Assembly (NCBI GenBank): GCA_014490595.1
Contig: CP061031.1
Location: 1,488,001-1,552,000, forward strand
From: Corynebacterium wankanglinii
GTDB taxonomy: Bacteria > Actinomycetota > Actinomycetes > Mycobacteriales > Mycobacteriaceae
Length of the DNA: 64,000 bases
Direction of reading: 5' to 3'
The notes below the pieces were generated by a model that saw nothing but the letters and a program-made list of their open reading frames with translations, made no database searches and had not been told where the DNA came from. Shown one piece after another: positions 1 to 64,000 of the stretch (position 1 is its first letter; every line of letters begins with the position of its first letter). The position numbers were made by a program, and so were the translations under genes.

Positions 1-480
1 GCGGACGGTGCGGCGCGGGTCCTTGTCCTCGATCACACGCGCGGCCTCCGGGTCCACCTGCGCCAGCTCTGCGTGCAGTGCATCTACGCCGATGTCCGCC
101 AGCCGGTGCTCGTACTTCGCGCGCACGGCTGGATCGGTGGGTGGGAACGCCCAGGCGTCGATAAGCGACTGCGCATACAGCATCGACCCGCCCACGAGCA
201 CCGGCACCTTGCCGCGCGCCATGATCCCCTCCACCGTCGCAACCGCCAGCTCCTGGTACTCCGCAACGGACGCGGTGCGCGTGACGTCCCAGATGTCTAG
301 CAGGTGGTGCGGGATCCCTTCTCGCTCATCCACAGCCAGCTTGGCGGTGCCGATATCCATGCCCTTGTACAGCTGCATGGAGTCGACGTTCACCACCTCG
401 CCGCCGAGCTTGCGGGCAAGCGCGATGCCTAGCGCGGACTTGCCGCTGGCCGTGGGGCCTACTACTGCGATCGGTCTCAT
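1..480 (-). CDS. miaA: tRNA dimethylallyltransferase MiaA (3' end outside window)
   Basis: Transfers a dimethylallyl group to N6 of A37 in tRNAs that read U-starting codons, the substrate later used by MiaB, which is encoded about 4 kb away. The minus-strand frame opens with [18 protein letters not shown], containing the P-loop GPTASGKS at residues 8-15. It continues with [18 protein letters not shown], the DSxQxY substrate motif of the family. About 160 residues are present and the frame runs off the left edge, so the C-terminal half is missing from the window. Its ATG (478-480) overlaps the stop of the preceding gene in an ATGA arrangement, suggesting translational coupling. The next gene is Rv2728c-like, as in mycobacteria. 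The identification is secure. Confidence 0.96.
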
Positions 481-1049
481 ACGCACCACTGCGCCACATA
501 TCGGCCAACGCCAAGGGTGTTGTCATGGTCGATCAACGCCGCATCGCGTCGCGGCAGAGCCGCAAGCTGGTGCCAAAGCGCAGGCTCGGGCAGCAGCTTA
601 TCGACGACCTCCGGTTCCCCGCCATCGAGCCACCCACACAGCCGTTGGTGGTACTCCGGTGCGCCCTCTACCAGCGCAAGTGGGGCGCGCGGCGTGAGCC
701 CGGCCGGGCCATCCAGCACCACCACGGTGACCGAGTCTGTGTCGGGGCTGCCGATGTCGTCCCGGACCGCGCGTACAGGCAGGTCCCCTATCGAATACCG
801 CGCGACGAGCTCGCCCAGGTAATTGCCCCCGCGCACGGTGATCTGCGGCCCGCCCCAGGCGGCGAATGTGCCGGTTCGGGAGGTGCGCCAACGCTCATCC
901 ATGGAACAGACGATGTCGATCGGCCGCCCCGCAGCAGTACCCGCGAGCTTTCTCATGGCTTGGAGGAGGCGGCGCGAAGCTGCGTCATCAGGCGAAAGCG
1001 CGAGCGCGGGCGATCCCGGCACGATCCAAAGGTTGGGTCTCACGCGCAC
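477..1049 (-). CDS. Conserved actinobacterial protein, Rv2728c-like (extradiol dioxygenase subunit B-like)
   Basis: A protein of about 190 residues directly upstream of miaA and overlapping its start by four bases. The position and alanine-rich sequence match the mycobacterial Rv2728c family, which is sometimes described as having a class III extradiol dioxygenase subunit B-like fold. The sequence keeps glycine-rich turns ([28 protein letters not shown]) and a near C-terminal [13 protein letters not shown] segment. I see no metal-binding pattern strong enough to claim an enzyme activity. The start is uncertain. GTG at 1049 gives [12 protein letters not shown]. An ATG at 1112 would add about 21 residues and still lie clear of the divergent DUF349 gene. 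Function is unknown; co-transcription with miaA is inferred from the overlap. Confidence 0.75.
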
Positions 1050-1176
1050 AACCCTACCCAGCGCCCCGATTGCTCCCCGCAGTGGAGAGACTGGCTGTAA
1101 TATCGCACGCATTGCGCAAGGCAGCCGCGACGCGCGGCACAGTGCGGCCGACGAGGCCGCGGAAAGGATGTCCCCG

Positions 1177-2538
1177 ATGACTGAGTCCAACACCCCGCAT
1201 TCCACTCCGACCCCGGGCACGAAGGTGCCGTCGCCCGCCGCGATGGCGAAAAAACCCGGGCCGCGCCCGGGCGCCACGGTAAAAACCGTCACCCCGGCAC
1301 CAATGCCCGCACGTGAACCGTCGGATCCGTCGAAATTCGGCCGCGTAGACGAAGATGGCAACGTTTTCCTCACCCGCCGTGGCGAGGAGCGCCAGATCGG
1401 CTCCTGGCAGGCGGGGACCCCGGAGGAGGGACTGGCGCACTACGGCCAACGCTACGACGATTTGGTCACCGAAGTCGAGCTACTTGAGACCCGCCTGCGC
1501 GCCCACCCGGAGGAAGCCGATTCCATCCGCAAATCCGCCGAAGCACTGAAGGCGTCGCTGGCCGACGCCGCCGTGATCGGCGACATCGATGCCGTGGAGG
1601 CCCGCCTGGACAAGGCGATCGACGCCTCCGATTCCGCGCGAGAGAAGGCGAAGGAGCAGAAAGCGCAGCGCCGCCGCGATGCGATCGCCCGCAAGGAGAA
1701 GCTCGCTGCTGAAGCGGAGGATCTCGCGGAAAACTCGACCGAATGGAAGGCAGCAGGCGACCGCATCCGCGAGATCTTGGAAGAATGGCGCGGCATCCGC
1801 GGCATCGACCGGGCGACAGACGACGAGCTGTGGAAGCGCTATTCGCGCGCCCGCGACAGCTTCAACCGCCGCCGCGGCTCCCACTTCGCAGAGCTGGATC
1901 GCGGCCGCGCGCAGGCAAGGAAAGCTAAGGAAGAGCTGGTGGAGCGCGCCGAGGCGCTGAAAGACTCCACCGAGTGGGGCGAGACGGCCCGCGCGTACCG
2001 CGACCTCATGGCAGAGTGGAAGGCTGCCGGCCGCGCCCCGCGCGAGGTGGACGACAAGCTGTGGGAACGCTTCCGTGCAGCCCAAGACCACTTCTTCGAG
2101 GCCCGCAACGCCGTCAACGCCGAGCGCGACCGCGAGTTCGAGGCTAACGCCGAGGCCAAGGATGCCCTGCTGGCGGAGTACGACGCACAGGTCGACCCGG
2201 CGAAAGGGCTGGGTGGTGCGAAGGCGAAGCTGCGCGAGCTGCAGGACAAGTGGGACGAGATCGGCTATGTCCCACGCGGGCGTGTGCGCGAGTTCGAGGA
2301 CAAGATCGCGCGCATCGAGCAGCGTGTAGCGGATGCCGAGGACTCCCGCTGGCGCAAGACCGACCCGGCGCAGCAGGACAAGGCGAATCAGTTCCAGGTC
2401 AAGGCGGACGAGTTCGTACGCCAGGCCGAGGCCGCAGAGGCGAAGGGCGACGCGGCGAAGGCCGCCTCGCTCCGCGAGCAGGCGCAGCAGTGGCAGGAGT
2501 TCGCCGACGTGGCCGCCAAGGCTGTCAACGAGGGCTAG
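1177..2538 (+). CDS. DUF349 domain-containing protein (Rv2731-like)
   Basis: 453 residues. The first 60 or so are rich in proline, alanine and lysine and look disordered. The rest is strongly charged and helical, with three or more repeats of the DUF349 pattern: Trp-Lys-x-Ala-Gly followed about 20 residues later by Asp-Asp-x-Leu-Trp-x-x-(F/Y)-x-x-A. Examples are EWKAAGDRI...TDDELWKRYSRARD and EWKAAGRAP...DDKLWERFRAAQD. This predicts a coiled-coil cytoplasmic protein. ATG 1177 is preferred over ATG 1168 because GGAAAGG (1161-1167) sits nine bases upstream of the former and directly against the latter. The gene neighbours the Rv2732c-like gene and miaB as in mycobacteria. The molecular role of the family is not established. 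Confidence 0.88.
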   Translation: MTESNTPHSTPTPGTKVPSPAAMAKKPGPRPGATVKTVTPAPMPAREPSDPSKFGRVDEDGNVFLTRRGEERQIGSWQAGTPEEGLAHYGQRYDDLVTEVELLETRLRAHPEEADSIRKSAEALKASLADAAVIGDIDAVEARLDKAIDASDSAREKAKEQKAQRRRDAIARKEKLAAEAEDLAENSTEWKAAGDRIREILEEWRGIRGIDRATDDELWKRYSRARDSFNRRRGSHFAELDRGRAQARKAKEELVERAEALKDSTEWGETARAYRDLMAEWKAAGRAPREVDDKLWERFRAAQDHFFEARNAVNAERDREFEANAEAKDALLAEYDAQVDPAKGLGGAKAKLRELQDKWDEIGYVPRGRVREFEDKIARIEQRVADAEDSRWRKTDPAQQDKANQFQVKADEFVRQAEAAEAKGDAAKAASLREQAQQWQEFADVAAKAVNEG

Positions 2539-3617
2539 TGCTGCACCCTCACCTGTTCGTCCCCCGCCCAGATCACGGCGACAGCGCCGAGGCTGTGGTC
2601 GGGGGCTACGCGTTTTCCGCCACGCTGGCCATTCAGGACATCACTGGCCTTGCCACCTCCGGTGTGTCCGCGCCCCACATTGCCAAGCGCCTCGAGCCGT
2701 CCGCTGAGTCGGAGGCGATGCTGTTCGGGCTAACGTCTGCGCAGCACCTCCGCCCAGTTACGGATGTGGGATATCCCGAGCTGTTCGCCGACGATCTCGA
2801 CGACCTCGATGCCTGGTTGTTCGTCTCCCTGCCGCTTCTGGAGGACCGCGGGGTCATTGAAGCCAACTTCACCTTCGACTCCAAGCTCGCGCCGCTTCCA
2901 GGCGAGCCCATCCCCGCCGCACCGTGGGCCAGCGCCCTGACGCTTCTCGACGATCTCTCGGTCCGCCTCAACCGCCCCACGCGCCAACTCTGGGTGACTC
3001 ACACCGTCAATGCGGACGAACCGCCGAAGGTGCGGGACTTCGGCTACGTTCCAGCGTTCCGCGAGGACCAGGCGACCTTCGACGCCTCTGCGGTTGCCAC
3101 ACTGCCTGGCACATCGCCGTGCGAGCTCGACGTTGTCGAAGGTCCCGGATTTTCCTCCCGGCGCACCGCAGCGCCGGAGGAGGTGCAACAGTTCTCCCGT
3201 CTGCTCACCGCAGCCTCCCGCGACTACCCGCGCGGCGATCTCGTCATGGACACCATTGAGTGGGACCTCGCCCGCATCCGCGACGCTGGCGCGCGGCTCA
3301 ACGACCGCGGTGGCGCGCAGCTGACAGGCCTCGTCTACGTCGACGGCGAGATTGTGGGCCTGTGTGAAGTGGTCCGCTACGCCTCCGGCAACCCCAAAGT
3401 GTGCGAACTGGGCTTGGTCTACGTTCTGCCCGGGCACCGCGGCCGCGGCATCGGCTCAAACATGCTCCGTGCCTCCCTCGAACAGGCGACGCACGTGTGG
3501 GAAGACGTGGAAACGGTGTACTGCTCCTACCCCGCCGACGCCCCCGCCGCGAAGGCCGTCATGCGCGCCTTGGACGCCGAAGTGGTTTCTGCCACCACCG
3601 CCTGGCAGAAGTACTAA
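2538..3617 (+). CDS. GNAT family N-acetyltransferase
   Basis: 359 residues. The C-terminal half holds a typical acetyl-CoA binding segment near residues 290-312: LGLVYVLPGHRGRGIGSNML, with the (R/Q)-x-x-G-x-(G/A) P-loop as R-G-R-G-I-G. The N-terminal half resembles a second, degenerate acyltransferase lobe without that loop, as in two-lobed actinobacterial GNATs such as MshD. Nothing in the sequence identifies the substrate. The GTG start at 2538 overlaps the TAG stop of the DUF349 gene by one base (TAGTG), so the two genes are probably translationally coupled. The 3' end overlaps the convergent membrane-protein gene by four bases. Confidence 0.85.
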   Translation: MLHPHLFVPRPDHGDSAEAVVGGYAFSATLAIQDITGLATSGVSAPHIAKRLEPSAESEAMLFGLTSAQHLRPVTDVGYPELFADDLDDLDAWLFVSLPLLEDRGVIEANFTFDSKLAPLPGEPIPAAPWASALTLLDDLSVRLNRPTRQLWVTHTVNADEPPKVRDFGYVPAFREDQATFDASAVATLPGTSPCELDVVEGPGFSSRRTAAPEEVQQFSRLLTAASRDYPRGDLVMDTIEWDLARIRDAGARLNDRGGAQLTGLVYVDGEIVGLCEVVRYASGNPKVCELGLVYVLPGHRGRGIGSNMLRASLEQATHVWEDVETVYCSYPADAPAAKAVMRALDAEVVSATTAWQKY

Positions 3618-4225
3618 TCCAATCGCTTGTGGCGCTGGGCGGCGCGGGACCTTCGGTCGTCGATAAGCAACGGGTTTTCAGTCTCCCTCGTCGCCGCCTG
3701 CTGGGCGAGCGCGACTTGGTCCCGGCCTTGAGCCTCAGCGCGTTCGCGGGCGACGGCCGCCTGCGATGCGTTGCGCGACAGAATGAGCGGGAAGATGGTA
3801 AATACCACGACGGCCGCCGAAAGAATAGCCAGGTAGTACCCGGGGCCGCGGTGGATATCCACCCCGCTGGAGTTGCGCAGCCAGATGCCCAGCACCGAGA
3901 ACACGAGCGAGACGGCGGTAACCATCCAGGCAGGCACAGCCAGCGCGAACCGCTGAAACGCTACAACGAGCGTGGTCACAACGCCGACTCCGATAAAGGA
4001 AACCCACGCAAAGACATACTCCGTGATAGCGGTGTGTGCCTCCTCGGCCGCACTGCTAGCGGCGAGCACCTGCCAGCCGGAGGCGTCTCCGACAAACGGC
4101 AGGAACAGCGACACCAGGTACAGCGCAGCTGCCGCGCCGAGCACCCAACGCTTCGCCCCCATATCGACGGTGGAGGCTGCGGTTTTCTCCGCTTGGGCGA
4201 GGGATTCGGTGTTGGACTGCGTCAT
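3614..4225 (-). CDS. Integral membrane protein, Rv2732c-like
   Basis: 203 residues with four hydrophobic helices: WVLGAAAALYLVSLFLPF, the FAWVSFIGVGVVTTLVVAF region, MVTAVSLVFSVLGIWL, and YYLAILSAAVVVFTIFPLIL. The tail is charged and cytoplasmic (roughly the last 50 residues). The position between the DUF349 gene and miaB matches mycobacterial Rv2732c, a conserved transmembrane protein of unknown function. The ATG at 4225 is chosen because a TACAGT hexamer (4234-4239, minus strand) lies eight bases upstream, which implies a leaderless transcript. The alternative ATG at 4234 would fall inside that hexamer. Confidence 0.85.
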   Translation of the reverse strand: MTQSNTESLAQAEKTAASTVDMGAKRWVLGAAAALYLVSLFLPFVGDASGWQVLAASSAAEEAHTAITEYVFAWVSFIGVGVVTTLVVAFQRFALAVPAWMVTAVSLVFSVLGIWLRNSSGVDIHRGPGYYLAILSAAVVVFTIFPLILSRNASQAAVARERAEAQGRDQVALAQQAATRETENPLLIDDRRSRAAQRHKRLD

Positions 4226-4233
4226 GTCGCCCA

Positions 4234-4239
4234 ACTGTA
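4234..4239 (-). promoter_or_regulatory. -10 hexamer (TACAGT) of the Rv2732c-like gene
   Basis: TACAGT on the minus strand, eight bases before the ATG at 4225. This fits the corynebacterial TAnnnT -10 consensus with transcription beginning at or next to the start codon. Confidence 0.5.
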
Positions 4240-4242
4240 GCC

Positions 4243-5769
4243 CTAGCCGCCGCAGCAGGCGGAATCCGCCGGCACAGCGGCGGGCCGGCCGATGGACGGC
4301 AGGCCGAGACCCACTCCGATCGGCGCGGTGGTGGGCACCTCGCCCCGCGCGGAGTTGTCGCCCGCCTGAGTGCGGCGGTGCTCGTGGATGCCGGAATCCG
4401 CGATCAGGTAGTGCGGCTTCGCCTCAGTGACGGTGACCGTGACGTAGTCGCCCGGGCGAACCTCGCCGTCAATGGCGCCCTCGAGTGCGAAGTGCACCAG
4501 GCGCCCGTCGCGGGCACGCCCCGACATGCGCTGAGTGCGGTCGTTTTTGCGGCCGTCTTCCTGCACTAAAAGTTCCTGGCGCGTACCGACGAGCTTCGCG
4601 TTCTCCTCCGCACTGATATGCTCCTGCAGCGCGTGAAGCCGCTCGAAGCGTTCCTGCACCACCGCCTTGGGGATTTGCTTCTCCATGTCCGCCGCTGGCG
4701 TGCCCGGGCGCGGCGAGTATTGGAACGTGAACGCAGAGGTAAAACGCGCCTTTTCCACCACGTCGAGCGTGGCCTGGAAATCCTCCTCGGTCTCACCCGG
4801 GAAACCAACGATGATGTCTGTGGTAATCGCGGCGTGCGGCAACTTCTCACGGACTTCGTCCAAGATGGCCAAGAACTTCTTCGAGCGGTAGGACCGGCGC
4901 ATGTCCTTGAGTACCTTGTCCGAACCGGATTGCAGCGGCATGTGCAGCTGCGGGCACACGTTGGGCGTCTCCGCCATCGCATCAATGACGTCGGAGGTGA
5001 ATTCCGCCGGGTGCGGGGAGGTAAACCGTACGCGTTCCAACCCCTCAATATCGCCGCAGGCGCGCAGCAGCTTCGAAAACGCGGAGCGGTCGCGCTCCAT
5101 GTCGGCGTCGACAAAATTCACCCCGTAGGAGTTCACGTTTTGGCCGAGCAGGGTGACCTCAGAGACTCCCTGATCCACTAACGCCTTAACCTCCGCGAGG
5201 ATCTCTCCCGGGCGGCGGTCGATCTCCTTGCCTCGCAGGCTGGGCACAATACAAAAGGTGCATGTGTTATTGCAGCCCACAGAGATGGACACCCAGCCGG
5301 CGTAGGAGGACTCACGCTTGGCGGGGAGTACGGACGGAAAGATCTCGAGGGATTCGGCAATCTCAACCTGGGCCTCGTCCTCCACGCGGGCACGGTCCAA
5401 TAACGCCGGCAGCGCGGAGATATTGTGGGTGCCAAAGACAGCGTCGACCCACGGAGCCTTCTCGATAACGGTGTCGCGATCTTTCTGCGCGAGGCAACCA
5501 CCGACGGCGATCTGCATGCCCGGGTGCTCAGCCTTGACGTTTTTCAACTGCCCAAGGGAGCCGTAGAGACGCTTATCCGCGTTATCGCGCACCGCGCAGG
5601 TGTTGAAGACCACTAGGTCCGGCTCCACTCCGGTCTCGGCCGCAACATAGCCAGCGTCCTCAAGCATGCCGGAGAGACGCTCGGAGTCGTGCACATTCAT
5701 CTGGCAGCCGAATGTGCGCACCTCGTAAGTGCGCGGATTGCTGGTGTGGGTGCTGCTCGCCGTAGTCAC
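4243..5769 (-). CDS. miaB: tRNA-2-methylthio-N6-dimethylallyladenosine synthase MiaB
   Basis: 508-residue radical-SAM methylthiotransferase that adds a methylthio group to i6A37 of tRNA after MiaA. The N-terminal UPF0004 domain has the three auxiliary-cluster cysteines at about residues 22 (TFGCQMN), 58 (NTCAVR) and 92 (GGCLAQ). The radical-SAM CxxxCxxC motif is C166-NNT-C170-TF-C173. A TRAM domain lies near residues 390-455. The last 40 residues are a low-complexity tail ending in CCGG, which is longer than usual. The GTG start gives MTTASSTH, and [11 protein letters not shown] follows closely. A TAGACT hexamer eight bases upstream suggests a leaderless mRNA independent of bioF. Confidence 0.97.
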
Positions 5770-5777
5770 GGCCAGAC

Positions 5778-5783
5778 AGTCTA
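5778..5783 (-). promoter_or_regulatory. -10 hexamer (TAGACT) of miaB
   Basis: TAGACT on the minus strand, eight bases upstream of the miaB GTG at 5769 and in the 24-base gap after bioF. It suggests that miaB has its own leaderless promoter. Confidence 0.5.
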
Positions 5784-5793
5784 ACCAGGAGGG

Positions 5794-6942
5794 CTACAAC
5801 CGCGAAATGGCGTGAGCGAGCCCGTCGATCTGCTCGTCGGTGTGGCTGGCCATCACCGTCACCCGCAGCATGGCGGCACCTCGCGGCACGGTAGGCCAGC
5901 GGATGGCGGGCACGAAATACCCGGCGGCGCGCAGCGCGGCAGAGGCGCGTACCGCCTCGCCTTCGTCCCCGATGGGGACCGGGATGATAGGGCTCGGCCA
6001 CTCCCCCATGCCGAGGTGCGTGGCCAGTCTGCGGATGTTGCGGTGCAGCGCCGGCACCGGGCTTTCTGCCCCTTCGAGGATTCCAATGGCGGCCGACACC
6101 GCCGCGCATGTGGCCGGAGCAGACGACGTGGAATACACGAACGTGCGGGCCTTCTGCCGCAGCATCCCCGCGACCGGGGCGGACGCAGCCACTGCCCCGC
6201 CCTCTACTCCGAGGGCTTTCGATGCGGTGGCGACGAGGATGTCCGGATGGTCGTCGAGAAGCGCGAAATGCTCGTTGATACCACGGCCGGTCGCGCCAAG
6301 GGTGCCGGTGCCGTGGGCGTCGTCGACCATGAGCGCCGCGCCGTGAGCACGGCATACCTCGAGCAACTCCGGTACTGGTGCAAGCGTGCCGTCCATCGAA
6401 AACAACCCGTCGGTGACCACGAGGGCGTTGCCGTTGTACTGGGCAAGCAACTCGCCGACGTGGGCGGGGTCCCGGTGGCGAAAGACGCGCACCGTCGCGC
6501 CCTGCGCTTTAGCGAGCCGGCAGCCGTCAATGATGCTGGCGTGGTTGCGCTCGTCGGAGAGGATGAGGACATCGGGCCCGGCAAGCGCCTGCAGCACACC
6601 CGTGTTGGCGAGAAACCCGGCGGAGAAAAATACGGCGTCCTCGTACCCGAGGAAGCGGGCGAAATCGCGCTCAACCTGGCGATGTGCCTCGGTGGTTCCG
6701 GTAGTCAGCCGTGATCCACCGGAGCCCACACCGAGCAGCGCAAGCGCATGTGCGGCGGCGCCCCTCACCGCGGGATGCTCCGCCAGGCCTAGGTAATTCG
6801 AAGAACTGAATAATACGTATTCCTCGCCGTCGATGCCGCTGACCGGGCCTTGGCCCGTGCAAAACACAGCGGGGGTGCGTTCGAGCCCAGCCGCTCGCCA
6901 GTTGTTGAGGACACGCTGGGCATCGCGGTCCAGCCAGCTCAT
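5794..6942 (-). CDS. bioF: 8-amino-7-oxononanoate synthase BioF
   Basis: 382-residue PLP enzyme of the alpha-oxoamine synthase family that condenses pimeloyl-CoA with L-alanine to KAPA, the first committed ring-forming step of biotin synthesis. Seen in the sequence: SSSNYLGLA (residues 46-54), the glycine-rich GSGGSRLTTGT (73-83), the DDAHGTG motif (207-213) that holds the cofactor, and TASKALG with the Schiff-base lysine at 242. BioF and the related 2-amino-3-ketobutyrate CoA ligase share this architecture. The bioF call rests mainly on the immediately upstream bioW, whose stop overlaps this ATG (ATGA). The length is normal for BioF. Confidence 0.93.
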   Translation of the reverse strand: MSWLDRDAQRVLNNWRAAGLERTPAVFCTGQGPVSGIDGEEYVLFSSSNYLGLAEHPAVRGAAAHALALLGVGSGGSRLTTGTTEAHRQVERDFARFLGYEDAVFFSAGFLANTGVLQALAGPDVLILSDERNHASIIDGCRLAKAQGATVRVFRHRDPAHVGELLAQYNGNALVVTDGLFSMDGTLAPVPELLEVCRAHGAALMVDDAHGTGTLGATGRGINEHFALLDDHPDILVATASKALGVEGGAVAASAPVAGMLRQKARTFVYSTSSAPATCAAVSAAIGILEGAESPVPALHRNIRRLATHLGMGEWPSPIIPVPIGDEGEAVRASAALRAAGYFVPAIRWPTVPRGAAMLRVTVMASHTDEQIDGLAHAISRL

Positions 6943-7655
6943 TGAGCGCCTCCAACAAGCACGGGGGTGTGCTCGAGATAGTGGACCAAGTCTGCCGTAT
7001 CGTTCGTGTCCACCACGAAAAGACGCCCACCTATAGGGGACCCCGCCGGTTTCATGTTTCTCACACGCAGGTAGCCGAGCGACTGCGTTGCCACGTAGCC
7101 AGTGGTGTAATCCGGATCGTCCGAAATACACACTTCCGCAAGCACCGCTGGGTGGTGGGCGACTTTGGAAGCGAGCACTAGCGCGTCGGTTATCCGCGTC
7201 TTTCCGGATCCCTGCTCGGGGCGCTCCCCCGTTGCTGTGGCGGCATCCATCGACGTCACCCGCACGCCGCGAGCATGATCCCGCTCGAGACGCTCGCCGG
7301 TGGAGGCATCGAAGAGGATCGCGCCACGCATGTCGCGCACGCTAGTTAAGAGTTCCCACGCGCGCTCCGCGTGCGGAGTCAGCGGGTCGAGGGTCCGCAG
7401 CACTACCTCGCGGGCTTCGTCCAGAGCGCGGGAGCCTGCCTCCGTGATCGAGAGGGCCGGGATACGCATGACATCGCCATGGATTGCTGCCACCGTAATC
7501 GTTATCGAATCGGGCTGGCCCTTGCCGTGAGAAAGCGCCCGCCGGCTCATGGCGGCGCAGACGGTGCCGACCTCGTGTTCCTCCACGATTCGCTCCGCGC
7601 CGGATATGTGGGCGCCGAGCGCGCTGGAGCGCATCTTCACGCTGAACAATGCCAT
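6939..7655 (-). CDS. bioW: 6-carboxyhexanoate-CoA ligase (pimeloyl-CoA synthetase) BioW
   Basis: 238 residues. It activates free pimelate with ATP and CoA to pimeloyl-CoA, the substrate of the following BioF. The sequence follows the BioW family from end to end: FSVKMRSS near the start, HISGAERIV (about 17-25), DMRGAILFDASTGERLE (about 108-124), RGVRVTSMD, ITDALVLASKVAHHPAVLAE, and CISDDPDYTTGYVA near residue 190. ATG 7655 is chosen over GTG 7661 because a TAGACT hexamer ends seven bases before the ATG. The stop overlaps bioF, forming a two-gene operon. A perfect TGAAC-N3-GTTCA palindrome lies just upstream of the -10 region. No bioA, bioD or bioB is in the window. Confidence 0.93.
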   Translation of the reverse strand: MALFSVKMRSSALGAHISGAERIVEEHEVGTVCAAMSRRALSHGKGQPDSITITVAAIHGDVMRIPALSITEAGSRALDEAREVVLRTLDPLTPHAERAWELLTSVRDMRGAILFDASTGERLERDHARGVRVTSMDAATATGERPEQGSGKTRITDALVLASKVAHHPAVLAEVCISDDPDYTTGYVATQSLGYLRVRNMKPAGSPIGGRLFVVDTNDTADLVHYLEHTPVLVGGAQ

Positions 7656-7662
7656 GTTCACC

Positions 7663-7668
7663 AGTCTA
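7663..7668 (-). promoter_or_regulatory. -10 hexamer (TAGACT) of the bioW-bioF operon
   Basis: TAGACT on the minus strand, followed by exactly seven bases and the bioW ATG at 7655. It points to a leaderless bioWF transcript and decides the start codon. Confidence 0.6.
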
Positions 7669-7679
7669 AAAGACTGCCC

Positions 7680-7692
7680 TGAACACCGTTCA
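7680..7692. promoter_or_regulatory. Candidate BioQ operator (TGAAC-N3-GTTCA) upstream of bioW
   Basis: TGAACACCGTTCA is a perfect 5-3-5 palindrome directly upstream of the bioW -10 hexamer. The C. glutamicum biotin repressor BioQ is known to bind TGAAC-N3-GTTAC, so this differs from that motif by swapping its last two bases. A second, wider inverted repeat of the same words (TGAAC-N8-GTTCA, about 7643-7660) spans the bioW start codon. Repressor binding is inferred. Confidence 0.6.
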
Positions 7693-7702
7693 AGTTTTTT
7701 CG

Positions 7703-8284
7703 CTATTGTTCACGCTCCGCGATCCGCGCGTCGAGCTCTTCGCGCGCGATGCGCAACGCCATGCCCTGGTTGAAGCCGCGCCGCGCGAGAGCGCCGACAA
7801 TGCGGCGCAGATACTTGTCATACTCGGCGCGGTCTGCGGGGGCGGTTCTGACCTTGCGTGCAGCTTTCGACGCAACCGCACGTGCGGTTCGCTCCTCATC
7901 GTCCTCGGAAATCTGCTCAAGAGCGGCGGTCCGGTCCGCCCCCGCGACACCCTTGTCCCGCAGCTCCATGTCCAAGGCTCGGGCGGATTTGCCCCGGCGA
8001 GCCGCACGCTGGCGTACCCACTCGTGGGCGAACTGAGCGTCGTTGACCAAGCCGGAGCCAGCGAGACCGTCGATCACCTCATCCACCAGCTGAGGCTCGA
8101 ACTCCGCCTTGATCAACCGCTCCCGCAGCTCCGACCGGGAACGCGCACGCTGGTCCAGCAACCCTAGGGCACGCTTGCGAACTGGAGCCAGCGCTTCTTC
8201 ACGCTCACGGTCGAACAGACCAGTGCCCGACTCGTACGCGTCAAGCGCAGCTTGCAGCCGGGCAACCTTGTCGGGATCCGGCAC
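7703..8284 (-). CDS. recX: Regulatory protein RecX
   Basis: 193 residues. RecX binds RecA filaments and limits recombinase activity. The sequence has the three-helix repeats typical of the family: ALGLLDQRARSRSELRERLIKAEFEPQLVDEVIDGLAGSGLVND as the first repeat (about residues 37-80), QFAHEWVRQRAARRGKSARAL as the middle conserved segment, and a C-terminal repeat around YLRRIVGALARRGFNQGMALRIARE. The N-terminal extension of about 30 residues is poorly conserved. The start lies three bases downstream of the recA stop, so the two genes are almost certainly co-transcribed, as in mycobacteria. Confidence 0.94.
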   Translation of the reverse strand: MPDPDKVARLQAALDAYESGTGLFDREREEALAPVRKRALGLLDQRARSRSELRERLIKAEFEPQLVDEVIDGLAGSGLVNDAQFAHEWVRQRAARRGKSARALDMELRDKGVAGADRTAALEQISEDDEERTARAVASKAARKVRTAPADRAEYDKYLRRIVGALARRGFNQGMALRIAREELDARIAEREQ

Positions 8285-8287
8285 CCG

Positions 8288-9418
8288 CTACTCCGCGTTC
8301 GCCGGTGCCGCACCCGCCACATCGTCCTCATCATCGAAGTCGATGTTGGGGACCATGTCCACCGGGTCATCCGTCAGCTCGTCGGAGACGTTGGCGTACT
8401 TGCCCACGTGCAGCGCCTGGAAGATCTTGTCCTCGATCTCGTTTGCCAGGTCCGGGTTTTCTTTGAGGAAGATACGGGCCTTTTCCTTGCCCTGGCCTAG
8501 CTGGTCGCCTTCGTAGGTGAACCAAGAGCCGGACTTTTTCACAATGCCGTTTTCCACACCCATGTCAATGATGGAGGACTCGCGCGAAATACCCTCCCCG
8601 TACATGATGTCGAACTCGGCGATCTTGAACGGCGGGGAAACCTTGTTCTTGACCACCTTCATCTTGGTGCGGTTACCAATGGAATCTTGGCCGTCCTTCA
8701 GAGTTTGGATCCGTCGGACGTCGCAACGCACAGAGGCGTAGAACTTGAGCGCCTTACCGCCCGTAGTGGTCTCCGGCGAGCCGAACATCACGCCGATCTT
8801 CTCGCGCAGCTGGTTGATGAAGATCGCGGTAGTACCGGAGTTATACAGCGCACCGGTCATCTTTCGCAGCGCCTGGGACATCAGGCGAGCCTGCAGGCCG
8901 ACGTGGCTGTCGCCCATCTCGCCTTCAATCTCGGCCTTTGGGGTCAGGGCGGCCACGGAGTCGATCACAATCATGTCGATCGCACCGGAGCGAACCAGCA
9001 TGTCTGCAATTTCCAGCGCCTGCTCGCCGGTGTCCGGCTGGGAGACCAGGAGGTTATCGGTATCCACTCCGAGCTTTTTCGCGTAGTCGGGGTCGAGTGC
9101 GTGCTCGGCGTCGATGAATGCCGCAATGCCGCCGGCACGCTGCGCCTCCGCGATGGCGTGCAGCGCCACGGTGGTTTTACCGGACGATTCCGGACCGTAA
9201 ATTTCGACGATGCGGCCGCGCGGCCAACCGCCGATGCCGAGCGCCACATCGATCGCGGTGTTACCCGAGGAAATGGACTGAATCGGCGGACGGTTTTCGT
9301 CGCCCAAGCGCATAACTGCGCCTTTGCCAAAGTCCTTCTCAATCATCGCCAATGCGGCGTCAAGAGCATTCTGGCGGTCATTGCCCGCCGAGGCGGCAGC
9401 CTTCTTCTTCGTTGCCAT
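8288..9418 (-). CDS. recA: Recombinase RecA
   Basis: 376 residues, the usual length. RecA forms the ATP-dependent filament on single-stranded DNA for homologous recombination and triggers LexA self-cleavage. Walker A is GPESSGKT at residues 75-82. Walker B is in the [22 protein letters not shown] region, and the L2 loop is near [21 protein letters not shown]. No intein interrupts the gene. The C-terminus is acidic, as usual. ATG 9418 is chosen because GGAGG at about 9429-9434 lies at standard spacing and MATKKKAA is a typical start. A long 224-base leader region upstream holds a half-conserved SOS box. Confidence 0.98.
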
Positions 9419-9582
9419 GTGGTGTTCAACCTCCAAGTAGTCGGCGGCGCGAGATGCGTCGCGTGCACAGTTTCCTCATTAGACGTATCGCCATACCGCT
9501 TCGGTTCCCTCAACTACCGAGAAAACTCCCGCGGAAAACGAGACACACTGTAGAACGCGACCGCGACACGCAAAACGATACA

Positions 9583-9597
9583 CGCAAACGTGTTCGA
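9583..9597. promoter_or_regulatory. Possible LexA (SOS) box upstream of recA, imperfect
   Basis: CGCAAACGTGTTCGA: the right half TGTTCGA matches the actinobacterial LexA consensus TCGAAC-N4-GTTCGA, while the left half does not. It lies about 165 bases upstream of the recA ATG in the 224-base recA/DUF3046 gap. I found no better match there. Confidence 0.35.
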
Positions 9598-9642
9598 ACT
9601 GCAACGGGACACGCAACGCGTCGCCTTGGATTGGCAGACGCC

Positions 9643-9858
9643 TCAGCGCCCCGGGCGGTCGATGCCAAGGCGGCGCGCTTCGGGGATGTCGAACGCGTCG
9701 CACAGCCCCTGCCACGCTTCCCGCGGGTCCACACCATCGTCGATGAGCTCAGCTGACGTCTTGTCAAAGCCCGGCAGCACCTGAGTCTGGATGATCCACT
9801 GCGCCCGGCCGGAGCCGAACTCGTCCTGCACAAGCTGGTGAAACTCCGTCAAACGCAT
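9643..9858 (-). CDS. DUF3046 family protein (Rv2738c-like)
   Basis: 71-residue small protein found upstream of recA throughout the mycolic-acid actinobacteria. It shows the family signature: MRLTEFHQLVQDEFG at the start, a short hydrophobic WIIQTQVLPGF segment, and a second half with TSAELIDDGVDPREAWQGLCDAFDIPE. It has no signal peptide or membrane helix, so it is probably cytoplasmic. ATG 9858 gives the family's conserved N-terminus. The role is unknown. Conservation of position next to recA is the only functional hint. Confidence 0.88.
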   Translation of the reverse strand: MRLTEFHQLVQDEFGSGRAQWIIQTQVLPGFDKTSAELIDDGVDPREAWQGLCDAFDIPEARRLGIDRPGR

Positions 9859-9887
9859 GGAGCCGAGGGTACACGCCACCGGCCCGG

Positions 9888-9893
9888 TACACT
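9888..9893 (+). promoter_or_regulatory. -10 hexamer (TACACT) of the bioYMN operon
   Basis: TACACT is followed by seven bases and the bioY ATG at 9901, so the transcript is probably leaderless. GGTACAC also occurs 18 bases upstream. No TGAAC/GTTCA palindrome like that at bioW is present here. Confidence 0.5.
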
Positions 9894-9900
9894 CCCGCGC

Positions 9901-10467
9901 ATGAGCAAAAACTCCACTGCGCAGGACATCGCGCTGATTGCTGTCTTCGCCGCAATCATCATCATCCTCGGTTTCGTATCCATTCCCGTCGGCACCGCGG
10001 GCGTTCCCATCGTGCTACAAAACGCTGCCGTCATCCTCGCCGGGCTGGTGTTGGGGTGGCGCCGCGGATTCTTTACCGCCGCGATCTTCCTGCTTGTAGG
10101 CCTGGCGCTGCCGGTGCTCGCCGGCGGACGCACGGTTATCTCAGCACTCGGCGGCCCCACTGTGGGCTACCTCGCCGGCTACCTCGTATCCGCAGCGGTG
10201 GCGGGCGCCATCGCGTACACCGCCCCGTTCCGCTCGAACAAGGGGGCGACGGTGGGCGTGCTGGTTTTAGCCGGATTCATCGGTTTGTTTTTCCAGTACC
10301 TTTGCGGCGTGTTCGGTCTGATGTGGCGTGCGGAGATGACGTTCGGGGCGGCTTGGGCAGCACAGGCGCCGTTCCTCGTCCCTGACGCCGGCAAGACCGT
10401 ACTCATGATCGCCATCGCGTTCGCGGTGCACCAGGCGTTTCCGGATCTGCGCGGGAGCCGTCGCTAA
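9901..10467 (+). CDS. bioY: Biotin transporter substrate-binding subunit BioY
   Basis: 188-residue membrane protein, the S component of the BioYMN ECF-type biotin importer. Six hydrophobic helices are visible, starting with IALIAVFAAIIIILGFVSIP. The family hallmarks follow: GTAGVPIVLQNAAVILAGLVLGWRRG (about residues 30-57) and the glycine-rich GLALPVLAGG...LGGPTVGYLAGY region (about 66-95). Four bases separate its stop from the start of bioM. It takes up biotin in cooperation with the downstream ATPase and transmembrane subunits. Corynebacteria are commonly biotin auxotrophs, so this operon is important to them. Confidence 0.95.
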   Translation: MSKNSTAQDIALIAVFAAIIIILGFVSIPVGTAGVPIVLQNAAVILAGLVLGWRRGFFTAAIFLLVGLALPVLAGGRTVISALGGPTVGYLAGYLVSAAVAGAIAYTAPFRSNKGATVGVLVLAGFIGLFFQYLCGVFGLMWRAEMTFGAAWAAQAPFLVPDAGKTVLMIAIAFAVHQAFPDLRGSRR

Positions 10468-10472
10468 GCACA

Positions 10473-11162
10473 ATGCCTGCCATCGAATTCCGCGACGCGG
10501 CCGTGAACTACGACGGCGAGCAAGTACTCGCGCCGCTCAACGTCAGCCTCACCGAGCAGCGCATCGGCGTCATCGGTTCAAACGGCTCCGGCAAATCCAC
10601 CACGGTGCGACTGATCAACGGGCTGATCGAACCCACATCCGGGCTTGTGCTTTACGACGGGCTCACGCCCGAAAAACACGGCAAGGAGATCCGCAAACGC
10701 GTCGGGTTCGTCTTCTCCGACGCCGAATCGCAGATTGTCATGCCGCGCGTCGCCGACGACGTAGCCTTTTCATTGCGTCGCTTCAAACTGCCCCGCGACG
10801 AAGTGAAGCGCCGCGTGGCGGAAGTGCTTGAGCGCTTCGAGCTGACGGATCGTGCCGAGCACTCCCCCCACACCCTCTCCGGCGGCGAGAAGCAAATGCT
10901 CGCGTTGGCGTCAGTACTGGTGATCGAGCCGGACACCATTATCGCCGACGAGCCGACCACGCTTTTGGACCTGCGCAACCGGCGCCGCATCGTGCGCGAG
11001 TTGATGGCACTCGACCAGCAGCTCATCGTGGTCACCCACGACTTGGAGATGCTGTGCGACTTCGACCGGGTGCTGGTCATCGACGACGGCCAGCTGGTCT
11101 ACGACGGCGCACCGGGTGAGGCCATTGCCTTCTACACCGACCTCATGGATGCGAAGCCATGA
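10473..11162 (+). CDS. bioM: Biotin transport ATP-binding protein BioM
   Basis: 229-residue ABC-type ATPase, the A component of BioYMN. Walker A is GSNGSGKST (about residues 35-43). The Q-loop/ECF-type segment is VGFVFSDAESQIVMPRVADDVAF. The signature motif is LSGGEKQ (about 134-140), Walker B is DTIIADEPT, and the switch histidine is in LIVVTHDLEML. The GFVFSDAESQIVMP segment with the following VADDVAFSLR is typical of ECF transporter ATPases. The stop overlaps the bioN ATG by four bases. Confidence 0.94.
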   Translation: MPAIEFRDAAVNYDGEQVLAPLNVSLTEQRIGVIGSNGSGKSTTVRLINGLIEPTSGLVLYDGLTPEKHGKEIRKRVGFVFSDAESQIVMPRVADDVAFSLRRFKLPRDEVKRRVAEVLERFELTDRAEHSPHTLSGGEKQMLALASVLVIEPDTIIADEPTTLLDLRNRRRIVRELMALDQQLIVVTHDLEMLCDFDRVLVIDDGQLVYDGAPGEAIAFYTDLMDAKP

Positions 11163-11764
11163 TCCGGGAACTTCCCCTCGGTGTTTACGTGCCGGGGACG
11201 ACGCTGTTGCACCGCATGGGAGCAGCGCTGAAATTCGTGTTGCTCGTAGCCTTCATCATCGGCGTCACCGCGTTGCCGACGCAGCCCTGGCACGCCGTGA
11301 TCGCCCTTGCGTTCGTGGCTGCGCTCTACGTTTGGGCGCGTATCCCCGGCCGCGTGGCGTGGCGTCAGCTGGTGCCATTGCTGCCCGTGCTGGTCTTCCT
11401 CGGCGCATTTATGGTGTGGCAAAACGGCGTTGCATCCGCCCTCACGGTGCTTATCGGGCTTCTTGCCACCATTGCCGCCGCAAACCTGTTGACGTTGACC
11501 ACCCCCGTGGAGGAACTACTTGCCGAACTGGACCGCGCACTTGCGCCGTTCGGGCGCGCCGGCGAGCTGGTGTCGCTGACCATCGCGTTGACGATTCGGT
11601 TGATCCCCCTCACGCTGGCGACTGCGAACGAGGTGCTCGACGCGCGCAAGGCCCGCGGCGTCGGCTTCTCCTTCACCGCATTCGGCATCCCGCTGGTGAT
11701 TCGGTCTGTGCGCCGCGCGAAGATGATGGGGGAAGCGCTCATGGCCCGCGGCGCGGTGGACTAG
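11159..11764 (+). CDS. bioN: Biotin transport T component BioN (energy-coupling factor transmembrane)
   Basis: 201-residue membrane protein of the CbiQ/EcfT family, which couples the BioM ATPase to BioY. Hydrophobic helices lie at about residues 24-38, 45-62, 73-92 and 95-112. The cytoplasmic coupling helix contains the family Ala-Arg-(G/x) motif: VLDARKARGVGFS at about 158-170, with a second ALMARGAVD at the very C-terminus. It is short, as expected for BioN. The operon ends at a strong terminator hairpin 17 bases downstream. Confidence 0.93.
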   Translation: MIRELPLGVYVPGTTLLHRMGAALKFVLLVAFIIGVTALPTQPWHAVIALAFVAALYVWARIPGRVAWRQLVPLLPVLVFLGAFMVWQNGVASALTVLIGLLATIAAANLLTLTTPVEELLAELDRALAPFGRAGELVSLTIALTIRLIPLTLATANEVLDARKARGVGFSFTAFGIPLVIRSVRRAKMMGEALMARGAVD

Positions 11765-11781
11765 CACCTGCTTAACGACGA

Positions 11782-11822
11782 CGTTCCGCCCGGCCCCTTC
11801 ATGCGAGGGACCGGGCGGAACG
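11782..11822. terminator. Bidirectional terminator between bioN and the pspA-like gene
   Basis: A perfect 11-base GC-rich outer stem (CGTTCCGCCCG with its complement) continues through CCC/GGG around a short loop, sitting between two convergent genes. No long T tract follows on either strand. Confidence 0.75.
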
Positions 11823-11843
11823 AGTTTATCGGCGTGTGTTGTG

Positions 11844-12734
11844 CTACTCGCCGCGCAGCTCACGCATGCGCTGAGCGACCGCGTCGTCGGAAACCTCTGT
11901 GCCAGCCGGGCCAGCCGGGGTAGCGGAACCGGCTTGCTGGGCGCCCGCCTGGGAGGCAGCGGCGCTACCCTGGGCGGGGTTCCCCTGCTCGATGGCCTGC
12001 TTGTTGCCGGAGGTCAGCTCGCCTGCCATCTCGGCGCGCAGCTGCTCCAAGCGGCCGTGGCCGGCCATCTGGATACCAGCCTGTTCAACCTCGGCCATAC
12101 GGCCCTCGATGGAGTTCTGCGCCAGCTCGGCAGCACCGAGCGCGTTAGCGTAGCGGCGCTCGATCTTGTCGCGAACCTGGTCCAAGTTGGGCCCAGTCGA
12201 CGTGATGGCGTTCATGGACTGCATGGTCTCGGAGACCTTTTCCTGCATCTTCGCCTGCTCGAGCTGGGAAAGCAGCTTCGAGCGCTCCGCAACCTGCTGC
12301 TGAAGGTGCGCGGCGTTGCGTTCGACAGCCTGCTTTGCCTGAGCGGCCTGCTGCAGGGCCTGATCGTGCAGTTGCTTGGTGTCCTCGACGCCAGCCTCCG
12401 CGGTAACCAACTGCGCGGCAAACGCTTCAGCGGCGTTTTCATACTCCTGTGCCTTCTGCGCGTTGCCTTCGGCACGTGCCTTGTCCGCCAGCTGCAGTGC
12501 CTGGCGTGCGTTTGCTTGTAGCTTCTCCACGTCTTCCAGGCGGCGATTGAGCTGCATCTCCAGCTGGCGCTGGTTGCCAATTACGGCAGCTGCCTGCTGG
12601 GACAGTGCCTGGTGCTGCCTCTGAGCGTCATTGATCGCCTGCTCGATCTGGATCTTCGGGTCGGCGTTCTCCTCGATCTTGTTATCGAAAAGCGCCATCA
12701 AGTAATTCCAGAACTTGGAAAATGGATTCGCCAT
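11844..12734 (-). CDS. pspA: PspA/IM30 family envelope-stress protein
   Basis: 296 residues, almost entirely alpha-helical coiled coil. It starts with the membrane-binding amphipathic segment [21 protein letters not shown], followed by [41 protein letters not shown], the conserved opening of actinobacterial PspA. PspA oligomerises on the inner face of stressed membranes. The last 50 residues are glutamine/alanine/glycine-rich and low-complexity. The gene follows clgR, which in mycobacteria activates pspA, so regulation by the neighbouring ClgR is likely. The operon order pgsA-cinA-clgR-pspA matches other corynebacteria. Confidence 0.92.
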
Positions 12735-12805
12735 GGTTAGAACACCGTGACCTTTCTGTCAGTAGATTGCGTTAAACGCCAACCACTGTAGTCGCGGTTC
12801 CGCAC

Positions 12806-13177
12806 CTACGCTTCGGCAGCTGCGGGGGTTGTGCGCTCAAGTTCCTCGTTGAACGAGTGCAGCGACATATTCGCCACCGCCTCTAGCAAGACCTCTGAAA
12901 CCGTGGTGCCCAGCGCTTCACACAACGAGGCAAGGAGTTCGGACGAAACCTCTTTACGGCCTCGCTCCAGCTCGGAAATGTACCCCGAGGACACCCGAGC
13001 CTCTTTCGCGAGAGCGCGTAGCGTCACCCCCTTGTCAGCCCGAAACGCGCGCAAAGACATACCAAGCGCCTCGCGGAACAGCGGCTCGTGGGAACCCTTG
13101 CGGGAAGCCGGGGCAGCCTCTGCCGGTGCGAGAGGCAGATCAACCGGGGTGTCATACAGCAAAGTTGTCGTGGTCAT
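12806..13177 (-). CDS. clgR: ClgR-type XRE family transcriptional regulator
   Basis: 123-residue helix-turn-helix protein. The HTH lies at about residues 38-92: LGMSLRAFRADKGVTLRALAKEARVSSGYISELERGRKEVSSELLASLCEALG, with the ISELERGRKEVS recognition-helix pattern typical of ClgR. ClgR activates clp protease genes and, in mycobacteria, the psp system. The next gene is the pspA homologue. The protein lacks an obvious C-terminal degradation tag beyond a final AAAEA, which could serve as a Clp-recognised tail. ATG 13177 is chosen because upstream codons overlap cinA and are not conserved. Confidence 0.9.
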   Translation of the reverse strand: MTTTTLLYDTPVDLPLAPAEAAPASRKGSHEPLFREALGMSLRAFRADKGVTLRALAKEARVSSGYISELERGRKEVSSELLASLCEALGTTVSEVLLEAVANMSLHSFNEELERTTPAAAEA

Positions 13178-13200
13178 CAGAGTATCCAACGACTCGGCAC

Positions 13201-13740
13201 CTAGGTTTGTTCCCGAACACCCGAAAGCGCGCCCAGCAGGGCAGCTTCCGCTGCTAGGCGTCGGACATCGTTGCGGCCTCCCGCCAGGACACGCACTGGG
13301 GTCGCCGCCCCGGGCACAAGCGCGTATTGGCCGTTGGCCGGGTCCAACAGATCGGCAGCTTGAGATGACGCTGTCCACCTCGGGCCAGCGAGACCGATCC
13401 ACACCGTCCCGGCAGGAACGCCGTCCTGCGCATCCGGCCCAGCTACGCCGGTGAGAGACACCGCCCAGTCGGAGTTACACCTACGGCGCGTACCGCGGGC
13501 CATCTCGCGGGCAACGGCAGCGGAGACCACCCCCTCGCGCTCGATCAATTCCGACGGAACTCCGGCGAGCGAGGTTTTCAACTGTGCCGAATACGTCACC
13601 AACCCACCGACGAGCACATCCGACGCTCCAGGCACATTCGCCACAGTGGCGCAGGTGAGACCGGCGGTGAGGGACTCGCAGAACGAGATGGTTTGTTGGC
13701 GGGCGCGAAGCTCGTCGATAAGCAATTGCGCTGTGGTCAC
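13201..13740 (-). CDS. CinA C-terminal domain family protein (nicotinamide-nucleotide amidase)
   Basis: 179 residues, corresponding to the stand-alone C-terminal CinA/PncC domain that hydrolyses nicotinamide mononucleotide to nicotinate mononucleotide. Family motifs are CESLTAGL (about residues 21-28), GGLVTYSAQLKTSLAGVP, GVVSAAVAREMARG and SLTGVAGPDAQDGVPAGTVWIGL (about 114-136). The N-terminal MoCF-like domain of full CinA is absent, as usual in corynebacteria. The GTG start overlaps the pgsA stop (GTGA). Confidence 0.9.
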   Translation of the reverse strand: MTTAQLLIDELRARQQTISFCESLTAGLTCATVANVPGASDVLVGGLVTYSAQLKTSLAGVPSELIEREGVVSAAVAREMARGTRRRCNSDWAVSLTGVAGPDAQDGVPAGTVWIGLAGPRWTASSQAADLLDPANGQYALVPGAATPVRVLAGGRNDVRRLAAEAALLGALSGVREQT

Positions 13741-14276
13741 TTATTCACCTTTCCTGCATCGATGAGGTACTGCATCCCGGTGACCACCGTCACCGCGACT
13801 GCGACCAGCATCACCACGAACGTCGGTGTGTCCATCCACGCGGGCAGCGGGCACAGATACATGCCAACGGCCAACGACTGCAGCGCAGTCTTCAGCTTGC
13901 CGCCCTTCGATGCCGGCACCACCTTGCCGTGGCGCAGCATCAGCATGCGCCACACAGTGATGCCCAACTCGCGGGCGACGATGACAACGGTGACCCACAC
14001 GGGAAGCGGGCCAGCGATGTTCAACGTCACCAGAGCGGCGATCATCAAGGCTTTATCCGCAATCGGATCGGCGATCTTGCCGAAGTCCGTGATCAGCCCC
14101 CGGGCGCGCGCGATGTCGCCATCGAGCTTGTCAGTAATCATTAGGGCGACGAAAAGGCCGAACGCCCACCACCAGCGTTCTGAAAGCACCAGCCAGGCAA
14201 AAACCGGAATGAATAGGATCCTCAGCGAAGTCAGGATGTTCGGGAGGTTCCAATTCGACTGCTTGGCGGGTTGCAT
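13737..14276 (-). CDS. pgsA: CDP-diacylglycerol--glycerol-3-phosphate 3-phosphatidyltransferase
   Basis: 179-residue membrane enzyme of phosphatidylglycerol synthesis. The CDP-alcohol phosphotransferase motif DGxxAR-x8-G-x3-D-x3-D is present as DKLDGDIARARGLITDFGKIADPIADKALM (about residues 50-79). Several hydrophobic helices surround it. ATG 14276 is preferred because GGAGG lies five bases upstream; two further in-frame ATGs upstream (14291, 14297) have no such site. A second PgsA-like enzyme, phosphatidylinositol phosphate synthase, exists in this group, so the exact paralogue is assigned by its cinA-clgR neighbours. Confidence 0.9.
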   Translation of the reverse strand: MQPAKQSNWNLPNILTSLRILFIPVFAWLVLSERWWWAFGLFVALMITDKLDGDIARARGLITDFGKIADPIADKALMIAALVTLNIAGPLPVWVTVVIVARELGITVWRMLMLRHGKVVPASKGGKLKTALQSLAVGMYLCPLPAWMDTPTFVVMLVAVAVTVVTGMQYLIDAGKVNK

Positions 14277-14312
14277 CACGGCCTCCACCATACCCATTTG
14301 AGGGCGGGGTTC

Positions 14313-14318
14313 TAGACT
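14313..14318 (+). promoter_or_regulatory. -10 hexamer (TAGACT) of the YciI-like gene
   Basis: TAGACT followed by seven bases and ATG 14326, predicting a leaderless transcript. Confidence 0.5.
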
Positions 14319-14325
14319 TCCCCGC

Positions 14326-14608
14326 ATGAAGTATTTCGCAGCTACGTATACCTACGGCGAGAAGTCCATCGTCGACGCTACCCGTCCCGCGCACCGCGAA
14401 TTTATCGCATCGCAGCTCGCTCTGGGCCGGATCGTCGGCTCCGGGCCGTACGCCGGCGGTGATCAGGCGCTCATCATCCTTCAGCTACCGGACACGGCAA
14501 CTGACAAGGACGCCTCCGCGGTGCTGGATGAGGACCCTACACCGTTGCCCGGGCACTCGCGGCGCGCGAGATCCGCGAATGGAACCCGTAATGAACATTT
14601 TTAGCTAG
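14326..14608 (+). CDS. YciI family protein, frameshifted in this sequence
   Basis: The first 70 codons (MKYFAATYTYGEK...ASAVLDEDP) give a typical YciI-like dimeric ferredoxin-fold protein. After DEDP the frame is lost. Moving one base gives YTVARALAAREIREWNP, and a second one-base step gives VMNIFS followed by a stop at 14606-14608. The expected family ending is DPYTVA...EIREWNPVMNIF, so one base appears to be missing in each of two short C runs (near 14534 and 14586). Uncorrected, the frame gives a 92-residue protein with an unrelated tail. The role of YciI proteins is poorly defined. The 3' end meets the convergent terC stop. Confidence 0.75.
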
Positions 14609-15773
14609 GCACCGCGGCCGCCGCGGGCGACGTCGAGGTGACCGGTGTCGCGCGAACCGTCGGCGGTGTGGTCGCCCCTGCCTGAAGTCGCCGGATCGTC
14701 GATCCACTCGACGTGGTTGCCGTACTTGTCAACCTTGCGACGGTTGCCGTGGTCGTCGAAGTCGATGTGGAAAGCCTTCTCCTCTGCGTCCTTGCGGCCC
14801 GCCTTGACGTCGGCGCGATCTTTCATCAGCGAGGCGATCGCAGTGACGGCCAACGTCCCCACAATCACCAGCAGCGACGCCACGGTGCCAACCTCCGGGA
14901 CATTCATGCCCTCGCCACCGTTGATAAACGGCAGGTTATTCTCGTGCAGCGCGTGCAGCAGCAGCTTCACGCCGATGAAGCCCAGAATGATGGCCAAACC
15001 GTACGGCAGGTACACAAGCTTATCAGCAGGCCGTTGAGCAGGAAGTACAGCTGACGCAGGCCTAGAAGAGCGAACGCATTGGCGGTGAAGACTAGGAAGG
15101 ACTCCTGCGTGATTCGAAGATCGCCGGAATGGAGTCGAAGGCGAACATCACGTCGATAAAGCCGATGGATAGCAGCGCGACAAACAACGGGGTGACGGCC
15201 TTCTTGCCCGTCTCAGTTGCAGAGACAAGACGGTCGCCGTGGTACGACTTGGTCACGGGGATGACCTTGCGCAATGTTTTGACCACGAACATATCGTTCG
15301 GATCGGACTCTGGCTGGTCGGTGGCCTCGTCGTACAGCAGCTTGATCGCCGTGTAGATCAAGAACGCTGCGAAGATGTAGAACACCCACGCCCAGGCGGA
15401 AATGATCACGGCACCGACCAGGATGAAGATGAGCGGAACACCAGCGCCATGACGATGCCGATGAGCAGCACTTTTTGCTGGTACGCACGCGGAATCTTGA
15501 ACGAGCCCATGATGAGCGCGAACAAAGAGGTTATCCACACTGAGCGACAACTCGGTGATGTAGCCGGTGAAGAATTGCAGCGCGTGCTCGCCGTCCACAA
15601 CCACCAGACAATCCGCCGAAGATTGCGGCCATGGACATGTAGAACAGCGCCCAACCGCCCGACTCCTTCATGGTCGGCTCGTGCGGGGTGCGCACGTGCG
15701 AGACGAAGTCGAAAATGAAAAAGCCGAGGATCACCGCTGAAGTGATCAACCAAATGTACAAGGGCACATGCAT
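14605..15773 (-). pseudogene. terC: TerC/Alx family membrane protein, several frameshifts in this sequence
   Basis: The protein is clearly readable when frames are joined: MHVPLYIWLITSAVILGFFIFDF at the N-terminus, GGWALFYMSMAAIFGG, then DGEHALQFFTGYITELSLSVDNLF, ALIMGSFKIPRAYQQKVLLIG, VGAVIISAWAWVFYIFAAFLIYTA, GFIDVMFAFDSIPAIF, TQESFLVFTANAFALLGLRQLY and VYLPYGLAIILGFIGVKLLLHALH. These are the TerC family blocks, including the two acidic membrane motifs SLSVDN and FAFDSIP. About six frame changes are needed, near 15016, 15111, 15437, 15527, 15603 and 15625. Most fit one base lost from a GG or CC run. TerC proteins export manganese or metallate secreted proteins. The riboswitch immediately upstream supports a manganese role. 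Either the gene is decayed or, more likely, this stretch is badly sequenced. Confidence 0.85.
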
Positions 15774-15774
15774 A

Positions 15775-15910
15775 TGAAAGCCTCCGGTCAACGTTGCGAA
15801 AAAGACCGGAGGTCTCCCCCACCCTCGTGGGTGGCCCGGACCGGGGCCACCGCTTTTCGACGGCACCGTGCTGACGATCCTGGGCGCTTCCGGGGTACTC
15901 CCCTCCAAGC
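15775..15910 (-). promoter_or_regulatory. yybP-ykoY (manganese) riboswitch with translational expression platform
   Basis: The minus strand upstream of terC carries the yybP-ykoY landmarks: GGAGGGGAGTA (15906-15896) as the 5' side of P1 plus the conserved GGGGAGUA loop, ATCGTCAG in the middle, and GGGAGACCTCC (about 15818-15808) as the 3' side. P1 forms from GGAGG (15906-15902) and CCTCC (15812-15808). The same CCTCC begins CCTCCGGTC (15812-15804), which is perfectly complementary to GACCGGAGG (15789-15781). The GGAGG of that element is the terC Shine-Dalgarno, seven bases before the ATG. The two pairings exclude each other: closed P1 frees the ribosome site and open P1 hides it. This fits manganese-induced translation of an exporter. 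Confidence 0.88.
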
Positions 15911-15917
15911 GCGCCTT

Positions 15918-15923
15918 ACATTA
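15918..15923 (-). promoter_or_regulatory. -10 hexamer (TAATGT) of the terC riboswitch transcript
   Basis: TAATGT on the minus strand lies seven to eight bases before the first base of the riboswitch P1 region, so transcription would start right at the aptamer. Confidence 0.5.
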
Positions 15924-16002
15924 CACGAGTTGCGGCGAAGTGCCGCCTCAGCCAGGGCTGCGTGCGGGCGTTCAGGTGTTCATCGCCGGGCGCCCGCGAC
16001 CG

Positions 16003-19000
16003 TTAAAACGCGCCGCCGGTCGGGTTGTAGGCCGCGGTCACCGTCCGGGTATCGGATTCGCCCTCGCTGTCCGCGGAGCCGGACTGGGAAGCGCTGTCGC
16101 CGGACGGGTCGTCGTCAAGCATGGCGTCCTTAGGTGCCTCGGCGGGGTCAGCGCCCTTGATCATCCAGATGATGGTCTCCAACTCCTCGGGCTTGACCAG
16201 CACCTCGCGGGCCTTGGATCCCTCGGACGGGCCGACGACGCCACGGGATTCCATGAGGTCCATCAGGCGGCCCGCCTTGGCAAAGCCGATGCGCAGCTTG
16301 CGCTGCAGCATGGAAGTGGAGCCGAGCTGGGAAGTGACCACGAGTTCGACGGCCTCGAGCAGGTCGTCCATGTCCTTGCCGATGTCGTCATCGATGACTT
16401 TGGCTTCCGCCTGCTTGTCTTCAGTGACGCCCTCGACGTAGTCCGGCTCATCCTGCTGGGACTTTGCCGCCTCCACGACAGCCTGGATTTCCTCGTCAGA
16501 GACGAACGCGCCCAGGCGCTGCGGTTTGCCTGCTCCCTGTGGGATGAAGAGGCCGTCGCCCATGCCGATGAGCTTCTCAGCGCCGCCCTGGTCCAAGATG
16601 ACGCGGGAGTCCGTCAGGGAGGAGGTTGCGAACGCGAGACGCGACGGCACGTTCGTCTTAATCAGGCCGGTGACCACGTCCACGGACGGACGCTGCGTTG
16701 CAAGCACCAGGTGAATACCGGCCGCACGCGCCTTCTGGGTGATGCGGACGATGGATTCCTCGATCTCCTTCGGCGCCGTCATCATCAGGTCCGCGAGCTC
16801 ATCCACGACGCACACGATGAACGGGTACGGGCGCATCTCGCGCTCGGATCCGGGAGGGGCGGTCAATTCGCCGGAGCGGACTTTGCGGTTGAAGTCCTTG
16901 ATGTGGCGCACGCGCGCTGACTTCATGTCCATGTAGCGCTGCTCCATCTCCTCCACCAGCCACTGCAGGGCCGCTGCGGCCTTCTTCGGCTGCGTGATAA
17001 TCGGTGTGATCAAGTGCGGGATGCCCTCGTACGGGGTCAGCTCCACCATCTTCGGATCCACCAGGATCAGACGAACATCTTCCGGAGTGGCGCGGGTGAG
17101 CAGCGAGATCAACATCGAGTTCACAAACGCGGACTTACCGGAACCGGTGGAACCGGCGACCAAAAGGTGCGGCATTTTCTGTATCGAGCTGGCGATGAAA
17201 TCACCTTCGATGTCCTTGCCCAGACCGATGAGCATCGGGTCGTCCTGCGCCGCAACTTTCGGCGCGTCCAGCACGTCGCGCAGGCGCACCATCTCGCGGT
17301 CGGCGTTAGGTACCTCGATGCCCACGGCAGATTTCCCGGGAATCGGGGTGAGCAGGCGAACGTTGTCCGTGGCCACGGCGTACGCCAGGTTGGACTGCAG
17401 GTTGGTGATCTTCGAGACCTTTACGCCCGGGCCCAGCTCCACCTCGTAGCGCGTGACTGTCGGGCCGCGCGAGAATCCGGTGACCTGGGCGTTGACGTTA
17501 AATTCCTCGAAGACGTCGGTGATCGCCTCGATCATGCGGTCGTTGGCCTCGGTGCGGGTCTTGGGGGCGTTGCCTGCCAACAGCAGCTCGGTCGACGGCA
17601 GCGCGTAGTCGCCCTGCGGGATCTTGCGCACCTGCTTCGGCGCCGGTGTCTCGGTCTCGGATTTCGGCGTCGTCGCCGGGATCTTGGAGGCATCGATGCC
17701 GGAGCGAGCGGCGATCGCCTTGGCCATCTGCTCGCGGGAACTTGCTACCGCATCGGGAGCGCCCGCTTCTCGACGCCCAACCTCCGGTTCCTCACGCGGC
17801 AGCGCCTTAGTTTCGTTACTCGGGGGCTCGTTCTCGCGCTGAGAGTGCGCCGAGACCGCCGATTTCGAAACCGCAGGCGGCGCAGGTTTCGGAGCGGGAG
17901 CAGCCCGTTTGGAGGGAGCCGGGCGTTCCACCACAGCCGTGTCTGCGACAGGCTCAGCGTGTGAGTCCGGCTGGTCAACTTCGTCGGCAAAGTCGAACAG
18001 GTCAAGCTCACCGTCCCCGTCAGCCGGGTAGCTCTCCATAGGCGTGGGTCGACGACGGGCTTCGAGCCGCTGGACTTGCTCGGGTTCGTTCTGCGTAGTG
18101 CCCCGGTTACGGCGCAACGGTGGACGCTTGGCGGAATCACGTTGCCGATCTCGCCCAGCGCGACGATCCCGCCCCTCTGCGATGGCATCCAGATCGCTAG
18201 ATACGTGGCCGTAAGGATCCGACTCTTGGTCGTCGGGGGTGTCCGTGTTAGACAACATCCTCGAAACCAGATCCCTGATGTAGTCGTACGCCTCGCGCAC
18301 GGTGATGCCAATGGCCTTTAACGCCCCATAGAGAATGACTAGACCAAGCAGCGGCACCGCAACATACGAGGAAAAACCCGCTGCCAGGACGCCCCCTGTA
18401 ATCGCACCGAAAGCACCGCCAGCGAGCTTGCGTTCCGCCCAGGAAGTAGGGTTTCCGGCGAAGACGTGGATGAGCCCCAGCATTGCGACCGCGATGATTG
18501 CCAACCCAAGTGTCACCCGTGCTCGCACCTCATCTGTGGTGCGTACGTTGAGCATCAGGGCAATGGCGATCCCCACCAAAATGACCGGAAGAATGAGGGC
18601 GCCAGCTCCGATAAGCCAGTGCGTACCGGTTGAAATCAGATCGCCAACGGGGCCGGCCACATCGAACCACACCGATCCGCCGATGACAGCTGCCAACCCA
18701 ATCAGGATGAGACCCCACGCGTCTGCGTGGGTTTCGAACGTGCTGGGCCCCTGGCGACGCGGCCGCTTTTGGCGGTCTCCACCCTCTTCACCAGTGGGGC
18801 CACGACGGCTGAGGTTCTCGGCCTGCTCGTCGTAGTCGTCCATCACATCAAATTCCTCGTCCCAGTCGTCTCTGCGACGTGGGCGACGTGGGGATGCAGA
18901 AGCTGCGTCGTCATGCTCGTGCTTGTCGCGACGGAAGAACGATCCAACGCCGCGCGCCGCCGCACCGAGAGAACTTCCAACAGCTTTGTATGCGGATCCG

Positions 19001-19143
19001 ACCCTCTCGTCAGCGGTGTCAGCGGCGACGTTCGAGGATGTCGGCGGGTGCGTCATGGACACCGGACCGCCAGAGCGGGTGCCGCCGGCGGGGCGGCGCG
19101 TAGAAGACCGCGACGAGCGCGGCGCGGTGTTTTTGACAGACAT
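16003..19143 (-). CDS. ftsK: DNA translocase FtsK/SpoIIIE family
   Basis: 1046 residues. FtsK pumps DNA at the division septum and assists chromosome dimer resolution. The N-terminal 130 residues are charged and low-complexity. Four hydrophobic helices follow (about 140-290), then a disordered linker rich in Ser/Pro/Lys (about 310-500). The RecA-like motor has Walker [15 protein letters not shown] near residue 660 and Walker [13 protein letters not shown]. The FtsK-specific [28 protein letters not shown] block and a C-terminal winged-helix gamma domain (about 900-975: [29 protein letters not shown]) complete the protein. A -10 hexamer seven bases upstream of the ATG suggests a leaderless mRNA. 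Confidence 0.97.
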
Positions 19144-19150
19144 GCATGTA

Positions 19151-19156
19151 ACTTTA
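19151..19156 (-). promoter_or_regulatory. -10 hexamer (TAAAGT) of ftsK
   Basis: TAAAGT on the minus strand, seven bases before the ftsK ATG at 19143. Confidence 0.5.
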
Positions 19157-19210
19157 ACGCCTTACGTCACATTCACACCTTGCGCCACACCGGCGACGGT
19201 TAATCAAGTG

Positions 19211-19837
19211 CTACATCTTGACTTTGAAGCCTTCGAACTCCTTCACGGCACCGGTCAGCTGCACCTCCACCGCATCGCGTCCAGATACCCACAGCAGCAG
19301 TTCCCCGGGCATCCCGGAAACGCGCAGCACCTTGTCCCCGCGTTGCGCCACCCCAGCGTTATCGCCAAGTGTGGCCGGCGGCATGTTCGGTGGGGTGAGG
19401 ATTACTGGGACGGGTGCGTTTCTGAGCGTGAGTTTGCCAAAGCGCTTCGCCAATGCGAAGAGCTCCTCATTAACCGTCTGAGAGAACTCGCGGGGCTGAA
19501 CCTCTCCCCCACCCCGGCGCACATCCTCGTGGTGGATGAAATGCTCAGAAGTATTCATGGCCGTATTGAGCGGCTTGAGCCATACCGGCGGCCCGGCGGA
19601 CCACTCGCGCACGACCTCCTCGTACGGGCGGGCTTTTTGCTTCTCGGTTTCTTTCTCCGTGATCGAGGAAAGCGCGCTGACGAAGATGCCGGGGGCGGCA
19701 ACGGGCTTCGACTCGCGGATGAGCAGGTGTACGGCGAGGTCGCGGGTAGTCCACCCGTCGTTGAGCGTCGGTGCGTCGGGCCCGACCGTAAGCAACAGCT
19801 CGGCGAGACGTTCGCGTTCCTTTTGAGCGAAAGACAT
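19211..19837 (-). CDS. TIGR03085 family metal-binding protein (DinB-like fold)
   Basis: 208 residues. The family is an actinobacterial branch of the maleylpyruvate isomerase N-terminal/DinB-2 superfamily, often binding a metal through histidines. Seen here are GWTTRDLAVHLLIRESKP (about residues 28-45, with the first His) and the MNTSEHFIHHEDVRR block (about 93-107) with His-x-x-His-His. The C-terminal part (from about residue 130) forms a small sterol-carrier-like beta domain ending GELLLWVSGRDAVEVQLTG. Mycothiol-dependent enzymes share this fold, but no substrate can be assigned. A TATGCT -10 hexamer six bases upstream indicates a leaderless start at ATG 19837. Confidence 0.87.
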   Translation of the reverse strand: MSFAQKERERLAELLLTVGPDAPTLNDGWTTRDLAVHLLIRESKPVAAPGIFVSALSSITEKETEKQKARPYEEVVREWSAGPPVWLKPLNTAMNTSEHFIHHEDVRRGGGEVQPREFSQTVNEELFALAKRFGKLTLRNAPVPVILTPPNMPPATLGDNAGVAQRGDKVLRVSGMPGELLLWVSGRDAVEVQLTGAVKEFEGFKVKM

Positions 19838-19843
19838 ACAGTC

Positions 19844-19849
19844 AGCATA
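19844..19849 (-). promoter_or_regulatory. -10 hexamer (TATGCT) of the TIGR03085 gene
   Basis: TATGCT on the minus strand, six bases upstream of ATG 19837. Confidence 0.45.
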
Positions 19850-19854
19850 GGTTA

Positions 19855-19889
19855 AACCCCCTCCGAGCTGTTGAAGACCGGAGGGGGTT
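19855..19889 (-). terminator. Terminator downstream of rnj
   Basis: AACCCCCTCCG pairs perfectly with CGGAGGGGGTT across a 13-base loop, directly after the RNase J stop. The minus strand continues TTTAACC after the stem, a weak T tract. Confidence 0.7.
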
Positions 19890-19910
19890 GAACATGGTCA
19901 GGCGAAATAC

Positions 19911-22045
19911 TTAACGCGACTCGCGCGTGGATGCGATCTCGTCCTCAGTGGCGATGTGGTTCTCGGACGACATCGGCACAACCGTCGGCAGAATCACCGG
20001 CTGGCGTTTGTAGTTCTGCTCGATCGCACGGGAGACCTTGCGGCGGATCTGCTGCACCATACGGAACGGATCGTTCTCGCCCTCAGCGGCGAGATCACCC
20101 ATGACGGCTTCCACGCCCTCGATGACCTTCTTGTTGAAGTCACGGTCATCGTCGGAGTAGCCCGTGGTGGAAACCTGCGGGATCTCCAGCAGGCGGCCAG
20201 TGCGGTCGTCGATCACGCAGGTGATGGACACGACACCACCAGAGGCCAGGGAGGAGCGCTCGCCGAGAACATCCGGATCGACCTCACCCATAGTGGTCCC
20301 GTCAACGTAGAGCTGGCCCACCTGGTACTGGCCCGCAACCTTGATCTGGCCCTTATGCATATCTACCACGACTCCGTTTTGCGCAAGAGCGGTATTGGAG
20401 GGCTTCACGCCGGTGGAGATTGCAAGCTCCTTGTTAGCGCGCATGTGGCGCCACTCGCCGTGTACCGGCATCGCGTTCCGCGGACGCGCGGCGTTGTACA
20501 GGGCGAGTAGCTCGCCGGCGTAGCCGTGACCGGACGCATGGACGTGCGCCTCGGAGTTCGTGATCACGTTCGCGCCGATCTGGGCGAGATTGTTGATCAC
20601 GGCGAACACCGGCTTCCTCGTTGCCCGGGATGAGGGAGGACGACAGGATGATGGTGTCGCCGTCGTGGATGGTGATTTGCCGGTGCTCGCGGCGCGACAT
20701 GCGCGACAGAGCCGCCATCGGCTCGCCTTGGGTGCCTGTGGTGATGAGCAGCGTTTTGTGCGGCGCCATCTTGGCTGCTTCCTCGATCGGGATGATCGTG
20801 CCCTTCGGCGCGTGCAACAGGTTCATCTTCTCCGCGATCTCCATGTTGCGCAGCATCGAACGGAACGTTGAACGCCACCTTGCGGTTGTTCGCTACGGCC
20901 GCGTTGACAGCCATCTGCACACGCGAGACGTTGGAAGCGAACGACGCGATTACGACGCGCTGCCGGGCACCCGCCACTAGGCGTGTCAAGGTCTCCTCAA
21001 TGCCCGCCTCCGAGGCGGAGATGCCCGGAATCGTCGCATTGGTGGAATCGCACATGAATAAATCGATGCCCTCATCGCCCAAGCGCGACAGCGCGGGGAT
21101 GTCGGTCGGCTTACCGTCGTACGGGGTTTGGTCGACCTTGACGTCGCCGGTCATGACAACGTGGCCGGCACCCGTCTTGATGGATACACCCAAGCACTCC
21201 GGAATGGAGTGGTTCACATGCCAGAAACGGAGGCGGAACGGCCCGACAGTGACCTCGGAGTCTTTGTTCACGTCGTGCAGCTTGGGACGCTGGCGGTGTT
21301 CCTGCGTCTTGGCCTTAATCAGCGCGTTGGTGAACTTGGATGAGTAGATCGGGATGTCGTGGCGGAGTTTGAGCAGCCAAGGAATGGCCCCGATGTGATC
21401 TTCGTGGCCGTGGGTGACCACGAGCGCGTCTACCTTGTCCAGTTTGTTTTCAATCGGCCCGAAGTCCGGCAGCACCAAGTCCACGCCCGGCTCATCGGAG
21501 TTCGGAAACAGCACGCCGCAGTCCACGATGAGGAGCCGACCGTTGTATTCGAACACCGTCATGTTGCGGCCGATCTCCGAGATACCGCCAAGCGCGTAGA
21601 TACGCAACGTGTCCTTGGCCAGCTTCGGCGGTGCCGGCAAGCGCTTAGTTAAGTCCGCGCCCTGCATGGACTTCATAGGATTGCGACGGCCACCGCCTTG
21701 GTTGCCACCGCCCCCGTTGTTGCCGCCACGGCCGCGGCGACGGCGGTTTCGGTTGCTGCCGCCGTTGTTGTCGCGCCCCTCATGGTTGTGGCCGTCGTGG
21801 TTGTTGTCATCGCGGTGGTTGTTGTCGCGGTTGTTTCCGCCACGGTTGTTTCCACCGCGGCCCTGTCCGCCTCGGCCGCCTCGGTGGTCATCACCGTTTC
21901 CGCCGTCGCTTTCGGCAGGTGCGTCACCGCCGCCATCCCTCGCGGGGGCGTCGCTGGGGGCCTGGAAAACCGGCTGCTGCTCGGCCGCTTCGGGCGGTCC
22001 AGCCTTGCGCGTCACCTTTCGTGCGCGGTTGCGGGGTTCATTCAT
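19911..22045 (-). CDS. rnj: Ribonuclease J, two frameshifts in this sequence
   Basis: Metallo-beta-lactamase/beta-CASP nuclease with 5' exo- and endoribonuclease activity in mRNA decay and rRNA maturation. The N-terminal 130 residues are an unusual disordered region very rich in Asn, Gly, Arg and Asp. The catalytic core follows: GGISEIGRNMTVFEY, then the zinc motif THGHEDHIGAIPWLL. The segment MLRNMEIAEKMNLL and the beta-CASP motifs TTGTQGEPMAALSRM and ILSSSLIPGNE are in the second frame. INNLAQIGANVITNSEAHVHASGHG, with the C-terminal HVHASGH histidines, is in the third. Frame changes are needed near 20868 and 20613. The latter fits one extra G in GAGGAAGCC. RNase J is highly conserved, so sequence errors are likely. 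It follows dapA by two bases. Confidence 0.93.
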
Positions 22046-22047
22046 AT

Positions 22048-22992
<945 letters not shown>

Positions 22993-23625
22993 TTATCGAC
23001 GTTCCTCCTCCAGCAAATCCGCAAAAAGCAGCGGCGCTTCTCCCACCATGATCTCGCGCACTGCCAGCGCCAACGCACGCTTCTCCTCGTGTTCGAAACG
23101 CCCTTGGTGCTGGGTGATGAAACCGCGCCACACACGAAATGTCCCCGTTGCGACAATCTCGGTGGCGGCGGCTGCCGGGGTGAGCGACTCGGCGGCTTCG
23201 CGGGCGCGTTTGCGGCGCACCAGCGCGTTGGGCTCGTCAGCCATCGCCTCCTCAAGCGCTTGGAGCAGCTCTTGGCGAACGAATTGCGCTTCCTCCACTG
23301 CCGCTTCAAACAGGCGGGTGAGGTCGTCGCTGGCCGCAACGGCCGCGGGGACTACTGCCCCGGTGCCGCCGCGTTCGGACACGGCCAGACCGCAGCTGCG
23401 CAGGGCGGTCGCCGCGCCCCGCGAGACATCCTGGAAGTGGAGTGTCGCGCTGGCGTGGTCCAAAAGCTCGGCGAAGGAGCCCGCGAGGTTGTCGGCGTTG
23501 CGCCGGAGGAGGGCAACCGGAGGCTCGTCGCTAAGTGAGGCATACGCAACTGCAGCCTCCCCCGCGGTGACTCCGTCTGGCTGCGACAGCCGCAGCGCGG
23601 TGGCGGCAACGAGCTTGACCTGCAT
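22993..23625 (-). CDS. ThyX-like protein lacking the ThyX catalytic motif
   Basis: 210 residues, located between dapB and dapA exactly where C. glutamicum carries thyX (flavin-dependent thymidylate synthase). Parts of the ThyX fold are recognisable: LLDHASATL (residues 54-62, ThyX LLEHANAT), DVSRGAATAL (66-75, ThyX GISRSATHEL), QELLQALEEAMADEPNALVR (118-137) and FRVWRGFI (163-170, ThyX FRTWRHFI). The defining RHR-x7-S substrate/FAD motif is replaced by RSCGLAVSERGG (76-87). The conserved arginine after FRxWRxFI is also missing. The start ATG abuts the dapB stop (TAAATG). Catalysis as a ThyX is very unlikely. A structural or regulatory role, or slow decay, is open. The frame is intact. Confidence 0.72.
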   Translation of the reverse strand: MQVKLVAATALRLSQPDGVTAGEAAVAYASLSDEPPVALLRRNADNLAGSFAELLDHASATLHFQDVSRGAATALRSCGLAVSERGGTGAVVPAAVAASDDLTRLFEAAVEEAQFVRQELLQALEEAMADEPNALVRRKRAREAAESLTPAAAATEIVATGTFRVWRGFITQHQGRFEHEEKRALALAVREIMVGEAPLLFADLLEEERR

Positions 23626-24420
<795 letters not shown>

Positions 24421-24422
24421 CT

Positions 24423-25133
24423 ATGACACTCCACAGCGGCAAATTCAGCCCAACCCGCAGCCGAGCTCTTTTTGCAGCGCTCTCAGTGACCGCTCTGACC
24501 GTTGCGGGCTGCGGATCCGGGTCGGGAGAGCCGGATCCGTCTGTTGAGCCGGAGACCGGATCAGTTACAACTTCCCCGGCGAGCTCCACCGCACCGGCTT
24601 CCCCTTCTGCGCCCACGTCCATGTCCGCAGAAGGCACGGCAGAGCCCGACACCAAGGACGTCTCCGCAGCGGCGGCCCCGGCAGGCGCCCAGTCCGCTAC
24701 CCCATTCACCTTGGAGGACACCCGCCTGCAGAACCCGGGCCACCCCGAGCTGCAGATCGAAGACGTCCGCGCCGGCTCCCACGAGGGTGTCGACCGCGTC
24801 GTGGTGGAGCTTTCCGGCACTGGCACGCCGAACGTACTAGCCGGCTACACCCCGGATCCGAGCCAGCAGGCCTCCGGACTGCCGCTCGTGCCAGCCGGCA
24901 ACGCGTACTTCGAATTGATCATCCAGGGTGTGCCGTGGTCGATGGGCTTAAGCGATGCCGACCTGGCTAAGGCCGACCCCACTGGCGTGGCCGCCGGCGG
25001 GATCCAGGAAATCGCCGACGGCGGAATATTCGAGGCGGATGCCCAATACATCGTCGGTCTCGACGCCCAGCGACCGTACAACCTCTACCTGCTGGAGAAC
25101 CCGACCCGTGTGGTCGTGGACTTTCAGAGATAG
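24423..25133 (+). CDS. AMIN-like domain lipoprotein
   Basis: 236 residues. A signal peptide ends in the lipobox LTVAGC, so Cys at about residue 30 would be lipid-modified and the protein anchored outside the membrane. A Ser/Thr/Pro/Ala-rich linker (about 31-95) follows. The folded part begins at LEDTRLQNPGHPELQIEDVRAGSHEGVDRVVVELSG and ends PYNLYLLENPTRVVVDFQ, the typical close of AMIN-like domains, which are thought to bind cell-wall components. Ten bases downstream starts a small membrane protein, probably in the same transcript. Function beyond envelope localisation is not known. Confidence 0.87.
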   Translation: MTLHSGKFSPTRSRALFAALSVTALTVAGCGSGSGEPDPSVEPETGSVTTSPASSTAPASPSAPTSMSAEGTAEPDTKDVSAAAAPAGAQSATPFTLEDTRLQNPGHPELQIEDVRAGSHEGVDRVVVELSGTGTPNVLAGYTPDPSQQASGLPLVPAGNAYFELIIQGVPWSMGLSDADLAKADPTGVAAGGIQEIADGGIFEADAQYIVGLDAQRPYNLYLLENPTRVVVDFQR

Positions 25134-25142
25134 GAGACGGAG

Positions 25143-25385
25143 ATGAGTCTCATTTCTCTACTCGGGCTCGGTTTCGTGACACTGATGTTCATCGGCGGCA
25201 TCGTCGCCCTGGGCAGTACCTCCAAAGAGATCCACCGCAGCGACATGGACGAAGACTCCAAACGCCGGTGGGGATTCCTCCTGGGGTTCTCTCCCCTGGC
25301 CGGGTTGTACGCGTACTGGAGGCGCAAGGAGCTGCTCGGCCACGGCGAGCAGCCCTCAGATGAGCCTGGCAACGGCAACGATTAG
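25143..25385 (+). CDS. Small membrane protein
   Basis: 80 residues. The N-terminal hydrophobic helix LLGLGFVTLMFIGGIVALG (about 5-23) is followed by a charged loop and a weaker hydrophobic stretch, WGFLLGFSPLAGLYAYW. The C-terminus is charged. A GGAGACGGAG ribosome site precedes the ATG. It follows the AMIN-like lipoprotein by ten bases and is probably co-transcribed with it. I do not recognise a named family. Confidence 0.7.
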   Translation: MSLISLLGLGFVTLMFIGGIVALGSTSKEIHRSDMDEDSKRRWGFLLGFSPLAGLYAYWRRKELLGHGEQPSDEPGNGND

Positions 25386-25439
25386 GGTCTCTGCGTTAAA
25401 CATCCCCAACCTTTTTGCGATGCCGACCCTAAATAGCGT

Positions 25440-25830
25440 CTAAACCAGCAAACCCGGAAGAAAAGGCCGCTGTTTCCTCCAGGCTCTGAACCTTTCGCAT
25501 GCGGGCACTAATTCGGCACGATGCCCACCACGGTGGCGCTTCGCTCCTCGTTCTTTCTTCTTCTCGGCGCCAGCAGCTTCACCCCATGTCCCCTGGGGCG
25601 CCATGGGGTTGAACTGGCTGGCGTCGGCACCCACCGAGGCATCCGTGAGGTCGAGAGCACCCTTGATGTCAGTCGCGCCGACGACAAGGTCGCGAACCTC
25701 TACGCAGTTGTCGCCCAGCGCCTTTAGCGTGAACGTGCCTTCGCCAACCACCGGGACGTCGGGCAGCGCAGCGGAAAGACAAACATTGGACGCGTAGGCA
25801 TGCTCAAATTTAAGCCGCTTGAATTACTAA
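25440..25830 (-). pseudogene. Probable remnant of a DUF6230-like secreted protein
   Basis: In the 540-base gap between the small membrane protein and the oxygenase gene, the minus strand encodes HAYASNVCLSAALPDVPVV, then GEGTFTLKALGDNCVEVRDL and GALDLTDASVGADASQFN, without a plausible start or signal peptide. The order Cys-Leu-Ser near the start, a threonine/leucine strand, an 'LVV' strand and 'VGADASQFN' resembles the second half of actinobacterial DUF6230 proteins. After GTWGEAAGAE the frame turns into a basic, non-conserved tail. I read this as a decayed gene fragment. The rest of the gap, on the side near 25850, is AT-rich and probably contains the oxygenase promoter. Confidence 0.4.
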
Positions 25831-25925
25831 CAGTGACCCAGTTCGCAGTGACTAAATTGTAGTATTACACTTCACATCTGTATGTACTCGTCTCCAGGAC
25901 CACTCAGAGAAAAGGAAGATCGCTG

Positions 25926-26987
25926 ATGTCTAACGCACTTGCACCTGAAGGAGCAGATACCCCTAGGAACGAATCCGCAGAAGGCACCCGCTTCGCACAG
26001 CCGGACAACTTGGAAAAGCCGGAGCGCACCAAGCGGGAGTTGAAGCGAGCACCGCTCGGCCCGGATTCCCTACTGTGGAAATGGGGTTCAGATCAGCGTC
26101 TCCAGCTCCTCCGCGGCTACACCGGCGTCCTGCAGAACATGCACCCAGCAATCGGCCAGTCTCTGCTGGATCACTCGAAGTTCTTTGAGGAGCCGTTCGC
26201 CCGCCTCGAGCGCTCCACTCCCCAGATCATCTACTCGATCTACGACGATGGCACCCGCGCCAAGATGATCCGCGACTACCACCACACCATCAAGGGCAAG
26301 CTCCGTAACGGCGAGCGGTACCACTCGCTCAACCCGGACGTGTATTGGTGGGCCCACGCCACGTTTGTGTGGCGCGTTATCTGGGCTCAAGAACTCTTCG
26401 GCACTCCTTTCACGCGCGCGGAGAAGGAGCAGATTATCCAAGAGGGCGTGACGTGGTGGGACATGTACGGCATGTCCGAGCGCCCCGTCATCGATACGCT
26501 CGACGGATACATCAAGTACTTCGAGGAGATGGAAAACTCCGTCCTAGAGCGAAACGAGACTGTTGATTTCGCGCTGCGCACCGCGCGCGTGGAGCCGGTG
26601 AAAGCACCGGACGGCGTGCCGGAGGCGGTATGGAAGGTCATTTGGAAGCCGCTGATGAACAGCGTCATCTGGCTCACTTACGGCACGCTGAGCGACAGGC
26701 AGCGTGAGATTTTGGATCTGCCGTGGTCGAAGAAGGATCAGCGGAGATTTGACCGAATCGCAAGGGGCGTGAAGAAGCTTTTCACCATCTTGCCGGAGGA
26801 CAAACGCTACATGGAGCCCGGCCGCTCGATGATGATTAAGGCGGGCATGATCGACGGCAAGTACAAGGAGCCGAAGCTGGCAGACGCGTACCACGGCCGC
26901 GACGAAGCCGAGTCAACCAGCGTTGCAGGCGCCGCCCAAAACGGCGGCGACGCGGACGAGCGTCGCGCCGCCGGCTGCCCTTTCTAA
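25926..26987 (+). CDS. MpaB/latex-clearing-type oxygenase family protein (DUF2236)
   Basis: 353 residues. The family is a haem-binding oxygenase group that includes latex-clearing protein. Its signatures are visible: LLWKWGSDQRLQLLRGYTGVLQNMHPAIGQSLLDHS, where the DxR and histidine region lies (about residues 53-90), and RDYHHTIKG (about 118-126), followed by NPDVYWWAHATFVWRVIWAQELFG, the family core. The C-terminal 25 residues are disordered and end CPF. The substrate is unknown. An AAAGGAAG ribosome site at 25913-25919 precedes the ATG. An aldehyde dehydrogenase gene follows 94 bases later, which may suggest a shared oxidative pathway. Confidence 0.87.
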   Translation: MSNALAPEGADTPRNESAEGTRFAQPDNLEKPERTKRELKRAPLGPDSLLWKWGSDQRLQLLRGYTGVLQNMHPAIGQSLLDHSKFFEEPFARLERSTPQIIYSIYDDGTRAKMIRDYHHTIKGKLRNGERYHSLNPDVYWWAHATFVWRVIWAQELFGTPFTRAEKEQIIQEGVTWWDMYGMSERPVIDTLDGYIKYFEEMENSVLERNETVDFALRTARVEPVKAPDGVPEAVWKVIWKPLMNSVIWLTYGTLSDRQREILDLPWSKKDQRRFDRIARGVKKLFTILPEDKRYMEPGRSMMIKAGMIDGKYKEPKLADAYHGRDEAESTSVAGAAQNGGDADERRAAGCPF

Positions 26988-27081
26988 CACCGTCTTCGCC
27001 CCAGGACCGCTGGCCCTGTCCTCACCAATAGGAGCCAGTGGTGCTGGGGCCCTTTTCATCACATCTGAGTTTGGAGACCTC

Positions 27082-28664
27082 ATGGCTATCACCCGATTGA
27101 AAGAACAGCCGCTCCCCGCGGACTTCCTCGACCGCCTGCAAAAATTTACAACCAATGCCACCACTGGTTCGCTCTACACCGGCGAGCGGAAGTCGGTGAC
27201 ATCCCCGTTTTTCGAAGGTGAGCTCGGATGGGTCGGTGTAGGTACCGTCGAGGATGTCGAAGAAGCGTTCCGCCTCGCTCGCCGAGCACAGCCGCTGTGG
27301 GCGGCGAAGCCGGTAAAGCACAGGGCGGCCCTGCTTAACCGTTTCCACGACCTAGTAAAGCAGCACCGTGAACTGCTGGCAGACATCGTCCAGTTGGAGA
27401 CGGGCAAGGACCGTACCGCAGCGTACGACGAGGTGCTGGACGTGATGAACAATGCGCGCTATTACGCCAACATCGCCGCCGAAGAGCTGGAGATAAAGTC
27501 GCGGCCGGGAGCGTTCCCCTTCATCACAAAGACGGCTGAGCAGCGGGTGCCAAAAGGCGTTGTCGGCCAAATCAGCCCGTGGAATTACCCGTTGGCCCTT
27601 GGCATATCCGACGCGCTCGCGGCATTGGTCGCGGGGAACGCTGTTGTGGCAAAGCCAGACCTGAACACTCCGTTTTCCAACATCATCTCGCTGAACCTGT
27701 TGCTCAACGCCGGGCTCCCCCACGACGTGTTCCAAATTGTCACCGGCGCGGGCAGCGAGGTGGGCCAAGCGATTGCAGAGCGTTGTGACTACCTCATGTT
27801 CACCGGCTCCACCAAGACCGGCAAACTGCTGGGCAAAGTCGTCGGAGAACGCCTCGTGGGCTACTCCGCGGAACTAGGCGGAAAAAACCCGATGATCATC
27901 GCACCGGACGCTGATATCGAAGCGCATATTGACACGATCGCCACCGCCTGCTTCTCCAACTCCGGCCAGTTGTGCGTGTCCATCGAGCGCATTTACGTCC
28001 CGGAGGAGATCTTCGACCGGTTTACGGGCGCGCTGCGTGAAGCCACTCGGCGTATCAAACTCGGCTCAGGGCTGAACTGGAACTATCAGATGGGCTCGCT
28101 GATCAACCAGGACCAGCTCAATACCGTGCAACGTTCGTAGACGATGCCGTGGCGAAAGGCGCAACCGTGGTCACAGGAGGCAAGCCCCGCCCTGACCTTG
28201 GGCCGTTCTTCTTCGAGCCGACAGTGCTCACGGACGTTCCAGAGGATGCGGACCTCCTCACGCAGGAAGTGTTCGGCCCCGTCGTCTACGTCCAGCGGGT
28301 TGCGGATACCGATGAGGCAATCCGCCTGGCAAACACCACGAGGTACGGCCTCAACGCGTCCGTCTTCGGTGCTCCTGACACGGCATGGGAGATTGCCCAG
28401 CAGGTGGACTCCGGTGGCGTCACTATCAACGACGGCTACGCGGCTACGTGGGCCTCGGTCTCTACCCCGCTCGGTGGCGTCAAGGAGTCTGGAATGGCAC
28501 GCCGCCACGGCCCAGAGGGCTTAACCAAGTACACCGAGGTCAAGAACATTTCGGAGCAACGAATCATGCCGATGCGCGGCCCGAAGCAGATGCCGCGTAA
28601 ATACTACGGCGAGCTCATGACAACCGCGCTGGATCTAGGTAAGAAGTTACGTTTCCTGCCGTAG
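27082..28664 (+). CDS. NAD(P)-dependent succinate-semialdehyde dehydrogenase-like protein, one frameshift
   Basis: About 527 residues when the frame is restored, close to GabD2-type enzymes of mycobacteria. The first frame holds GQISPWNYPL (cofactor/substrate motif), GNAVVAKPD, FTGSTKTGK, ELGGKNPMI with the general-base Glu, and FSNSGQLCVS with the catalytic Cys. It stops early at 28140. Reading continues in another frame as VDDAVAKGATVVTGG, then QEVFGPVV and TPLGGVKESGMARRHG. The break lies near 28133, where CAACGTTCG would read on if it were CAACGCTTCG. One lost base explains it. ATG 27082 has GGAG eight bases upstream. Confidence 0.88.
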
Positions 28665-28668
28665 GAAC

Positions 28669-28719
28669 GTCGATAAGCGAAAGCGGGCGCCCCAGTGCTG
28701 GAGCGCCCGCTTGTCGACG
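28669..28719. terminator. Bidirectional terminator between the aldehyde dehydrogenase gene and pnp
   Basis: AAGCGGGCGCC pairs with its complement GGCGCCCGCTT-type arm (one bulge), extended by CGTCGA/TCGACG at the base. It lies between convergent genes. Confidence 0.7.
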
Positions 28720-28728
28720 AGCCTTCGG

Positions 28729-31016
28729 CTACTCGCCGTCTTCGACAGGAACCAGCGAGATCTTGCCGCGGTTGTCAATGTCGCGGATCTCAACCTCGAC
28801 CTTGTCGCCGACGTTGATGACATCTTCCACGTTTTCGACGCGGGTGTTTCCGCCCAGGTTGGAGATGTGAATCAAACCGTCGGTGCCGGGCATGATGGAC
28901 ACGAACGCACCGAACGCAACGGTCTTGACCACAGTTCCCAGATAACGCTCACCCACCTTCGGCATCTGCGGGTTTGCAATTGCGTTGATCTTTTCAATCG
29001 CGGCGTCCGCAGCCTCGCCGGAGGCGGCGGAGACGAACACAGTGCCGTCATCCTCGATGGAGACCTCAGCGCCGGTGTCCTCGGTGATCTGGTTGATGGT
29101 CTTACCCTTCGGACCAATGACCTCACCGATCTTCGAAACCGGCACCTTCACCGTGGTGATCTTCGGCGCCAGCGCGCTCATCTCGTCGGGGCCCTCGATG
29201 ACCTCGGCCATGGTGTCCAGGATTGCCTCGCGGGCATCGCGGGCCTGGTTCAGCGCGTCAGCCAGCACGGTCGACGGGATGCCGTCGAGCTTGGTGTCAA
29301 GCTGCAACGCGGTGATGAACTCGCGGGTGCCGGCAACCTTGAAGTCCATGTCCCCGAACGCGTCTTCAGCGCCCAGGATGTCGGTCAGGGCTACGTACTC
29401 GGTTTCCCCGTTCACCTCGCCGGAGACTAGCCCCATGGCGATGCCCGCCACCGGCGCAGCCAACGGCACACCGGCGTTGTACAGCGACAACGTGGACGCG
29501 CACACCGAACCCATGGAGGTAGAGCCGTTGGAGCCGAGCGCCTCGGAGACCTGGCGGATGGTGTACGGGAATTCCTCGCGCGACGGGATCACCGGCACGA
29601 GCGCACGCTCGGCGAGCGCACCGTGGCCGATCTCGCGGCGCTTCGGGGAGCCGACGCGTCCAGTCTCACCCGTGGAGTACGGCGGGAAGTTGTAGTGGTG
29701 GATGTAGCGCTTGGAGTCCTCCGGGTGCAGCGAATCCAGGTGCTGCTCCATCTTCAGCATGTCCAGCGTGGTCACGCCGAGAATCTGGGTCTCGCCGCGC
29801 TCGAACAGGGCGGAACCGTGTGCGCGCGGGATCAGCTCAACCTCTACCTCCAGGTCACGGATGTCGGTGACGCCACGGCCGTCGATGCGGAAGCCTTCGG
29901 TGAGGATCTTCTCGCGCACAATCTGCTTCATCACCGCGTTGTACGCGGCGCGGATCTCCTTCGAAGCTGCGGCATACTCGTCGCGGTCATCGTCGTCGAT
30001 GTCGAAGTCGTCGATCAGGCTTCCTTCGATGTCTTCCATGTACGCGTTGGTGGCCTCATCGCGCTCCGCCTTGCCCTTGATGGTGAGCAGCTTGGAAAGC
30101 TTCTTGGAGGCCTTCTTCTCAACGGCGTTGAAAACTTTGTCGGAGTAGGCCGGGAAGAGCTGAAACTCTTTCGTCTCCTTGGCCATCTCCGTTGCCAGAT
30201 CACGCTGCGCACGACACAGGGTCGCGATAAACGGCTTGGCTGCCTCGAGCCCCTCGGCGACCGTGGCCTCGGTCGGCGCCGGATACCCTGCCTCGATCTG
30301 CTGGACCACGTTCACGCCTGCGCCAGCTTCCACCATCATGATGGCGACGTCTTCTTCGGTCTTGCGGCCGCGCTTGCGCTCGACCATGCGGCCGGCGACG
30401 ACCATCTCGAACAGGCAGCGCTCGTGCTGCTCGTGGTTCGGGAAAGCCACCCACTGGCCTTCCGGGTGCTTGTCGTCCGCCAGCAGCGCCATGCGTACGC
30501 CCCCGACCGGACCGGAGACCGGCAGGCCGGAGAGCTGGGTGGCCGCGGACGCACCGTTAATGGCAACGACGTCGTAGTACTCCTCCGGGTGCTGCGACAT
30601 CACGGTGATGACAACCTGCACTTCGTTGCGCAGACCCTTCACAAAGGTGGGACGCAGCGGGCGGTCGATCAAGCGGCAGGCCAAGATCGCCTGCGTGGAC
30701 GGGCGGCCCTCGCGGCGGAAGAATGAGCCCGGGATCTTGCCCGCGGCGTACATGCGCTCTTCCACGTCCACTGTCAGCGGGAAGAAGTCGAAGCCCTCGC
30801 GCGGCTGATTGGAGGCGGTCGTGTGGCCAGCAGCATCGTCTCGTCGTCCAGGTACGTGGTCACCGACCCGTCGGCCTGGCGCGCGAGCTGCCCAGTTTCG
30901 AAGCGGATGGTGCGGGAACCGAAGTCGCCGTTATCCAGAGTGGCTACTGCTTCGGTAATGCCAAATTCCTCATCCACGTGGACCGCGTGGGAATTGCTCG
31001 GCGTGAAGTTGCTCAA
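28729..31016 (-). CDS. pnp: Polyribonucleotide nucleotidyltransferase Pnp, one frameshift
   Basis: About 762 residues. PNPase degrades RNA 3' to 5' with phosphate. It has two RNase PH domains, then KH (about 600-660: [24 protein letters not shown]) and S1 (about 670-740: [33 protein letters not shown]). The active-site stretch GTDGL and the preceding [17 protein letters not shown] block ([13 protein letters not shown]) are present. Translation should begin at TTG 31016: GGAGAGG lies six bases upstream and [18 protein letters not shown] is the corynebacterial N-terminus. The frame breaks near 30823, where MLLAT should continue [27 protein letters not shown] instead of GCCACCACG fits one lost base plus ambiguity in the run. 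Sequence error is likely for this conserved gene. Confidence 0.95.
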
Positions 31017-31093
31017 AAAGATCCCTCTCCTTGAAGGTGTGTGGCGATCATCGGTGCCGCCTTTGTCGTGTTTCTCACGCAACGGCCAATGAT

Positions 31094-31129
31094 GATAACA
31101 AAAAACGCCCCACCGTGCAGGTGAGGCGT
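31094..31129 (-). terminator. Intrinsic terminator after rpsO
   Basis: On the minus strand ACGCCTCACC-loop-GGTGGGGCGT is followed by TTTTTTG. This is the clearest intrinsic terminator in the window. It lies between rpsO and pnp, so read-through or a separate promoter must feed pnp. Confidence 0.8.
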
Positions 31130-31156
31130 AGTTTCGCGCTGTAGCTTCTGCGGCGA

Positions 31157-31426
31157 TTAGCGGCGCAGGCCCAGACGACCGATCAGGTCGCGGTAGCGCT
31201 CGACGTTGTTCTCGCGCAGGTACTTCAGCAGGCCACGGCGACGGCCGACGAGCAGCAGCAAGCCACGGCGAGAGTGGTGGTCGTGCTGGTGATCCTTCAG
31301 GTGTTCGGTCAGGTTGTTAATCCGCTCAGTGAGCAGCGCAACCTGCGCCTCCGGGGAGCCGGTGTCGGTCTCGTGCAGACCGTAGTTCTTGAGGATCTCA
31401 GCCTTCTTCTCAGTGGACAGTGCCAT
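31157..31426 (-). CDS. rpsO: 30S ribosomal protein S15
   Basis: 89 residues, the standard length. S15 binds the central domain of 16S rRNA and organises the platform of the small subunit. The family blocks are all present: [62 protein letters not shown] and the final [16 protein letters not shown] 31426 has AAGGAG eight bases upstream. It is followed by pnp, the usual neighbour in bacteria. E. coli S15 represses its own translation, but I see no known S15 leader here. Confidence 0.98.
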
Positions 31427-31529
31427 GAGGTACTCCTTGGTTATTTCAGTTCGCGTTCTACGGAAAACGTCTTCGCTGCGCCGCGACCGCCGCGAACCAC
31501 AGTCGGGTGGCGCAAGACCTCGCAAGAGG

Positions 31530-32480
31530 TTACACGACCGGGGTTTCGCGGGCCAAACCGGTCAACCGGCTCATAAATTCTTCGAGGAAGCGCTCCGCGT
31601 CTACCCCGACCGCGACGCGGGCGGACTTCACCGGATCGTTCAGGCACGTCTCGTCGGCGATCGTGCGGCCTCTCGACGGCCCTTCGGTGTCCACCTTCAA
31701 GTTAATGGCCAACGTCTCCACCAGGCTCGGATCTGCCGCTACGGCGACAGCCAGCGGATCGTGCAGCCCGCAGCCGCCCAAGTGCGGTGCCGTGGTTTCA
31801 TACGCCTTGATGTAATAGTTCGTCGCCTCTGCCAGGAAATCCCCGCCCGCGGTTTCGAGATCCTTCCAACGCTTCGTTTCGACCGTGGTCAACAGCGTCT
31901 GGAGCGTGACGTCGAGGCCGATCATGGTGATGTCCACGCACTGGCGGAAGACCAGGTCCGCACCCTCAGGGTCTTGGTTGATGTTGGCTTCCGCGAACGG
32001 CGAGACATTACCCGGCACGGTCAACGCACCCCCCATGCACACGATGTGGGCGCGGGTGGCGAAGTGGTCGTCGGTAGACACGGCCTCGGCCACCGTGGTC
32101 AACGGGCCGACTGGCACGATGACCAGGTCGTCGCCGTAGCGGTGCACAGACTGCACCAAAAAATCCACCGCGGACAGCGGCTCGACTGCACGCGCGGCGT
32201 CGTAAAGCTCGGCCTCGCCGATGCCGTTCATCCCGTGGATGAACTGGGAGATCTCCATCACCTCGAACCCGTCGCGCTGCGGTCCGGCGTAGACGGGTAC
32301 GTCGGTGCGGCCGAACAGTTCGAGGATGGCCAGGGAGTTGCGAACTGCCTGCGAAACCTCGACATTGCCGTAGGTGCAGGTGACGCCGATCAGTTCGAGC
32401 TCCGGCGATGCCAACGCGTACGCGATGGCGAGGGCATCGTCAATGCCGGTGTCCACGTCGAGGATGAGTTTGCGAGCCAT
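31530..32480 (-). CDS. Nucleoside hydrolase (IunH-type)
   Basis: 316 residues. It hydrolyses the N-glycosidic bond of nucleosides for salvage. The calcium-binding [16 protein letters not shown] (residues 8-23) has the DxDxxxDD hallmark. [31 protein letters not shown] (about residues 150-180) holds the second metal and ribose-binding region. [17 protein letters not shown] (about 234-250) carries the catalytic histidine and final aspartate. Purine versus pyrimidine preference cannot be read. The ATG directly abuts the ribF stop, so it is probably the second gene of a ribF operon. Confidence 0.92.
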
Positions 32481-33452
32481 TTACGCCACTCCTAGGATCT
32501 CGCGGGTCGTTTGAACGTCACGGGCCATGTTATCCAGCAGCTCGTCGACGGAATTGAACTTCACCATGTCGCGGACTTTCCCGACGAACTCGACCCGGGC
32601 CATCCGGCCGTACAGGTCCGCGTCCCGGTCCAGCACGAAAGACTCAACGCTGCGCCGGGCGTCCCCGAACGTCGGGTTCGTGCCCACCGAGATCGCCGCT
32701 GGGTAGCGCACGCCGGGCTCCATGTCGCCGTCGATCGCACCGTCATCGATGATGGTGAGCCACCCCGCGTACACACCGTCCGCCGGCACTGCGGCAGTAT
32801 CGGAGGCGTACTGGTTCGCCGTGGGGTAGCCCAGCTCCTTACCACCCCTACCCGCGCCGCGCTCGATTGGCGCGATCACGGAAAATGGCCGCCCCATGAA
32901 GTCCGTGGCCAGGGCGACGTCTCCGCCGGAGAGGTGGTCCCGGATCGCGGTGGAACATATCCGCACGCCCCCGTCGCCGAGCAGCTGCACGATGGTCACG
33001 TCTACTCCGGCCCGCTCCCCCAACTGCGCCATCGTCGCGGCAGTGCCTTCGGCATCGCGGCCGAAGGTGAAGTTCTCCCCCACCAGCACGTGCTTCGCCC
33101 CCAGGTACCCGACCAGCACATCGTCCACGTACTCCTGTGGCCGCAACCCGGCCAGTTCTTCGCGGAAATCGATGACCAACAGCGCGTCCACCCCCAACTC
33201 GGCGATGTGGCGGGCGCGCTCATCTAGGGGCATCAGCGCGCGGGGGGCATGCTCGGGGGCGAAAATGGTCACCGGATGCGGGTCGAAAGTCATCACCACA
33301 CACGGCACTTGAAGCTCGCGGGCAGTGTCCACCGCCTTGGAAATAAGCAGCTGGTGACCGCGGTGCACACCGTCGAACACACCGATAGTGACCACCGTGC
33401 CGGTCTCCGCGAAGGAACCCGGCACACTCGCAAGCCCGCGCAGAATATCCAC
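32481..33452 (-). CDS. ribF: Bifunctional riboflavin kinase/FAD synthetase RibF
   Basis: 323 residues. The N-terminal adenylyltransferase domain has GVFDGVHRGHQLLI at about 24-37, with the (H/x)xGH nucleotidyl-transferase signature. FRFDPHPVTIF-like MTFDPHPVTIFAPEH follows, then a CSTAIRDHLSGGDVALATDFMGRPFSV junction. The C-terminal kinase domain has GRGGKELGYPTANQYAS and the conserved PADGVYAGWL and NPTFGDARRSVESFVLD blocks. It makes FMN and FAD from riboflavin and ATP. The GTG start at 33452 has a TACTGT -10 hexamer eight bases upstream, again pointing to a leaderless mRNA. Confidence 0.97.
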   Translation of the reverse strand: MDILRGLASVPGSFAETGTVVTIGVFDGVHRGHQLLISKAVDTARELQVPCVVMTFDPHPVTIFAPEHAPRALMPLDERARHIAELGVDALLVIDFREELAGLRPQEYVDDVLVGYLGAKHVLVGENFTFGRDAEGTAATMAQLGERAGVDVTIVQLLGDGGVRICSTAIRDHLSGGDVALATDFMGRPFSVIAPIERGAGRGGKELGYPTANQYASDTAAVPADGVYAGWLTIIDDGAIDGDMEPGVRYPAAISVGTNPTFGDARRSVESFVLDRDADLYGRMARVEFVGKVRDMVKFNSVDELLDNMARDVQTTREILGVA

Positions 33453-33459
33453 GGGCTAA

Positions 33460-33466
33460 TACAGTA
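33460..33466. promoter_or_regulatory. Overlapping -10 hexamers of divergent ribF and truB
   Basis: TACAGTA is nearly self-complementary. It reads TACAGT for truB (plus strand, 18 bases before ATG 33484) and TACTGT for ribF (minus strand, eight bases before GTG 33452). One sequence could serve both directions. Confidence 0.4.
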
Positions 33467-33483
33467 CGGCATACTCGGCAGGC

Positions 33484-34377
33484 ATGAACGATCCCCTCGC
33501 AACCTCCGGAATCGTCGTCGTGGACAAGCCAGCTGGCATGACCAGCCACGACGTAGTGGCCCGCCTGCGCCGCTTCTTCGGCACCCGAAAGGTCGGACAC
33601 GCCGGCACGCTGGACCCCATGGCCACCGGGGTGCTCGTGGCGGGCATCGAGCGCGGCACGAAGCTTCTGGCCCACCTCGTGGCAGAGGACAAGGTCTACG
33701 AGACCACCATCCGCCTCGGCGAATCGACCACAACGGATGACGCCGAAGGTGACACCGTCGACAAGCGTGATGCCTCCGGGGTAAGCGATGACGCGATCCG
33801 CGCGGAGGTGCAGAAGCTGACGGGCACGATCATGCAGGTCCCCTCGAAGGTCTCCGCGATCAAGATCGGTGGGCGCCGCGCACACGAGCTGGTGCGTGCC
33901 GGTGAAGAGGTAGAGATTCCCGCGCGTGAGGTGACTATCCACGCCTTCGAGCTCCGCGAGATCCGGCGCGACGGCGAGTACGTGGACGTGGACGCGCGGG
34001 TGCACTGCTCGTCCGGCACCTACATCCGTTCGCTGGGCCGCGACCTCGGCGCAGCGCTAGGAGTGGGCGGGCATCTGATTGCTTTACGACGTTCCCGTGT
34101 CGGCTCCTTCTCCCTCAGCGACGCCCGCACGCTGGAAGAGTTGAACAACTCAGCGGAGTTGTCACTCGGGTTGGATGAGGCGCTCACGCGCGCTTGGCCG
34201 GTGCTGCACGTCACGGCCGAGGAGTACGAAGCGTTAGCGATGGGCAAGTGGCTCGAGCCCCGGGGGCTTTCAGGGGTGCACGCGGCGGTGGGGCCGGACG
34301 GGCGGGCGGTAGCGCTGGTGAAAGAACAGGGCAAGCGCCTGGCCACGGTATTCGTGGCGCGCCCGTCGACTCTCTAG
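33484..34377 (+). CDS. truB: tRNA pseudouridine(55) synthase TruB
   Basis: 297 residues. It converts U55 to pseudouridine in the T-loop of tRNAs. VVDKPAGMTSHDVV (12-25) and the catalytic Asp44 in KVGHAGTLDPMATGVL are clear. The KVSAIKIGGRRAHELVRAGEEVEIPAREV block and CSSGTYIRSLGRDLG follow. A C-terminal TruB_C/PUA-like extension ends VFVARPST. It is divergent from ribF across only 31 bases and convergent with pptT. The family identity is secure. Confidence 0.97.
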   Translation: MNDPLATSGIVVVDKPAGMTSHDVVARLRRFFGTRKVGHAGTLDPMATGVLVAGIERGTKLLAHLVAEDKVYETTIRLGESTTTDDAEGDTVDKRDASGVSDDAIRAEVQKLTGTIMQVPSKVSAIKIGGRRAHELVRAGEEVEIPAREVTIHAFELREIRRDGEYVDVDARVHCSSGTYIRSLGRDLGAALGVGGHLIALRRSRVGSFSLSDARTLEELNNSAELSLGLDEALTRAWPVLHVTAEEYEALAMGKWLEPRGLSGVHAAVGPDGRAVALVKEQGKRLATVFVARPSTL

Positions 34378-34388
34378 CCCGAGCGCCC

Positions 34389-35060
34389 CTACCGGACGTA
34401 CGTGGATGTGACCACGTAGCCGCAGCGCTGCACCCAGCGCCCCTCGAACACCGGAACGGGCGCGGGCCGGGCCAAGAGCTGGGATGTAAAGGTGCCGTCC
34501 GGGCGGAGTTCAATCTCTGCCTCGTCGAAGTCCAGCCACCGCCGAGTCATGGGATACCAGCATTTGTATGTGGACTCTTTCGCGGAAAAGAGCAGCCGGT
34601 CGGCCCAGGGGTAGCCTTTCGCCTGCATCTGCTCCACCATCTCCCTCTCAGTGGAGCTGGCGATGGAGCGCAGCACACCGTCTGGCAGCGGCTCCGCTGG
34701 CTCGGCGTCAAGCCCCATGGAGTGGACGTGACGGGTCGACGCCGCCACCGCTGCCCGCAGGCCGTCGGTGTGCGTAAGAGAACCGGTGAACCCATCGGGC
34801 CACAGAGGCATCCCCCGTTCCCCGCGCAGGATCGCCCCAGCAACCTCCACACCGAGCTCGCGCAGCGCCTCGTGGGCGCACCAGCGGGCGTCGCCGAACT
34901 CGCCCTTGCGCACATCCACCGCGGCGCTGACCTCGTTGCGCTCATCGGGATGCAAGTCCTTGTAGCGGGTGAGGTCTACCGCACCCCTGCCACTACCGTG
35001 CGGTAGAAGACGCAGCGAGCCTCCGGAGGAAAGAGTGCGACGTCTTGCATCACTGCTCAA
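34389..35060 (-). CDS. pptT: 4'-phosphopantetheinyl transferase (PptT type)
   Basis: 223 residues. It activates acyl and peptidyl carrier proteins with the phosphopantetheine arm of CoA. In this group it is required for mycolate and lipid synthesis. GSLTHTDGLRAAVAAS lies near residue 95, GLDAEPAEPLP (about 112-122) holds the first metal ligand, and FSAKESTYKCWYPM (about 155-168) is the WxxKEA-type active-site block. The first 60 residues contain LHPDERNEVSAAVDVRKGEFGDARWCAHEAL, typical of the PptT/Sfp class. The start overlaps the preceding metallophosphoesterase by 11 bases, a pairing conserved in mycobacteria (Rv2794c-Rv2795c). Confidence 0.94.
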   Translation of the reverse strand: MSSDARRRTLSSGGSLRLLPHGSGRGAVDLTRYKDLHPDERNEVSAAVDVRKGEFGDARWCAHEALRELGVEVAGAILRGERGMPLWPDGFTGSLTHTDGLRAAVAASTRHVHSMGLDAEPAEPLPDGVLRSIASSTEREMVEQMQAKGYPWADRLLFSAKESTYKCWYPMTRRWLDFDEAEIELRPDGTFTSQLLARPAPVPVFEGRWVQRCGYVVTSTYVR

Positions 35061-35849
35061 CCTCCATGACCGGGTACGGGAACTGCCGTGCTGACGGGTA
35101 GTGCTCCCATTCGCGCGGATAACCGAGGGACGCTTCGATGTGCGGGATTCCTTCGACAGTTGTCACCCCCGGCATGTGCAGGTGACCGTACACCACCGCC
35201 TGCGCACCATATCGTTTGGGCCACGTCCGCGTGTGGCGAGTCCCACACCAAAGGGCGATGTCCGACCACCGCATCCGCTGCACGGGTTCCTGCACCAGGG
35301 GCCAATGGTTGACCAGAATCGTCGAGCCACTGATACGCGAAAGGCGCTTGGTGGTGTACGCCAGCCGGTCCCAACACCAGGCACGGATGTCCACGAAAGG
35401 TGCGATCGCCACCTCGTCCGTCATCACCACATTGTTTTCGTGCGCCGCGGCCAGTGCTTCCTCAACTGTCAGGTCGCGGGCCCGAAACGAGTAATCGTAG
35501 AGGGTGAACAGCGGGCATATGGTCACCCGCCAAACACCGGGAACCGGTCCTCCGGGGTGACCACGCCGATGGAACGCATCGCCTGCACCAGCATCGTGTA
35601 CTTCTCCCGGCCCCGGTAGCGGTCTGCAGAGCGGCAAAACAACTCGTGGTTTCCGGGGACCCAGATCACGGTGTCAAACCTGTCTGCAAGCTCCTCCATC
35701 ACCTGGACGATCAATTCGCCTCGCTCCGCCACGTCTCCGGCGACGATGAGCCAATCGGACGGATCAGCCGGCCGGATCGCGTCGATCTGCGCTGCGTTGC
35801 GCTTTACCGCCGCGTGCAGGTCGCTGACGGCCCAGAGCGTCGTGGTCAT
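35050..35849 (-). CDS. Metallophosphoesterase (Rv2795c-like), one frameshift
   Basis: About 266 residues after frame repair. Metal-binding motifs are in the usual order: SDLHA (9-13), GDVAERG (about 38-44) and GNHELF (about 69-74) in the first frame. ILVNHWPLVQEP and YGHLHMPG follow in the second. The first frame ends at VFGG* near 35523. Reading resumes as TICPLFTLYDYSF, and one base missing from the G run in GGCGGGTGACC (GGCGGGGTGACC expected) restores it. The ATG overlaps the stop of the MATE gene (ATGA). The substrate is unknown. Conserved linkage to pptT is notable, because mycobacterial Rv2795c is linked with the phosphopantetheine pathway. Confidence 0.88.
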
Positions 35850-37183
35850 CCTTCTTTCTTACCATCGACACCCGACACAGCCCACCGCATCGAGCGGAAG
35901 CGCCACACCACGCCAACCAGTCGGGTGAGCACCTGGCCGAGCTGACCGATCCAGATGCCGGCAAGCCCCCAGCCGAACACGGCCGACAACAGGATCACCG
36001 GCAGTGCCACTGCCAGCAACGAAAAAAGTGTGAGGTTGCGCAAAAATGCCGCGTCAGCTGCGCCGAGGAGCACCCCGTCGAGAGCGAAAACCGCTCCACC
36101 CGCCAAAATCATCGCGATAAGCAGCATCCACGGCACCCGAAGCGTATCCACGACTTCCGGATCGGATGTGAACACACCCTGGATCTGCGGCGCGAACACC
36201 GCGAAGACCGCGGAGAGCGCCACCGCGAACAGCATCGAGTACCGCAGCGCCTGCACCCCCACACCGCGTGCCTTCTCGGCGCCACCTCGGCCAAGCGCCG
36301 ACCCGGTCAGCGTCTGAGCTGCAATGGCGAGGGAATCTAGCACTAGGGTCAGGAAGTTCCACAGCTGAAGCATGAGCTGGTGCGCTGCCAACGCCACCAC
36401 ACCGAAGCGGCCTGCCACCGCCGCGGCCGCAAGCAGCGACACCTGGAACGACAGGGACCGCAATACCAAATCTCGCCCGAGCACCAGCTGGCTTCTGATC
36501 ACCCGCCAACGTGGTGACCAGTCGCCGTCGTACCTCGCGTGCTCGCGTGCCAACACCACGACAAAGAGTGACGATGTGATGCCCATTCCGACGACATTCG
36601 AGATGGCCGACCCGACCAGCCCGAAGCGCCCCACCAGGACTGGTAGTAGCGCCGCGCCGGGAATGACCCCGCAAAGTGTCAGGTAGAAGGGCAGCCGGGT
36701 GTTTTGTACCCCGCGCATCCAGCCGTTGCCCGCCATGATCACCAGCGTCATGGGCACTGCAAAGGCAGAAACACGCATCCACTGCGCGGCGCGGACAGCG
36801 GTGTCTTGGTCGCCGGCCAGTGCCTGGGCGAGAGGCTGTGCAAAGACCCCGACTATAAGCGCAAGCAGTGTACCGATGCCGAGCGCAACCCAGGTGGCCT
36901 GCACTCCCTCAGCAACTGCCCGGTCCCGTCGCCCAGCACCGAAAAACCGAGAGCTGCGAGCGGTGGTGCCGTATGAAAGGAACGTCAGCTGGGTAGTCAC
37001 CGTCGACTGGATCGCTGACCCCGCGGCAAGCGCCGCAAGCTCGGCGGTGCCGAGTTGGCCCACCACAGCCGTGTCGAGCAGCAGGTAGAGCGGGTTCGCC
37101 GCCAGCACTCCGAGAGCTGGCAGCGCGAGCGCTAGGATCTCGCGGCCGACGGAGCGATTGCTTAAGTTCGTCGGCTTAGACAT
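35846..37183 (-). CDS. MATE family efflux transporter (DinF type)
   Basis: 445 residues with about twelve hydrophobic helices. It belongs to the DinF/NorM-like multidrug and toxin extrusion superfamily, driven by proton or sodium gradients. The N-terminal block REILALALPALGVLAANPLYLLLDTAVVGQLGTAELAALAAG (about 12-53) is characteristic of DinF proteins, with LDTAVVGQLG as the conserved aspartate segment. ATG 37183 overlaps the end of the DHH phosphatase gene by eight bases. It belongs to the long rimP-to-pptT gene string. The substrate cannot be inferred. Confidence 0.92.
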   Translation of the reverse strand: MSKPTNLSNRSVGREILALALPALGVLAANPLYLLLDTAVVGQLGTAELAALAAGSAIQSTVTTQLTFLSYGTTARSSRFFGAGRRDRAVAEGVQATWVALGIGTLLALIVGVFAQPLAQALAGDQDTAVRAAQWMRVSAFAVPMTLVIMAGNGWMRGVQNTRLPFYLTLCGVIPGAALLPVLVGRFGLVGSAISNVVGMGITSSLFVVVLAREHARYDGDWSPRWRVIRSQLVLGRDLVLRSLSFQVSLLAAAAVAGRFGVVALAAHQLMLQLWNFLTLVLDSLAIAAQTLTGSALGRGGAEKARGVGVQALRYSMLFAVALSAVFAVFAPQIQGVFTSDPEVVDTLRVPWMLLIAMILAGGAVFALDGVLLGAADAAFLRNLTLFSLLAVALPVILLSAVFGWGLAGIWIGQLGQVLTRLVGVVWRFRSMRWAVSGVDGKKEG

Positions 37184-38186
37184 TGGACGCGGGGGGCTCC
37201 GGGAATGCGTCGAGAAGCTCGCGGATGACCTGATTGCGGCTTCCGGTGGCGGAATACCCCGCGGCCGCCCAGTGGCCACCGCCGCCGAGGCGCTGCGCTA
37301 CGGCAGAAACGTCCACCGCTGTCGAGCGCAGCGACATCGCCCAATATTTCGGCGTTTGTTCTTTCAGCACCACACCAACGTCCGTGCCCTCCAGCGACCG
37401 GGCGTAATCGATAATCGCCTCCACCGCTGTTTGGCTCATACGTGAATGGATTCCCGCCGGGATGGTCAACACCGCGACCGCCAGCCCCTTCGTCGGCACG
37501 ATCTGCGTTTTAGCCAGCACTGCACCCATGAGTTGCAGATCCACGGGACTCATCGTGTCCATGAGATCCAGCGCGATCTGGCGGGTATCCAGACCGAACT
37601 GCATGAGCTCCGCCGCAAATTCATGCATGCGGGGCGTGCCCCACCGGAAGCTACCTGTATCCGTAACCAAACCGGCGTAGAGGCCGTAGGCGATGTCCGC
37701 ATCCAAGTCCACGCCCAGGTATCCGAGCAGTTCGCGGACCATCACCGTGGTGGACTCGCTCTCGACGATCACGTTGATGCCGCCGAACCCTGGGTTGGTG
37801 TTGTGGTGGTCGACGACGACCACGCGCGACGGGTCGCGCAGAATCGCGGGCATGAGCGCACCAGTGCGGTCCGCGGAGGCGCAGTCGACGGTGACCACCA
37901 AGCCGTCCGCAGGCAGTGGCTCGTCGTAAAGAATTTCGTCCACGCCCGGGATGGTGCGCATGTTCGCCGAGTGCGGTAGCGGCTGGCCGATAAGCACCTG
38001 CACGTCCACGCCCAACTTGCGCAGCCCGAAAGCCAGTGCGCAAGCGGAACCGATAGCGTCCGCGTCCGGCTTGATGTGGGCGACCACCGACACTTTCGAC
38101 GCGCCGCGCATACGGGAGGCGGCGGCCTCGAACTGCGCCGCCGCCTCCGGCAGATACCTCAATGGCTGGGGTGTCTGGCTAGACAT
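37176..38186 (-). CDS. DHH/DHHA1 family phosphoesterase (NrnA/Rv2837c-like)
   Basis: 336 residues. The mycobacterial homologue Rv2837c hydrolyses cyclic di-AMP and nanoRNA. The DHH domain has [18 protein letters not shown] (about residues 31-48), with the metal-binding DADA. VTVDCAS follows near residue 105, then [13 protein letters not shown] (about 130-142), the DHH signature. TDTGSFRWG is at about residue 188. The C-terminal DHHA1 domain ends [17 protein letters not shown], with the GGGH substrate motif. The start overlaps the rbfA stop by eight bases. The same gene order is seen around rbfA in mycobacteria. Confidence 0.94.
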
Positions 38187-38631
38187 CGTCACCCGGGCGA
38201 TCGGATGCCCGCTTGTACGGGTCGCTCTCCCCCGCCGGCTTCGCGTTCGCGCGGAGCTGGGCCAGCTCCTCGTCGCGCGCACGGGCCCGGTTCAGCAGCG
38301 CCTCCATATGGGCGGAAGTCTCCGGGACAGTGTCGCGCTCAAAGGCGATAGTCGGTGTAAACCGCACGCTGAGCTGGTCGCCCACAATCTTGCGGATCTG
38401 GCCGCGTGCGCGATTCAGCGCCTCCGCGGCTTGGTCGTAATCCGGCTCGTCGTTGATGTCGCGGCCGCGCACGGTGTAGTACACCGTTGCGTCGTGCAGG
38501 TCGCCGGTGACGCGGGTGTCGGTGACGGTGACAAGTTCCAAGCGCGGATCTTTCACCTCGCGCTCGATGGCAGACGCCACAATCGTCTGAATCTGCTTTG
38601 CCAGGCGCTGTGCGCGAGGGTTCTCAGCCAT
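38179..38631 (-). CDS. rbfA: Ribosome-binding factor A
   Basis: 150 residues. RbfA is a KH-like factor for late maturation of the 30S subunit. The family pattern is intact: [48 protein letters not shown] (about 7-54), [24 protein letters not shown] and [13 protein letters not shown]. The C-terminal 25 residues are a charged tail. ATG 38631 is favoured over the ATG two codons upstream because MAENPRA is the corynebacterial N-terminus. It lies downstream of infB behind a strong hairpin. Confidence 0.96.
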
Positions 38632-38665
38632 TCTCAACTCCTATGTCCAAAACTTTCAATAGTGT

Positions 38666-38702
38666 AACCCCCGCCCCGCGCAGGTCGCGCGGAACGGGGG
38701 TT
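38666..38702 (-). terminator. Hairpin between infB and rbfA
   Basis: AACCCCCG pairs with CGGGGGTT and the inner CCGCGC with GCGCGG around a five-base loop. The stem is strong but no T tract follows on the minus strand, so it may attenuate rather than end transcription. Confidence 0.6.
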
Positions 38703-38730
38703 GCGTGGATAAGCAACTGCTTAGCAGCGC

Positions 38731-41619
<2,889 letters not shown>

Positions 41620-41723
41620 GTATCTCCTCTTGGTTGTTGCTAGGAGCAGTGCCCTTCGGCTACCTGCCCCTAGACGTTGGCAGTGACATTCATCGCTGAT
41701 GCTGCTTCATCGCTGCGTACTCA

Positions 41724-42056
41724 TCAGTGTTCAGTCTTTCCTTTTTCGTCTGGGTCGTTCACCTCGCCGCAGTTGCTTTGCGACGACGCAAGGTACGTAC
41801 GTACATGACCTAGGTCCACCGCGGTGGACAGACGGAGCGCGCGCCCGAAAGCACGACGTTGTTCCGCCAGCTCGACTGCATCCAACGAGGGCGTGATCCA
41901 CGCACCCCGGCCAGGAAGTTTCCTGCCAGGATCCGCGAGAACCCGCCCAGGCACCTCCGGATCGGCGACAACCCGCAGCAGCTGGGTATCCGGCTGCACG
42001 GTACGGGTGGCGATACAGGTGCGGGTGCGAATCGGCTGCTTACGCGCAACGCCCAT
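41724..42056 (-). CDS. YlxR family RNA-binding protein (DUF448)
   Basis: 110 residues. YlxR-like proteins lie between nusA and infB across bacteria and are thought to bind RNA or regulate RNase P. The family pattern is seen: PIRTRTCIATRTVQPDTQLLRVV (8-30), GRGAWITPSLDAVELAEQRRAFGRALR (about 50-76) with the conserved GRGAW. ATG 42056 gives the usual MGVARKQPIRTC-type start. The 104 bases after the stop hold the infB leader; I see no clear terminator there. Confidence 0.92.
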   Translation of the reverse strand: MGVARKQPIRTRTCIATRTVQPDTQLLRVVADPEVPGRVLADPGRKLPGRGAWITPSLDAVELAEQRRAFGRALRLSTAVDLGHVRTYLASSQSNCGEVNDPDEKGKTEH

Positions 42057-42137
42057 CCGCGATCCCTTCCTTCATCAGCTCACTCGGTCGCCGCACCTAA
42101 AGCGTGCGGACACAAAAGCCGTAAAACACTCTACGCC

Positions 42138-42170
42138 AAAACCCGCCGGATCTATATTTCCAGCGGGTTT
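42138..42170 (-). terminator. Weak hairpin in the nusA-ylxR gap
   Basis: AAACCCGC pairs with GCGGGTTT over a 17-base loop. On the minus strand GTTTTGGC follows. It could be a partial terminator within the nusA operon. Nothing else is evident in this 168-base gap. Confidence 0.35.
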
Positions 42171-42224
42171 GATGGTTACAACGGTGTGATTCCGTTGTGT
42201 ATTCCAGCGACTACGGCTCGAGCG

Positions 42225-43230
42225 CTACTGCGCTGCGTCGGCGTCGGAGCGAATGTCGATCTTCCAGCCCGTCAAGCGGGCGGCCAGCCGCGCATTTTGG
42301 CCCTCTTTACCGATAGCTAGGGACAGCTGGTAGTCCGGCACAGTCACCCTGGCCGCCTGGGCTTCGCGGTCGAGCACCTCCACGCTTACTACCTTCGACG
42401 GTGCAAGCGAGTTGCCTACGTATTTCGCCGGATCCTCGTCCCAATCGATGATGTCGATTTTCTCGCCGCCGAGCTCCTGCATGATGTTGGTGACGCGGGC
42501 GCCGCGCGGGCCGATGCATGCGCCCTTCGCGTTCACGCCCTTCACCGTTGCGCGCACCGCCACCTTGGAACGGTGGCCAGCCTCGCGGGCAATGCCCACG
42601 ATCTCCACGGAGCCGTCCGCCACCTCAGGCACCTCGAGCGCGAACAGGCCGCGCACCAGCTCCGGGTGAGTGCGCGACAGGTTCACCTGCACACGCTTAT
42701 CCCCCTTGTTCACGCCGACCACGTAGGCCTTGATGCGGTCGCCGTGCTTCAGACGCTCCCCCGGGATTTTCTCCGCGGGCAGCAAAATGCCGTCCTGCGG
42801 ATCCGCCTCGGTACCAAGCTGGACAATGTTCAGGCCGCGGGACTCCGCCTGGGCGTCGCGCTGCACGATGCCGGAGACAACCTTGCCCTCGAAGCCGGCG
42901 TACTCGTCGTACACGCGGCCGGCCTCGGCCTGGCGCAGACGGCCCTTGATCGCGTCGCGTACCGCCACCGAGCCGATGCGGGAGAAATCACGGGGTGTCG
43001 TCGTACTCGGAGATGACCTCACCGTCAGCGTTCAGTTCGCTGACGATGACCGCGACGTTGCCGGTCTCGGTATCAATGTCGACGCGGGCCTTAGCAGCCT
43101 CGTCTGCTTCCCCCTCCTTGAACTCGCGGTAGGAAAACAGCAGCGCGTTCGCAATGGTGCCCAGGAGGTCGTCCATGGGGATGCCTTGCTGTTCCTCGAT
43201 CGCCTTCAGCGCGTTCAAGTCGATATTCAC
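42225..43230 (-). CDS. nusA: Transcription termination/antitermination factor NusA, one frameshift
   Basis: About 335 residues after repair. NusA modulates pausing and termination of RNA polymerase. The N-terminal domain ([37 protein letters not shown]) is in the first frame, which stops after EYDDTP near 42988. The S1 domain ([27 protein letters not shown]) and KH domains ([39 protein letters not shown] and [23 protein letters not shown]) are in the second frame. NusA from relatives reads DDTPxDFxRIA with no gap. Here ACCCCGTGATTTC is one base too long or two short at 42990-42998. The GTG start overlaps the rimP stop (GTGA). A sequence error is likely. Confidence 0.95.
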
Positions 43231-43778
43231 TTGTTTTCCTTCCCTGCCGTCGCAGCGGCCTCAAGATCTTCAAATACACGGTCCGCCAGCAGCGTTTCTG
43301 CTGCCAGCGGCGCGTTGAACTCAATTTCTACCACTGCGCCGGACAATTCAGAAACCGGCGAAATACGAATCTCTTCGTCCTTCTTCGTCGCCCGCACCAG
43401 CGCCACCTGCGTCTCGTCCGCGTTCAACGGGCCGAGGCGCCACAGCTGATCGCCCACCTTCACTTTGCGCCCGCGGTTGCGGCGGAAGTGGCGCGCAGCC
43501 GTCAGCGGCAGATCAACGCCCGGCGTGGTCAGTTCCAGGGTGTAGCCCGCGCCGAAGTTCACCTCGCCGCGTTCCTCGGCATCGTCGAAAAGCGTAGAGA
43601 GCTCGTTCGACACCTCCTCGAGGTCGTCGAGCGTCGGATGCTCGTCAGCGTCCAGAGCGATGACCACCTGCGACTTCTTGCCCGCCTTAACCGTGCGGAT
43701 CTTTTCAACGTCCATGCCGTAGGTGCGCGCAACCGGTTCGACCAAGCGCTCGATTGCCTCGTTTGTGGGAAAAGCCAT
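43227..43778 (-). CDS. rimP: Ribosome maturation factor RimP
   Basis: 183 residues. RimP assists assembly of the 30S subunit. The family blocks are visible: RLVEPVARTYGMDVEKIRTVKAGKKSQVVIALDADEHPTLDDLEEVSNELSTLFDD (about residues 11-66), LELTTPGVDLPLTAARHFRRNRGRKVKV (about 83-110, the GVDxPL motif) and a C-terminal SH3-like domain. The C-terminal 20 residues are charged. It leads the rimP-nusA-ylxR-infB string. The divergent lipoprotein gene begins only 22 bases upstream of its ATG, so its promoter must overlap neighbouring coding sequence. Confidence 0.95.
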   Translation of the reverse strand: MAFPTNEAIERLVEPVARTYGMDVEKIRTVKAGKKSQVVIALDADEHPTLDDLEEVSNELSTLFDDAEERGEVNFGAGYTLELTTPGVDLPLTAARHFRRNRGRKVKVGDQLWRLGPLNADETQVALVRATKKDEEIRISPVSELSGAVVEIEFNAPLAAETLLADRVFEDLEAAATAGKENK

Positions 43779-43789
43779 GCCGACCAACC

Positions 43790-43795
43790 TAGCGT
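43790..43795 (+). promoter_or_regulatory. -10 hexamer (TAGCGT) of the DUF4439 lipoprotein gene
   Basis: TAGCGT followed by five bases and GTG 43801, within the 22-base gap to rimP. A second GTG (43810) lies 14 bases downstream. Confidence 0.35.
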
Positions 43796-43800
43796 GTAAC

Positions 43801-44625
43801 GTGCAGCGCGTGAAGAAACTCCTCCTGCTGCCCGCCGCCGCGCTTGTGCTCACCGGCTGCTCCGTGATGGACGTTGTGGGCCCACGCGCGAACGGCGAGA
43901 TCATGGCGCTGGCGAAGCAGGCGTCCGCCGACTGGGTTTTCGGGGACCCCGCACGGGAGCAGTGGCGCGAGATGCGCAAGAAGCAAGGCGAGGAGCTGCA
44001 GGGGGAAGCGCTCAGGCTGTGCGGTGTGGACGCTTCCGGCAACACCCCCTCCTCCTGCAACGTGGGCTACGGCGACACGGACCTGCCCGCCACGGGAAAC
44101 GCGGACACGCTGCTCGAACACACCGTCGCCGCCGCCGACAAGGTGCCGGCGGAGTCCGTCGACCTCATCGTCGCCCAGGCTATCGACGCACTCACGCTCT
44201 CCCCCGTCGACCTCGCGCCTATCACCGAAACTGTCGCGAATGCCGCGGACACAGAAGCGGCCCACGACCTGCTCGCCCGCGAAAACGCCATGTACTACGG
44301 TCTCGGCGTCGCACTCGCCTACGCCGATTCCGATCTGCGCGAGCGCGTTAGCGAGCTGCGCGAGGCCTCCCACGAGCGCACCGCGGCGCTCACCCGCGTG
44401 CTGGGCCCTGTCGAAGGCGCGGGCGAGGAGGCCCCCGTCCCCGCCGCCGGCTACGAATTCGCCGACGGCTACAACGAGCCCGCAAACGCGGAAGAGGCCG
44501 CCCAGCTGGTCAAAACCATGCAGAGCGACCTGGTCGCACAGTGGCGCTACGCCGCCGCCCACGCTGAGTCGGCGGCCTGGCGCGAGGACGCCATCCGGTT
44601 GGCCGCACACGCCCAGTGGGTCTAG
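43801..44625 (+). CDS. DUF4439 domain-containing lipoprotein
   Basis: 274 residues. The signal peptide QRVKKLLLLPAAALVLTGCS has the lipobox LTGC, so the mature protein is predicted to be lipid-anchored on the outer face of the membrane. The remainder is alanine-rich helical. The ferritin-like DUF4439 domain is in the C-terminal half: LLARENAMYYGLGVALAYADSDLRERVSELREASHERTAAL (about 157-198), then AAQLVKTMQSDLVAQWRYAAAHAESAAWRE (about 232-262). The role in corynebacteria is unknown. GTG 43801 is preferred because a -10 hexamer lies close upstream, but GTG 43810 cannot be excluded. Confidence 0.82.
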   Translation: MQRVKKLLLLPAAALVLTGCSVMDVVGPRANGEIMALAKQASADWVFGDPAREQWREMRKKQGEELQGEALRLCGVDASGNTPSSCNVGYGDTDLPATGNADTLLEHTVAAADKVPAESVDLIVAQAIDALTLSPVDLAPITETVANAADTEAAHDLLARENAMYYGLGVALAYADSDLRERVSELREASHERTAALTRVLGPVEGAGEEAPVPAAGYEFADGYNEPANAEEAAQLVKTMQSDLVAQWRYAAAHAESAAWREDAIRLAAHAQWV

Positions 44626-44660
44626 GCCGGTGGCAGCAGGCCGCGGACGCCGCAAACGGC

Positions 44661-44729
44661 AAACCTCGTTAGTCGCACCTCGTTACTCGCGGTATTCCGG
44701 CGACTAACGAGGTGCAACTAACGAGGTTT
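44661..44729. repeat. Large palindrome built from four ACCTCGTTA words
   Basis: The left arm AAACCTCGTTAGT-CG-CACCTCGTTA (44661-44685) is complementary to the right arm TAACGAGGTG-CA-ACTAACGAGGTTT (44705-44729), with a single mismatch over 25 bases and a 19-base loop. Each arm itself contains two direct copies of ACCTCGTTA. It lies between the convergent lipoprotein gene and proS. It may act as a terminator, a repeat element or a protein-binding site. Confidence 0.85.
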
Positions 44730-44770
44730 GGACAGTGGGTTGGGCGCCCCCGCGCCCCCGCGCCCCGGAA

Positions 44771-46558
44771 CTAGCCGAGGCGCTCGGCGACGAGCTCTTG
44801 GACCTTGGCCACGATCTCGTCGGCCGGAACCTCCAGCGTCTCGCCGCCGCGGATACGCAGCTCCACCACGCCGTCGGCGAAGGAACGGCCGAGGATGACG
44901 ATAAACGGCATGCCGAGCAGCTCGGCATCCTTGAACTTCACACCCGGTGACACCTTGGGGCGGTCGTCGAACAGCACTTCGAGGCCGGCGTCGGAAAGCT
45001 CCGCCGCGATGCGGTCGCCCGCCTCAAGTGCTGCGGCGTCCTTGTTCGCCACCGCCACGTGCACCTGGTACGGCGCGATCTCGACCGGCCAGACCAAGCC
45101 TTTGTCGTCGTGGCGCTGCTCGGCCACCACCGCGAGCATGCGGGAGATGCCGATGCCGTAGGAGCCCATGGTGGGCACGGCGCGCTTGCCGTTTTCATCC
45201 AGGATCTGCACGTCCATGGCCTCGGTGTACTTGCGGCCCAGCTGAAAAATGTGGCCCAGCTCGATGCCGCGGGCGAGTTCCACGGTGCCGTTGCCGGACG
45301 GGGACGGGTCGCCCTCCTTGATCTCCGCAGCCTCGACGTAGCCGTCGACGGTGAAGTCGCGGCCCGCCACTAAGCCCACCACGTGCCGCTGCGGGGCGTC
45401 GGCGCCGGTGATCCAGGAGGTGCCCTCCACCACGCGCGGGTCCGCCAGCACGCGCACGCCGTTTGCCAGCAGGGCGCGCGGGCCGACGTAGCCCTTGACC
45501 AAGAAGTCGTTCTTGGCAAAGTCTTCCTCGGAGGCGAGCTCGAACGTCGCGGGTTCCAACGACGCCTCGAGCCGCTTCTCGTCCAGCTCGCGGTCGCCCG
45601 GGATGAGCACGCCGACAAGCTGCGGGCCTACCGGCTGACCGTCCTCGTCGACCTGGCGCGGGTCGTTGACCTTCACCATCATGCATTTGAGGGTGTCGCA
45701 GGCTTCGGCGGAGCGGCCGTCGACAAGCACGCCCGCGCCCTGCGCCCACTCCACAAGTGCGGCGATGGTCTCGGAAGACGGCGTGTCGTACTCGACCGCC
45801 TCGGGCAGGCCGTCGAACGAGCGCGGCTCGGGCGCAACCGTAGTCACAGCCTCGACGTTGGCCGCGTAATCGCCCGCGGTGGAGATGACGAAGGTGTCCT
45901 CACCGTTGTCGGAGTACGCCAGAAACTCCTCGGACGCGGAGCCGCCCATGGCGCCGGAGGTGGCCTTGCAAATCTCGTAGCGCAGACCCACACGGTCGAA
46001 GATGCGCTGGTACGCGGCCCGGTGCTTGGCGTATGACTGCTCCAGGCCCTCGTCCGTCATGTCGAAGGAGTAGCTGTCCTTCATCACAAATTCGCGCCCG
46101 CGCAGGATGCCGGCGCGGGGGCGCGCCTCGTCGCGGTACTTCGTCTGAATCTGATACAGCGTGACCGGGAAGTCCTTGTAGGAGGAGTACAGGTCCTTCA
46201 CCGCGGTGGTGAACATCTCCTCGTGCGTGGGGCCGAGCAGCATGTCCGCGCCCTTGCGGTCCTTCAGCCGGAACAGGTCGTCGCCGTACTCGGTCCAGCG
46301 GTTGGTGGCCTCGTAGGGCTCGCGCGGCAGCAGCGCCGGGAAGAGGAGTTCTTGGCCGCCCATTGCGTCCATCTCCTCGCGCACCACGCCTTCGATCTTG
46401 CGCAGGGCGCGCAGGCCCAGCGGCAGCCAGGAGTACACGCCAGGCGCGGCGCGGCGCACGTAGCCAGCGCGCACCAGCAGCTTGTGGCTGGGCACCTCAG
46501 CGTCGGCGGGATCTTCGCGCAGCGTGCGCAGGAACAGCGTGGACAGGCGTGTAATCAT
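44771..46558 (-). CDS. proS: Proline--tRNA ligase (ProS, bacterial type)
   Basis: 595 residues, class II synthetase of the long bacterial form with an editing domain. Motif 1 (about residues 30-70) contains [39 protein letters not shown]. Motif 2 has [29 protein letters not shown] (about 135-165). The insertion domain (about 230-390) hydrolyses mischarged tRNA. Motif 3 (about 440-460) reads [29 protein letters not shown]-terminal anticodon-binding domain ends [19 protein letters not shown] 46558 has TAAGCT eight bases upstream. It is divergent from yaaA, with about 31 bases between the starts. Confidence 0.97.
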
Positions 46559-46566
46559 GGTTGGAA

Positions 46567-46582
46567 AGCTTACCGCTAGGGT
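46567..46582. promoter_or_regulatory. Back-to-back -10 hexamers of proS (minus) and yaaA (plus)
   Basis: TAAGCT on the minus strand (46567-46572) is eight bases before the proS ATG. TAGGGT on the plus strand (46577-46582) is seven bases before the yaaA ATG. The two promoters nearly overlap in a 31-base gap. Confidence 0.5.
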
Positions 46583-46589
46583 TTTGCGC

Positions 46590-47276
46590 ATGCTGATCGT
46601 GCTCCCGCCTTCAGAGACCAAGGCACCCGGCGGCATCAAAGCGCCGATGGCGCTGTCGTTTCCGTCGCTTCACCCGGTTCGCACGTCGCTTCTCGACGCC
46701 CTCACGGCCACCGACGTGGACACCCAAATGTCCGAGCTGAAAATCCCCGCTGGCAAACGCGCCGAAGCCGAAGAGAACCTCGCGCTGCGCGCGGCGCCGG
46801 TGATGCCCGCGATCCGGCGCTACACCGGGGTGCTCTACGACGCGCTTGACCCGTCGACCTTGGCTGATGAGACCTTGTCCCGCCTGGCCGTGGGCTCGGC
46901 GTTGTTTGGGTTGGTGCGCGCGGGCGACATGATTCCGCGCTACCGCGTCTCCGGCGGATCCAAGTTGGGTGGGAAAACCATGAGGGCGTGGTGGGGCACA
47001 TCGGTAAGCGATGCGCTCGCCCAGCAGGACTTCGTGGTGGACATGCGCTCCGGCGCCTACCAGCAGCTCGGGCCGGTCGCGGGAGCGCTAACGGTGCGCG
47101 TGGAGCAGGCAGACACCGGCAAAGTGGTCAGCCACTTTAACAAGCGGTACAAGGGCGAGCTGGCCCGCGCGCTTGCGCCGCATGACGCAGCGTCGGCCGA
47201 GGATGTTGCCGACATCGCTTCCGCCGCCGGCTTCGACGTTGCTGTCGACGGCACGCTGCTCACGATGCGTGTGTAG
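46590..47276 (+). CDS. yaaA: YaaA/DUF328 family peroxide-response protein
   Basis: 228 residues. E. coli YaaA lowers intracellular iron and protects DNA from hydrogen peroxide. The family opening [15 protein letters not shown] is at the N-terminus. [14 protein letters not shown] (about 80-93), [20 protein letters not shown] (about 115-134) and the [15 protein letters not shown] block (about 178-192, with FNKRYKG) are conserved. A TAGGGT -10 hexamer seven bases upstream of the ATG predicts a leaderless mRNA. The role here is by homology only. Confidence 0.9.
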
Positions 47277-47279
47277 CGT
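47274..47279 (+). promoter_or_regulatory. -10 hexamer (TAGCGT) of the DUF1648 gene, overlapping the yaaA stop
   Basis: TAGCGT begins with the TAG stop of yaaA and is followed by seven bases and ATG 47287. It decides ATG 47287 over GTG 47278. Confidence 0.5.
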
Positions 47280-47286
47280 GAGCGTT

Positions 47287-48012
47287 ATGCCCGCCCACTA
47301 CCGTCGCTACGCTGTGGCCGCACTGATCTACGCCGCCGGGTTCGCTTACATCTTGCTGCGCTGGGACGCAATCCCCGACCCGGTGCCGGTGCACATCGGC
47401 CCCACCGGCGAGGTGGACGGGTTCGCACCCAAGACGCTGCTCAGCACGACTGCGCTGATCATCATCGGCTTCGTCGTCTCTGCGGTGATGCCGCTGTTGC
47501 TGCCGCCGCGGGCGTTTGCCCGACGCACCGTCGACGTCCCGGCGGAGGACGCGCTGCCGTTTTCGGAGACGGTGGCCCGGCGCGTCGAGAAGCTTTGCGA
47601 CGCCTCCGCAGACCTAGTCTCCAAAATCATCCTCGCGCTGGCCGCGCTGTTCGCGGTGATGAACATTGCCATGGTGGTACCCGACGTGAGCCTGCCATTC
47701 TGGCTAGAAGCCGCGCTGTGGGTCTGCTTTATCGTCTACGTGGTCGTGATTGCGGTGCGACTGACCTCCGAGAAGGACGGTATCGAACCGGACGCAGAGG
47801 AACAGGCGCGCAACGAGCAGCTGCGCTACCAGGGCGGCATGGGTACGTATTCGGCGCCGAACGATCCGATGGTAGCGGCGGTGCTGCCGTCGAATCCGGG
47901 AAAGATCGCGGTGAACACCGCGCACGCGCCGGGCAAGCGCTACTTACGCCGGATGATCCTCGGCGTGGTTGCGACCCCCGTCGTGTGCATCGTGCTTCCT
48001 TTCGTGATGTAG
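47287..48012 (+). CDS. DUF1648 domain-containing membrane protein
   Basis: 241 residues, with five hydrophobic helices. The first, YAVAALIYAAGFAYILLRWDAIPDPVPVHIGPTGEVDGF, is the DUF1648 pattern (helix then WDxIPxxVPxHxGxxGxxDGF). A second helix LLSTTALIIIGFVVSAVMPLLL follows, and others are at about residues 115-160. The end VVATPVVCIVLPFVM is also hydrophobic. Some DUF1648 proteins accompany export of two-peptide bacteriocins, but here there is no such context. A promoter of its own lies inside the yaaA stop. Confidence 0.85.
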   Translation: MPAHYRRYAVAALIYAAGFAYILLRWDAIPDPVPVHIGPTGEVDGFAPKTLLSTTALIIIGFVVSAVMPLLLPPRAFARRTVDVPAEDALPFSETVARRVEKLCDASADLVSKIILALAALFAVMNIAMVVPDVSLPFWLEAALWVCFIVYVVVIAVRLTSEKDGIEPDAEEQARNEQLRYQGGMGTYSAPNDPMVAAVLPSNPGKIAVNTAHAPGKRYLRRMILGVVATPVVCIVLPFVM

Positions 48013-48037
48013 CGGGGGCTAAGCCTTCGCGGCCCGC

Positions 48038-48081
48038 AATTTATCGGTTTATCGGCCGAGGCGAATTTATCGGTTTATCGG
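48038..48081 (+). repeat. Tandem repeat of AATTTATCGGTTTATCGG
   Basis: Two identical 18-base copies (48038-48055 and 48064-48081) are separated by CCGAGGCG. Each copy contains two TTTATCGG words, so there are four in 42 bases. It is located in the gap after the DUF1648 gene. Confidence 0.8.
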
Positions 48082-48101
48082 TTGCACCTGCTCTACCTGC
48101 G

Positions 48102-48974
48102 TTAACTCGCCACCCGTTCAACCTTTTCTGCCAACGCGAGAAGCCGGCGCACATCGGCCACAAACTCTCCTTCCCTGAACAGTAGGTCGCTGGGCGACGG
48201 TCGCAGCAGCTTCGCGCCAACCTTCAGCAGATCCTTCTCGCGGCGACGTTCTTTCCTTAGCGTCTCGTCGGTGGGTTTGAACGTCACCCCGTCGTACTTG
48301 TAGTCCCCGTCAATCTCCGTCACGAACATCCCGCGACGCAGATCCACCTCGTAGCCGGCGAACATCCCGTTAACTATCCAGTCTTCTGCCACCCGTTCTA
48401 TCAGTATCGCCCGACCATACGACTCGAACGGCGAGCGCGAGTTGTTCACCGCGAACTTCACTACTTTCCTCAACGTGCCAATCCCTCGCACCCGGCCCAG
48501 CTTCTCCATCTCGGCCTCGACTGTGGCCCTGTCCGCGTAGTATCTCAAGATCCAGTCCATCGCCACTAGCCCTTCCCGGAAACCATGTCGCAGCGCGATT
48601 TCGAACGCCGTTGTCAGTTCATCCGTTGCACGCAGAGTGTCGAAGTGCCGGATCGTCGCCGGCCGTCTCCTCGCCCGGTGATAGACCGTATTCGTCGGCT
48701 GCTGCTTCTTCGGCGGTGCTTTGCCGTTTGGCAGGAGTAACTCCACCGGCTCGTTTACATCGGTCGTTACCACCCACATATCCAGCGCTCGTGCTGCTGA
48801 GCGCCCCGCAAGTGCTGCCTTCCTCGCAGCTTTTCCCACAGCGATGGCTTGGATCCACCGCTTCTCAAAAAACGCGAGCTGAGCGAAGTCGGCCTGCGAC
48901 ATGCAATGCTTTGACGACAGGACCACTGCACCTGCGCCATCGTTACTCTTATCCCGTACGCGTAGCTTGCGCAC
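48102..48974 (-). CDS. DUF559/endonuclease-like domain protein, hypothetical
   Basis: About 290 residues. The C-terminal third follows a DUF559/Vsr-like PD-(D/E)xK nuclease fold: SRSPFESYGRAILIERV with a Ser-x-x-Glu-Ser, then GYEVDLRRGMFVTEIDGDYKYDG with Asp, a central E-I-D-G and Lys. The N-terminal part resembles AbiEi-like proteins: FEKRWIQAIAVGKAARKAALAGRSAARALDMWV. Such proteins are found singly in many actinobacteria and their role is not defined. Starts are uncertain. GTG 48974 gives VRKLRVRDKS; ATG 48902 (MSQADF) and an open frame back to 49112 are alternatives. It is surrounded by short intergenic repeats. I do not know its function. Confidence 0.75.
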   Translation of the reverse strand: MRKLRVRDKSNDGAGAVVLSSKHCMSQADFAQLAFFEKRWIQAIAVGKAARKAALAGRSAARALDMWVVTTDVNEPVELLLPNGKAPPKKQQPTNTVYHRARRRPATIRHFDTLRATDELTTAFEIALRHGFREGLVAMDWILRYYADRATVEAEMEKLGRVRGIGTLRKVVKFAVNNSRSPFESYGRAILIERVAEDWIVNGMFAGYEVDLRRGMFVTEIDGDYKYDGVTFKPTDETLRKERRREKDLLKVGAKLLRPSPSDLLFREGEFVADVRRLLALAEKVERVAS

Positions 48975-49116
48975 TATCTCTACTTGTCGCCCCGATCCAT
49001 ACCGCGATCGTGGCAGAGGGTCAAGCAAAACGGAAGGGCTTACGCTCTTGTGTGGATAACTCACCGGTGAAGTTGTCCACAGCTCCGGTTCTTGGGAACC
49101 ACGACTGCACAAAAGA

Positions 49117-49199
49117 CGATATCGGCGTTTACCATCCTGGCCCGACCGCGACCAGTGCTTTTACCGCCGTGCTTGCCCCAAATGCCGATATCGGCGTTT
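49117..49199 (+). repeat. Direct repeat of CGATATCGGCGTTT
   Basis: CGATATCGGCGTTT occurs at 49117-49130 and 49186-49199, 69 bases apart, followed by (A/G)-CATCC. It lies in the gap between the DUF559-type gene and the sirtuin gene. No gene is otherwise evident in this gap apart from the ambiguous N-terminal extension of the former. Confidence 0.7.
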
Positions 49200-49230
49200 G
49201 CATCCGGATGCCCCCATACACCGCCGCGGG

Positions 49231-49236
49231 TAGCGT
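49231..49236 (+). promoter_or_regulatory. -10 hexamer (TAGCGT) of the sirtuin gene
   Basis: TAGCGT followed by seven bases and ATG 49244; leaderless start predicted. Confidence 0.45.
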
Positions 49237-49243
49237 CACCACT

Positions 49244-49981
49244 ATGACCACCCCGAGCACCATCGACACCGCCCGCGCTCTCCTCGCAGACGCCTCCCAC
49301 ATCGAGGTCTTCACCGGCGCAGGCATGAGCGCCGACAGCGGCATCGCCACCTACCGCGACGCGCAGACCGGCCTGTGGGAAAACGTGGACCCGCAGGACA
49401 TGGCATCCATCGACGCGTGGCACGACGACCCGGACACCATGTTCGCCTGGTACCTCTGGCGCGCCCGCCTCGCACAGCAGGCGGAGCCGAACGCCGGCCA
49501 CGTCGCTATCGCCCGCTGCCCGAAGACGACGGTGACAACGCAAAACATTGACAACCTCCACGAGCGCGCGGGGAGCAAGGAGGTCGTCCACCTGCACGGC
49601 TCGCTGTTTGAGTTTCGCTGTTCGCTTTGCGACGAAACCTTCGGCGAGCCCATCGCCCTGCCCACAGCCCCCGTGGAGGCAATCACTCCCCCGGCCTGCC
49701 CACTCTGTGGCGGGCCGGCGCGCCCCGGCGTGGTGTGGTTCGGCGAGGCCCTGCCGGAGGCCGAGTGGAAAGAGGCGGAGCGCCGGATGCGCACCGCGGA
49801 CGCGCTGGTGATCGTGGGCACCTCCGGCGTGGTCTACCCCGCCGCCGGTCTGCCGTTGATGGCGCACGCCCGGGAGATCCCCATCATCGAGGTCACACCG
49901 ATGCGCACGGAACTGTCCCACCTGGCCGACGTGGTCATCGAGGACACCGCCGCCAACGCGCTGCCCTCTCTTCTGGGCTAA
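49244..49981 (+). CDS. NAD-dependent protein deacylase (Sir2 family)
   Basis: 245 residues. It removes acyl groups from lysines using NAD. The NAD-binding GAGMSADSGIATYR lies at about 24-37, TQNIDNLHERAG at about 98-109 and HLHGSLFEFRC with the catalytic His at about 114-124. The zinc site has C-x2-C twice (CSLC, CPLC). GTSGVVYPAAGL near 203 is the second NAD motif. It is close to the CobB class III type and of normal length. The substrate is unknown. The end overlaps the convergent antitoxin gene by four bases. Confidence 0.93.
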   Translation: MTTPSTIDTARALLADASHIEVFTGAGMSADSGIATYRDAQTGLWENVDPQDMASIDAWHDDPDTMFAWYLWRARLAQQAEPNAGHVAIARCPKTTVTTQNIDNLHERAGSKEVVHLHGSLFEFRCSLCDETFGEPIALPTAPVEAITPPACPLCGGPARPGVVWFGEALPEAEWKEAERRMRTADALVIVGTSGVVYPAAGLPLMAHAREIPIIEVTPMRTELSHLADVVIEDTAANALPSLLG

Positions 49982-50196
49982 CGGGACACTGCTTGGTCGT
50001 AGGCCCGGATAAACCTACGTGCATTCGCGGGCGTGCCGAGAATGTGGGCAGTTTCCTTCCAGGATCGAAATTCGGCCGCAGGAATCAGCACGGCATCACC
50101 GACGCGTGACTGGATCTGTACGTGCTTGCCCGCAACGGTTACCTGCCGCATCAGCTCGTCGAAGTTCTCGCGTGCTTCGTCCACTGTCAGTGCCAT
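49978..50196 (-). CDS. Orphan Phd/YefM-type antitoxin
   Basis: 72 residues. MALTVDEARENFDELMRQVTVAGKHVQIQSRVGDAVLIPAAEFRSWKET is the Phd/YefM N-terminal fold that dimerises on DNA. The tail AHILGTPANARRFIRAYDQA is the toxin-binding region that normally contacts a RelE/YoeB toxin. No toxin gene is next to it: it ends in the sirtuin gene on one side and the next gene (methyltransferase) is on the other. It may be a lone remnant or may act with a distant toxin. The start has AAGGAGG nearby. Confidence 0.8.
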   Translation of the reverse strand: MALTVDEARENFDELMRQVTVAGKHVQIQSRVGDAVLIPAAEFRSWKETAHILGTPANARRFIRAYDQAVSR

Positions 50197-50219
50197 CCTG
50201 CCTCCTTGCGCATTTCAGC

Positions 50220-51191
50220 CTAGCGGCTGGCCCGAAGCACCGTGAAGGTCTTATCGCGCGCGACCTGCTCCACGGATGCGAATCTGCGCTCCACCTCGCC
50301 GCGGTAGCGCAGGTGGGAGTTGTGCACCAGATACAGCGCGCCGCCGGGTGCGAGCAGGCGCACGGAGGCGTCGAGCAGGTGCTGCACGAGGGTGGCGTCG
50401 ACGGTGGTGCCGTCGTGGAACGGCGGATTGAGCGCGATGGTGTCGAAGGACGCATCCGGCAAACGTGAGCCGGCGTCGTCCCACGTCGCCTCCAATCCAA
50501 TGGCGCGCGCGGAGAGCACCGCGTCCGCGTCCGCGTCCGTGGCCACGCCGGAAAAGCCCCGGGTGACCGAACCGTTGCCACAGCCCAGGTCTAATAGGCG
50601 GCCGGGAGCGGCAGGCAGGCAGGAGCGGAGCAGCTCCCCGCCGCGGTCCGGCTTTGCGCCGGAAAAGACTCCGCCGACGGCGACCAGGCCGTCGCCAAGC
50701 GTTGGCTCATAGGTCACCTCCCGCGGGCCGGAAGCGACCAGGCAGCGGAACTTGCCGCGGCCGAGTGAAGCTGCAACGTCGTCAAAGGACTCCCCCAACA
50801 CCGCGTTCATGCTGCGTGCGAGGTGCTTGTTGTTCGCGCCGAGCACGACACGCACACTGTCGTAGCCCGCGCCCGCGATGGAGCGCGCCAGGTAGTCCAG
50901 CCGGGCCAGGGACTTGGGCATCTCCCCGACCGCCACAGCTGAACCGGTTGCCCCGGCCAAGAACTCGTCCAGGCGCACGTCGCCCGCGATCTCGGCGCCC
51001 ATTGCCGACGCCTTCCGGCTTCGCGCGTAGTCCGAGTCTAGAAACACCACTGGCGCGTCCGTCTCTACCGCGGCACGGGTGAGATCCAGCGTTGGGTCGT
51101 GGCAGATCAACACGGTCTCCGGCCCCTCGTTACCCAAACCTTCGGAGGCGCCTAACGCGGTGTCCCAGATCAAGCTATCCAGCGTGCGCAA
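50220..51191 (-). CDS. RsmC/RlmG-like class I methyltransferase
   Basis: 323 residues. It has two methyltransferase-like lobes. The catalytic lobe has the SAM-binding LLDLGCGNGSVT (about residues 195-206) and the adenine/guanine N-methyltransferase motif NPPFH (about 256-260). The N-terminal lobe is degenerate, as in RsmC and RlmG, which methylate guanine in rRNA. C-terminal LYLVHNSHLRYRGEVERRF is typical. Which rRNA position is modified cannot be read. The gene overlaps the 3' end of cobA by 17 bases, so they may be co-transcribed. Confidence 0.87.
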   Translation of the reverse strand: MRTLDSLIWDTALGASEGLGNEGPETVLICHDPTLDLTRAAVETDAPVVFLDSDYARSRKASAMGAEIAGDVRLDEFLAGATGSAVAVGEMPKSLARLDYLARSIAGAGYDSVRVVLGANNKHLARSMNAVLGESFDDVAASLGRGKFRCLVASGPREVTYEPTLGDGLVAVGGVFSGAKPDRGGELLRSCLPAAPGRLLDLGCGNGSVTRGFSGVATDADADAVLSARAIGLEATWDDAGSRLPDASFDTIALNPPFHDGTTVDATLVQHLLDASVRLLAPGGALYLVHNSHLRYRGEVERRFASVEQVARDKTFTVLRASR

Positions 51192-51915
51192 GACCCGCGA
51201 CCTCTCCGAACACGTACACGGCCGGCGCCGCGACGCTTTCAGTCTCCATCACGTCGGCCAAGCTCGCTGCGGTGGCGAAGTACACCCGCTGCGCGTCCGT
51301 CTCGCCCTCCTGGATCACGGCGGCGGGCGTCTCACCATCCAAACCGGCCTCCACCAGCGCCTCTGCGATGGCGCGGGCGTTGCGCACACCCATCACCACC
51401 ACGATCGTGCCGCCGACGCGAGCCAGCGCGCCCCAGTCAACCAACGACTTCTCGTGTCCCGGCGGCAGGTGCCCGGATACCACCGTGAACGCGTGCGTGA
51501 CCCCACGCTGCGTCACCGGCACATCCGCCGCCGCTGGCACGGACACCGCCGAGGTCACACCCGGCACCACCGAGCACTCCAGGCCGGCGGCCGCGCACGC
51601 CTGCAGCTCTTCGAAGCCGCGGCCAAACACGTACGGGTCGCCGCCTTTGAGACGCACCACGCGCTTTCCCGCACGCCCGTACTGCACCAAGAGTTCGTTG
51701 ATGCGCTCCTGCGCCACCTGTCTCGCGTACGGCAGTTTGGCTACGTCCACGACCTCCTTGCCGGTTACGTCGAGGAAGTTCTCGAGCTGCGCAGCCGGAC
51801 CAAGGTGGTCGGCGAGGATGACGTCGGCAGCCTCCAAAGCGCGAAGCCCGCGGATGGTGAGCAGGTCCCACGCGCCGGGGCCGCCGCCTACGAGTGTGAT
51901 GTGGCCGGTACTCAT
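51175..51915 (-). CDS. cobA: Uroporphyrinogen-III C-methyltransferase
   Basis: 246 residues. It makes precorrin-2 from uroporphyrinogen III with two SAM, the branch toward sirohaem and cobalamin. TLVGGGPGAWDLLTIRGLRALEAADVILADHL is the N-terminal SAM motif (about 7-38). VRLKGGDPYVFGRGFEE (about 87-103), GVTSAVSVPAAADVPVTQRG (about 118-137) and GGTIVVVMGVRNA are also conserved. No CysG-like dehydrogenase domain is attached. The next gene downstream overlaps by 17 bases. The divergent selO starts 24 bases upstream. Confidence 0.95.
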   Translation of the reverse strand: MSTGHITLVGGGPGAWDLLTIRGLRALEAADVILADHLGPAAQLENFLDVTGKEVVDVAKLPYARQVAQERINELLVQYGRAGKRVVRLKGGDPYVFGRGFEELQACAAAGLECSVVPGVTSAVSVPAAADVPVTQRGVTHAFTVVSGHLPPGHEKSLVDWGALARVGGTIVVVMGVRNARAIAEALVEAGLDGETPAAVIQEGETDAQRVYFATAASLADVMETESVAAPAVYVFGEVAGLAHAG

Positions 51916-51927
51916 GGACCATCAGTT

Positions 51928-51933
51928 TAGGGT
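51928..51933 (+). promoter_or_regulatory. -10 hexamer (TAGGGT) of selO
   Basis: TAGGGT followed by GGAGCC and ATG 51940; leaderless start predicted, although GGAG could also act as a ribosome site. Confidence 0.4.
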
Positions 51934-51939
51934 GGAGCC

Positions 51940-53145
51940 ATGAACCGACCTCAGCTCGCCCACACGCTCGCCGACACCCTGCCGGAGCTCGCACACGAGG
52001 AGCCCGGCACCCAGTTTGAGAACCCGCAGCTGGTAGCGTTCAACGAGCCACTTGCAGCGGAGCTCGGACTCGACGTGGATTGGCTGCAGTCTGACGACGG
52101 CCTGAAGTTCCTCACCGGCGCCGGCGGCGGCCACGCCATGGCCTACGCAGGCCACCAGTTCGGGCAGTTCGTGCCGTTGCTAGGCGACGGCCGCGCCCTC
52201 CTTCTCGGCGACATTGCCGGCTACGAGATCCAGCTCAAAGGCTCCGGGCCAACCGCGTTTTCCCGTCCGGGCTCCGACGGCGTGGGCGCGATTGGCCCGA
52301 TGCTGCGCGAGCACCTGGTGTCTACATTCATGCACGCGGTCGGTGTGCCAACTACGCGCTCGCTTGCCGTGCTCACCACCGGCGGCACCGTCGTCCGCCA
52401 GCAGGGCGCGGTCCCCGGCGGCATTGTGGTGCGCGTGGCGAAAAGCCACCTGCGCGTGGGAACAGTGCAGTACGCGGCGACACAGTCGGAGGAACTGACA
52501 CGCAAGGTCATGGAGGCCGCGGGCTTCGCCGACGCTGCCGAGATGCTTCAGACCGTCACGCGGCGGCAGTTCGACCTAGTCGCCCATTGGATGCGCCTCG
52601 GGTTCGTTCACGGTGTCATGAACACCGACAACGTGGCGCTGTCCGGCGAGACCATCGATTACGGCCCGTGCGCCTTTACGGAGCGGTTCGACAGCAACAT
52701 AAGCTTCAGTTCGATCGACCGCCAGCACCGCTACGCGTTTGGCAACCAGCCGAACATCATTGCCTGGAACATGGCGCGGCTGGCGGAGGCGCTCTACCCG
52801 CTACTCGGCCAGGAGAAGGTGAACGAGTACGTCGGCACCGTCCAGTCGGCGTGGGACGAGGCGTGGAACCACTGGATCGGCCAGGACTTCGACGGCCTCA
52901 ACGGGGCGGAAGACATCACCACCTACAACCGAGATCGCGGCATCAACGGCGCACCCGGCCCCGTCTTCGTGCCTCGCAACCAGATGCTGCAGGAGGCTAT
53001 CGACGCCGCCGAGCTCCGCGGCGACTACGCACCGTACAACGAGCTGCTCGCTGCTACCAGCGACCCGTACAACGAAAAGGCCGGGCCCGAATGGATGGCC
53101 CGGCCTGAAGGACAGCTGCCCTACGTCACGTTCTGCGGGACGTAG
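51940..53145 (+). CDS. selO: Protein adenylyltransferase SelO (short form)
   Basis: 401 residues, shorter than the roughly 480 of E. coli YdiU. SelO transfers AMP to proteins in an inverted kinase-like active site. Kept features are FGQFVPLLGDGRALLLGDIAGYEIQLKGSGPTAFSR (glycine-rich loop and Lys, about 69-108), HGVMNTDNVALSG (about 224-236) with the catalytic Asp-Asn pair, TIDYGPCAF (metal-binding Asp), and the C-terminal FCGT with the redox cysteine. The active site is therefore intact. The shortening lies outside the motifs I can recognise. A stem-loop overlaps the stop codon. Confidence 0.93.
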   Translation: MNRPQLAHTLADTLPELAHEEPGTQFENPQLVAFNEPLAAELGLDVDWLQSDDGLKFLTGAGGGHAMAYAGHQFGQFVPLLGDGRALLLGDIAGYEIQLKGSGPTAFSRPGSDGVGAIGPMLREHLVSTFMHAVGVPTTRSLAVLTTGGTVVRQQGAVPGGIVVRVAKSHLRVGTVQYAATQSEELTRKVMEAAGFADAAEMLQTVTRRQFDLVAHWMRLGFVHGVMNTDNVALSGETIDYGPCAFTERFDSNISFSSIDRQHRYAFGNQPNIIAWNMARLAEALYPLLGQEKVNEYVGTVQSAWDEAWNHWIGQDFDGLNGAEDITTYNRDRGINGAPGPVFVPRNQMLQEAIDAAELRGDYAPYNELLAATSDPYNEKAGPEWMARPEGQLPYVTFCGT

Positions 53146-53148
53146 GGC
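53118..53148 (+). terminator. Hairpin overlapping the selO stop codon
   Basis: GCCCTACGTC pairs perfectly with GACGTAGGGC over an 11-base loop; the stop codon lies in the right arm. It is a likely terminator between convergent selO and mqo. Confidence 0.55.
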
Positions 53149-53177
53149 GGGCGCCCCCGTAGAGCGACGAAGGAGCT

Positions 53178-54689
53178 CTACAGCGTGTTCTCGGCGGTGT
53201 CGAGGCCCAGCGTCTTCTGCGTCCACGCCCACTGCTCCTCGTAGGCGTCCTTGTCGCGCTTGAGCGACTTGCCGTACGTCGGGAACATCTCGTGCAGCTT
53301 GTCCGCCCAGTCGATCATGTGCTCGCCGAAGCAGCGCTCCAGCAGCTCGATCATCGCCGCCGGGGTGATCGAGGCACCCGGGGATGCACCGAGCACACCG
53401 GCGATGGTGCCGTTCTGGTCGTTAACCAGAGCGGTGCCGAACTCGAGGGTGCCGAAACGCGGGAACGCGGCAGGCTTGATCACCTGGACGCGCTGACCTG
53501 CAACCACGACCTCCCAGTCCTTCCCGTCCGCCGCCGGGTAGTACTCGTGGAGCATGTCAACCTTGCCGTCGAAGTCGCGGAAGACTTCCTGCACCAGGTA
53601 TTTCACCAACCCGACGTTGGTCGCGCCGACGCCGAGGTAGGACGGGATGTTGTCCAAACGGATGGACTTGAACAGGTCCAGGTAAGAGCCTTCCTTGAGG
53701 AACTTCGGGCTCCAGCCGCCGTACGGGCCGAACAGCAGCGACTCTTCGCCGCCCACCACGCGCAGGTCCAGGTGCGGCACGGACATCGGCGGAGCGCCCA
53801 CTTTCGCCTTGCCGTACACCTTGGCCTTGTGCTGCTGCACCAGCTCCTGGTTCGTGGTCTTGAGCCACATGCCGGAAATGGGGAAGCCTGCGTAGCCGTG
53901 CACCTCGGGAACGCCCGCCTTGCGCAGCAGGTCGAGGGCGTAGCCGCCAGCTCCGACGAACACGAAGCGGGCACGCACGACCTGTTTGTCGCCGGTGTTG
54001 ACGTTTTTGGCGGTGACCTTCCAGAAGTTGCCTTCGCGCTTGATGTTGGTCACTTCGCGCCCGTAGCGGATTTCGGTGCCGTTTTTCTTCGCGGCGTCCA
54101 GAAACTGCTGGGTCAGGGAGCCGTAGTTGATGTCTGTACCGGCGTCGGTCCAGGAAATGGCAACCTGTTCGGCGTCGAAGTCGCGGCCTTGGGACATCAG
54201 CGGCAGCTTTTCGGAGAAGGTCTCGCGGTCGTCTGCGAACTGCATGTTGGGGAACATGTGGTTCGCCGACAGGTTGTCGTAGCGCTTGCGGAGGTACTTC
54301 ACCTGATCCTCGCCCTGGGCGAAGGAGACGTGCGGAACCGGGTTGATAAAGGCGCGCGGATCCGTGAGCACACCGTTTTCAACCTGGTAGGACCAAAACT
54401 GTCGAGAAAGCTGGAACTTCTCGTTGATGGCCATTGCCTTGGACACATCGACGCGGCCGTTCTTTTCCGGCGTGTAATTCAGCTCGCACAACGCGGAGTG
54501 CCCGGTACCGGCGTTGTTGAACGGGTAGGAGGACTCCTGGGCGGGCCCGTCGAGCCGCTCGAAGATCATCTGGCTCCACTCGGGCTCCAGCTCATGCAGC
54601 ATCGAGCACAGCGTGGCGCTCATGATGCCGGCGCCGACGTGCAGGATGTCCACCTCGTCCGCGTACTTGTTACCACCGTTGTCAGACAT
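53178..54689 (-). CDS. mqo: Malate:quinone oxidoreductase
   Basis: 503-residue FAD enzyme on the inner membrane face that oxidises malate and feeds electrons to quinone. It is a central TCA-cycle step in corynebacteria. The FAD-binding VDILHVGAGIMSATLCSML lies at about 13-31. The family blocks ELEPEWSQMIFERLDGPAQESSYPFNNAGTGHSALCELNYTP (about 32-73) and GVLGASPGASITPAAMIELL (about 430-449) are conserved. There is no signal peptide, consistent with a peripheral membrane enzyme. AAAGGA lies nine bases before the ATG. Confidence 0.97.
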   Translation of the reverse strand: MSDNGGNKYADEVDILHVGAGIMSATLCSMLHELEPEWSQMIFERLDGPAQESSYPFNNAGTGHSALCELNYTPEKNGRVDVSKAMAINEKFQLSRQFWSYQVENGVLTDPRAFINPVPHVSFAQGEDQVKYLRKRYDNLSANHMFPNMQFADDRETFSEKLPLMSQGRDFDAEQVAISWTDAGTDINYGSLTQQFLDAAKKNGTEIRYGREVTNIKREGNFWKVTAKNVNTGDKQVVRARFVFVGAGGYALDLLRKAGVPEVHGYAGFPISGMWLKTTNQELVQQHKAKVYGKAKVGAPPMSVPHLDLRVVGGEESLLFGPYGGWSPKFLKEGSYLDLFKSIRLDNIPSYLGVGATNVGLVKYLVQEVFRDFDGKVDMLHEYYPAADGKDWEVVVAGQRVQVIKPAAFPRFGTLEFGTALVNDQNGTIAGVLGASPGASITPAAMIELLERCFGEHMIDWADKLHEMFPTYGKSLKRDKDAYEEQWAWTQKTLGLDTAENTL

Positions 54690-54804
54690 ACGTAGTCATC
54701 CTTTGAGGTTTTTCGACTTTTGGGAGTGATGCTCATATTACGTCCCCTTTCCTGCGAGAGTACAAAGGCTTGTCGACGACCACAGGTCACCCCCGCCCCG
54801 CCAG

Positions 54805-54810
54805 TACTAT
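54805..54810 (+). promoter_or_regulatory. -10 hexamer (TACTAT) of the alpha/beta hydrolase gene
   Basis: TACTAT followed by seven bases and ATG 54818; leaderless start predicted. Confidence 0.5.
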
Positions 54811-54817
54811 CGGCGCC

Positions 54818-55822
54818 ATGGTCGACAGCGAAACACCTTTGAATTGGCAACCCGACGTCCTCGGCAGCGGCTTCGAACAGGTTGCGCTTCCTCAAGGCAA
54901 AGACCCGGATAGTGGCACTCGCGTAGATGCGGTGCTGGTACGGGACGTGCGCGCGTCGCAAAGCGCGATGCGCAAGCCGGCGGTGTTGTGGGTGCACGGC
55001 ATGTCCGACTACTTCTTCCAGACGCATGTTGCGGACGAGTTCGCCTCTCAGGGCTACCCCTTTTACGCCTTGGACCTGCGCCGCTGCGGGCGGGCGCTAA
55101 ACAAAGGCGAACGCCCGCACTTCACTTTGAGCATGACACGCTATTTTCCGGAGCTGACCCAGGCGCTGCGGATCTTGGCCCGCCAGCACGGCTCAGTGAT
55201 AGTTCTCGCGCATTCCACCGGCGGGTTGATCGTGCCACTGTGGGCGGACCACCTGCGCCGCGAACATCCCGAAGACCACTCGAAACTCCACGCCGTCATC
55301 CTCAACAGCCCATGGCTGGACATGCAGTTCCCCGCGTGGCAGGTCGCGCTGCTAAAGCCAGTATTAAACGCCTTCGGCGCGATTTTTCCATCCCTGCCCC
55401 TACTGCAACGCGGGGAGGGCACGTACGGAAAGTCCATCCACAAGGACTTTCACGGCGAGTGGGACTTCAACACCACATGGAAGCCCATTAACGGCCACCG
55501 CAAGTACCTGGGCTGGATCCGCGCGGTGCTGCAGGGCCAGGAACAGATTCACGCTGGAAACGTTTATACCGGTGTGCCGACGCTGACCTTGTGCTCGTCG
55601 CACTCATACCTCGGCGAGGAATACTCACCCGCCGCGGACACCGCCGACACTGTGCTGGACGTGGATCAAATTCAGCGCTGGGCGCCAACCTTATCCGCGC
55701 ATGCGCAGGTACAGGCCATCGACGGTGCGCGCCACGATGTATTCCTGTCCGAACGGCACGCACGCGAGGCTGCGTTCAAGGCGGTTTTCACCTGGCTCGA
55801 CGGCCTCGCCGCCACACAGTAA
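54818..55822 (+). CDS. Alpha/beta hydrolase (lysophospholipase-like)
   Basis: 334 residues. The fold is that of the serine hydrolase family around monoacylglycerol lipase. WVHGMSDYFFQTHVADEFASQGYPFYALDLRRCGRA (about residues 58-93) contains the oxyanion region. LAHSTGGLIVPLWAD (about 131-145) holds the nucleophile serine. A later histidine in DGARHDVFLSERHAR (about 306-320) completes the triad. It precedes mtr by 41 bases, a neighbour arrangement also seen in C. glutamicum. The substrate is unknown. The ATG at 54818 is fixed by the leaderless promoter. Confidence 0.9.
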   Translation: MVDSETPLNWQPDVLGSGFEQVALPQGKDPDSGTRVDAVLVRDVRASQSAMRKPAVLWVHGMSDYFFQTHVADEFASQGYPFYALDLRRCGRALNKGERPHFTLSMTRYFPELTQALRILARQHGSVIVLAHSTGGLIVPLWADHLRREHPEDHSKLHAVILNSPWLDMQFPAWQVALLKPVLNAFGAIFPSLPLLQRGEGTYGKSIHKDFHGEWDFNTTWKPINGHRKYLGWIRAVLQGQEQIHAGNVYTGVPTLTLCSSHSYLGEEYSPAADTADTVLDVDQIQRWAPTLSAHAQVQAIDGARHDVFLSERHAREAAFKAVFTWLDGLAATQ

Positions 55823-55863
55823 CGTTTCACACCGAAACACACATATATATAGAGGAGGACTCC

Positions 55864-57289
55864 ATGCCCGCTGCATCGAGCGAAACGCAGGAAGCAACCC
55901 AATACGACGTAATCATTGTGGGGGCGGGTTCCGGAAACTCCATCCTCACCCCGGACTTCGACGATAAAAAGGTCGCTCTTGTTGAAAAGGGTGCGTTCGG
56001 TGGCACGTGCCTGAACGTGGGGTGCATCCCGACAAAGATGTACGTTCTCGCCGCCGAGAAGGCTTTCGCCGCCCGCGAAGCCGGCAAGCTGGGCATTGAC
56101 CTGGAGTACAAGGGCGCGGACTGGCCAGCGATTGTGCAGCGCGTGTTTGACAACCGCATCGACCTCATTGCGAAAGGCGGCGAGGACTACCGCCGCAACG
56201 GCTGCGACAACGTCACCGTCTACGACATGGAGGCCTCTTTCGTCGGCCCCAAGACGTTGAAGACCGGACGCGGCGAGGACGAAGAGCTCATCACCGCCGA
56301 GACGATCATCCTCGCCGCAGGAGCTCGCCCCTACATCCCCGACTGGGCGCACGGCGTGACCTTCCACACCAACGAGGACATCATGCGGCTTGAGCGCCAG
56401 CCGAAGTCGCTGACCATCGTCGGCGGCGGCTTCATCGCCATGGAGTTCGCGCACGTCTTCGATGCGCTGGGCACCGACGTGACCGTGATTTCCCGCTCGC
56501 AGCTGCTGCGCAAGCTCGACTCCGACATCGCTGAGCCGTTTAACGCGCTCGCCGCCGAGCGCTACACGACCCACATCGGCCGCACTGTTGCCAGCGCCGA
56601 GGAAACCGACACTGGCATCACGCTCACGCTTGACGACGGCTCCGCAATCACCTCCGAAGCCCTCCTCATCGCCACCGGGCGTGTGCCCAACAGCGACACC
56701 CTCAACGTCCACGCAGGCGGGATAGACACCCACCCGGACGGCCGTGTCGCGGTTGACGAATACGGGCGCACCTCGGCCGACGGCGTGTGGTCACTCGGAG
56801 ACCTCTCGTCGCCATATCAGCTCAAACACGTGGCGAACGCCGAGCAGCGTGCGGTCACGCACAACGTCCTCTCTACGTGGTCCGGCTCCGAAGACTCGTC
56901 GCTGGTCCCTTTGCCCCGACCACGTTCCTTCGGCGATTTTCACGCGCCCCCAGATCGCTACCGTGGGCATGACGGAACAGGAAGCCACCGATGCCGGGTT
57001 CGATGTCACGGTCAAGGTCCAAAACTACGGCGACGTGGCCTACGGCTGGGGCCTGGAGGACTCAACCGGTTTGGTGAAGCTCGTCGCCGACCGATCTTCC
57101 GGCAAGCTCCTCGGCGCGCATTACATGGGCCCGCAGGCGTCCACGCTCATCCAGCAAATGATCACTGTGATGGCCTACGGGCTCGACCTCCGGACCTTCC
57201 CCCGCGCTCAATACTGGATCCACCCGTCCCTCGCCGAAGTGACGGAAAACGCGATCCTCGGTCTCGACCTGACGTTCAAAGAAGTTTAA
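55864..57289 (+). CDS. mtr: Mycothione reductase, one frameshift
   Basis: About 474 residues. It reduces mycothiol disulfide with NADPH, the actinobacterial replacement for glutathione reductase. FAD-binding VIIVGAGSGNSI lies at 16-27. The redox-active cysteines are C49 and C54 in GGTCLNVGCIPTK. GGGFIAMEFAHVFDALG marks the NADPH domain and GDLSSPYQLKHVAN the FAD-binding close. The first frame is lost after DSSLVP near 56910. Reading resumes as DHVPSAIFTRPQIATVGMTEQE and ends NAILGLDLTFKEV. One extra C in TTGCCCCGACC would cause it. The ribosome site GAGGAGG is at 55851-55857. Confidence 0.93.
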
Positions 57290-57311
57290 ACCTCTGCTTC
57301 ACCCCACTTTC

Positions 57312-57341
57312 GGGGGCTGCGAGCTAGCCCCCCTTCTTTTT
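57312..57341 (+). terminator. Intrinsic terminator after mtr
   Basis: GGGGGCT pairs with AGCCCCC over a seven-base loop and is followed by CTTCTTTTT. This is a classical terminator. Confidence 0.85.
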
Positions 57342-57455
57342 GGTCGCAGCAGTCTAAAAGAGCAAGTGAGAGTTCATTTGCCTAGCCGAATGCTCCCAGC
57401 CAACCCCAAGCTTTCAAACCTTTGGTTGAACTTCTGGATAATTATCCGGGCCAAC

Positions 57456-57533
57456 TTGCATTCAGCTGGAAGTGTTCGGCTATTGTCGAAGCAGACACCG
57501 GGACCGAGCCCCACAAGGGCTTGCTATCGGTCC
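57456..57533 (+). promoter_or_regulatory. Candidate promoter and structured leader of the small secreted protein genes
   Basis: TTGCAT (57456-57461) and TATTGT (57481-57486) could be -35 and -10 with a 19-base spacer. In the following leader GGACCGA (57501-57507) pairs with TCGGTCC (57527-57533) and AGCCC with GGGCT inside it. The 270-base gap before ATG 57612 otherwise shows no gene. Confidence 0.4.
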
Positions 57534-57611
57534 TAGGAGCTCAATGCCCCTGGACTTCTTTGAATTCCACCCGGACGTCGTGCAAGAACTATCAGAGAAG
57601 GATTTCGTTTC

Positions 57612-58022
57612 ATGCGTAATTTCCGTAAGGCAGCCCTCGCCGGCGCTACCGCCGTCGCTGTGGCATTCGGCTCCACCGCAGTCGCAACCGCCGTTGAGGG
57701 CGCCGAGGACAGCAAGGTAGCTGAGTCCACCTACGTCGCTCCGACCCGTAAGATCGACGCGGACGTCGACGCTGCTAAGGACCAGGAGCCGGGCCTCTCC
57801 TCCAAGATCGCCGGTTCCAAGACCCTTGGTTTCCAGAAGGACGGCGAGCTCCAGGGTGCCGATGGCCAGGCCATCTTTGGTAAGGACAATAACCTCGAGT
57901 CCCAGCCTGTGTGGGCAAAGGTTGCCTTCGCCCTGACCATCTTCACCTCTGTTTCCGCTGTAATCGGTCTGATTGTCGGCCCCCTGTACAACTTCATCGT
58001 TCACGGCCCGGTTAACTTCTAA
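57612..58022 (+). CDS. Small secreted protein with C-terminal membrane helix (paralogue 1)
   Basis: 136 residues. The Sec signal peptide MRNFRKAALAGATAVAVAFGSTAVATA is cleaved near residue 27. Charged, soluble residues follow (about 28-98), then a hydrophobic helix VAFALTIFTSVSAVIGLIVGPLYNFI (about 104-129) and a short tail ending VNF. The topology places the soluble part outside the membrane with a C-terminal anchor. Codons are strongly biased to AAG, TTC and GGT, suggesting high expression. The next gene has the same layout, so they are probably duplicates. I know no function for this family. Confidence 0.8.
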   Translation: MRNFRKAALAGATAVAVAFGSTAVATAVEGAEDSKVAESTYVAPTRKIDADVDAAKDQEPGLSSKIAGSKTLGFQKDGELQGADGQAIFGKDNNLESQPVWAKVAFALTIFTSVSAVIGLIVGPLYNFIVHGPVNF

Positions 58023-58074
58023 GTAGCGGATTCCCGCAAACCGATCCCTATTAACTTCCGAAAGAAGGAACAAG

Positions 58075-58572
58075 ATGCGTAACATCCGCACCGCCGCTGT
58101 TGCATCCGCAACCGCTCTGACCGTCCTCGCTGGCGGCACCGCAATCGCTTCCGCCGAGGGTGCGCCCCAGAACAAGCCGGCAGAAGAGACCAACTCCTCT
58201 TCCAAGGCTGAGGACAACAAGGATGCCAAGGCTGACCGCGCCGTAATTTTCGCCGGCAAGCAGACCGACGGCGTCAAGGCTAACGGTAAGACCGAGGCCG
58301 ATAAGGATTTCGGTCAGGTCGTCTCAGACGGTACCAAGGGCCTCTTCGGTGGCCACGGCTCCTCCCAGTACGTCACCCAGGAAGACGCTAAGACCCCGTT
58401 CTACCCGACCGACGCTTTCGGCAAGAAGACCAACCCGGAGCTCGTTCCGCAGTGGGCACGTCTTTGGATCGACGGCACCGTCGTTGCCGGTATCGGCGCT
58501 CTCGTCGGCCTGGTCATCGCTGGTGTGAACTTCGCTTCCTACAACGGCTGGATCCAGCTGCCGCAGTTCTAA
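58075..58572 (+). CDS. Small secreted protein with C-terminal membrane helix (paralogue 2)
   Basis: 165 residues. The signal peptide MRNIRTAAVASATALTVLAGGTAIASA mirrors that of the upstream gene. A longer charged spacer rich in Lys, Asp and Glu (about 28-130) follows, including FGKKTNPELVPQWARLWIDG. The C-terminal helix VVAGIGALVGLVIAGVNFASY (about 136-156) and a tail ending LPQF complete it. An AGAAGGA ribosome site precedes the ATG. The two genes lie 52 bases apart and end at a terminator, so they probably form one transcript. Function is unknown. Confidence 0.8.
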   Translation: MRNIRTAAVASATALTVLAGGTAIASAEGAPQNKPAEETNSSSKAEDNKDAKADRAVIFAGKQTDGVKANGKTEADKDFGQVVSDGTKGLFGGHGSSQYVTQEDAKTPFYPTDAFGKKTNPELVPQWARLWIDGTVVAGIGALVGLVIAGVNFASYNGWIQLPQF

Positions 58573-58593
58573 GCCCATATTCTTAGAATTGCT

Positions 58594-58620
58594 TATCCCC
58601 GTCACAGCGTGGCGGGGATT
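58594..58620 (+). terminator. Terminator after the small secreted protein genes
   Basis: ATCCCCGTCA pairs with TGGCGGGGAT apart from one mismatch, then TTTCGC follows on the plus strand. Confidence 0.7.
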
Positions 58621-58644
58621 TCGCATGTGATATCCAGCAACAGA

Positions 58645-58679
58645 AAGGGCCACCCATGACTACGCCACGGGTGGCCCTT
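58645..58679 (-). terminator. Terminator after map
   Basis: AAGGGCCACCC pairs perfectly with GGGTGGCCCTT over 13 bases. On the minus strand TTTCTGTTG follows. Confidence 0.7.
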
Positions 58680-58691
58680 CGTGATGCTGGT

Positions 58692-59591
58692 CTACTCCCC
58701 CAGCATGTGCTGTCCGGCAGCGATGTCAGCGTCCGGGATGGTGAGGATCTCGTTGCCGTCATCGGTGATCACGATGGTGTGCTCGAACTGGGCGGTGTAC
58801 TCGCCGTCGATGTTCTGCACGGTCCAGCCGTCGTCCCACACGCGGTATGGCAGCTCGCCGAGATTGATCATGGGCTCGATGGTGAGCGTCATCCCCGGCT
58901 CGAGGACGTCTGTGTAGGCGTCAGAGTCGTAGTGCAGAACCACCAGGCCGTTGTGGAAGGTGGTCCCCACGCCGTGGCCCGTGAAATCGGTGACCACGTT
59001 GTAACCGAAGCGCTTGGCGTAGGACTCGATCACGCGCCCGATCACGTTAATCTGGCGGCCGGGTTTCGCTGCCTTGATGCCGCGCATCATCGCCTGGTAG
59101 GTGCGGTCGACGAGGTCCTTGTGCTCCTGCGCCACCTCGCCGGCCAAGAACGTGGCGTTAGTGTCGCCGTGCACGCCGTTCTTGTAGGCGGTGACGTCGA
59201 TGTTGACGATGTCGCCTTCCTGAATCACCGTGGTGTCCGGGATGCCGTGGCAGACGATCTCGTTCAGGGAGATACAGCTGGACTTGGGGTACCCGCGGTA
59301 GCCGAGGGTGGAGGGGTAGGCGCCGTGGTCGATGAGGTAGTCGTGGACGATACCGTCGACTTCGTCGGTGGTTTTCCCGGGGGCGACGGCCGCACCCGCG
59401 AGAGCGAGCGCGTTGGCGGCGATCTTGCTGGCCTCACGCATGGCCTCGATGGTCTCCGAGGACTGCACTACCGGCTCGCCGATATTCTCTTGAACCTCGT
59501 CCTTCCACGCGTATTCAGGGCGCTCGATCGACTTCGGAACCTTGCGCTCAGGGGTGGATTTTCCTGGGGTAAGTAAGCCTCGTGGATTCAT
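58692..59591 (-). CDS. map: Methionine aminopeptidase, type I
   Basis: 299 residues. It removes initiator methionine from nascent proteins. An N-terminal extension of about 40 residues includes PERPEYAW-like [12 protein letters not shown], as in mycobacterial Map[15 protein letters not shown] (about residues 137-150) holds the first histidine. The metal ligands are two Asp in [18 protein letters not shown] (about 160-180), His in [12 protein letters not shown] (about 221-232), Glu in TIEPMINLG (about 252-260) and Glu in [14 protein letters not shown] (about 277-290). All appear present. It follows the PBP gene cluster in the minus direction. Confidence 0.97.
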
Positions 59592-59643
59592 GGTCTCAAT
59601 GGTAGACCTCCGGTCAAACGGGCTAGCTCACCGTTAAAGTCGG

Positions 59644-61457
59644 CTACGGCGCGGGCGTATCCAGGTTGAGCAACATGCGGTCGGTGACCGCCACCGCCGC
59701 CTCGGAACCGCCGCCGAGGACAACCAGGGTCGCAAACGCAATGTCGTCATCTACCCGGTAGCCGGTAAACCAAGCATGGGAGCCTCCATTGATCTCCGCC
59801 TCGCCGGTTTTGCCGCGGATATCGCCGCCGGCGCTGAGGCCCCCTGCGGTGCCGCCGGGACCGGTGACTGCCGCCATGAGTTGGCGGAGCTCGTCGATAG
59901 CCTGCGGGTCTACGGGAGCCGGGTCTTCGCTTAAATTCGTCTGCTCCCCCTGTACGAGGAACGGTACCGGCAGCGTGCCCCGCGCAGCCGTGGCGGACAC
60001 GAGCGCCATCCCGAACGGGCTGGCCAAATCCAGACCCTGGCCGTAGCCGGCTTCGGTGCGGTCCAGAGGCTCTTCGCCCTCCGGGATGGAACCGGTGATG
60101 GTTTCCACGCCGGGAATCTCCATGTCCAGCCCAAGGCCGAATTGCTTGCCTAGTGCTTTCAGCTCCCCGGTGCCAGCTTCGTCGAGATGTCGGCGAAAGT
60201 GGTGTTGCAGGAACGGGCGAAGGCTGTCTCTAGCGGCACCGTGCCCAAGCCGAAGCCCGCGTAGTTGGTCACGGTTCGCCCGAAAATGTTCATGGTGCCG
60301 GGGCACGGCACGGGCGAGCCGGGTACGAGGCCCAGTTTGGTCAGGCCCGCAAAGGCCGTGAGGATCTTAAACGTAGAGCCCGGCGGGTACTGGCCCATCG
60401 TGGCCAGGTTGCCCTCCGCGTCCGCGGCCGGAGTCTGAGCGACGGCCAAGATGCCCCCGGTGGAAGGGCGGATGGCCACGATCATGGCTTGCTGGCCCGC
60501 CACCGGCTCCAGCGCCCGCTCGGCGGCGCGCTGCACGCGGTGGTCGAGGCTGATGTGCACCGCGGGAGCAGGTGCCGGATCTTCGCGTGTGATCTCCTCG
60601 TAGGAGGCCCCGTTTTCGTTAACCACGTCAACGCTCCAACCGGAATCGCCCTGCAGGTCGTCGCGAACCAGCTCGCCGACGCGAGCCATGATGTCCGGCG
60701 CGAAATCGGGTTGCGCGTTGACCATCGCGGCCTCTTCGTTGAGCCGCACACCGGGCTCTGCGCCCAAAGCGGCTTCGAACGCATCGCGAGCGGGAGCCGG
60801 CACCACGGCCACCGAGTAGGTTCCGGAGGCCCCCTCCAGCTCCCTGGTAAGGCCCTCCTCGTCGCGCAGAGGCACCCCGCGGTCCGTCTCGTGCGCGCTC
60901 CCGAGCGCACGGCTAATCCCCGCCGCTGCGGCACCCGCCGAGCGCATCTGATCGGTGTCGACCAGGACGCGGTAGGCGGTACCGGGCGTGAGCAGCTCCA
61001 CTCCATCTGAGGAAACCACGCTGGCCTGCGAAGGAGCAACGGCTCGCAGCTCTAGGTGCTGGTTCGCTCCCAGCCGGGGGTGGAGCACGGATGGCTGCCA
61101 GCGCACCCCCCAGTTGTCGCCGCTTTGCGTCAACGTCATCTGCGCCGTGTACGTGAGGTCACGCTCGCGCGGGAGATCCCAGTGCAGCTCATACGTTGCG
61201 GTGGCGAGGTTGTCTTCCTGGTTGACGCTGAGAAGCGAGGCGCTCAGCCCCTCCGCCTGGAGCCCGCCCCACGTTTCGTTGAGGGAGGACTCGGCGGCGG
61301 AGGCGTCGTCGGTAAGCGACGCGTTTACCTCACGCTCCTCCAGCGCCTTCAGAAACGCCGTTGCGGCAGGCTCCGCGTCGTTCGGACGCGGGGTGCAGCT
61401 GCTTATCGACGCCGCCAGCGCCACCACCGCAACCCCCGCCACACTGCGACGGAGCAT
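59644..61457 (-). CDS. Penicillin-binding lipoprotein (transpeptidase), one frameshift
   Basis: About 604 residues after repair. The N-terminus MLRRSVAGVAVVALAASISSC has a lipobox-like ISSC, so it is a membrane-anchored lipoprotein like mycobacterial Rv2864c. NTF2-like and dimerisation domains follow (about 35-250). The transpeptidase domain shows SxxK as S-T-F-K in YPPGSTFKILTAF (about 371-383) and SxN in FARSCNTTFADISTK. KTG is in RGKTGEAEINGGSHAWF. The frame breaks near 60174, where CTGGCACCGGG should read CTGGGCACCGGG. One G lost from a GGG run explains it. It follows ispG, whose stop is one base upstream of the start. Confidence 0.93.
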
Positions 61458-61458
61458 G

Positions 61459-62622
61459 TCAGCGCGTGACCTTGACCTCAGCCTTTGCACCGGCGACCTC
61501 CTCGAGGCCCTCCTCCTCGGCGATGCGGTGCGCGTAGTCAATGAGCGTCTCCACGATCTTCGACTCCGGCACCGTTTCCACTACCTCGCCCTTGACAAAG
61601 ATCTGACCCTTGCCGTTGCCGGACGCCACGCCGAGGTCCGCATCGCGCGCCTCGCCCGGGCCGTTGACCACGCAGCCCATGACGGCCACGCGCAGCGGGA
61701 ACTCCATGCCGTCCAGGCCAGCGGTGACCTCCTCGGCCAGCTTGTACACGTCCACCTGCGCGCGGCCGCAGGACGGGCAAGAAACGATCTCCAGCTTGCG
61801 GGGGCGCAGGTTGAGCGACTGCAGGATCTGGTCGCCGACCTTGATCTCCTCCACCGGGTCGGCGGACAGGGATACGCGGATGGTATCGCCGATACCCTCG
61901 GACAGCAGCGCGCCGAAGGCCACGGAAGACTTGATCGTGCCCATGAACTTCGGGCCCGCCTCGGTCACACCCAGGTGCAGCGGGTAGTCCGTCTTCTCTG
62001 CCAGCTGGCGGTACGCCTCGACCATGAGCACCGGGTCGGAGTGCTTCACGGAAATCGCGATGTCGCCGTAGCCGTGCTCCTCGAACAGGCCGGCCTCATA
62101 GATAGCCGACTCCACCAATGCCTCCGGGGTGGCCTTGCCGTACTTAGCCAAAAGACGGGGATCCAGGGAGCCACCGTTGACGCCGATACGGATCGGGATG
62201 CCCGCGTCACCCGCAGCCTTCGCCACCTCCTTGACTCGGCCGTCGAACTCCTTGATGTTGCCCGGGTTCACGCGCACCGCCGCGCAACCAGCATCGATGG
62301 CGGCGAAGATGTACTTGGGCTGGAAGTGGATATCCGCGATAACCGGGATCGGCGATTTCGCGGCGATGGCCGGCAGCGCGTCCGCGTCCACGGTCTTCGG
62401 GCACGCGACGCGCACGATGTCGCAGCCAGCGGTGGTCAGCTGCGCGATCTGCTGCAGTGTGGCGTTGATGTCGTGTGTCTTCGTGGTGGTCATGGACTGC
62501 ACGGAGATCGGGTGATCCGAACCGACACCCACATCCCCCACCATCAGCTGGCGGGTCTTGCGGCGCGGAGCCAACGTCGGTGCCGGGCCTTCTGGCATAC
62601 CTAATCCGATGGGGGTGTTCAT
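61459..62622 (-). CDS. ispG: 4-hydroxy-3-methylbut-2-en-1-yl diphosphate synthase (IspG/GcpE)
   Basis: 387 residues. It performs the penultimate step of the non-mevalonate isoprenoid pathway with a [4Fe-4S] cluster. The TIM-barrel part has [19 protein letters not shown] (about 42-60) and [15 protein letters not shown] [16 protein letters not shown] (about 92-107). The cluster ligands are CPSC (about 279-282) and C in [11 protein letters not shown] (about 314-324), followed by the catalytic Glu of that motif. ATG 62622 gives [15 protein letters not shown], typical of corynebacteria. It lies between the M50 protease and PBP genes, with dxr nearby. Confidence 0.97.
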
Positions 62623-62642
62623 GGTGGCTAACTCTAGCACCG

Positions 62643-63851
62643 TCAGCCAAATATCCGGACGGGGTTGACCACGTCCGCGGCCATCACCAGCACGCCCACT
62701 CCGAGCAGCACCGCCGCCATCACGTAGGTCAGCGGCATCAACTTTTCGTAGTCGGCCGGGGCGCCGGGGCCGAGGCCCCGGAGGCGTCGAAAAGCGTCGC
62801 GAACCCGCTCGTAGAGCACGACCGCAATGTGACCACCGTCCAGCGGCGGCAATGGCACCAGGTTGAACAAGGCGAGGAAGAAATTCAGGCTCGCCAGCAT
62901 CATCCAGAACGCGGACCACATGTTTTGCTCGACTAGCTCACCACCCGTGCGCGAGGCACCAATGACACTGATAGGGCCAGCGACGTCGCGCTCAGCACCG
63001 AAAAGCGAGGCGACCACGCCCGGGATCTTGCCCGGGAATGACACGATGCCCTCGACCGTCGCACCGAGCATTTGACCGGTGAAGCGCGCAGTCGCTGGCA
63101 CCGCTTCAACTGGGCCGAACTGCTTCACCGCATCCTGCACGGGGGCTGCAACAATGCCGACTGCCCCTTGCGTGACGCGCTCCCCGGTGGCCGGATCAAT
63201 CCGCTGCACTGCGGCCACGGGCACGTCTATGACCATGGGGACCCCGTCGCGCGAGACTTCAAGAGCCACGGTTTCGCCAGGCCGCTTTGCGACGGCGTCC
63301 CGCAGATCCCCAAACCCATCAATGCTCTGCCCGTCCACCGACACCAACGTGTCACCCGCGCGCACACCCGCCCGGCCGGCGGGCCCCTCGCCCGAGCACT
63401 CGTCCAGCGTTTGGGCATCCTTTTGATCCGCAACACACACCGTTTGGCCCACGCGCGGCGTGAAGTCCGCATCTGGGTTGGGGATGCCGGAGAATACAGC
63501 AACAAGGTAGGTGATTACCACGCCAATGAGCAGGTTCATCACAATTCCACCGGCGAGCACCGCGATACGCTGCCACGCAGGCTTGTTCACCATTGCGTGC
63601 GGAGCCTCTTCAGGCGTGAGGGGATCCATCGCCGTCATGCCGGCGATATCGCAAAAACCACCGAACGGCAGTGCCGCGATGCCGTACTCTGTGTGCCCCT
63701 TGGTGGTCGACCACACCGTGGGCCCGAAGCCGATGAAGTAACGCCGCACACGCATGCCGAACGCACGGGCGGTGAACATGTGCCCGGCCTCGTGCAGCGC
63801 AATGGACAAGGCAATCGCAAGCGCGAACGCCAGAATGCCTACAGCACCCAC
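62643..63851 (-). CDS. Site-2 membrane protease (M50 family, Rip1/RseP-like)
   Basis: 402 residues. It is an intramembrane zinc metalloprotease that cuts membrane anti-sigma factors or cell-division proteins; Rip1 is the mycobacterial example. The zinc motif HEAGH lies at about residues 20-24 in the first helix. A PDZ domain is near residues 150-200 ([29 protein letters not shown]). The second zinc-binding motif [11 protein letters not shown] is near residue 338. About four hydrophobic helices are present. The GTG start at 63851 gives [24 protein letters not shown]. It lies between dxr and ispG, the conserved order. Confidence 0.95.
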
Positions 63852-63866
63852 AAAACCCCTTCGCCG

Positions 63867-64000
63867 CTACGCACCAGTAATGCGCTCGATGACAGCCTCG
63901 GCCCGCTCGCGCGCCCCCGCGTCGGTGCGCATGACGGCATTGACGTTCGCCGGTGACTCAGCGAAGTCAGCCGCACTATCGAGCACTTCGGCAATAATGT
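63867..64000 (-). CDS. dxr: 1-deoxy-D-xylulose 5-phosphate reductoisomerase, C-terminal end (partial)
   Basis: Only the last 43 codons lie in the window, including the stop at 63867-63869. The sequence IIAEVLDSAADFAESPANVNAVMRTDAGARERAEAVIERITGA matches the helical C-terminal domain of DXR, with the AxxxARERA pattern. Its place directly upstream of the M50 protease and ispG genes supports the call. DXR makes 2-C-methyl-D-erythritol 4-phosphate, and ispG acts later in the same pathway. Confidence 0.8.
   Translation of the reverse strand, partial: IIAEVLDSAADFAESPANVNAVMRTDAGARERAEAVIERITGA

What the first reader, a model, noticed from the sequence alone, without database searches (positions are those of the whole stretch)
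22993..23625. ThyX-fold protein without the ThyX catalytic motif, placed between dapB and dapA
Seen: the 210-residue protein keeps LLDHASATL, DVSRGAATAL, DEPNAL with a following basic helix, and FRVWRGFI in the order and spacing of flavin-dependent thymidylate synthase. The RHR-x7-S stretch reads RSCGLAVSERGG, and the arginine after FRxWRxFI is replaced by Gln/His. Known: the RHR motif binds dUMP and FAD in ThyX, and C. glutamicum has an active thyX at exactly this place. Inferred: the ancestral thyX lost catalysis while its reading frame was kept open. An intact frame in an operon with both neighbours suggests a retained non-catalytic role, for example a partner of an enzyme or a nucleotide sensor.
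Basis: partly seen in the sequence, partly recalled or inferred. Interest (0 to 1): 0.75.

Follow-up and report, generated by a model that had tools for sequence, protein, structure and literature searches.

The report
Catalysis-dead ThyX retained in dap operon
In this bacterium and in 24 other Corynebacterium species examined, the protein related to the DNA-building enzyme ThyX has lost most of the residues that bind its substrate, yet its sequence is still preserved by natural selection, so it likely does a second, unknown job that could now be studied on its own.

The parts
22993..23625 (-). ThyX-homologous protein of 210 aa without the ThyX substrate-binding residues (pseudo-ThyX)
23365..23400 (-). 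codons 76-87, RSCGLAVSERGG, in place of the RHR-x7-S-x-R motif. G79, A81, V82 and R85 are invariant in the 40 rows of alignment A3, but two further members of the clade differ (L058 has His at 85, L062 has His at 81)
23107..23109 (-). codon 173, His in place of the conserved Arg (Arg174 of T. maritima numbering)
23455..23457 (-). codon 57, His kept in all 90 loci examined, degenerate or not
23125..23130 (-). codons 166-167, Trp-Arg kept in all 90 loci examined
23626..24369 (-). dapB, upstream neighbour; its stop codon abuts the pseudo-thyX start
22048..22956 (-). dapA, downstream neighbour
22965..22970 (-). TATCCT, -10-like box just before the dapA start; a TAnnnT box 5-11 bases before dapA is found in 29 of 29 low-scoring loci whose dapA is in the locus, and in 50 of 60 others; dapA is therefore predicted to have its own promoter
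   Evidence: pattern match only; no transcript start mapped

Best explanation
The gene between dapB and dapA encodes a ThyX homologue whose substrate-binding residues are missing, and it is likely kept by selection as a non-catalytic protein (pseudoenzyme) that would carry on a second, non-thymidylate function of ThyX, probably as a folded scaffold that binds a partner. Shown: homology, the missing residues, the open frame, the fixed place in the dap operon, intact ThyA in the same genome, repeated loss in several lineages, and dN/dS far below 1. Predicted: the ThyX fold. Inferred: that the protein cannot make dTMP, that ThyA supplies the cell's dTMP, that the retained function is the old second function of actinobacterial ThyX, and that it works through binding rather than chemistry. 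The partner is unknown; products of the same operon (DapA, DapB, RNase J) are the first candidates, on gene order alone.
For: (1) Of five dUMP-contact columns (T. maritima R78, R80, S88, R90, R174), 15 of 25 strongly changed proteins keep none, 8 keep one and 2 keep two; of 60 higher-scoring loci 57 keep all five and 3 keep four. These columns were lost more often than other conserved columns (mean kept 0.10, my arithmetic from the five values listed, against 0.47 for 91 others; Mann-Whitney p 0.0045). (2) Yet His57, Trp166, Arg167, Glu181 and Pro198 are kept in 25 of 25. (3) Pairwise dN/dS of the changed gene: median 0.085 over 13 pairs. With controls: 0.085 against 0.016 in intact ThyX (9 and 8 pairs, p 0.0006), while ThyA is 0.045 against 0.044. 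So relaxation is specific to this gene and stops far short of neutrality. (4) pN/pS is below 0.6 in every 30-column window along the gene in two clades. (5) Several independent losses: at least 5 changes on the DapB+DapA tree, 4 forced by starred branches; one clade of 24 strong cases rejected, p-AU 2e-51. (6) In the genus the gene was not seen to be cleanly missing: 240 of 242 have a Thy1 match, and the two misses lack a DapB match too. (7) ThyA intact in 30 of 30. (8) Literature: M. tuberculosis thyX is essential although thyA is present, and the authors infer a function other than dTMP synthesis (PMC3352284, passages, Discussion).
Against: No binding, activity or phenotype was measured for any of these proteins. 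The changed proteins evolve about five times faster than intact ThyX by dN/dS, so the second function, if any, constrains fewer sites. In the wider family 10 of 31 genera sampled have no Thy1 match, so the function is not needed everywhere. C. glutamicum thyX is reported as non-essential in vitro, with a role in stationary-phase survival (PMC3352284). A review sees the presence of both ThyA and ThyX in mycobacteria as possibly a transition stage of gene transfer (PMC5954106, one passage). No co-evolution with DapB or DapA was seen: their dN/dS did not differ significantly between the two groups (p 0.27 and 0.08). One early-stage pair, L036-L037, gave dN/dS 0.37, not clearly below 1.
Confidence: 0.6

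Rival explanations
1. The protein has become a new enzyme or ligand-binding protein: the old active-site loop was rebuilt (in most of the window clade G79-x-A81-V82-x-x-R85 stands where RHR-x7-S-x-R was) and now binds something else.
For: G79, A81, V82 and R85 are invariant in the 40 aligned rows of A3, whose identity to the window protein ranges from 44 to 98%.
Against: Two clade members outside that alignment differ: L058 has His at 85 and L062 His at 81. Other lineages that lost the motif have unrelated sequences there, so a single new chemistry cannot explain retention in all of them. A3 is dominated by near relatives. No pocket or ligand was tested.
Confidence: 0.2
2. The frame is kept only for the neighbours: to avoid polarity on dapA, for translational coupling, or because DNA inside it regulates dapA.
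For: The start abuts the dapB stop and dapA begins 36 bp downstream. In the window clade the last codons and stop are conserved in DNA near the dapA promoter-like box, so the conserved C-terminal Arg-Arg may reflect DNA, not protein.
Against: Polarity would preserve the frame, not the amino acids; dN/dS is about 0.085 and pN/pS is low along the whole gene. dapA has its own -10-like box in 29 of 29. In genome G124 (L063) the gene is kept although dapA does not follow it: another long frame does.
Confidence: 0.07
3. It is a gene in slow decay that has not yet picked up stops.
For: Faster protein evolution than intact ThyX and, in many, shorter proteins; stages of loss range from five of six motif residues kept (L036-L039) to none.
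Against: 30 of 30 frames are open although divergence is large (dS above 1 in four of eight window-clade pairs). The likelihood-ratio statistic against dN/dS = 1 is 75 or more in 11 of 13 strong pairs and 19 and 63 in the other two.
Confidence: 0.05
4. It is still a working thymidylate synthase with an unusual active site.
For: Pfam Thy1 cut-off is met and the fold is predicted to be kept. NCBI names several relatives 'FAD-dependent thymidylate synthase'.
Against: None of six checked active-site residues is kept in the window protein in the alignment used; it is well under the equivalog cut-off; ThyA is present.
Confidence: 0.03

Closest known systems
ThyX of Corynebacterium glutamicum (PDB 3ge9, 3fnn)
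   Different: C. glutamicum ThyX has the RHR...SQR stretch intact; the window protein has lost it, has gaps in the N-terminal third and is shorter.
ThyX of Mycobacterium tuberculosis (PDB 2af6, 3gwc, 3hzg)
   Different: It has synthase activity in vitro (PMC3352284); the window protein is not expected to.
UMP/dUMP methylase PolB of Streptomyces cacaoi (PDB 4p5a)
   Different: By its PDB title PolB is an active methylase; the window protein lacks the nucleotide-binding residues.

Membership tests
ThyX / Thy1 fold family (PF02511) | profile score above the Pfam gathering cut-off | tested here: met
   48.3 bits against 24.8
ThyX / Thy1 fold family (PF02511) | ThyX tertiary fold | tested here: met
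Flavin-dependent thymidylate synthase (enzyme) | RHR-x7-S motif with the following Arg (dUMP contacts Arg78, Arg80, Ser88, Arg90 named in PMC3498832, passage) | tested here: not met
   RSC-GLAVSER in the window, 0 of 6 checked residues kept; SER may align with SQR, R78 and R80 are lost either way
Flavin-dependent thymidylate synthase (enzyme) | conserved Arg174 equivalent | tested here: not met
   His173
Flavin-dependent thymidylate synthase (enzyme) | NCBI equivalog cut-off TIGR02170 | tested here: not met
   34.2 bits against 87.9
Flavin-dependent thymidylate synthase (enzyme) | FAD- and dUMP-dependent dTMP synthesis | not testable with these tools
   needs purified protein or E. coli thyA complementation
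Flavin-dependent thymidylate synthase (enzyme) | homotetramer with the active site between subunits | not testable with these tools
   only monomer prediction was offered; tetramer reported for M. tuberculosis ThyX (PMC2386288, passage)
Pseudogene | loss of constraint on amino-acid sequence (dN/dS near 1) or broken frame | tested here: not met
   30 of 30 low-scoring frames open; dN/dS median 0.085 over 13 pairs

The most novel reading that the evidence does not exclude
Actinobacterial ThyX has a second function that needs the folded protein but not the dUMP/FAD site. In Corynebacterium, where ThyA makes dTMP, the synthase activity has been shed at least five times while the second function was kept, leaving a family of about 25-30 natural separation-of-function proteins, several of them now labelled thymidylate synthase in databases. 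Swapped into C. glutamicum, they would isolate the function that makes ThyX indispensable in mycobacteria.
Probability: 0.5. Interest if true: 0.8.

Novelty: new variant of a known kind. Interest (0 to 1): 0.62.

Why it matters
Why bacteria with ThyA keep ThyX, and why M. tuberculosis needs it, is an open question stated in PMC3352284 (Discussion). A set of ThyX homologues that have lost the synthase residues several times over but stay under selection is natural separation-of-function material that makes the question directly testable in harmless laboratory corynebacteria. It also bears on ThyX as a drug target: if the needed function is not catalysis, active-site inhibitors could miss it. 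And database names mislead: several relatives of the window protein are named FAD-dependent thymidylate synthase.

Tried and rejected
Decay and operon coupling were tested with dN/dS, windowed pN/pS and the dapA upstream region and are now minor rivals. The conserved C-terminal Arg-Arg of the window clade looked like a new protein motif; I dropped it because its codons and the stop lie in a DNA stretch conserved near the dapA promoter-like box. The G79/A81/V82/R85 pattern is invariant in A3 but not in the whole clade (L058, L062), so I give it little weight. A faster DapB/DapA rate in lineages with the changed ThyX, which would have hinted at a physical partner, was not significant. Low scores outside the genus (G274, G454, G509, with G251 as a check) were read: all four have the RHR-x7-S-x-R stretch; one is a contig-end fragment, one is split over two frames, one is a different short ThyX type; none is a case like the window. 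Burial or interface position of the invariant residues could not be checked, because no model coordinates are laid in the Python box. A mutant study of M. tuberculosis ThyX residues (PMC2258874) is not held. No paper on motif-less ThyX was seen in the listings of searches; most subscription papers are not in that library. Passages of PMC1971073 and PMC5954106 say nothing on it.

Full report
Observation. The ORF at 22993-23625 (-) is 210 aa long, starts directly after the dapB stop (TAA-ATG) and ends 36 bp before dapA. It matches Pfam Thy1 with 48.3 bits (cut-off 24.8) but NCBI's thyX equivalog with only 34.2 bits (cut-off 87.9). The best solved relatives by sequence are the ThyX proteins of C. 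glutamicum and M. tuberculosis. Aligned with canonical corynebacterial ThyX, the protein reads RSC-GLAVSER where they read RHRHFSFSQLSQR, and His173 where they have the Arg of the FRxWRxFI-x2-R block. PMC3498832 (passages) names Arg78, Arg80, Ser88 and Arg90 of T. maritima ThyX as conserved dUMP contacts; by motif spacing they fall on these positions. The exact gap placement is uncertain (SER may align with SQR), but R78 and R80 are lost and the loop is shortened in either alignment.

Genome. The window lies in a 1,997,846-base contig with one Thy1 match and one ThyA match, the latter E 1.3e-123. The stated completeness is 78%, and rnj next to dapA is split by a frameshift while its relative in L003 is whole, so the assembly may hold indel errors. 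The gene itself is open; a 98%-identical protein, whose cluster of 29 member sequences may include the window's own, is in the protein collection.

Spread in the genus. Of 242 Corynebacterium genomes 240 have a Thy1 match and 240 a ThyA match. The two without Thy1 (G190, G193) also have no DapB_C match, so the region is probably missing from the assemblies. I fetched 90 of the 240 Thy1 loci: the 30 best-scoring, the 30 lowest and 30 hand-picked from the next-lowest, where a few of like score (such as G040, G115, G116, G151, G226) were left out; 150 were not read. Six motif residues were checked: of the upper 60, 57 keep all six and three keep five; of the lower 30, four keep five (L036-L039), and the other 26 keep none to three. 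For later counts I set aside L035-L039, which score highest among the 30 (L035 keeps three of six, as does L040, so the line is somewhat arbitrary), and call the other 25 strong. All 30 frames are open and all 30 genomes have an intact ThyA. The order dapB - gene - dapA was found in 89 of 90 loci; in L063 dapB precedes the gene but another frame, acyltransferase-like by my own reading and not searched, follows it.

Independent losses. On a tree of DapB+DapA from the 90 loci the label low-30 needs at least five changes, four of them forced by starred branches; the strong set needs six. The window sits in a clade of 12 changed species with 98% SH-aLRT. Without the gappy L063, one clade of the 24 remaining strong cases is rejected (log-likelihood 235 lower, p-AU 2e-51); the group was named from ThyX scores before the tree. 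The sample is not random and the tree is a quick one from two neighbouring genes, so the count holds for this tree. In 401 genomes of the wider family, 53 of the 315 with a match were Corynebacterium, 10 of them among the low scorers; of 262 matches in other genera three had E above 1e-40, and these keep the RHR-x7-S-x-R stretch. 86 genomes, and 10 of 31 genera, had no Thy1 match at all. So elsewhere in the sample the gene is high-scoring or absent, while in Corynebacterium it is intact or hollowed out.

Selection. Pairwise codon-model dN/dS for 13 pairs of strong cases: median 0.085, range 0 (a saturated pair) to 0.19; in the same pairs DapB 0.045 and DapA 0.095; intact ThyX in 10 pairs 0.020. 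With ThyA as an outside control (10 changed pairs, 8 intact pairs; values with dS over 10 left out), the gene rises from 0.016 to 0.085 (p 0.0006), ThyA is 0.044 and 0.045, and DapB and DapA do not differ significantly. A first count by a simpler method gave 0.21-0.36 for window, L003 and L004, against 0.09-0.24 for dapA and dapB. pN/pS is between 0.17 and 0.59 in every window along the gene in two clades. Of three pairs of early-stage cases one (L036-L037) gave 0.37, not clearly below 1. Pairs share lineages, so the p-values are rough.

What is kept. Of 96 columns at least 95% conserved in the 60 higher-scoring loci, 15 are kept in at least 90% of the 25 strong cases; His57, Trp166, Arg167, Glu181 and Pro198 in 25 of 25. 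The five dUMP-contact columns are kept in 0-24%. In 40 rows of the window clade new residues are fixed where the old loop was: G79, A81, V82, R85; two further clade members break the pattern (L058, L062).

dapA promoter. A TAnnnT box 5-11 bases before the dapA start is present in 29 of 29 low loci with dapA and 50 of 60 others. dapA is thus predicted to have its own, leaderless promoter, which weakens the idea that the frame is kept only for dapA. The same call shows that in the window clade the conserved C-terminal Arg-Arg codons lie in conserved DNA near it.

Reading. Selection preserves a protein that has lost the synthase site, in several lineages, in cells that have ThyA. The simplest account is a second, non-catalytic function already present in the ancestor. 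That agrees with published statements that M. tuberculosis ThyX is essential for something other than dTMP synthesis, and that C. glutamicum ThyX shows no detectable activity in vitro but is thought to matter in stationary phase (PMC3352284: passages, Discussion; the C. glutamicum papers themselves were not read). Which function, and through which partner, is not known; binding rather than chemistry is inferred from the lack of any common replacement for the motif.

Noticed in passing
window 19911-22045 (-): The RNase J gene downstream of dapA is split into two frames (482 and 232 aa), while the relative in L003 is one frame of 704 aa; with the 78% completeness this suggests indel errors in the assembly.
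   Followed up: partly
window 22957-22992 and the same place in the related loci: A TATCCT/TAnnnT box ends 5-11 bases before the dapA start in 29 of 29 low-scoring loci and 50 of 60 others, so dapA is predicted to be transcribed as a leaderless mRNA from its own promoter; in the window clade conserved DNA extends into the last codons of the preceding gene.
   Followed up: partly
L063 (genome G124) 2-1603: Here the changed thyX follows dapB but dapA does not follow it; a long frame that looks like a membrane acyltransferase does (my reading, not searched).
   Followed up: partly
L097 (genome G274): A short, different ThyX type (197-aa frame, RHRNGAFLERSLR, motif intact) in a draft genome of another genus of the family, perhaps phage-derived or a contaminant.
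   Followed up: no
Corynebacterium, intact thyX loci: Intact ThyX is under even stronger constraint (median dN/dS 0.016-0.020) than ThyA (0.044) although ThyA is present.
   Followed up: no
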